From positions 1-24,706 of IMG/VR virus record IMGVR_UViG_3300035670_001188: DNA of 24,706 nt, one strand, 5' to 3'. Numbering within the stretch: the stretch's first letter is position 1; each line of letters opens with the position of its first letter. The stretch comes from a virus. The notes beneath the pieces were generated by a model, which worked only from the letters and a program-made list of their open reading frames with translations, made no database searches and was not told where the DNA came from. Below, piece after piece: positions 1-24,706 of this stretch. Position numbers and translations under genes: made by a program.

Positions 1-1031
1 ACGTCACTGACTGTGGGGTTTACCGTAGAGGGAAACACGTTACCGGGACGCAAAATCTCAAACAAACGGTCGCGGAAGTTGAGAGAAGAGTCTTTAAGGT
101 TGACTCCAAAAGAACCATTGGCATCTACCTCCACCGACAGGTTATACTGGACCTGGCTAAGAGTGATGGGGTAGAGATGCCCTTGATTCTCAACCGGAAC
201 GGAGTAGTTTACAACGTTCTGGCCCCGCTCCAACTGAGACTGATTCAGCTCCGTACCGTCGGGACCAAGCACAAAGAATGATACTTGGCCGTTAGGCTTC
301 AAGTAATCAGTCACATAGTTATAGGTACCCTGATTAGGGCGATTTGGTTGGACGGAAGTTTGCGTGCCAACCCCGTAAAAATCAGTGAAGAAATCCTGCC
401 AATCCTCTGCGCTGACAGGGTTACGGCGACGAATAAGCGTAAAAAATCGCTCTTGAACTTCTTGGTATGTTTCAACATCGCTACCGCCCGCAGCTGGCTG
501 CAAATTTATCGATGTCAAGCCATCTACGTTGACGGCCGACGTTCCAGTGATGGCGCCAGCTGGTGCATTGTAAATCGACCCTACATACTGAGAGGCAACG
601 GTTACATAAGCAACCGATTCCCCGGCAGGAATAGATACTTCCGCGTCAGTGACGAAAGTGTAGGACTCGCCTGCTGTCAGGTTAGTGTCGGTGGTGAACG
701 CTGTACCCGCAGGTATCACCGTAACAGTATCAGAAGGCGGTACTGTCAGGGTCAAACGGGCAACCGCAGGGGTTCCGAGGCGTCGCATCGCACCGAGGAA
801 AGGCCCAAGCCACTCAATCAGAATGGATTGCGGTAGCTGATTTGCCCAGAATAGGAACTCCCCTTGTGCAAAAGCTTGCCCCTCAAGTAACGCTGCAAGG
901 GGGTTGCCGGCAGAGAAATCATTTAAAGTTTGCCCCGACGCTTGATAAACCCTTTGTGACGCTGCCTGTACAAGCTCGGCTTCATTACGGGGGTCAAGAG
1001 ATACGGAGGGCAGCGGCGCATAACGTGCCAT
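1..1031 (-). CDS. Baseplate J / gp6-like baseplate wedge protein (partial, C-terminus beyond left edge)
   Basis: The frame is open from the ATG at 1031 to the window edge (343 codons, no stop), so the 3' part lies outside. It begins MARYAPLPSVSLDPRNEAEL. The pattern is that of the baseplate J/T4 gp6 family, which builds the inner baseplate ring. There is an N-terminal helical part (LAALLEGQAFAQGEFLFWAN). It is followed by a beta domain of the type 'V.IPAGTAFTTDTN ... AEVSIPAGESVAYV ... GSIYNAPAGAI', and then by 'GGSDVETYQEVQERFFTLIR'. The start is fixed by a perfect AGGAGG at 1039-1044 that overlaps the TGA of the upstream gene. Position at the end of a head-tail operon fits. The family call is from visible sequence pattern, not a search. 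Confidence 0.8.
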   Translation of the reverse strand, partial: MARYAPLPSVSLDPRNEAELVQAASQRVYQASGQTLNDFSAGNPLAALLEGQAFAQGEFLFWANQLPQSILIEWLGPFLGAMRRLGTPAVARLTLTVPPSDTVTVIPAGTAFTTDTNLTAGESYTFVTDAEVSIPAGESVAYVTVASQYVGSIYNAPAGAITGTSAVNVDGLTSINLQPAAGGSDVETYQEVQERFFTLIRRRNPVSAEDWQDFFTDFYGVGTQTSVQPNRPNQGTYNYVTDYLKPNGQVSFFVLGPDGTELNQSQLERGQNVVNYSVPVENQGHLYPITLSQVQYNLSVEVDANGSFGVNLKDSSLNFRDRLFEILRPGNVFPSTVNPTVSD

Positions 1032-1043
1032 TTTCTAACCTCC

Positions 1044-1604
1044 TCAGGGGGTGCAAATAACGTCGGAGTTTCCGGTGCCCACGCTGTAGTTCTGGCAAGT
1101 GGGGTCGGAATCCGAGTAGTATACGCCGTTATCAATTTCCAGGGTCTCGAACAGGTAAGTCACCCACTGCTCAAGCACTTCTTTCGTTACAATATCTGCA
1201 TCATCCAGTGCATTAAATTTTTGAGGCACCGTGGGAGTGGGAGCACCACCGGCATAGTTATACTTATCGTTCGTTGTATAGCTTTTCGGGGCGTTATTAC
1301 GAACATTGGCAGGGTTGCCAACTTGGAGGGGATCGTAACCGAAATTCCACATTCCGGTAACAACCTTGTTGCCAGCAATCGGGGTGCCACTGACGTAAAG
1401 ACCACTGGTGTTTAGCTCAGGTTGGTCGGTTGTAAGAGTAACGTAGGCCGAGTCTAACCCGTTCGGGCCTGTGCGCACGAGCGAGTTTAGTCCGAGAGGC
1501 GGATAGTGCCAGTCGAGGTCTTGGCCATCGAAATAGATTTGTTGGGCGCCGTTTAGCCATTGGCTAGTAACGATAACCCCACTCGAAAATGTCGTTTTTG
1601 CCAT
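1044..1604 (-). CDS. Hypothetical virion-associated protein (186 aa)
   Basis: I do not recognise this family. The protein is acidic and rich in Asn, Gly, Tyr and Thr, with beta-like stretches (FSSGVIVTSQWLNGAQQIYF, YVTLTTDQPELNTSGLYVSG). It has two Cys near the C-terminus (CQNYSVGTGNSDVIC) and no signal peptide or membrane segment. Such composition is common in small tail, neck or fibre proteins. It sits between the tail tube/HNH pair and the baseplate J-like gene, and its TGA overlaps that gene's Shine-Dalgarno sequence. I therefore infer a tail or baseplate accessory role. A GGGTAAAA element lies about 30 nt upstream of the ATG. The ribosome binding site is weak. Confidence 0.75.
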   Translation of the reverse strand: MAKTTFSSGVIVTSQWLNGAQQIYFDGQDLDWHYPPLGLNSLVRTGPNGLDSAYVTLTTDQPELNTSGLYVSGTPIAGNKVVTGMWNFGYDPLQVGNPANVRNNAPKSYTTNDKYNYAGGAPTPTVPQKFNALDDADIVTKEVLEQWVTYLFETLEIDNGVYYSDSDPTCQNYSVGTGNSDVICTP

Positions 1605-1634
1605 ACGACTGATAACTATCCCACGTTACTCTGG

Positions 1635-1642
1635 TTTTACCC
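1635..1642 (-). promoter_or_regulatory. GGGTAAAA element upstream of the 186-aa gene
   Basis: One of eight GGGTAAAA octamers on the coding strand. Its first G is the last base of the TAG stop of the HNH gene, and it ends 30 nt before the ATG at 1604. Function is inferred from recurrence only. Confidence 0.45.
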
Positions 1643-2082
1643 TATTGCTGTTTGCCTTTACAGCGGGTGCCCTTGAGGTGTTTTGTGAGGTTGCCGACAT
1701 TCATAAGGAGGCCGCATTGGGGGCATGGTTGTTTTTTGGCGTTGGTTTCTGAGACGGCTCGGGATTGGGCTGCTTTTTTGTGGGCGGGTTGTGCCTGAGG
1801 CCTGAGCGCCGCAGCCCTCATTTTAGCACGACACTCGTCCGACCGCTTCGTGTTTTTTCTGGAGGCGTTTGCTCTCTTGGCATTTTCACTAACCCACTTT
1901 TCCCCGAGTTCTTTTAACTCAGGAGGCAGATGTTTTACTTGCCTTCGGTGGATACAAGGTCGCCGATAGAACTCTGATTGGTACACAGAGATGATGGCGT
2001 GAGCGACGGGAGATAAAATAATTATATTATCCCTTGTGTCTGGCCCCCCTTCACAGCGTGGAACGATGTGGTGTAATTCCAT
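1642..2082 (-). CDS. HNH homing endonuclease (free-standing)
   Basis: The N-terminus carries an HNH nuclease core: His-His at residues 4-5 (ELHHIVPRCEGG), Asn19 (DTRDNIIIL) and His28, counted from the ATG at 2082. It is followed by a basic segment resembling a NUMOD3-type DNA-binding helix (SRKNTKRSDECRAKMRAAAL) and a C-terminal C2HC-type zinc-finger-like motif (CPQCGLLMNVGNLTKHLKGT, then RC). Such proteins cut intron-less or intron-containing alleles and spread by homing. The ATG at 2082 is preferred because GAGG lies 9 nt upstream. The frame is open further upstream (ATG at 2109, TTG at 2151, the latter overlapping the tail tube gene). It interrupts an otherwise structural operon, which suggests a later insertion. 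Confidence 0.85.
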   Translation of the reverse strand: MELHHIVPRCEGGPDTRDNIIILSPVAHAIISVYQSEFYRRPCIHRRQVKHLPPELKELGEKWVSENAKRANASRKNTKRSDECRAKMRAAALRPQAQPAHKKAAQSRAVSETNAKKQPCPQCGLLMNVGNLTKHLKGTRCKGKQQ

Positions 2083-2135
2083 AAAAAATGCCCTCATTTC
2101 TGAAGGCATTATAGTCAGGATTAGTTCCCAGTAAA

Positions 2136-2579
2136 TTAGGTTCTTTCCCAATAATTTAATGTAAACTCAACCTCCACAGTCTGTACGTCGCCGCTTTCGC
2201 GATCAACATCAGCGGTGGTGATGCTCACAAACTGACACTCGTAGCAGATGTACTGACCGCCGCCAGGGGCAGCGCCTTCACCAATACAATCACGTGGGGT
2301 GACGGTAATAGTGATAGGATTACAGTTGTAATCGAGCCAGAACTGTTCAAGAGCCTTGAAAATTGTGGGATCGTACGGAGCAGTTAATGTAACATTATCT
2401 GCGGTCCGCGGGCCAACAACGTGGTACAGACGGTTGCCTGTGCCATTAGCGTAGGTGCTGCTATCCGAGGAATCATTGATTCCACTAAATTGTGTAAAGA
2501 CCGCTGTGAAAGTCGGTCCGCCAAGGGCAGTGAAGGAAACTTCGTACTGCGCCTTTGTTAATGGGCGAAGAATGGCCAT
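2136..2579 (-). CDS. Probable tail tube protein
   Basis: A 147-aa protein of the size and character of contractile-tail tube subunits. It has an N-terminal beta hairpin region (YEVSFTALGGPTFTAVFTQF), a central loop rich in Ser/Asn, a helix (PYDPTIFKALEQFWLDYN) and C-terminal strands (QYICYECQFVSITTADVD, TVEVEFTLNYWERT). This matches the fold order of T4 gp19/P2 FII-type tubes, which line the tail lumen inside the sheath. The start is well supported by GGAGG 7 nt upstream of the ATG. It lies directly downstream of the capsid gene (26-nt gap), far from the sheath gene. The assignment rests on sequence character and context; a different tail protein is possible. Confidence 0.6.
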   Translation of the reverse strand: MAILRPLTKAQYEVSFTALGGPTFTAVFTQFSGINDSSDSSTYANGTGNRLYHVVGPRTADNVTLTAPYDPTIFKALEQFWLDYNCNPITITVTPRDCIGEGAAPGGGQYICYECQFVSITTADVDRESGDVQTVEVEFTLNYWERT

Positions 2580-2605
2580 GATAACACCTCCTTAGTATTC
2601 CTGTA

Positions 2606-3658
2606 TCAGGACAGGATGTCGGTGATCATCGCGCCAGAACCGATAAGACCAGTAGCACCCAGACCCACGAGGTTAACCACACGCTCAACGGTGATTTCAG
2701 CGCGGACCACGCGACGCTCACGAATGTAGTACTCAGGACGAACGGCAGGAGTGCCGGTCAGCTGGTAGGTGTAAGCGAAGGCAGGGGTAGCAGCGTTAGC
2801 GCCACCAGCAGGCATCACGGAATCAGAAGGACCATTCGGGCTGTAGAACAGCAGGATACCGTTCTCGGGGAACACAGGCATCAGCTGACCGTCGGTAGCC
2901 AGATAACGACCCTCAGCCACACGCAGACCGCGCTCGAGACCGAAGTAACGGGCCAGCATGTCGGTGTCGATGCTGTCGGCGGTGGTGTACTTGATACGCT
3001 CAAGGATCGCCTGGTTAGTCAGCAGCTGGTCAAACACAGCAGTACCAACAACCATCGAGTTAGGACGGATACCGATCTGGTTAGCGACGGAGCGCTTCAG
3101 AGTCAGAACGTCTTCGATCGGATTGGAGGTCAGAGAGGACCAAGCCGAAGGGCCAGCAGCGGTGGTGTAAGCAGCAGAGAAGGTGCTCCAGCTGGTGAAG
3201 CCCAGACCATCCTGGGTGCCAGCACCGGTGTTCGGCTCGTAAGGGTTATAGGTACCGGTTACGGTAACAGCCTGAGACACGGTGTACTCATAGGCGTTCA
3301 TCAGGCGGGACATTGCGTTGCGAGTTTCGATCGCACGCAGGTCAACCTGAGCGGGGCCTTCGCCGGCGTTCTCGATTACTTCTTCCGGCAGTTCCCAAGC
3401 CACCACTTCTTGCTCGAGAGCATAGGGCTCCGAGTCGTAACGGCTTTGAACGTAAGGAATGTTGGTGCCATAAGCACGACGGAAGTCGTTAATGGCAAAC
3501 TGCTCCTTGCCGAAGCGCAGGATACGACCAGCACGGGTCGGGGTGTCAACTACGGGGGCAATAAAGTTGGCGATATTGGTCGCCGGGAGCATGAAACCTT
3601 GGGCAAGTGTTGTCAGAATAGGATCAACACCTGCGTAGGTTTGTTGCAGGTTCATCAT
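2606..3658 (-). CDS. Major capsid protein (HK97 fold)
   Basis: A 350-aa protein with the hallmarks of phage capsid proteins. The N-terminal region has FGKEQFAINDFRRAYGTNIP. A central helix is followed by the motif IGIRPNSMVVGTAVFDQLLT, with QAILERIKYT after it. A late 'RVAEGRYLATDG' segment and a C-terminal 'RPEYYIRERRVVRAEITVE' strand complete it. This resembles E-type/HK97-like capsid proteins that assemble the icosahedral shell around the scaffold. It is the last head gene after portal, protease/scaffold and decoration genes. Two ATGs are in tandem (3658 and 3655). GGAG lies about 10 nt upstream of the first, inside a perfect 10-bp palindrome. No N-terminal delta domain is visible, as expected when the scaffold is a separate protein. 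Confidence 0.88.
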   Translation of the reverse strand: MMNLQQTYAGVDPILTTLAQGFMLPATNIANFIAPVVDTPTRAGRILRFGKEQFAINDFRRAYGTNIPYVQSRYDSEPYALEQEVVAWELPEEVIENAGEGPAQVDLRAIETRNAMSRLMNAYEYTVSQAVTVTGTYNPYEPNTGAGTQDGLGFTSWSTFSAAYTTAAGPSAWSSLTSNPIEDVLTLKRSVANQIGIRPNSMVVGTAVFDQLLTNQAILERIKYTTADSIDTDMLARYFGLERGLRVAEGRYLATDGQLMPVFPENGILLFYSPNGPSDSVMPAGGANAATPAFAYTYQLTGTPAVRPEYYIRERRVVRAEITVERVVNLVGLGATGLIGSGAMITDILS

Positions 3659-3662
3659 GGGA

Positions 3663-3672
3663 GGAGATCTCC
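3663..3672. promoter_or_regulatory. Perfect palindrome GGAGATCTCC over the capsid-gene ribosome binding site
   Basis: A 10-bp perfect palindrome just upstream of the capsid ATG. It contains the GGAG that would serve as Shine-Dalgarno sequence. It could be bound by a dimeric protein or restrict ribosome access; no function is shown by the sequence. Confidence 0.35.
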
Positions 3673-3681
3673 GAAATCTTT

Positions 3682-3693
3682 GACTTCAAATGT
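3682..3693 (-). repeat. 12-bp repeat ACATTTGAAGTC, copy 1 (capsid-gene leader)
   Basis: ACATTTGAAGTC on the coding strand ends 23 nt before the capsid ATG. The identical 12-mer occurs 20 nt before the ATG of the preceding gene (4240-4251). The similar spacing to two highly expressed head genes suggests a shared leader or promoter element. Confidence 0.4.
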
Positions 3694-3702
3694 GTATACA
3701 CA
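3691..3702. promoter_or_regulatory. Perfect 12-bp palindrome TGTGTATACACA in capsid-gene leader
   Basis: A self-complementary 12-mer overlapping the ACATTTGAAGTC repeat, about 35 nt upstream of the capsid start. It could be an operator for a dimeric regulator or part of a promoter. It is directly visible, but function is unknown. Confidence 0.4.
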
Positions 3703-3704
3703 GG

Positions 3705-3734
3705 GCTGGGACTTACACCCGGAGGATGCCCAGC
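3705..3734 (-). promoter_or_regulatory. Stem-loop between decoration and capsid genes
   Basis: GCTGGG and CCCAGC form a perfect 6-bp stem around an 18-nt loop in the 97-bp gap. No U-run follows, so it is not a convincing terminator. It may be an mRNA processing or stabilising structure. Confidence 0.3.
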
Positions 3735-3754
3735 TTGCTGTTAGTTAGCTTTTA

Positions 3755-4219
3755 TCAAGCGAACGATACGAGCACCAGACGACGACCGCCGATGTTCACG
3801 TTCTCGCGAACGGTCGGGGCGGTAGCGTCCAGAGTCACAGGGGTGCCAGCAGCAGTAGCTTGACCCAGGGCGTTGATCTGCAGAGCGCTGTTCAGAGCGA
3901 TCGCAGCAGAAGTGGGATCAACTTCAATCAGCAGCAGGCCGCTGGTAGCGACGGTCAGCTGACGAGCGGTGTAAGGTTGGGCCAGAGCTGTAGGCATATA
4001 GGCCTGGTTCACACCACAAATCACAGTGGGTTGAACGGTGAAATATGTGCCAACGGCAGCCACGAAGGGGCTGTTGGTCCAGGTGGCGGGGCTTACAGCA
4101 CGCAGTTCACCGATTTCAACAACACCGGGGGTACCAGCTTGGCTGTCAACAGCAGCTTCCCAGGTCTCGGCGTAACGGATATACTGTTTTCCGTAAATGG
4201 GTCCGGCATTAGTAGCCAT
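3755..4219 (-). CDS. Putative head decoration / capsid cement protein
   Basis: A 154-aa, Ala/Thr/Val-rich, beta-predicted protein (GLLLIEVDPTSAAIALNSAL, APTVRENVNIGGRRLVLVSF). It lies immediately upstream of the capsid gene, where phages commonly place a decoration protein that binds the outer capsid surface and stabilises it. The start at 4219 has GAGG with an 8-nt spacer (GAGGATAAAAACATG). The leader carries a GGGTAAAA element 83 nt upstream, a long stem-loop, and the 12-mer shared with the capsid leader, all consistent with strong independent expression. The name is inferred from position and composition; I see no diagnostic motif. Confidence 0.6.
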   Translation of the reverse strand: MATNAGPIYGKQYIRYAETWEAAVDSQAGTPGVVEIGELRAVSPATWTNSPFVAAVGTYFTVQPTVICGVNQAYMPTALAQPYTARQLTVATSGLLLIEVDPTSAAIALNSALQINALGQATAAGTPVTLDATAPTVRENVNIGGRRLVLVSFA

Positions 4220-4239
4220 GTTTTTATCCTCAGAAAATG

Positions 4240-4251
4240 GACTTCAAATGT
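4240..4251 (-). repeat. 12-bp repeat ACATTTGAAGTC, copy 2 (decoration-gene leader)
   Basis: Identical to the 12-mer at 3682-3693 in the capsid leader and placed at nearly the same distance from its start codon (20 versus 23 nt). Confidence 0.4.
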
Positions 4252-4261
4252 TTAGGTTAGT

Positions 4262-4298
4262 TTACTCTAGGACTTGTTTTGTCACCTAGTTAGAGTAA
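4262..4298 (-). promoter_or_regulatory. Long stem-loop in leader of decoration gene
   Basis: TTACT and CTAGG, separated by a 4-nt bulge, pair with CCTAG and AGTAA around a 13-nt loop. An alternative 8-bp pairing TTACTCTA/TAGAGTAA is also perfect. It lies right after the GGGTAAAA element. It could be a 5' stabiliser, an RNA cleavage site or a weak terminator of the upstream head genes. Confidence 0.4.
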
Positions 4299-4302
4299 CG
4301 AG

Positions 4303-4310
4303 TTTTACCC
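4303..4310 (-). promoter_or_regulatory. GGGTAAAA element upstream of decoration gene
   Basis: An octamer whose first G is the last base of the TAG stop codon of the upstream gene. It lies 83 nt before the decoration ATG. Confidence 0.45.
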
Positions 4311-5074
4311 TAACGGTATTCGATGTAACATCGGCACCGGTCATAGCAGCGACAACCTTTGCCAGGCATGGGAAGCTCGCCGATAGGGGCCCAACCTTGT
4401 TCGCCGTAGTTCTTGCAGTCTACGCAGACTTTCTTATCTTGTTTTGCAACCCTGCGCATTTCTTTGTAACCCAAATCTTGGGCCACCATATATTCGCCAA
4501 GGTTGTAAAAAGAGAAGGTCGGGGTGGCCAGGTAACGTGAAACTCGTTCCGCCAGGGAAGGCCAGGTTCTGCCTTGTGCTCTCTGCTGCGAAGCCTCTTG
4601 GATTCCTTTCTCTTCGGGATTGATTCCTTCGATGGTGTCAGCTTCGAGGTCTATTGCTCCGGGAACCGCACCGAGCAGACCATAATCTGCGAAGTCAACG
4701 GTTTGATCCCCTAATCGGAGTACGCCAGAGTCAATGTATTCCTTGGTCTCTGCCAAGAACTTTGTAAGAGGTGGGAGCATGTCGCCGACGATAATAGGCC
4801 AGCACTTCTCCAACTTCTGGTCGGTTGATTTCTCTTTGAGGCCAAGAATACAAGCGGCTAGAGCGGAGACGAGAGTTTTATCCAAAAGGGTTCTTTCGTA
4901 TTCCCCCCACTTCATCAGCTTATCTCGGAGCCCCTTCACAAGGCCAAGGGACTCTGCCTTCATCCGTTCTTCCAGACGGGGCTGCTCTTTGTATTTTCGA
5001 GCAAGAGTTTTGGCCTGTGAGAAGTAATCGGACCTTCTCTTCGTGGCCATAGAAACCATTGAGAGGAGATCCAT
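4310..5074 (-). CDS. Putative minor head / head morphogenesis protein (MuF-like C-terminus)
   Basis: A 254-aa protein. The N-terminal half is basic and helical (residues 1-110, KRRSDYFSQAKTLARKYKEQ). The C-terminus ends in a dense Cys cluster (VCVDCKNYGEQGWAPIGELP, then GKGCRCYDRCRCYIEYR) that looks like a metal-binding module. MuF-type minor head proteins, which sit at the portal and contact DNA or internal proteins, often end in a comparable 'C..C ... PG..C.C' element. The Mu-like context (portal and Mu I-like protease upstream) supports this. The full MuF domain is not recognisable, so the call is tentative. GAGG overlaps the TGA of the scaffold gene, giving translational coupling over a 7-nt gap. 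Confidence 0.5.
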   Translation of the reverse strand: MDLLSMVSMATKRRSDYFSQAKTLARKYKEQPRLEERMKAESLGLVKGLRDKLMKWGEYERTLLDKTLVSALAACILGLKEKSTDQKLEKCWPIIVGDMLPPLTKFLAETKEYIDSGVLRLGDQTVDFADYGLLGAVPGAIDLEADTIEGINPEEKGIQEASQQRAQGRTWPSLAERVSRYLATPTFSFYNLGEYMVAQDLGYKEMRRVAKQDKKVCVDCKNYGEQGWAPIGELPMPGKGCRCYDRCRCYIEYR

Positions 5075-5081
5075 AACTACC

Positions 5082-7796
5082 TCAGCTGAACATGGCTTTC
5101 TTCAGGGCTTCCACATAATCTAGTTGACCTTCAGAGGCTTCTACCATCTTAAGGGCACGAGCGTGGGGATCCAGGTCTGCTTCTTCTGCATACTGGAAAG
5201 TACCACCGGCCACTTCACCGAAGTGAACCATCGGAGGCAGGTTGCTCAGCAGGTTTAGCAGCTTGGTGGCTGCGGTCTCACCCTCGGAGAATTCCAGAGT
5301 GCCGAACTCCAGGCCCTCAACATAAGAGAGAAGCTCTTGCTCAGGCATGATGCCGTCAGTCAGACGACCTTCAGTGTACAGATGTCCGATGGCCTCGGCC
5401 ATTTGCATCCGACGGAAGTTCATCTTCTCCTGACGGTTACGGTTCTCCAGCTCAGCGTACTTTTGCTTCAGGTTGGCCAGCTCCTCATACATGGCAGACA
5501 TGTCCATCATGCCACGATTTAAACTTGGCGCTTGACCCATTGAACCCATACCGCCATATTCCATGCCACAGTGGTCAACACTGTAACCTTCGCCATAGCT
5601 CTCTTCACCCTCGTCAACACCGTCGTCGCCTTCGCCTTCCTCGTAGGTGGAACCGAAGCCGGTCTTGGTGTAGGGGTCTTTTTTGCCTTCAGCATGCTCT
5701 TCAGCATACACGCCGCCAGACTTTTTGGTGACTTCGGCAGGATCGGTCAGAGAATCCTGAGCGCCAGGAGTCAGTTGCTTGTTCTTGGCAGGCTTGCCGT
5801 CACCGATGTTGTCACGGAGAGACTGCAGGGAGGCTTCACCGTAAGCGCCGCCGGGCCCAACAGTTTCATCGGCCTCATCCACACGATCCATAGCACCTGG
5901 AATCAGTTGCTTGTTGGTGGACTTCTTCTCGCCCTTGTAAGACTCGGCATAGGCACCGGAGGGGCCAACAATTTCACCGGGGGTGTCAATGTCATCCATA
6001 GCGCCAGGAATCAGCTGACGGTTCTTGGACTTCTTGCCATCGCCAACCTCGTCCCGCAGAGTTTCCAGGCTGGCACCGCTATCAGCGTCGTCAGTCTCGT
6101 ACTCAGCGTGCTCTACAGTCTTGCTGGAGGTCATACCCTTACGAGCAGTGGTTACACCGTCATCGCCGGTCATTTCGTCAGCTTGAGGCTCACCGTAGAG
6201 GTAATCGTGAGTACCCACAGACTTAGCACGGGCATCAGAAGACTTCTGACGCAGAACTCGCATATTCTTGTCAGACATGACGTTTGTCGTCTGAACGGCA
6301 AAAACCTCGTCGTCCGGCATTTCTTCCGATTCTGTCGGGATTTTGGTTTCGGTTTCGTCGCGTCCGTAAGGGTCGGAACCATCGGAAACTTTGGGGGCGT
6401 TCACACCATAATCTTTGGCACCAGCATTATACTGGTCCATGTTGGACACTTGGTCGTAGCCATCCTCTTGACCAGCCCAGCGGCTCTCACCATCGGCATT
6501 GTCTTTGGACGCTTTGGCAGTGTGCATACGATCCCGGTCTTGCTCACCGTTCTCTGCGGTGTGCATACGGTCGCGATCTTGCTCGCTGGACTTGGCGGTT
6601 TTCATACGGTCAGAGCCATTTCCGCCTCCCGGCGCTTTGCCGGTCTTCATCCGATCAACATAACCGTTATCAGCGGAGCGAGCGGTTTCATAGCGACCAG
6701 TGGGGTCCTCAGCGTGATCGGCAGAACCTGGGCCACCATCACCACCATGACGCTTCTGTACGCCAGAATCAGTCATGTCCTCATCCTCAGAGTGCTTAGC
6801 CTCTTTGATAAGTTTATCCTCCTCTTTACCGAACCGCTTCACCTCTTTGGCTTCGCTAGGCTTACCTTCCTTCTTCATGCGCTTGGCTTCGAAGGCACGG
6901 TCAGCAGCAGCTTTGCGCTCGTCGGTAGATTCTTTGTGAGCTTCGTCGTAGACGTTTTCTACAACTTGCATAACTTGGCCGTTGGCACCTTTAGCGTGCT
7001 TCCGGCTGATTTTTCCTTGGTCCATAAATTCCTCTTCCGGAAATTGATCTTCGAGGTCAGCCGTCTGCTGAGCGATTTCAGTTCCTTCGCGACCCGCGTT
7101 TGTAGTGGATTCTTTGAATTGGGGAGCGTCTGGATTAGCCATCTGCCCGAGTTCGGGCTGCTCCGTCACAGACGAAGTGGTAACTTCTTCCAGATTCTCG
7201 GTAGGTTGTGCTTGTTGGTTGCCTTGTAGTTCTTTTACCGCACTTGACACATCCTGACGGACTTCATCAAGCTTCTCTCGGAGCATCTCCAACGGGCTTT
7301 TTTCCACGATGAGCGTGGGTCCAAGTTCCTCATCGAAGATATCCGAGGGAGCGAGAGCTACGGCAAAGTCGTAAACTCCCTCCACCTCCGAGAAGGAGAA
7401 GGGTTCTAAACCTTTTACTGCCGGGGGAGAGGCCCCCAGCAAGGCAAGGTGTCGGGCACTCCACTGACCCTTGTGAGGATTGATTGCGCTATCAGGAGAA
7501 TAAAAAGAGATGGATACCTTTCGGTAGTGACCGTCTTTTACTAGATCCTTGGCAGTGTCCGTAAAGGCAACATCGGCATACAAATTACCCCCCTGCTTGC
7601 TGAATCCTTTGATCCAACCGTATGCAGGAAGGCTGTCGTTGTCACCGGCGTGACCGATTACAAGGGGGGCTTCATGGATCGAGGGATCATATGTTTTGAC
7701 TACCTGCTCAAGATCCTTTTCAGAGAAATGCCTCTGAACTCCTTGGGCAGAAGTCTGATCACCTGCTTTGAAGACGTGGATGCGTTTTGTAAACAC
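5082..7796 (-). CDS. Capsid maturation protease-scaffold fusion (Mu I-like), enlarged
   Basis: The N-terminal ~140 residues look like the Mu gpI-type prohead protease. They contain 'APLVIGHAGDNDSLPAYGWI' (candidate catalytic His49), 'YRKVSISFY' (candidate Ser95) and 'LALLGASPPAVKGL'. These self-cleaving serine proteases are fused to a scaffold that shapes the prohead. Residues 150-760 are highly charged and low complexity, with four RM(K/H)T repeats (381-425) and three repeats built on QL(I/T)PGA and G-(A/V)-Y-(A/G)-E (586-700). A coiled coil (769-800) and a C-terminal capsid-binding-like tail (YVEALKKAMF) follow. At 904 aa it is far larger than the usual 300-400 aa. The start codon is GTG at 7796 with no clear Shine-Dalgarno sequence; a GGGTAAAA element lies 28 nt upstream. 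Confidence 0.8.
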   Translation of the reverse strand: MFTKRIHVFKAGDQTSAQGVQRHFSEKDLEQVVKTYDPSIHEAPLVIGHAGDNDSLPAYGWIKGFSKQGGNLYADVAFTDTAKDLVKDGHYRKVSISFYSPDSAINPHKGQWSARHLALLGASPPAVKGLEPFSFSEVEGVYDFAVALAPSDIFDEELGPTLIVEKSPLEMLREKLDEVRQDVSSAVKELQGNQQAQPTENLEEVTTSSVTEQPELGQMANPDAPQFKESTTNAGREGTEIAQQTADLEDQFPEEEFMDQGKISRKHAKGANGQVMQVVENVYDEAHKESTDERKAAADRAFEAKRMKKEGKPSEAKEVKRFGKEEDKLIKEAKHSEDEDMTDSGVQKRHGGDGGPGSADHAEDPTGRYETARSADNGYVDRMKTGKAPGGGNGSDRMKTAKSSEQDRDRMHTAENGEQDRDRMHTAKASKDNADGESRWAGQEDGYDQVSNMDQYNAGAKDYGVNAPKVSDGSDPYGRDETETKIPTESEEMPDDEVFAVQTTNVMSDKNMRVLRQKSSDARAKSVGTHDYLYGEPQADEMTGDDGVTTARKGMTSSKTVEHAEYETDDADSGASLETLRDEVGDGKKSKNRQLIPGAMDDIDTPGEIVGPSGAYAESYKGEKKSTNKQLIPGAMDRVDEADETVGPGGAYGEASLQSLRDNIGDGKPAKNKQLTPGAQDSLTDPAEVTKKSGGVYAEEHAEGKKDPYTKTGFGSTYEEGEGDDGVDEGEESYGEGYSVDHCGMEYGGMGSMGQAPSLNRGMMDMSAMYEELANLKQKYAELENRNRQEKMNFRRMQMAEAIGHLYTEGRLTDGIMPEQELLSYVEGLEFGTLEFSEGETAATKLLNLLSNLPPMVHFGEVAGGTFQYAEEADLDPHARALKMVEASEGQLDYVEALKKAMFS
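5697..6041 (-). repeat. Three ~40-residue tandem repeats within the scaffold region
   Basis: Residues 586-700 of the protease-scaffold contain three diverged units of the form N-(R/K)-QL(I/T)PGA-x-D ... G-(A/V)-Y-(A/G)-E. They begin with KKSKNRQLIPGAMDD, KKSTNKQLIPGAMDR and KPAKNKQLTPGAQDS. The recurring YAE/YGE could be cleavage sites for the phage's own protease (inference). Confidence 0.6.
6516..6656 (-). repeat. Four short RM(K/H)T repeats within the scaffold region
   Basis: Residues 381-427 contain DRMKTGK, DRMKTAK, DRMHTAE and DRMHTAK, the last three separated by SEQDR/GEQDR-type linkers. They are tandem low-complexity units in the disordered scaffold centre. Confidence 0.6.
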
Positions 7797-7824
7797 CGTG
7801 TTTATTAGTGACCCATTGCTAACC

Positions 7825-7832
7825 TTTTACCC
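7825..7832 (-). promoter_or_regulatory. GGGTAAAA element upstream of protease-scaffold gene
   Basis: An octamer directly behind the tandem stops TAA-TAG of the portal gene, ending 28 nt before the GTG start of the protease-scaffold gene. Confidence 0.45.
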
Positions 7833-7834
7833 TA

Positions 7835-9397
7835 TTATCTATCCATTTCTACAGCTTCGTCTTCGCTGATTTTTTGATTGCCAAAAGGCTTGGTTGGTTC
7901 TTCTTCATCATCATCGCTAAGCCCTAATAGGGCTAAAATTTCTTGATCCGACAAATCATCACTTATCGTGCCAGTCTGAGATTCCTCAGGAGCAGCGCCT
8001 GCAGGCATGTCCATGGCATTTGTGGCTTTTTCTAGATCCTGCTCTGCTGCTTGTTGCTGTTGAGGAGAAGGTGAGGAGGTTCCTGACTCGGCCTCATTGC
8101 CAAATATGTTCTCAAATAAATTCTGATCTTGCTGTGGGTCAAATGTCGTAGACTCGTCTCCTTGCTCGTTTTCAGAATTTTTTTCTTCTAACTCAACTCT
8201 AAAATGGCGCTCAATCCACTCTTTTCGAGGGGTGTACCCTGATTGAATCATTAAAGAAACATCTGGCATTGTTAGAGGCGATTCCTCAATTCTAAACTCT
8301 CGAGTTAAAATAGGAGCGGCAACATCCGTCCCAAAGTTCAGATCGACAATCCAACGCACTAAAGTTTGCGATAAAGTGTGCGATAACATTTCAGATATCT
8401 CACTCGCTCTGACAACTCGAACGGTGTTTGCAACTTGTGAGGACGCTCGGGAACCTGCTTCAGCTTGGCCCGCTTCATTTTCTCCACACAACACTAAAGA
8501 GATCTCTCTATCAATATACTCAATCAGATTTTTAAATACTTCTGGGGATCCAGTAGGGACAACAAACTCCAGCTCATACCCCTCTGGCAAAATCATTGCC
8601 GTTTCTTGGGAGAGATTGGATAAATGACCGTAGAGCGTATCCAGCTCTCGAGTGCTTGCTGAGAGCGGTGCTTTCGCAACAGCAGTCGGCGTCGCGTAAC
8701 GGTCGCCGTAGAGCACGTAAGACTCGATGGCACGGCGCCGAAACTTGACGAGAGGATAAAGAATGCGACCGAGAGCAGCACCGTACGGGTCACCGTTGTG
8801 CGAAACCCAGTAACGGCTGACGATGAACTTCCGTTGTGGCAGCTCCACACCCTCAAACATCCTGTTGAAGGTGAGGCATCGCATTGTGAAGCCATTGACT
8901 GCATCTTGCTCCTCCTGGAAGACGAAACGGCGCTGATCGCGCATACGAACGTCAAAAGGTATTACACCACGTTTGGTCTTTTTCCACATTATCTCCCCAA
9001 CGGAGAAACCTGTGATTAAAGCTTCTGCCATCCCGGCATAAATGTCGTCAAGGGGCATTTCTTCTAGGACCTCGGCGACAAAGTCGCGTACTGCGAGATC
9101 GCCAGGTTTGTCCGAATATTGCTGAACGTACCACGGGCGAGAAGTGACTTCCTGCATCAACTTACGGAAGCAAGATTGCACCTGTTCATCGTATAACAGA
9201 CGTTGATATACAACTAGAGCCCTATTCCCTCCCTTCTGAATAAGAAGGTCGTCGTTGGGGCGCACAATGGTATTCCCCTGCCCTGTGAAGGGAGAGGAGC
9301 TACCGAACATATAGATGGACGATAGATTATAAGGATCGCTCGTGTAACGTGCGACCTCACCTGAGGGGACTGGTGCTGTCTTGAATCTTTGTGCCAT
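7835..9397 (-). CDS. Portal protein (Mu gp29-like, DUF935 type)
   Basis: A 520-aa protein matching the Mu gp29/DUF935 portal pattern: early 'VYQRLLYDEQVQSCFRKLMQ', then 'DDIYAGMAEALITGFSVGEI-MW', 'PQRKFIVSRYWV', 'GRILYPLVKFRRRAIESYVL-YGDRYATPTAVAKA', and 'MILPEGYELEFV'. Portals form the dodecameric ring at one capsid vertex through which DNA is packaged and to which the tail joins. The last ~110 residues are acidic, Gln/Ser-rich and probably disordered. The ATG at 9397 is preceded by GAGAG with a 6-nt spacer, and a GGGTAAAA element lies 34 nt upstream. It is first in the head cassette, as in Mu. No terminase gene is in the window. Confidence 0.85.
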   Translation of the reverse strand: MAQRFKTAPVPSGEVARYTSDPYNLSSIYMFGSSSPFTGQGNTIVRPNDDLLIQKGGNRALVVYQRLLYDEQVQSCFRKLMQEVTSRPWYVQQYSDKPGDLAVRDFVAEVLEEMPLDDIYAGMAEALITGFSVGEIMWKKTKRGVIPFDVRMRDQRRFVFQEEQDAVNGFTMRCLTFNRMFEGVELPQRKFIVSRYWVSHNGDPYGAALGRILYPLVKFRRRAIESYVLYGDRYATPTAVAKAPLSASTRELDTLYGHLSNLSQETAMILPEGYELEFVVPTGSPEVFKNLIEYIDREISLVLCGENEAGQAEAGSRASSQVANTVRVVRASEISEMLSHTLSQTLVRWIVDLNFGTDVAAPILTREFRIEESPLTMPDVSLMIQSGYTPRKEWIERHFRVELEEKNSENEQGDESTTFDPQQDQNLFENIFGNEAESGTSSPSPQQQQAAEQDLEKATNAMDMPAGAAPEESQTGTISDDLSDQEILALLGLSDDDEEEPTKPFGNQKISEDEAVEMDR

Positions 9398-9431
9398 CCA
9401 AGTCTCTCGTTATGTGCCCTATGTTGATTAG

Positions 9432-9439
9432 TTTTACCC
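9432..9439 (-). promoter_or_regulatory. GGGTAAAA element upstream of portal gene
   Basis: An octamer 2 nt after the TAA stop of the gp25-like gene, ending 34 nt before the portal ATG. It marks the boundary between tail and head gene blocks. Confidence 0.45.
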
Positions 9440-9441
9440 GG

Positions 9442-9819
9442 TTAGTTGGCGAGGGTGAAGTTGAGAGGTGGCTGAGGTATACCGTTTACCGAATACTGTA
9501 TAAACACGCGGTACAAACCGTTATCGCCTTCTGTCCGCCAGTCACCAGTCACTGACAAGTCACTGAGACCGTCAACATTAAGTAGAATACTGTATTGAAT
9601 GGCCGAATTGATTTGGCCAGGATCGAGAATTTCTAGAACATAATCCCCGATACCGTACTCCGCTCTCATCACCCGCTCGTAATAACGTGTCTCAATGACG
9701 CTGCGGATTTGCTGAGAGATGAGGGCATAGTCCGTGCTTGTCGCCAAGTTCCCATTGGCGACGGTCAAGGGGTAAGAAATACCGCGAATCTGCGGAGATA
9801 GAATGGTGACTTCACTCAT
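9442..9819 (-). CDS. Baseplate wedge protein, gp25/GpW family
   Basis: A 125-aa protein with the typical gp25-like layout: 'LATSTDYALISQQIRSVIET' (helix entering the domain), 'RYYERVMRAEYGIGDYVLEI', then 'INSAIQYSILLNV' and C-terminal strands ending 'FIQYSVNGIPQPP'. In T4, P2, Mu and type VI secretion this small protein contacts the first sheath ring and triggers contraction. Its ATG overlaps the TGA of the preceding gene by 4 nt (ATGA), with GGAG 9 nt upstream. It pairs functionally with the sheath gene two positions upstream and the baseplate J-like gene at the left edge. Confidence 0.85.
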   Translation of the reverse strand: MSEVTILSPQIRGISYPLTVANGNLATSTDYALISQQIRSVIETRYYERVMRAEYGIGDYVLEILDPGQINSAIQYSILLNVDGLSDLSVTGDWRTEGDNGLYRVFIQYSVNGIPQPPLNFTLAN

Positions 9820-10118
9820 CGAATGTATCTCCGAGAGATTTGAAACTCAAGGGCATTGACCCTCTTTCGAACTTCTTCTTTGTTCAAGTCGCTCTCGATT
9901 ACCTTGGGGATCTCCTTTCGAAGAACATCGAGGGTCAACGACTGATAGTATGTGGGATCCACGAGGGATGCTTCTTGTTTCTGGTTGGAAAGAAGGGAGA
10001 AGCAGAGCGCTTCGAGTGAAACACCCTGCTCCTCGGCTTGCAGTTCCAAGTGAAAAAAGAGAGCCTCGGGTATCCGTAGGTTCAGATCCCTGTACATTGT
10101 TTGACTCTCTAGTTTCAT
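9816..10118 (-). CDS. Small protein with ribbon-helix-helix-like N-terminus
   Basis: About 100 aa. Residues ~9-45 (RDLNLRIPEALFFHLELQAE, then EQGVSLEALCFSLLSNQ) follow the ribbon-helix-helix pattern: one beta strand of alternating residues, helix A, a Gly-Val-Ser turn and helix B. CopG/HicB/Arc-type DNA-binding proteins share this pattern. The C-terminal half is helical and charged (VLRKEIPKVIESDLNKEEVR). The ATG at 10118 overlaps the sheath TGA by 1 nt; GTG at 10121 and ATG at 10097 are alternative starts. A repressor-like fold between sheath and baseplate genes is unusual. It may autoregulate the late operon, or the fold may serve a structural role. Confidence 0.6.
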   Translation of the reverse strand: MKLESQTMYRDLNLRIPEALFFHLELQAEEQGVSLEALCFSLLSNQKQEASLVDPTYYQSLTLDVLRKEIPKVIESDLNKEEVRKRVNALEFQISRRYIR

Positions 10119-13100
10119 CACTGGTTAGATTGACCCAGTCCTTGAATGTCCAGCTCTTGCTGCATCTTGCCGATCGCCACACGAATAAGGTCGATCTGAA
10201 TGCGCTCGAGGGTTGGAACAGGGGTCACGAAGACCTTAGCGTTCACAATACCGTTCTCGATGGACTCAGGGGGGTTGATGCGGGCATCGCAGATGACCTG
10301 GAAGGCATCGCTTGGGCGAGCACCAAACAGTGCTCCTTTAACGTACAGATCATTGAGCACACTATTGCCAACTGAGATAATCTGGTTAAAGATTACCCCG
10401 AAGCCGTCGATAACATTAAAGATCTGGCTATCAAAAGCGTTACGGAGCGAGCCATACACTACGTTAAGGATGACGCGAGTGTTTACGAACTGATACAGCT
10501 TCTGCTGAGCGTCATCGGGATTGAGTAGACGGGTGCGACCGCCCCAGATGAACACAGCTGTTTGCGGAAGGCCCGGCAGAGTACGAACCGCGTTGCAACC
10601 CTTAGGATTCAACAGGTTTTGCTGAGCAGAGTTGATGGGAATCTGGGCAGCCACCGCATCAGCCAGCTGATACTTGACGCCAGCAGGCGGGAATTGGTAG
10701 CCTTCTGCGCGGTAGCGACGTACAGCCACACCCGTCACATAAGGTGACGGAGGAATGTACTGACCAGCACCGTTCTCGATCCAAGGACCGTAGTAAGCGA
10801 TGAAGCCGAAGGGGTTACCATAACGCTGAGAGTCCTCAAGCAGGCGGTTGACGTTGTCAACACCGGCTTCCACAAATGCGGCCTGGGGCACACCGTTGAA
10901 GCCAACGCCACGCAGAGCGCGGTCGATGATTTCAGTGGAGGTGATGGCGTCGAAGCGCCAGAGGTTGGAAGGTACTGCTTCCTCTGGGTTGAAGGTAAGC
11001 TCAACCTGAGACTGGTAACAAGGCTGACTGAGGGTGGTCAGATCACCACCGGCAGACGCAGCGGGAACAACAACCCAGTCATAGTTGGTGCCGTCGTAGG
11101 TTACACCGATGAAGTCACCGACCACAACGTTTTGCAGACCGTCGGGAGTAGTTCCTGCAACCACGGAGGTTACAGTGACTTGTGCACCGGCGCCTGGAAC
11201 CAAGGTAACGTTGAGCACGTTGCCAACTGCGTAGCCGGAGCCAAGGGTCACGATTGTGGCTGAGGTAATGGTTCCGGTGGAACCGACAACCACCTTCAGA
11301 GTACATCCTGTGCCGGCACCAGTTGTAGGTACAGTGTAAGTGCCAGGTGTGTAGCCCGAACCAGGGTTGGTGATGGAGACAGAACCAACTTGGTCGTTGG
11401 TGCCAGACACGGTGAAATATACACCGACCAGGCGATTCTGGAGAGCAACCAGGTCATTACCGGAGTCGCCAGTTACTACACCAGCAGCGGTGGAGTAAGT
11501 GCCAGAAACGGTTACGTTACCGGTATTCAGAACATTATTGATAATAAAATCTGAACCTGCAGCAGGACCAACAACGATGTCAAAGGTGTCGCCAGGTGCA
11601 TACCCATTACCGCCAGAAGTGATGGTAATTTGAGTTACGTTGCCGCCAGCGATTACCACTGTGGCTAAAGCACCCGATCCAGTACCCGAGGTGGTATTCA
11701 GAGGCACATTGAAGTAGGTGCCATCAGGCCCGGTAACCGGGGAAGCGGTGTTGATGGTGATCTCAGTGGGGCTTCCGCCGTAAAGAGGACCATTGGTACC
11801 GGCACCGGAAGCGTTGTAATCGCCGCCCAGGATCGGATCGATGGCGGGTACGAAGTAAGCCTCAGGCTGGAAGAACTGATCCACGGTGGGAACGCAATAG
11901 GCGTTCTCAACAACAGCCGAAGGGCTGGTTGTGGGGTTCACCAGATTCAGCTCGGGCAGCCATTCACACAGCTTGGTGCTGGTGAGGTCTTCACCATAAG
12001 GGGTGATTTGATCTTCGCCCAAAACAACAGCGTTGTTATTTAGGAAGATAGAAGCGCCAGGGTTGTTCACGCCAGGGGTGGGAGCCGTAGAAGCATCCGC
12101 AGCCTGGTTGAAGATCGAGCTGGAGTCAAACTCGTACTTACGAGCACGGAGCATCGGCAGAGTGATCAGCTCGGTTACGTTCAGGGTGGTCAGACCGCCA
12201 CCAAGCACCTGGGAGTAGAAGATGCTGGGGAGAGAGACAACCGAGTATCCGGCAGGGATTTGCAGGAACGAGTTGATCGTGTAGTTGCCCAGGGAGTTGG
12301 CCAGGACAAAAGTATTTACGTCAATAACCTTGACCCAGTATGCGTGATAGACCAGTTTGGTGGTCTGGCTCACAAGCTCCTTGGTGAGTGCACCATCGGT
12401 GATGGTAATGGGCTGGGTGAAGTAAACCTTCTGACCGTTGCGAAGGCCGTGTCCAACAGCGGTGAATTGAGCAGCACCAGAGAATGTGGTAACTGTCCCA
12501 CCGTAGGGGGCTACTTGCAGGCTTGCATCGAAAATGGTGCGAGAAACCCAGGTGAGGCGATAGGTCTCAGTGGGTTTTTGCAGGGTGCCGGGCAGGTGCA
12601 GAGTGTTTACACCAGCGCTAGCTCCGGAGATATTCTCGATGAGGTCGGAGGTTTGACCATTGATGTCCACAGGCAGATCCCAGTAAGGATCGGCGTAGGA
12701 GATCAGGCCGGTGTCGCCAGTTGGAGTTCCAACGTAGATGGCGCCATTGGGAATGGTAGTGCCCATATAGGCAGTACCGCCAGCCAGAACAACCTGGTTG
12801 TAGATGTTGGTGGCGTCTACGGGGCTCAGGGCCATATAGACATTGTTCAGCGAGTAGTCGCTGGAGTTAGCCAGATCGTATGGAGGTGCGATCACATAGA
12901 CTTGCTGGTTGTTTAGGTTAACAACAGTGGCACCACCTTGAACGCTAACAGTCTGGAAATCGTTACCAACGGTGTTAGCGCCAGAGAACGAAACTTCCTG
13001 AATGGGGAGAGTTACAGGCCAGTACTGGTCGGTATCAAGGGGAAATACACCGTAGGCTCCGCTTGGAGCAGCGGTAATGGTGTATTGACCGGGATCGAGA

Positions 13101-14347
13101 AGACCCACCTGGGTGGAATCAGCCACAAGGTTGGCAGACTCGTTGATGGCAGTCTCGGCAGACTGACCGAACACGATGGTCTGGTAGGAGAGCTTGTTAT
13201 AGCTTACATCATTACCAGTCCACTCGTAGATGGCGTTGTCAACCAGATACTTGAGGCCGTTTACAAGATCAGCAGCAGCCTGGTGAGGAGTGTAGTTCTC
13301 GTACTCGTTGATGTCAGTCACAAGGAACGGACCGGGATCAGCCAGGGCCATCCACTTGTAGTTGTTGTTCTCGCAGTGAGCAGCAGCAGCAGCGCCCACG
13401 AGAGCACGACCAGCAGCGTCGAACTGAGCATAGGCGGTAGGGGTAACCAGGTAGCCCTGGTCTTGCTGACCGTCGAACGCAGTGTTGATGCACTGGGTGT
13501 AATCCTGGGGAACGCGCTCCAGATCGTTCTGCTGACCAACGATATTCTGGATATCGTAAGCATTCTGCATGAACACGAAGTTGCTTCCGACGGGCAGCAC
13601 TTCGGTAACCACGGACACGTTGCCATCAAAAGTAGTGGCAGCGAAGGTTACGTAGCTGTTCTCAGAGTTGCTGGAAGGATCCAGATCGTTAACCTGACCA
13701 AACTTACGAACATAAACCGAGCTGTTTACAGCGGGGTTGGTCTCGATGGCTTCGGCCACAGCAGCTGCAATGGCTGCGGAGATTTTGCGGTTATTTGCCT
13801 CATCGCCGGCAACATAGTTCACCGGAATGGTAACGGGCACGCCCAGCCACTCGCCATCGGCGGTATAACCGGTGGAGCCGTCTCCGGCAACCAGTTTCAG
13901 GCCGTTGATGATCATTTGCACATACACCTTGTTTCCAGCAATCAAGGAAGAAGGCAGGGAGGTGCTGTTGATCTTGGTGGCGCCAGGAAAGAACTCCACT
14001 TCAACGATTTGACTCGGTGTTCCCACACGAACCACGCGCAGATCGCCGACTTGAGCGTTCTGGAAAAACTCATTTACGCAGTTATAGCTCAGCAGGGAGA
14101 TACGACCGGAAGGAGTTGTAGAAGTGCCGACGCGAATCAATTCCTTGTAGTCGTTCAAGGAGGAGATTGCAATAGGGGTGTTGAAGGGGAAGCGGGTTAC
14201 AGGTACGTTCTCGTCAGTTTCGACGAGCATGTACACTGTTTCAAAACGAGCTGGGGCCGCATTAGCGACTTTGCCAGCCTGCTCATTGATATACACACCG
14301 GGAGCGCCGGGAGTTACCCCGCTGGTCCCGAGAGAAAAAGTTGCCAT
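10118..14347 (-). CDS. Tail sheath protein, greatly enlarged (1409 aa)
   Basis: The N-terminus (TPGAPGVYINEQAGKVANAA) and C-terminus are those of contractile tail sheaths. C-terminal features are 'LPQTAVFIWGGRTRLLNPDD', 'FVNTRVILNVVYGSLRNAFD', 'DARINPPESIENGIVNAKVF' and 'VPTLERIQIDLIRVAIGKMQ'. The C-terminal region (~1130-1400) forms the inner wall that mates with neighbouring subunits. Usual sheath length is ~400-700 aa; here large insertions separate the ends. One is a 'HGLRNGQKVYF'-type beta domain (~620-700). Another is a Gly/Thr-rich repeat segment (~880-1065) shared with the 331-aa protein at 19604-20599. Insertions probably decorate the outside of the tail. The start context is AAAAACATGGC with no clear Shine-Dalgarno sequence; a GGGTAAAA element lies 92 nt upstream. 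Confidence 0.9.
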   Translation of the reverse strand: MATFSLGTSGVTPGAPGVYINEQAGKVANAAPARFETVYMLVETDENVPVTRFPFNTPIAISSLNDYKELIRVGTSTTPSGRISLLSYNCVNEFFQNAQVGDLRVVRVGTPSQIVEVEFFPGATKINSTSLPSSLIAGNKVYVQMIINGLKLVAGDGSTGYTADGEWLGVPVTIPVNYVAGDEANNRKISAAIAAAVAEAIETNPAVNSSVYVRKFGQVNDLDPSSNSENSYVTFAATTFDGNVSVVTEVLPVGSNFVFMQNAYDIQNIVGQQNDLERVPQDYTQCINTAFDGQQDQGYLVTPTAYAQFDAAGRALVGAAAAAHCENNNYKWMALADPGPFLVTDINEYENYTPHQAAADLVNGLKYLVDNAIYEWTGNDVSYNKLSYQTIVFGQSAETAINESANLVADSTQVGLLDPGQYTITAAPSGAYGVFPLDTDQYWPVTLPIQEVSFSGANTVGNDFQTVSVQGGATVVNLNNQQVYVIAPPYDLANSSDYSLNNVYMALSPVDATNIYNQVVLAGGTAYMGTTIPNGAIYVGTPTGDTGLISYADPYWDLPVDINGQTSDLIENISGASAGVNTLHLPGTLQKPTETYRLTWVSRTIFDASLQVAPYGGTVTTFSGAAQFTAVGHGLRNGQKVYFTQPITITDGALTKELVSQTTKLVYHAYWVKVIDVNTFVLANSLGNYTINSFLQIPAGYSVVSLPSIFYSQVLGGGLTTLNVTELITLPMLRARKYEFDSSSIFNQAADASTAPTPGVNNPGASIFLNNNAVVLGEDQITPYGEDLTSTKLCEWLPELNLVNPTTSPSAVVENAYCVPTVDQFFQPEAYFVPAIDPILGGDYNASGAGTNGPLYGGSPTEITINTASPVTGPDGTYFNVPLNTTSGTGSGALATVVIAGGNVTQITITSGGNGYAPGDTFDIVVGPAAGSDFIINNVLNTGNVTVSGTYSTAAGVVTGDSGNDLVALQNRLVGVYFTVSGTNDQVGSVSITNPGSGYTPGTYTVPTTGAGTGCTLKVVVGSTGTITSATIVTLGSGYAVGNVLNVTLVPGAGAQVTVTSVVAGTTPDGLQNVVVGDFIGVTYDGTNYDWVVVPAASAGGDLTTLSQPCYQSQVELTFNPEEAVPSNLWRFDAITSTEIIDRALRGVGFNGVPQAAFVEAGVDNVNRLLEDSQRYGNPFGFIAYYGPWIENGAGQYIPPSPYVTGVAVRRYRAEGYQFPPAGVKYQLADAVAAQIPINSAQQNLLNPKGCNAVRTLPGLPQTAVFIWGGRTRLLNPDDAQQKLYQFVNTRVILNVVYGSLRNAFDSQIFNVIDGFGVIFNQIISVGNSVLNDLYVKGALFGARPSDAFQVICDARINPPESIENGIVNAKVFVTPVPTLERIQIDLIRVAIGKMQQELDIQGLGQSNQ
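11153..11710 (-). repeat. Glycine-rich repeat domain inserted in the sheath protein
   Basis: Residues ~880-1065 contain units of the form GSGYTPGTYT, then GTG-C/A-TL-VV, then G-x-ITSAT, then GSGYAVGN-x-L-x-V. Near-identical units occur in the 331-aa protein at 19781-20266, so the two virion proteins share this module. Confidence 0.7.
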
Positions 14348-14361
14348 GTTTTTACAGGTTG

Positions 14362-14396
14362 AGTCCTACTTTTCAATCTTGCTACCGGTAAGGACT
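14362..14396 (-). promoter_or_regulatory. Inverted repeat in sheath leader
   Basis: AGTCCT and AGGACT form a perfect 6-bp inverted repeat separated by 23 nt, inside the 94-bp gap before the sheath gene. The long loop makes a strong RNA hairpin doubtful. Confidence 0.2.
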
Positions 14397-14439
14397 TTCA
14401 CCGTCTAGGTCTCCGTGGAGGCAAGATCTACTATATGGC

Positions 14440-14447
14440 TTTTACCC
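14440..14447 (-). promoter_or_regulatory. GGGTAAAA element upstream of sheath gene
   Basis: The octamer contains the GGG (last Gly codon) and TAA stop of the LysM-like tail gene. It lies 92 nt before the sheath ATG. Confidence 0.45.
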
Positions 14448-14822
14448 GTTTTGCTGTCCTGTAATGGCTTGGATACTGTCGAAAGTTATTCCATTCAACT
14501 CTTCGCGGTCAATCACTCCTTGTAGCGTGTAGCGATTAAGAGCGGTTGTATAAGCCTGTTCGGTATCGTAAGGGAAGATGCTAGCGGATGCTTCTCCGCT
14601 GGGCAACCCAAAAATAAAAGACCCCTGCGTCAAACCCCCGGGGGTGCCGGAGGTGTTTGCAGAGGGGGAGAGACGGAGCTGAGCACCGAGTGGGGGTAGT
14701 TCCGTTACCTTCCATTGAGGGTTCTCTTCGAGAACCTGACGGTATTCCAAAGAGTTGGTAAAATAAAGATAACCGAGCTTCCGCCAGGTGTCTTGCTGTT
14801 GGAAAGGAACGGAGACGGTCAT
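14442..14822 (-). CDS. LysM-like tail/baseplate protein (gpX/gp53-like)
   Basis: A 126-aa protein. Residues ~8-52 (QQQDTWRKLGYLYFTNSLEY, then RQVLEENPQWKVTELPPLGA and QLRL) follow the LysM pattern: 'D-x-x-x-x-(L/I) ... Y ... (V/L)-x-x-N ... (L/P)-P-x-G'. P2 gpX and similar small tail proteins have this, and it helps assemble the hub or wedge. The rest is Gly/Ser/Thr-rich and ends in GQQNG. The ATG at 14822 overlaps the TAA of the upstream gene by 1 nt (TAATG). Which baseplate role it plays cannot be decided from sequence alone. Confidence 0.5.
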   Translation of the reverse strand: MTVSVPFQQQDTWRKLGYLYFTNSLEYRQVLEENPQWKVTELPPLGAQLRLSPSANTSGTPGGLTQGSFIFGLPSGEASASIFPYDTEQAYTTALNRYTLQGVIDREELNGITFDSIQAITGQQNG

Positions 14823-15184
14823 TAGATGCTCTTACCAGCTCGGGCCATAAGACGGGCACCGATTGAAGTGCCCCGGTTGAGTTCGAAGCCTTTGTCTTTG
14901 GCTACCTCGGTCGCTGCTTTTTCGAGGGCGGCAGGGTTGGAGGGGACAAACACGTTTTCATCTACAGATTTCTTCGAGAGTTTTTCACGAACATCCGTTT
15001 GGATTTTCTCTACCGGAGTTGCCTCAGGCGCAGCCACCGGTTCATCTGAAGGAGTTTCGGTCTCGATGTTTACGGGTGCAGAAGCTTCGATTACGGGGCT
15101 CTCAATGCGACCCTCTTCTGGAGTCACTTTGATATCAGCCGAGGCAGGTGTCTTTTCAGTGCGGTTGGTCTTGCGAGTGGTCAT
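14822..15184 (-). CDS. Hypothetical disordered protein (120 aa)
   Basis: I do not recognise this protein. The first ~70 residues are low complexity: Thr/Glu/Pro/Ala-rich with charged Lys (TEKTPASADIKVTPEEGRIE, EPVAAPEATPVEKIQ) and probably disordered. The C-terminal ~45 residues could form helices (NPAALEKAATEVAKDKGFEL) and end with a basic tail (GARLMARAGKSI). It lies between the gpG/gpS-like morphogenesis gene and the LysM-like gene, so a virion or assembly role is likely. There is no good Shine-Dalgarno sequence upstream of the ATG at 15184; the intergenic space holds a 10-base homopolymer instead. Confidence 0.65.
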   Translation of the reverse strand: MTTRKTNRTEKTPASADIKVTPEEGRIESPVIEASAPVNIETETPSDEPVAAPEATPVEKIQTDVREKLSKKSVDENVFVPSNPAALEKAATEVAKDKGFELNRGTSIGARLMARAGKSI

Positions 15185-15207
15185 TGTTATCGATGGTAAG
15201 TTGTGCA

Positions 15208-15217
15208 GGGGGGGGGG
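15208..15217. repeat. Ten-base G homopolymer (C10 on coding strand)
   Basis: G10 sits directly next to the TAA stop of the gpG/gpS-like gene, in the 32-nt gap before the disordered protein. It may be prone to slippage during replication, sequencing or assembly. Confidence 0.6.
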
Positions 15218-15625
15218 TTATTTGTACCGCTTTAGGATGTTTTTCCATGCTATCGGTACGATTTGTCTGAGGGATATGTCGGGAACTCCCATCCAAGGCC
15301 GGGCCTCCATTCGAGACGTCCCAAATTGATGATACTTGCCGTAATAAGTGGATTTTACCTTAAACACATTGCCCTTTGTGTAGATGAAAGCCAGATCCTG
15401 CATGAGGCCAGTGGCCCTCAAAATGGGTTGCCCAGGGTAATTCTGGGTTTTCCAACTAGCATAACGAGGAGTTAATCGAGCCCACGGACGTTGATAAGTG
15501 GGGTCAACTTGTCTTTTCCAAAACTGTGGGTGATCGTCAAGAAGAACTGGAACCCATTCCTCTTTAGTAGGCTTCCACCACCGGGTGTTTAAAGGCTGAA
15601 GATCTTTGACTCTGAGGCGGATCAT
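15218..15625 (-). CDS. Virion morphogenesis / tail completion protein (Mu gpG, P2 gpS family)
   Basis: A 135-aa protein with the recognisable order of the phage virion morphogenesis family: 'PWARLTPRYASWKTQNYPGQ', 'PILRATGLMQDL', 'YYGKYHQFGT', 'EARPWMGVPD' and a C-terminal helix 'IVPIAWKNILKRY'. These proteins act at the head-tail joint, finishing the tail and allowing it to bind filled heads. The length is close to that of P2 gpS (~150 aa). The ATG overlaps the TGA of the upstream chaperone ORF by 4 nt (ATGA), implying coupled translation. Confidence 0.8.
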   Translation of the reverse strand: MIRLRVKDLQPLNTRWWKPTKEEWVPVLLDDHPQFWKRQVDPTYQRPWARLTPRYASWKTQNYPGQPILRATGLMQDLAFIYTKGNVFKVKSTYYGKYHQFGTSRMEARPWMGVPDISLRQIVPIAWKNILKRYK

Positions 15626-16032
15626 TTTCGTTTCCTCGCAGATTTCTTCATTTCTTTCTCCTGCTCTTCCGCATGTTTTTTAACTATCTCAATCATGGTG
15701 TTTATCTTACTCATGGGTTGAGTTTCGAGCCAATCAATAGAGGAATCCCACCGTTGTTTACATAGATGATAGGCAACTTCCAGCCAATTCTCTACTGACA
15801 GTATGGTGCGGTCAAGAAGATTCTCTGATATCCACTTGAACACAAAACGGCAGTCCGATGCGGGAGCAGATTCCAAAGCCTCAGGGTTAAGGAAAAGACG
15901 TTCTACTAACTCAATTTGACTTTTTTCGGACTGTCGAAGGATTTGAGCGAAATAAAAGTCTTTAGGTGTTATTTCCCGGATATGAAATATCGTCCCATTC
16001 AAGGTATGAACCCGATAGGAAAAATCTTCCAA
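15622..16032 (-). CDS. Tail assembly chaperone, frameshift-expressed C-terminal part
   Basis: This ORF has no credible start: its first in-frame initiator is TTG at 16032, and the frame stays open upstream through the end of the previous gene. A -1 slip at CCCAAAC (16047-16053) joins it to that gene, adding LIVQD before EDFSYR and giving a fusion of 231 aa (from the ATG at 16316). This is the classic G/GT or gpE/gpE' arrangement of long-tailed phages, where the fusion helps wrap the tape measure protein. Its own start, HIREITPKDFYFAQIL, resembles TIREMTGRDLIYMEKD in the upstream ORF, suggesting a duplicated domain. The C-terminus is strongly basic (KKSARKRK). Confidence 0.8.
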   Translation of the reverse strand: MEDFSYRVHTLNGTIFHIREITPKDFYFAQILRQSEKSQIELVERLFLNPEALESAPASDCRFVFKWISENLLDRTILSVENWLEVAYHLCKQRWDSSIDWLETQPMSKINTMIEIVKKHAEEQEKEMKKSARKRK

Positions 16033-16043
16033 ATCCTGAACAA

Positions 16044-16316
16044 TTAGTTTGGGCTGTCTTCCTCTTCTGTGCCGTTGGCTTTAGCAACCAAATCACTGAG
16101 CTTGCGGAAGTCTTTGACACCGAGATCTAAAATTTCATCATAAGTGATTTTATCATCACCTACAATCAATCGCTCGATGATACGCATGCCTTTTTCTACA
16201 TCCCCGGCTTTGGTTAGGTCCTTTTCCATGTAGATAAGGTCACGACCAGTCATTTCGCGGATGGTGATCTCACGCCCGTCAGTTAAAAGAGTGCTGAAAG
16301 TTTCTAGTTTGGCCAT
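16044..16316 (-). CDS. Tail assembly chaperone (Mu gp41 / P2 gpE-like)
   Basis: About 90 aa from the ATG at 16316 (MAKLETFSTLLTDGREITIR). It has the layout of the small tail assembly chaperones: a short beta start, 'TDGREITIREMTGRDLIYME', then helices 'VEKGMRIIERLIVGDD' and 'YDEILDLGVKDFRKLSDLVA', and an acidic end EEEDSPN. The frame is open further upstream. ATG at 16373 lies 25 nt after a GGGTAAAA element, the spacing seen at several other genes, and would give 109 aa. The last codons carry a slippery heptamer immediately before the TAA stop. The tape measure gene, normally next, is not in the window. Confidence 0.75.
   Translation of the reverse strand: MAKLETFSTLLTDGREITIREMTGRDLIYMEKDLTKAGDVEKGMRIIERLIVGDDKITYDEILDLGVKDFRKLSDLVAKANGTEEEDSPN
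16047..16053 (-). promoter_or_regulatory. Programmed -1 ribosomal frameshift site CCCAAAC
   Basis: In the chaperone reading frame the sequence is AGC CCA AAC TAA, so C-CCA-AAC fits the X-XXY-YYZ slippery heptamer exactly and abuts the stop. After a -1 slip, reading continues CTA ATT GTT CAG GAT into the downstream ORF. An SD-like AGAGGA lies about 7 nt upstream and a small GGAA/UUCC hairpin about 19 nt downstream; either could stimulate the shift. Confidence 0.75.
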
Positions 16317-16356
16317 TGTTTTCTTTTTGGTTGCCGATGTAGATTCAATCGTGTTG

Positions 16357-16602
16357 TCAGAAATGGTTCTCATTGGTTGCTTGAGAGAGGTTGTCAAGTT
16401 TTACCCGTTGCCGGAAGAGCCAGTCTTCGATGTCTGGATCGCCACTTCCAGGCGGAAGTGAGAGGTAGATCTCATTGGCGATTTTCCAGCTTTTTCCCGC
16501 GTCTCCAAGGCGGTTGACTTTCAGTCGATCGTCAATATCATCCAGCCAAAAGGTCACTACCAGCTTCCTGTAAGCTGGATCCTCGGGAAGAGGAAAAGCC
16601 AT
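16357..16602 (-). CDS. Hypothetical small protein (81 aa)
   Basis: Not recognised. It is a globular-looking mix of helix and strand (YRKLVVTFWLDDIDDRLKVN, SWKIANEIYLSLPPGSGDPD, IEDWLFRQRVKLDNLS). There is no signal peptide or membrane segment. The ATG at 16602 overlaps the TGA of the preceding 62-aa gene by 1 nt (TGATG). It is probably translated in a coupled series beginning with the DNA polymerase. A GGGTAAAA element lies within its last 17 codons and would serve the next gene. Position before the tail chaperones hints at a tail or connector role, but nothing in the sequence shows it. Confidence 0.65.
   Translation of the reverse strand: MAFPLPEDPAYRKLVVTFWLDDIDDRLKVNRLGDAGKSWKIANEIYLSLPPGSGDPDIEDWLFRQRVKLDNLSQATNENHF
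16399..16406 (-). promoter_or_regulatory. GGGTAAAA element upstream of tail chaperone gene
   Basis: This copy lies inside the 3' coding end of the 81-aa gene. It ends 25 nt before the ATG at 16373 and 82 nt before the ATG at 16316. Confidence 0.4.
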
Positions 16603-16790
16603 CAGAGTGCCCGCAGCATATTATAGGTTTCTTGAAGGCTGAAGTAACGAGAGTTGTAAGCACACTCCACTGAGGAAGGAATGACTCGATTTTTCTTATC
16701 GTAAGGTACTGTCATGTAGTAGGTATCAATAATGCCTTTATAGACAAGGACCCCAACATTCTCTACGCGAGACTTCTTAGCTTTTTTCAT
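16602..16790 (-). CDS. Hypothetical small protein (62 aa)
   Basis: Not recognised. It has a basic N-terminus (MKKAKKSRVENVGVLVYKGI), followed by 'IDTYYMTVPYDKKNRVIPSS' and a C-terminal helix (FSLQETYNMLRAL). Start and stop are both coupled: its ATG shares one base with the polymerase TGA, and its own TGA shares one base with the next ATG. That tight packing, rather than homology, is the reason for calling it a gene. Confidence 0.6.
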   Translation of the reverse strand: MKKAKKSRVENVGVLVYKGIIDTYYMTVPYDKKNRVIPSSVECAYNSRYFSLQETYNMLRAL

Positions 16791-19570
16791 CAGATTACTC
16801 CTTTTTGGATTGCAGTATAACGATTGGTTAGTTTGTTGATGGCCCCAATTTCGGAAAGTTCCATCATTGAGTATTCGGTTCCAAAAGGTTCTTCAGAACC
16901 TTTCTCATTAGAGAGTGTTACGGTTTTTTCTTTTGGTGATTTTCGAAGTCGATTGTCGATTGCAACCGACGAGAAATATGCTCGTGAAAGAGGTAATTCA
17001 GGAATACCTACTGCAGAGTGAAATAGGGACCAGGTGTACATGTGAGCGATTTGAAACAGAACAGCAAATTGTTCTGCGTATCGTTCTGGAGTCATAAACC
17101 AGATCTCGTCGTGGATACTCAGCACAAAACGTGCTGGAATTTTGTATTCTTCTGCCAACCAGTGAACTGCGGTTAGCATGATCGATAAGATTTCAGCACC
17201 CGATGATTGAATAGTCCAATTGACTCGACCTGTCTTGAAATCATCACCTACTGCAGAAGGTCTCATTGCCGTGGAGATTTTGGTACCTAAACAGGGAAGT
17301 GTTGGCACTCTAGACCGCATTGCGATTTCCTCCATATAGTTAAAACAGCCGCTGTCTGAGCCCCCCTCATATACCCCATTTCGTTGCCTACCCTTTTTAC
17401 CTTCAAGAATTCTGTAAGCAAAATTAGTTACTTCTGTAGCAGATTTTTCTGGGTATTTTCGGCGGATATAGGTTTGCACGGCTCGAACCCCGGCTCCGTA
17501 CAACACTGCGAATCCTGCGATTTTGGCGGTGTCTCGGTCCACGCCAGCCAACTTAGCAAGAGCACTATGGGGGTCAGTCCCAGCTTCTTTCGAACCCGAG
17601 AGAACGTTGTACCCAAATGGTGAACAACCGACATGGCCACCTTCCCATTTATCGGAATAAATTGCTGCAATTTGCATTTCTTGGCCATCAAAGTCAGCCC
17701 CTACAATCTTCCAGCCATCTGGAGCTTGCACCCTTGATTTCAATTCGGTCCCAATCCGCCAGTTTTTGGTGGAACACATTGTAACCATCAGGGACTCCAC
17801 AGTGCGGCGAGTTACGGTACCATGGCAGAGGATCTCCGGTAAAGTAACTAGGGCATCTTCACCATGAGGATTAACGGCGGGTAAGAAAATGCGATCCATT
17901 ACGCGCTTGCGAACCGAAGTCCAATATGAGACTGCATTCGCAATCTCGAGCGCTCGCTTCGCCTCCGGTAGGTCACTGTTGAGACGACCAACCTTCATGT
18001 CATCCACAAAATCTTTACTTAACACACCGCCAACATTAGCCCCTGCCCCCTTGGGGTGAGGGATCTTGGTAAGCACACCCTCTTCGTTGTGATAACACCA
18101 GCCCATGTCCCCAGTTTTGATCATTGGGGAACCTTCCCAAGTAAGCTTCAGGAGTAGGTGAGAAAGATCGGACTTTACACCAATGTGTTCATTGGGGTCT
18201 TTGATGAATGGTCGAACCCATTGGGGAATATGAGCATATTTGCCTTTTACTGTCTTCACTTCCCAATTCAACTGGGAGAGCCAAGGATCTTTTGCGGTCC
18301 ATTCCTCCACCATACCAGGATCAGCGAAATAATATTCACGCCACTCATCATAATACTGCCAAACCAAGTCCTGGCAAAGTTTGGTCATTTCCTGATTATG
18401 CTCCTCGAACACTCGCTCAACGTTTTGAATCCATTCCTCCCAGTCAGGAACCAGCGGGATGATTGAGCCATTTAGGTGATAATGCCCACAAAGAGCAACG
18501 GGGCTCGGAGTGGCATCCAGGTATTTTGGCCAAAGAGCTTGAAAAAGTTCGGCTGTATAGAAAGCGTCTTTCACCGCATAGTCGACAGCATCTGCCAGCA
18601 TACTGTTAATTTGGCTTAAATGATTCGCTTTGACAAAAATTTCCCGGATTATTTTGTCGCCAACGTCCAAAGGTTTGGCTTCGTCCCCAAAGAATTTTCT
18701 GACTTCGTATACATGGAAGTTATAGGTAGCTATCAAAGAGTTGGTTGCTCCTTCTTCGAGCCATTTTGGAGCGTATCTTAGTTTTCTTTTTTCTTCTTCT
18801 GTTAAATTCTCAGGATCTTTTGCAGCTAATACGTATAACCAACGCTGTCCTCCAGCCAGCCCCGAGACACCAATATGAGCCGACAGTGTGTCAAAATAGA
18901 AATTCTCAGGTTTGGTGCGATCGAGTGAGTAACCCTCTCGGGCCCGCACACGATCGTAGGAAATATTGTGGCCAACAACGAAGCGATTTTCACCGATAGG
19001 AATCAGGGAGTGTTGATCCCACTGATCCTCCGGGATATCCGGATCAATAAGTTCAGAAGCCAACCAAATGTAAGCCGCCTTGGCAGATAGCGCAGTGCCA
19101 ATAATTGGAAACGCGCCACCATGCACATAAGTCTCAGTATCGTATGTGAATGCCTTTTCCAGAGGGTATGGTACGGACTCTGTTTTCCATTTACCGTTGT
19201 TCTTTGTGTATCGCACCCACCCTGGTTTAAACACCAGGATTTCTTTTGGCGGGATCGGGGGTAATTGACAAGACGAGAATTCATCGGCCAGCACTTTATA
19301 ATCTTGAATTTGATTGAGTGCTATTTGTTCGAAATGTTGTTTTAGGTTTTCTCCTTTCAGTTCAGGGAGAGGTAAAGGGCCGTCATACAAGTTGTCAGGG
19401 TAGTCTACAGGTGTGGAAATGCTAAATTGCTTCAGGAGATTCTCAGCCCGCTGTTTTTCCAGTCGGGTCATTACCTTGGGGATCTCTTTACCAAAAATCC
19501 TCTCGTGAAGATCTTCAGAGAGGACTGGATAACCGAGGGGAGTTTTCCGCATAGGCGTTGGGTTTTGCAT
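16790..19570 (-). CDS. DNA polymerase, family A, mitochondrial gamma-like
   Basis: A 926-aa replicative polymerase. The 3'-5' exonuclease motifs are present: Exo I YDTET (Asp144, Glu146), Exo II VVGHNISYDR (Asp206), Exo III YAVKDAFYTAELFQ (Asp335). The polymerase motifs are: A 'IVGADFDGQEMQIAAIYSD' (Asp626), B 'RDTAKIAGFAVLYGAG' (Arg679, Lys683, Tyr691) and C 'LSIHDEIWF' (Asp821). Beyond family-A basics it carries gamma-type stretches: 'GGSDSGCFNYMEEIA', 'LGTKISTAMRPSAV' and 'GRVNWTIQSSGAEIL'. These align closely with my recollection of human POLG 'GGTESEMFNKLESIA', 'LGCCISRALEPSAV' and 'SRVNWVVQSS'. It is shorter than POLG (~1240 aa). It lies among tail genes, not in a replication cluster. 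The ATG at 19570 has a weak RBS; ATG at 19552 is an alternative. Confidence 0.93.
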   Translation of the reverse strand: MQNPTPMRKTPLGYPVLSEDLHERIFGKEIPKVMTRLEKQRAENLLKQFSISTPVDYPDNLYDGPLPLPELKGENLKQHFEQIALNQIQDYKVLADEFSSCQLPPIPPKEILVFKPGWVRYTKNNGKWKTESVPYPLEKAFTYDTETYVHGGAFPIIGTALSAKAAYIWLASELIDPDIPEDQWDQHSLIPIGENRFVVGHNISYDRVRAREGYSLDRTKPENFYFDTLSAHIGVSGLAGGQRWLYVLAAKDPENLTEEEKRKLRYAPKWLEEGATNSLIATYNFHVYEVRKFFGDEAKPLDVGDKIIREIFVKANHLSQINSMLADAVDYAVKDAFYTAELFQALWPKYLDATPSPVALCGHYHLNGSIIPLVPDWEEWIQNVERVFEEHNQEMTKLCQDLVWQYYDEWREYYFADPGMVEEWTAKDPWLSQLNWEVKTVKGKYAHIPQWVRPFIKDPNEHIGVKSDLSHLLLKLTWEGSPMIKTGDMGWCYHNEEGVLTKIPHPKGAGANVGGVLSKDFVDDMKVGRLNSDLPEAKRALEIANAVSYWTSVRKRVMDRIFLPAVNPHGEDALVTLPEILCHGTVTRRTVESLMVTMCSTKNWRIGTELKSRVQAPDGWKIVGADFDGQEMQIAAIYSDKWEGGHVGCSPFGYNVLSGSKEAGTDPHSALAKLAGVDRDTAKIAGFAVLYGAGVRAVQTYIRRKYPEKSATEVTNFAYRILEGKKGRQRNGVYEGGSDSGCFNYMEEIAMRSRVPTLPCLGTKISTAMRPSAVGDDFKTGRVNWTIQSSGAEILSIMLTAVHWLAEEYKIPARFVLSIHDEIWFMTPERYAEQFAVLFQIAHMYTWSLFHSAVGIPELPLSRAYFSSVAIDNRLRKSPKEKTVTLSNEKGSEEPFGTEYSMMELSEIGAINKLTNRYTAIQKGVI

Positions 19571-19576
19571 GTTTCT

Positions 19577-19584
19577 AGTATAGC
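19577..19584 (-). promoter_or_regulatory. GCTATACT, possible -10-like element before the polymerase gene
   Basis: GCTATACT ends 6 nt before the polymerase ATG. The same octamer occurs in the leader of the 182-aa gene (22264-22271). TATACT resembles a bacterial -10 box, but no good -35 is visible, and here the resulting leader would be only a few bases. Confidence 0.25.
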
Positions 19585-19603
19585 GTGGTTTCCCTCAGGT
19601 AAA

Positions 19604-20599
19604 TCAGAGGGTGCCGATGGGGGGTGCGACAGGGTTGTCTGCAACTGGATACATGAACGAGTATTGAATAACCTGGGGATTATTCACATACTGAGGAGGT
19701 GTAATAGACGAGACTTGGTTTTGGAAGAAGCGGCGGGGGGCTTGCGACCATTTTGGCTCGCCAGCGTCTGTGGCGGTATTGACGGAGGTTACCGTGATGG
19801 AAAGACCGCTTCCCGCACCGATTGTTGCCGGGTTTGGAACCAAGGAATCCCCGGGGACGTAACTGGTGCCGGCAGCATTGAGGACTGCACTAGTGATGCT
19901 TCCGGAAGCCCCGACAACGATGTCCAAGGTGGCGCCGGTTCCATTGCCATTGCTAGTGGTGGTTACACCAGTGTAGGTGCCAGGTGTGTACCCGGAGCCG
20001 GTAATGCCCAACTGAATGGCTGAGACAGTGGCAGCAATGGGGCCAACGGTTACGAAGAAACCGGTGCCTGGACCAATGCCCGAAACCGTTAGACCGTCGC
20101 CAGCGGTATAGCCAGCACCGCCGCTGTTGATGGTAGCGCTGGTGACTACGCCACTTGCGTTGATTACCAGATCCAAGGTGGCTCCTGTACCACTGCCACC
20201 TGTTGTGGGGAGACCTGTGTAGGTGCCCGGGAAGTAGCCAGAGCCACCCCCAAGTCCAACCAGTGAGGTAGCGGGACCCGTTGCGAAGGTGTATGAATGT
20301 ACATCATACTCGAACATTGTTGGGTCGCCAGGATTTACGTTGTAAGCGTTTGGCGGTAGCTCGGTGTAGTAGTCGTAGTAGTTGGTGGTCCAGCCTTTGA
20401 GAACAGGCTGAACCTCTGTTAAGGACGGTAAATTGACTGGGGCGCCTACGGTTTCCTTGTACTGCCATGCTTTTTTATTGACGGTGTTAGGAACGACGGA
20501 GAGATACCCGTTGAGGATGATATTGCCGTAATTTTCTAAGTCTGAAGTGGTAAAGGTGGTTGCCACCGCCTTTGCCATTTGAACTGTGCGTGGAATCAT
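19604..20599 (-). CDS. Virion structural protein with glycine-rich repeats (331 aa)
   Basis: The N-terminal ~110 residues are unique (TTSDLENYGNIILNGYLSVV, LPPNAYNVNPGDPTMFEYDV). Residues ~112-190 and ~194-273 are two copies of a beta-rich unit: GSGYFPGTYT/GSGYTPGTYT, then GTGATLDLVI/GTGATLDIVV, then SG-x-(V/I)TSA, then GAGYTAGD/GTSYVPGD. The same unit lies within the tail sheath protein of this phage. The C-terminus is short and Pro-rich (PPQYVNNPQVIQYSFMYPVA). Composition suggests a surface or fibre-like virion protein. A GGGTAAAA element ends 24 nt upstream of the ATG; ATG at 20578 is an alternative start. The exact place in the virion cannot be told. Confidence 0.7.
   Translation of the reverse strand: MIPRTVQMAKAVATTFTTSDLENYGNIILNGYLSVVPNTVNKKAWQYKETVGAPVNLPSLTEVQPVLKGWTTNYYDYYTELPPNAYNVNPGDPTMFEYDVHSYTFATGPATSLVGLGGGSGYFPGTYTGLPTTGGSGTGATLDLVINASGVVTSATINSGGAGYTAGDGLTVSGIGPGTGFFVTVGPIAATVSAIQLGITGSGYTPGTYTGVTTTSNGNGTGATLDIVVGASGSITSAVLNAAGTSYVPGDSLVPNPATIGAGSGLSITVTSVNTATDAGEPKWSQAPRRFFQNQVSSITPPQYVNNPQVIQYSFMYPVADNPVAPPIGTL
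19781..20266 (-). repeat. Two glycine-rich ~80-residue repeats shared with the sheath protein
   Basis: Tandem units at residues ~112-190 and ~194-273 of the 331-aa protein. Each has GSGY-x-PGTYTG near its start and GTGATLD-(L/I)-V in the middle. They match the sheath insertion at 11153-11710. Confidence 0.7.
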
Positions 20600-20623
20600 T
20601 GCGCCACTCAGGAATATATTTGC

Positions 20624-20631
20624 TTTTACCC
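20624..20631 (-). promoter_or_regulatory. GGGTAAAA element upstream of the 331-aa structural gene
   Basis: An octamer 9 nt after the stop of the 86-aa gene. It ends 24 nt before the ATG at 20599. Confidence 0.45.
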
Positions 20632-20640
20632 TCTTCGGAG

Positions 20641-20901
20641 TTAAAACTCACAGTCCCAGAAAGTTTTTCCAGGGTCTTCATCAAATAACCCTAAATTGCG
20701 AGCATTATTTATTGCCTCTAAGAGATTGCGATCATTTTTAAGCCTTCGGTGTAAGCGAAGACGCCACGTTTGGTATGCTTTTGCATTTCTTTCGTTTGGG
20801 TTTGCCAGATACTTAGCGTAGTGAACCTCTACAGTCTGTACAATGCCGATACCCACTTTCGCAATCAAGTGGTCGTTTGGGTCAAGAGCGTGGATTTTCA
20901 T
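20641..20901 (-). CDS. Hypothetical protein (86 aa)
   Basis: Not recognised. It is a basic, mostly helical protein (VQTVEVHYAKYLANPNERNA, YQTWRLRLHRRLKNDRNLLE). It has an acidic/aromatic end (GLFDEDPGKTFWDCEF). Its ATG overlaps the TGA of the 265-aa gene by 4 nt (ATGA), so the two are translationally coupled. It belongs to a three-gene unit (22243-20641) with no recognisable functions. The unit lies between the topoisomerase group and a virion protein gene. Confidence 0.7.
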   Translation of the reverse strand: MKIHALDPNDHLIAKVGIGIVQTVEVHYAKYLANPNERNAKAYQTWRLRLHRRLKNDRNLLEAINNARNLGLFDEDPGKTFWDCEF

Positions 20902-21695
20902 TCTGAAAAGGCAAAGTGTTTGAACTCAAACTGTCTGATACCAGACTTCTCAAAGATAGCGTCTTTGTTTTTCTTGTAAATCTCGTAAGCATCAAAAACA
21001 GACGAGTACATAATGGGACGCTCAGAGGGCGAATCCCGCCATAAGAGCATTTCCGCCAAAGTCAAAGGGACATCAATATCCCATTGTTCATCTCTTGCTC
21101 CGTAGAGTAGAGGTAACGCATCATTCCTCCACCATTCCACAACATATTCAATGGAGCTGTTCCAAGTTTGCTCATCAGTTAGGTGAGTTTCGTATTCAGA
21201 GCGTAGCCAAGAGATGTGCTCCTGACCTCGACTAATAATTAAGTGGGCAGACACAGGGATCTCGTCAAGGTAATATGCCTCTTCTTCCCCTTTCATGAGC
21301 CTCTCATAGACTGCAGGAAATAGAAAAGCTTGGGAGGCAAGTTTGAAATCGTCTGCATTTCCGCACATGTGCCTGAGAATAGTTTCAAAGATTGCCACGG
21401 AGGATGCTATCTTTAGATCAATCGGAGTTGATTCTTCAGCGGTGCTTATTGGGGTTGTCTTTGAGACTGAAGAGAGCTCTTTTTCCAGGCGTCTCACTTC
21501 TCTACCGAATTCTCTCTCTACCTTTGCTTTATATATGTCGGCTTGAGTGAGAATGTTATCAAATTTTCCTTCTATTTTTTCTATCTCCGCGTCAAGCTGT
21601 TCCAAGACAATACGAAAATTTGAAACTTTTTTCTTCAGAGACGCAACTGAAGAACGCATGCTGTTGGTTGCATAAAAAATGTTGTCAGCTGCCAT
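20898..21695 (-). CDS. Hypothetical protein with N-terminal coiled coil (265 aa)
   Basis: Not recognised. Residues ~15-80 form a heptad-like coiled coil (SVASLKKKVSNFRIVLEQLD, AEIEKIEGKFDNILTQADIY, KVEREFGREVRRLEKELSSV). A Ser/Thr linker and an alpha-helical, Trp/Tyr-rich domain follow (FLFPAVYERLMKGEEEAYYL, WNSSIEYVVEWWRNDALPLL). No enzyme motif is visible. The ATG at 21695 shares one base with the TAA of the 182-aa gene. A scaffolding, adaptor or DNA-metabolism accessory role are all possible; nothing decides between them. Confidence 0.75.
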   Translation of the reverse strand: MAADNIFYATNSMRSSVASLKKKVSNFRIVLEQLDAEIEKIEGKFDNILTQADIYKAKVEREFGREVRRLEKELSSVSKTTPISTAEESTPIDLKIASSVAIFETILRHMCGNADDFKLASQAFLFPAVYERLMKGEEEAYYLDEIPVSAHLIISRGQEHISWLRSEYETHLTDEQTWNSSIEYVVEWWRNDALPLLYGARDEQWDIDVPLTLAEMLLWRDSPSERPIMYSSVFDAYEIYKKNKDAIFEKSGIRQFEFKHFAFSE

Positions 21696-22243
21696 TAGGA
21701 GATGGGTCGGTAAGTTGCTTTTAGAATGTTGGCGTTAACGTCCACAATATCGATATTAAAGGAGTACTGACGCTCCGGGTCTGATAAAAGGTGGAAAGCA
21801 CCTTCAAATCTTTCTCCGTCAGAAGATCGTAGGTAACTGTTTCCGGGTGTAGGGGGAGAGCAGAGGGCAATATTTCCTTCAAACTCAGGGTTGGCTTCAA
21901 CAAGAGCTGTAATTAGGCGATCATAAATGGCACTTGTCGCTGCCATTTCGTGATCATTTGTTATTTGCGCTTTTATTTCCCCTTCTATAGGTTTTAAAAT
22001 TGAGGCCATCCCTGTGTTTAGGGTCATCTGAAGAGTTCCATCCTCAGGGTCAATTGAAAAGCAAACCTCGTCGGCTGCGAATTCAATCTCTTCAGGATCC
22101 TCATAATCCCCGAATCCGTACTCCATTAGTTCGTAGAAAGATTGCTTTAGAGTTTCACCATCGGGACCTTGAAGATAATTTGCAATGGCAAAGAAAATTC
22201 TAGGGTTGGCAAAAAGACGCTCAACGGGATAAAAAATTTCCAT
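21695..22243 (-). CDS. Hypothetical acidic protein (182 aa)
   Basis: Not recognised. It is strongly acidic. The N-terminus reads MEIFYPVERLFANPRIFFAI, then comes an acidic stretch (ELMEYGFGDYEDPEEIEFAA), strands (EVCFSIDPEDGTLQMTLNTG) and a C-terminal beta segment (RQYSFNIDIVDVNANILKAT). The ATG at 22243 is chosen over the upstream open frame because GGAG lies 7 nt before it. The upstream extension would also read through the hairpin and the GGGTAAAA element. This gene opens the three-gene unknown unit and overlaps the next gene by 1 nt (TAATG). Confidence 0.75.
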   Translation of the reverse strand: MEIFYPVERLFANPRIFFAIANYLQGPDGETLKQSFYELMEYGFGDYEDPEEIEFAADEVCFSIDPEDGTLQMTLNTGMASILKPIEGEIKAQITNDHEMAATSAIYDRLITALVEANPEFEGNIALCSPPTPGNSYLRSSDGERFEGAFHLLSDPERQYSFNIDIVDVNANILKATYRPIS

Positions 22244-22263
22244 GATGTAACTCCAGCGAATGC

Positions 22264-22271
22264 AGTATAGC
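22264..22271 (-). promoter_or_regulatory. GCTATACT, possible -10-like element before the 182-aa gene
   Basis: The same octamer as at 19577-19584. It ends 20 nt before the ATG at 22243, a more plausible promoter distance than at the polymerase gene. No clear -35 is seen. Confidence 0.25.
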
Positions 22272-22277
22272 CTTCCC

Positions 22278-22296
22278 GGACCCTCGTAAGGGTTCC
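22278..22296 (-). promoter_or_regulatory. Hairpin with UACG tetraloop in leader of the 182-aa gene
   Basis: GGAACCCUUACGAGGGUCC folds into a 7-bp stem with one bulged A and a UACG loop, immediately downstream of a GGGTAAAA element. No U-tract follows, so termination is unlikely. RNA processing, stability or translational control is possible. Confidence 0.4.
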
Positions 22297-22300
22297 AAGA

Positions 22301-22308
22301 TTTTACCC
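22301..22308 (-). promoter_or_regulatory. GGGTAAAA element upstream of the 182-aa gene
   Basis: The octamer contains the last Gly codon (GGG) and TAA stop of the 57-aa gene. It lies 57 nt before the ATG at 22243. Confidence 0.45.
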
Positions 22309-22476
22309 GGCGGTGGTGCGCCAATGGCGTTGGGCCTCTAAGGGTAGTTGGTCATAATAGTGATGGATGTGGCCTGTGCTAACAAATAAAGGGAGGCACA
22401 TTGCTAATTCGTAAGTCGTAATGTCTTCTTTTGGGTCCCAGATGATGGGTTTAGGTTGATAGATTTTAAAGTCCAT
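22303..22476 (-). CDS. Hypothetical small protein (57 aa)
   Basis: A short ORF, MDFKIYQPKPIIWDPKEDIT, continuing TYELAMCLPLFVSTGHIHHY and ending HWRTTAG. It follows the topoisomerase stop by only 2 nt and fills the space exactly to the next GGGTAAAA element, whose TAA is its stop. Such spacing, an ATG start and unbiased amino-acid content support a real gene. There is no recognised domain. 'ITTYELAMCLP' looks like an amphipathic helix. Its function is unknown. Confidence 0.65.
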   Translation of the reverse strand: MDFKIYQPKPIIWDPKEDITTYELAMCLPLFVSTGHIHHYYDQLPLEAQRHWRTTAG

Positions 22477-22478
22477 GA

Positions 22479-24416
22479 TTAAAGAGAGATCTCGGATAGT
22501 GCGGCAACTTTGATGCCCTTTGCACCAGGGTTCGCAGTCTTTAGACTTAAGTCCAGTTTAAGGCTTTTCTTTCGGGAAGACACCCAAGGAACATTATAGG
22601 AGTTTTCACCAAAGTGAATTACTGTGGCTCCCTCAGGCACAAGCCTTTTTCCTTTGCTTGTTGTCTTAACAAGGCTTTCTCCGCTAAGGGTCATCGCCTT
22701 TAGGGAACCTTCGAGTGTAAACACTACGAGGTACTTTTTCTGTGTGACGTCAGATTCTTTTTTCGCAAGTAGCACTTCGGAGTAACTTGCGCCGAGAGTT
22801 CCCTTAAAATTAAAAGGAACTTTTTTTAAGTTTCCGTCAGCTGTGATAGTAATCAATTTGTCAGTTTTGTCGAGAACTAGAGCCCCACGAGGACCTTTCA
22901 CATGTTCTACAACACCACGTTTCATGTCAATCTTTAGAAACTTGGGTTTTGATGGAGCCGCTTGTCGAGGGGATCCTTTCTCAACCGTTAAGCTTTCAGG
23001 CGGATCAATTAAGGAGCTGCGGCGAGCTTCACCATAACGCACGCCAATTGCTTTAATTTCCTTCACCATGTATGCTTTACGCACTTTGTCATCTTTAATC
23101 AGAGTATCCAACTCTATAATCTTCTTTGAGATTTCTTTCTCTTCGACTAAAAGCTCTTGGGAATCTAAGTTGGTAAGGGCGCGGAGGCGCATTTCTAAGA
23201 TGGCTCTTGCCTGATCTGATGTGAATTTCAGGGCTCGGTTACTCACAAGTTCAATCAGAGCTTCTTTCGGTGATTGCGCGGAACGAATGATTTTAATGAC
23301 TGCATCAATCTTGTCGATAGCTTTGAGATACCCGCGAACGATCTCTAAACGTTGCTCTGCGGCGTCAAGCTCGTGCTTGAATTTAGCACCCAACCGAGCC
23401 AATCGCCATGTTTGCCAACGCGTAAGAAGTTGACTTGGAGAGAGTTCGACTGGTTTCGTCCCGTCCACAACCAGCAACCGCGCCGAATATTTAGTGTCCA
23501 GGTCACAGTAATGGTAGAGTTGTCGGATTGCCAGTTGGCAATCGGTCCCAGACTTGAGAGTAACTGTGATACGGTCTCCGGTAAGATCAGAGTCATCTCG
23601 CACATTGCTGATTCCTTGGATAGTACCTTTATCGAGTCCGTCTTTAATTTGTTGTCCAATCTTTTCAGGATTTGTGCCGTTTGGGAGATTACAGAATGTT
23701 AGTATTGTTTTTGATCTGCCTCCTTTCCCTTCGGAGCTAACTTCACATTTGGCTCTCAGCCGTAAGGTCCCGATACCTGTTTGTTGATAAGCTGCTAAAC
23801 CTTCGTCATTGACAATGTCGCAACCAGTTGGGAATGATGGGACAAGGTTCCCACCTTTTGTGAGAGACTCGCAGATATCTCGGAGAGAATGCGGGGGAAT
23901 CTTTGTTGCGAAGCCAACTCCGATACCATCTTGCCCATTTAGGAGGACCGTGGGCACTTTAACATTCAATTCGACGGGTTCCTGAAGAGAACCATCATAG
24001 TTTGGTACGGTTTGCCAAGTTTCGGAGTCTTGTAGGAGGCAATCCCACGAGAAAGCAGTTAGTTTGGCCTCCGTATAACGGCTGGCTGCGGCGCCATCTA
24101 CAGATGATCCCCAATTGCCTTGACCGTCGATAAGCGGTAAGTTGTTGTTCCAGGGAGCAGCCAGTGTTACCATAACGCCATAGGCACCTCCGTGAGGGTG
24201 CAATTTACCCATGGCCTCGCCTTCGACTCGAGCGCTCTTCATATATTTGCCGTCAGGTTTGAGCCCCAGCCATTTCATCGCGGTTAGAACTCGGCGTTGG
24301 GCTGGCTTCAAACCGTCAGTTAAGCTTGGGATGGCACGGCCAATGAGAACCGCCATCGAGTACGCAAGATAATCATCTTGAATTTGACGAGAGAGATTTG
24401 TGGAAATGTCAGACAT
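22479..24416 (-). CDS. Type IIA DNA topoisomerase, subunit A (GyrA/ParC/T4 gp52 family)
   Basis: A 645-aa cleavage subunit. 'YLAYSMAVLIGRAIPSLTDG-LKPAQRRVL' and 'GEAMGKLHPHGG' form the winged-helix DNA gate. 'GAAASRYTEAKL' holds the catalytic Tyr that links to DNA. 'LNGQDGIGVGFATKIPPHSL' and the long coiled-coil arm (KHELDAAEQRLEIVRGYLKA) follow. The C-terminus has a shortened beta-pinwheel-like region (KLITITADGNLKKVPF, YLVVFTLEGSLKAM) without a GyrA box, so decatenation or relaxation is more likely than supercoiling. It is longer than T4 gp52 and shorter than bacterial GyrA. The ATPase subunit must lie outside the window. The start at 24416 has a weak RBS, 3 nt after a 45-aa ORF. Confidence 0.92.
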   Translation of the reverse strand: MSDISTNLSRQIQDDYLAYSMAVLIGRAIPSLTDGLKPAQRRVLTAMKWLGLKPDGKYMKSARVEGEAMGKLHPHGGAYGVMVTLAAPWNNNLPLIDGQGNWGSSVDGAAASRYTEAKLTAFSWDCLLQDSETWQTVPNYDGSLQEPVELNVKVPTVLLNGQDGIGVGFATKIPPHSLRDICESLTKGGNLVPSFPTGCDIVNDEGLAAYQQTGIGTLRLRAKCEVSSEGKGGRSKTILTFCNLPNGTNPEKIGQQIKDGLDKGTIQGISNVRDDSDLTGDRITVTLKSGTDCQLAIRQLYHYCDLDTKYSARLLVVDGTKPVELSPSQLLTRWQTWRLARLGAKFKHELDAAEQRLEIVRGYLKAIDKIDAVIKIIRSAQSPKEALIELVSNRALKFTSDQARAILEMRLRALTNLDSQELLVEEKEISKKIIELDTLIKDDKVRKAYMVKEIKAIGVRYGEARRSSLIDPPESLTVEKGSPRQAAPSKPKFLKIDMKRGVVEHVKGPRGALVLDKTDKLITITADGNLKKVPFNFKGTLGASYSEVLLAKKESDVTQKKYLVVFTLEGSLKAMTLSGESLVKTTSKGKRLVPEGATVIHFGENSYNVPWVSSRKKSLKLDLSLKTANPGAKGIKVAALSEISL

Positions 24417-24419
24417 TGT

Positions 24420-24557
24420 TTACCACCACCCCATAGGGCCAAAAGGTTTTTTCTGGATACCCTCGTTCCATTTGGCGAGTTTTTGAAGCGGAGATTTCTT
24501 TCTGCTTTTCTTTGGTTTGAGAGCTTTCAGAAGGTTGACGGGTTTGGGACGACGCAT
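24420..24557 (-). CDS. Hypothetical small basic protein (45 aa)
   Basis: The ORF reads MRRPKPVNLLKALKPKKSRK, then KSPLQKLAKWNEGIQ, ending KKPFGPMGWW. It is very basic with a Trp-Trp end and could bind nucleic acid. Its stop lies 3 nt before the topoisomerase ATG, consistent with an operon leader gene. No convincing Shine-Dalgarno sequence is visible, so the call rests on spacing and coding character. Confidence 0.45.
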   Translation of the reverse strand: MRRPKPVNLLKALKPKKSRKKSPLQKLAKWNEGIQKKPFGPMGWW

Positions 24558-24582
24558 GGTAGTGGGTGGAACTGTTTACAGT

Positions 24583-24696
24583 TTAGCGGGGTTTCTTCAG
24601 AAGTAAGGGGCGGCTTACCCTACCTGCGGCTGGCAGAAAATTTCCCAGAATTATTTTGGCTATAGCGATTTTGTTTTTGAGGTCGTCCCTAAACAT
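24583..24696 (-). CDS. Possible very small ORF (37 aa)
   Basis: ATG at 24696 to TAA at 24583: MFRDDLKNKIAIAKIILGNF, then LPAAGRVSRPLLLKKPR. It could be a short peptide or the tail of a longer gene entering from the right, since the frame upstream of the ATG is not closed before the window ends. It is supported only by open frame and the tight packing of neighbours. Confidence 0.25.
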   Translation of the reverse strand: MFRDDLKNKIAIAKIILGNFLPAAGRVSRPLLLKKPR

Positions 24697-24706
24697 AGGG
24701 GGGGGG

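Follow-up and report, generated by a model that had tools for sequence, protein, structure and literature searches.

Introduction

The sheath of a contractile phage tail is usually regarded as a part of the motor and as tightly constrained. A sheath with a constant core and an insert that grows in steps, takes up modules and is replaced in blocks, as described below, contrasts with this usual view. Its closest solved relative is gp9 of cyanophage A-1(L) (PDB 8kee), a protein of 506 aa in which the sheath-sheath and sheath-tube contacts are made by the N-tail (residues 1-27), domain II (364-460) and the C-tail (461-505) (PMC10966104; this and the other papers given by PMC number are cited for the sections covered). 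Giant multi-domain sheaths are already known, and size alone is therefore not new. The Type 3 sheaths described in 2022 by Evseev et al. (PMC9230969) reach 1283 aa and five or more domains in the part of their table covered. Like the sheath studied here, they consist of a conserved core and several added, mostly beta domains; models and structures of such sheaths place the added domains at a distance from the tube, and adhesion or stabilisation has been proposed for them. Synechococcus phage S-CBWM1, an isolate, encodes a protein of 1492 aa (SCBWM1_gp167) that is already annotated as tail sheath, and the sheath of cyanophage S-TIM5 has 1137 aa. Phage Ig-like domains, small beta domains common to unrelated virion proteins, have been proposed to bind surfaces weakly (Fraser et al. 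2006, as cited in PMC9230969 and PMC5259590). Flagellins with hypervariable central insertions (PMC5595980) combine polymerising conserved ends with a displayed variable centre; they are unrelated proteins and serve as an analogy only.

Here we analysed a virus record of 24,706 bases, referred to as the window. The best matches of its portal and major capsid protein are those of S-CBWM1 (60.7% and 66.3% identity, respectively), and the window thus likely belongs to a cyanophage-like myovirus. Genes for tube, baseplate J, a gp25-like wedge, Neck1, portal and capsid were recognised by Pfam and PHROG profiles around the sheath gene and on the same strand. The tube gene does not adjoin the sheath gene.

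Results

A single large insertion in an otherwise normal sheath core

The sheath gene, termed P0001, has an ATG start at 14347 and no interruption over its whole length (Table 1). The preliminary description of this DNA had reported the frame and its 1409 aa, to which we add the minus strand. It had also recognised conserved sheath ends, and profile searches bear this out. Residues 1171-1397 match PHROG 17610 'tail sheath' (E 4.4e-44), and the A-1(L) sheath was found with E 6.7e-38, the best stretch being 1163-1399. Using hhalign, residues 9-340 align with A-1(L) 6-251 (probability 95.8) and residues 1163-1399 with A-1(L) 255-482 (probability 99.9), identifying an N-terminal core and a C-terminal sheath domain. 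A chance open reading frame is ruled out by the PHROG and A-1(L) matches. The curated Pfam cut-off for sheaths was missed (Phage_sheath_1C, 15.6 bits vs 26.9), and the S-CBWM1 sheath likewise had no Pfam match at E 0.05. Since the other sheath evidence is in place, we take the Pfam miss as a sensitivity limit of the Pfam models. Judged from its sequence, P0001 is a contractile tail sheath. Its length is 2.8-fold that of the A-1(L) sheath and 2.1-fold that of the T4 sheath (659 aa; table in PMC9230969), in line with the two to three times normal size claimed before.

The two halves of the hhalign alignment meet at A-1(L) residues 251 and 255. Therefore, P0001 residues 341-1162 represent a single insertion in an otherwise normal core. 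The edges of the insert are uncertain by about 15 residues. The A-1(L) strand preceding the gap has one look-alike in residues 331-340 and another in residues 1153-1161, and alignments with S-TIM5 reach left to 1148-1149, which gives an alternative right edge near 1149. Several extra domains had been proposed for the middle of the protein. The extra mass is indeed large and made of many parts, but it enters as one insertion at one core loop. In the profile alignment the insertion point falls in none of the A-1(L) contact elements (N-tail, domain II and C-tail), and the extra mass has thus been added outside the regions through which sheath subunits touch each other and the tube, as had been expected.

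Structure searches were carried out with AlphaFold models of 1200 residues, one of the relative L051 (model 1, residues 4-1203) and one of P0001 (model 2, residues 210-1409). In both models the insert is predicted well and the core poorly. The P0001 insert comprises 40% strand and 11% helix at a mean pLDDT of about 87 in model 2, in agreement with the beta-rich middle noted earlier. For the C-terminal core, pLDDT is about 54 in model 2 and mostly under 50 in model 1. The best structural match of model 1 is 8kee, with 301 residues aligned across the N- and C-terminal parts (VIA-align, Z 11.5, rmsd 6.1), where pLDDT is low. For a 90-residue domain in the C-terminal core of model 2, several contractile sheaths were retrieved as matches (over 80-90 residues, with Z about 10 and rmsd about 2 Å), and the best structural matches in BFVD were the sheaths of S-CBWM1 and S-TIM5. 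Structure prediction, which the preliminary description had suggested as a check, thus supports the sheath core on both sides of the insert. Type 3 is defined by three or more domains, with the added ones off the conserved core; with an insert modelled at this confidence and module folds inside it, P0001 would fall into this type. Multicopper oxidase and E1 enzyme folds were also returned for the insert; they reached a Z of 6-7 only, below the level that the tool treats as meaningful, and were set aside.

Table 1. Positions of the sheath gene P0001, its parts and further virion genes in the window.
Feature	Position	Strand	Basis or remark
Tail sheath gene P0001, 1409 aa	10118..14347	-	single open frame; PHROG and PDB matches
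N-terminal core, residues 1-340	13328..14347	-	hhalign to A-1(L) 6-251; L051 model on 8kee
Insertion, residues 341-1162, 822 aa	10862..13327	-	gap between A-1(L) residues 251 and 255
C-terminal core, residues 1163-1409	10121..10861	-	hhalign 99.9 to A-1(L) 255-482; modelled 90-residue domain
Hypervariable block 1, residues 424-565	12653..13078	-	replaced as a block in relatives; takes module at 471-476 (site 3)
Variable block 2, residues 612-706	12230..12514	-	takes module at 614-620 (site 4) in four relatives
Module copy 1, site 1, residues 864-948	11504..11758	-	own profile HMM E 1e-20 (seed included); 57% strand in model
Module copy 2, site 2, residues 983-1062	11162..11401	-	alignment and module HMM
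Tail tube protein	2136..2579	-	PHROG 35249 E 2e-6; Pfam gp19 sub-threshold
Baseplate wedge protein	9442..9819	-	PHROG 43/261 E about 2e-5
331-aa protein, two beta module copies (20027-20260, 19766-20005)	19604..20599	-	module profile HMM

The insert is conserved in this family of giant sheaths and differs in length by steps

Relatives of P0001 are encoded at 76 loci in IMG/VR. Full-length frames were checked for 46 loci, of which 44 were kept; L036 was dropped because its frame is broken near the N-terminus and L004 because it is cut by the contig end. L042, which appears full-length, is absent from the set, and the remaining loci are cut by contig ends. Together with P0001 and S-CBWM1, this gave a set of 46 sheaths. 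The 45 relatives have lengths of 1203-1614 aa (median 1324). Across the set the core spans 577-604 aa and the insert 619-1026 aa. Insert lengths fall into clusters at 619-645 (n = 15), 710-754 (n = 16), 811-822 (n = 6), 901-927 (n = 8) and 1026 aa (n = 1). In all 46 full-length sheaths aligned, the insert is in frame and conserved.

The S-CBWM1 sheath is 47.7% identical to P0001 over 82% of the query and shares both the insertion point (A-1(L) 251-255) and the scaffold, which makes it a member of the same giant family and type. Unlike P0001, it carries other sequence in the variable part, and the beta module described below is absent from the whole S-CBWM1 record. Since S-CBWM1, L048 and L050 have inserts of similar length without the module, the length steps cannot all be module copies. 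A-1(L) gp9 has the core in common with P0001 (6-251 and 255-482), but no insert at 251-255. The sheaths of S-TIM5 and of 15 IMG/VR relatives (930-1199 aa; 15 measured of 80 retained, from loci L081 and L177-L256) are also oversized and have a homologous C-terminal core. Their extra mass is located between A-1(L) residues 103 and 189 (S-TIM5 127-803), in a different loop from that of P0001. Oversize thus arose at two different loops in the two groups. The comparison with cyanophage sheaths, also suggested earlier, therefore confirms the large size of P0001, though this is common to S-CBWM1 and, at the other loop, to S-TIM5. The A-1(L) sheath as single query found no relatives, and a single-query scan with a Leptolyngbya sheath found 10 weak ones.

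A small beta module occupies four sites and recurs in other virion genes

Alignment of the 46 proteins revealed a Gly-rich beta module of about 82 aa (80-90 aa) that is inserted at four sites across the relatives. Of the 46 full-length sheaths, 28 have one copy or more. Copy number at site 1 (about 855-950) ranges from none to several. Site 2 (983-1062) is occupied in P0001 only among the 46, and additionally in the partial relative L004. Carriers at site 3 are L030, L060 and L073, and those at site 4 are L047, L053, L056 and L058. In model 1, sites 1 and 2 lie right after strands, site 3 in a helix-strand loop and site 4 in a region of short helix and loop. In a tree of the core, the carriers at site 4 group in a single clade (support 99), as do those at site 3 (86); L065, with one copy, is nested in a clade otherwise without modules (supports 85-100). 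In the group test on this tree, 16 rows were unlabelled, including L065.

A profile HMM was built from 22 seeds, which match by construction. Among 4451 ORFs from 80 sources it matched 43, and shuffled ORFs gave no match. The module occurs somewhere in 26 of 29 whole records, the exceptions being those of L051, L041 and S-CBWM1. Within the window, the 331-aa protein is encoded by a second module gene. The site-2 copy of P0001 is 53% and 52% identical to the two copies of this protein over 72-73 aa and 32% identical to the P0001 site-1 copy in the alignment; its best match is the L004 counterpart (78%). The similarity to the 331-aa protein suggests, without proof, an exchange of modules between virion genes. 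In other records, ORFs of 225-422 aa carry one to three module copies. PHROG relatives of the module comprise baseplate wedge, tail fibre, head closure and other virion proteins.

Within model 2 the module is all-beta, with six to seven strands. It resembles the Ig-like domains as a small beta domain found in unrelated virion proteins. It has no significant Pfam match (18 copies searched), and a PDB sequence search found no clear relative (best E 0.015). The analysis names a promiscuous virion module that has no Pfam family. A tblastn search with the module and the 331-aa protein against phage records gave no match, which may reflect the BLAST low-complexity filter, since profile searches do find relatives. 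The module was absent from the 16 S-TIM5-type sheaths scanned, and searches of P0001 and of the module revealed no carbohydrate-binding family. Identity with domain I of T4 gp18 was considered but found no support: Pfam Gp18_dom_I matched with E 0.0079 (L022) and 0.23 (L063) over about 20 residues only, and module HMM and hhalign gave nothing significant in metaG-MbCM1 gp18.

Block replacement and purifying selection within the insert

The 45 genes compared form 990 pairs, and in 27 of these pairs the cores are identical at 85% or more of their nucleotides. Eight of them, L038 or L070 compared with L039, L043, L045 or L068, are 97.7-98.9% identical in the core, and identity in comparison windows within residues 424-565 drops to 53-54, 68-70 and 73%. 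L068 additionally differs from its neighbours at 941-987 (75-76%). The differences are clustered, as 0 of 2000 shuffles reached the observed level in each of three pairs. For L038/L043, dS is 0.28 over residues 341-840 and 0.03-0.04 in the core, which points to recombinational replacement and not to amino-acid selection. Outside the sheath gene, identity of these two contigs is mostly 96-100% from position 1601 on (92% at 4801, 86% at the end). A strong drop occurs upstream, at 1001-1600, where an HNH-like ORF interrupts the L043 polymerase gene, and L043/L068 also drop to 75% at 1801-2000. This ORF (L043:508-1284, plus strand) is HNH-like by eye and splits a pol gamma gene whose frame is unbroken in L045 (3-2576). 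No sharp identity dip was visible in four close pairs (L005/L007, L013/L016, L020/L021 and L039/L043).

The mean identity of all pairs has its minima at 424-565 (52-56%), 612-706 (51-53%) and 847-988 (48-49%), compared to 65-79% in the core. These three regions are the ones that take the module, and alignment near the insertions may depress their identity somewhat. In ten pairs, dN/dS was 0.01-0.14 in the core parts, 0.08-0.26 over 341-840, 0.12-0.39 over 841-1065 and 0-0.22 over 1066-1162; the values are rough, because dS exceeds 1 in many comparisons. Being below 0.4 in every region, they indicate that the insert is maintained as protein under purifying selection.

Proposed role of the insert and alternative explanations

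According to our proposal, a single polypeptide would form the contractile sheath. Its core, of the A-1(L) type and about 587 aa long, would polymerise around the tube and contract as usual. The insert, about 822 aa long, sits at one loop of this core. Its scaffold is rich in beta structure and includes three or more variable regions; small beta modules have repeatedly entered it, and recombination has exchanged blocks of it. The outward position of the insert on the tail is what homology predicts, and each of the many sheath subunits would then display one copy. The insert may engage the host surface, probably its glycans, or nearby particles through numerous weak contacts, and so aid adsorption; such a job would account for a turnover like that of a tail-fibre tip. 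We consider a normal core with an exposed insert arm for weak surface contact in adsorption to be the best explanation (probability roughly 0.5), exposure and binding being the parts that we infer. For host-surface contact as the function, the odds are about even. A contact partner that varies would best fit the exchange of blocks and the turnover of modules, and the simplest such partner is the host surface. More tentatively, the sheath might be a polyvalent, recombining adsorption surface whose arm draws modules from a pool common to other virion genes, so that host contact would be diversified on the tail shaft as it is elsewhere on tail fibres.

It seems rather unlikely that the insert cements neighbouring subunits and stabilises the virion, its variability reflecting relaxed constraint only. 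Reinforcement of this kind is discussed for added sheath domains in PMC9230969, citing phage 812, and, variable blocks aside, the scaffold is conserved and evolves under purifying selection. However, the parts that change fastest are discrete blocks replaced by recombination, which would be odd for subunit interfaces, and the copy number of the beta module varies from none to several. Less probable still is a docking platform that would carry tail fibres in a folded-back state, or appendages resembling whiskers, and would change in step with them. The arm of the A-1(L) long tail fibre lies along a sheath groove (PMC10966104), the contractile tail of phage CBB has whiskers (PMC5259590), and the module is found in other structural proteins of these phages as well, but no appendage gene was linked to the sheath type in this analysis.

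Processing, by which the insert would be excised to leave a mature sheath of normal size, was an objection raised with the original claim. It is very improbable: nothing was found in its favour, a single core fold requires the pairing of the N- and C-terminal parts, and the insert is retained in frame throughout the 46 sheaths. An assembly fusion of separate genes, the other objection raised there, has practically no chance, as it is excluded by the same architecture in 44 other full-length contigs and in the isolate S-CBWM1.

Literature searches with little coverage of subscription papers found no tail sheath for which turnover of modules or exchange of blocks had been reported, and neither is described for Type 3 sheaths in the sections covered of PMC9230969. 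As far as this literature goes, what is new is the combination of a constant core with an insert that lengthens stepwise, takes one module at four sites and is replaced in blocks. Turnover in the sheath makes testable the question left open by Evseev et al. (PMC9230969), whether added domains serve stability or adhesion, and the isolate S-CBWM1 gives experimental access to this sheath type.

Other genes in the window

Directly after the tail tube gene, an HNH-type ORF is located at 1642-2151 on the minus strand (Pfam HNH, 20.8 bits; cut-off 21.4). A DNA polymerase of 926 aa is encoded at 16790-19570 (minus strand; Pfam DNApol_Exo, E 8.8e-59), and all 14 PDB matches listed for it (E ≤ 0.001) are mitochondrial DNA polymerase gamma, with E about 1e-113. 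DNA polymerase gamma has already been published for cyanophages S-TIM5 and S-CBWM1 (PMC7156551). A homologue of DNA gyrase or topoisomerase IV subunit A (645 aa, E 4.3e-99) lies at 22479-24416 on the minus strand. The 904-aa protein encoded at 5082-7796 (minus strand) matches Mu-like protease I at residues 53-251, and a long charged stretch with repeated motifs was seen by eye after the protease match.
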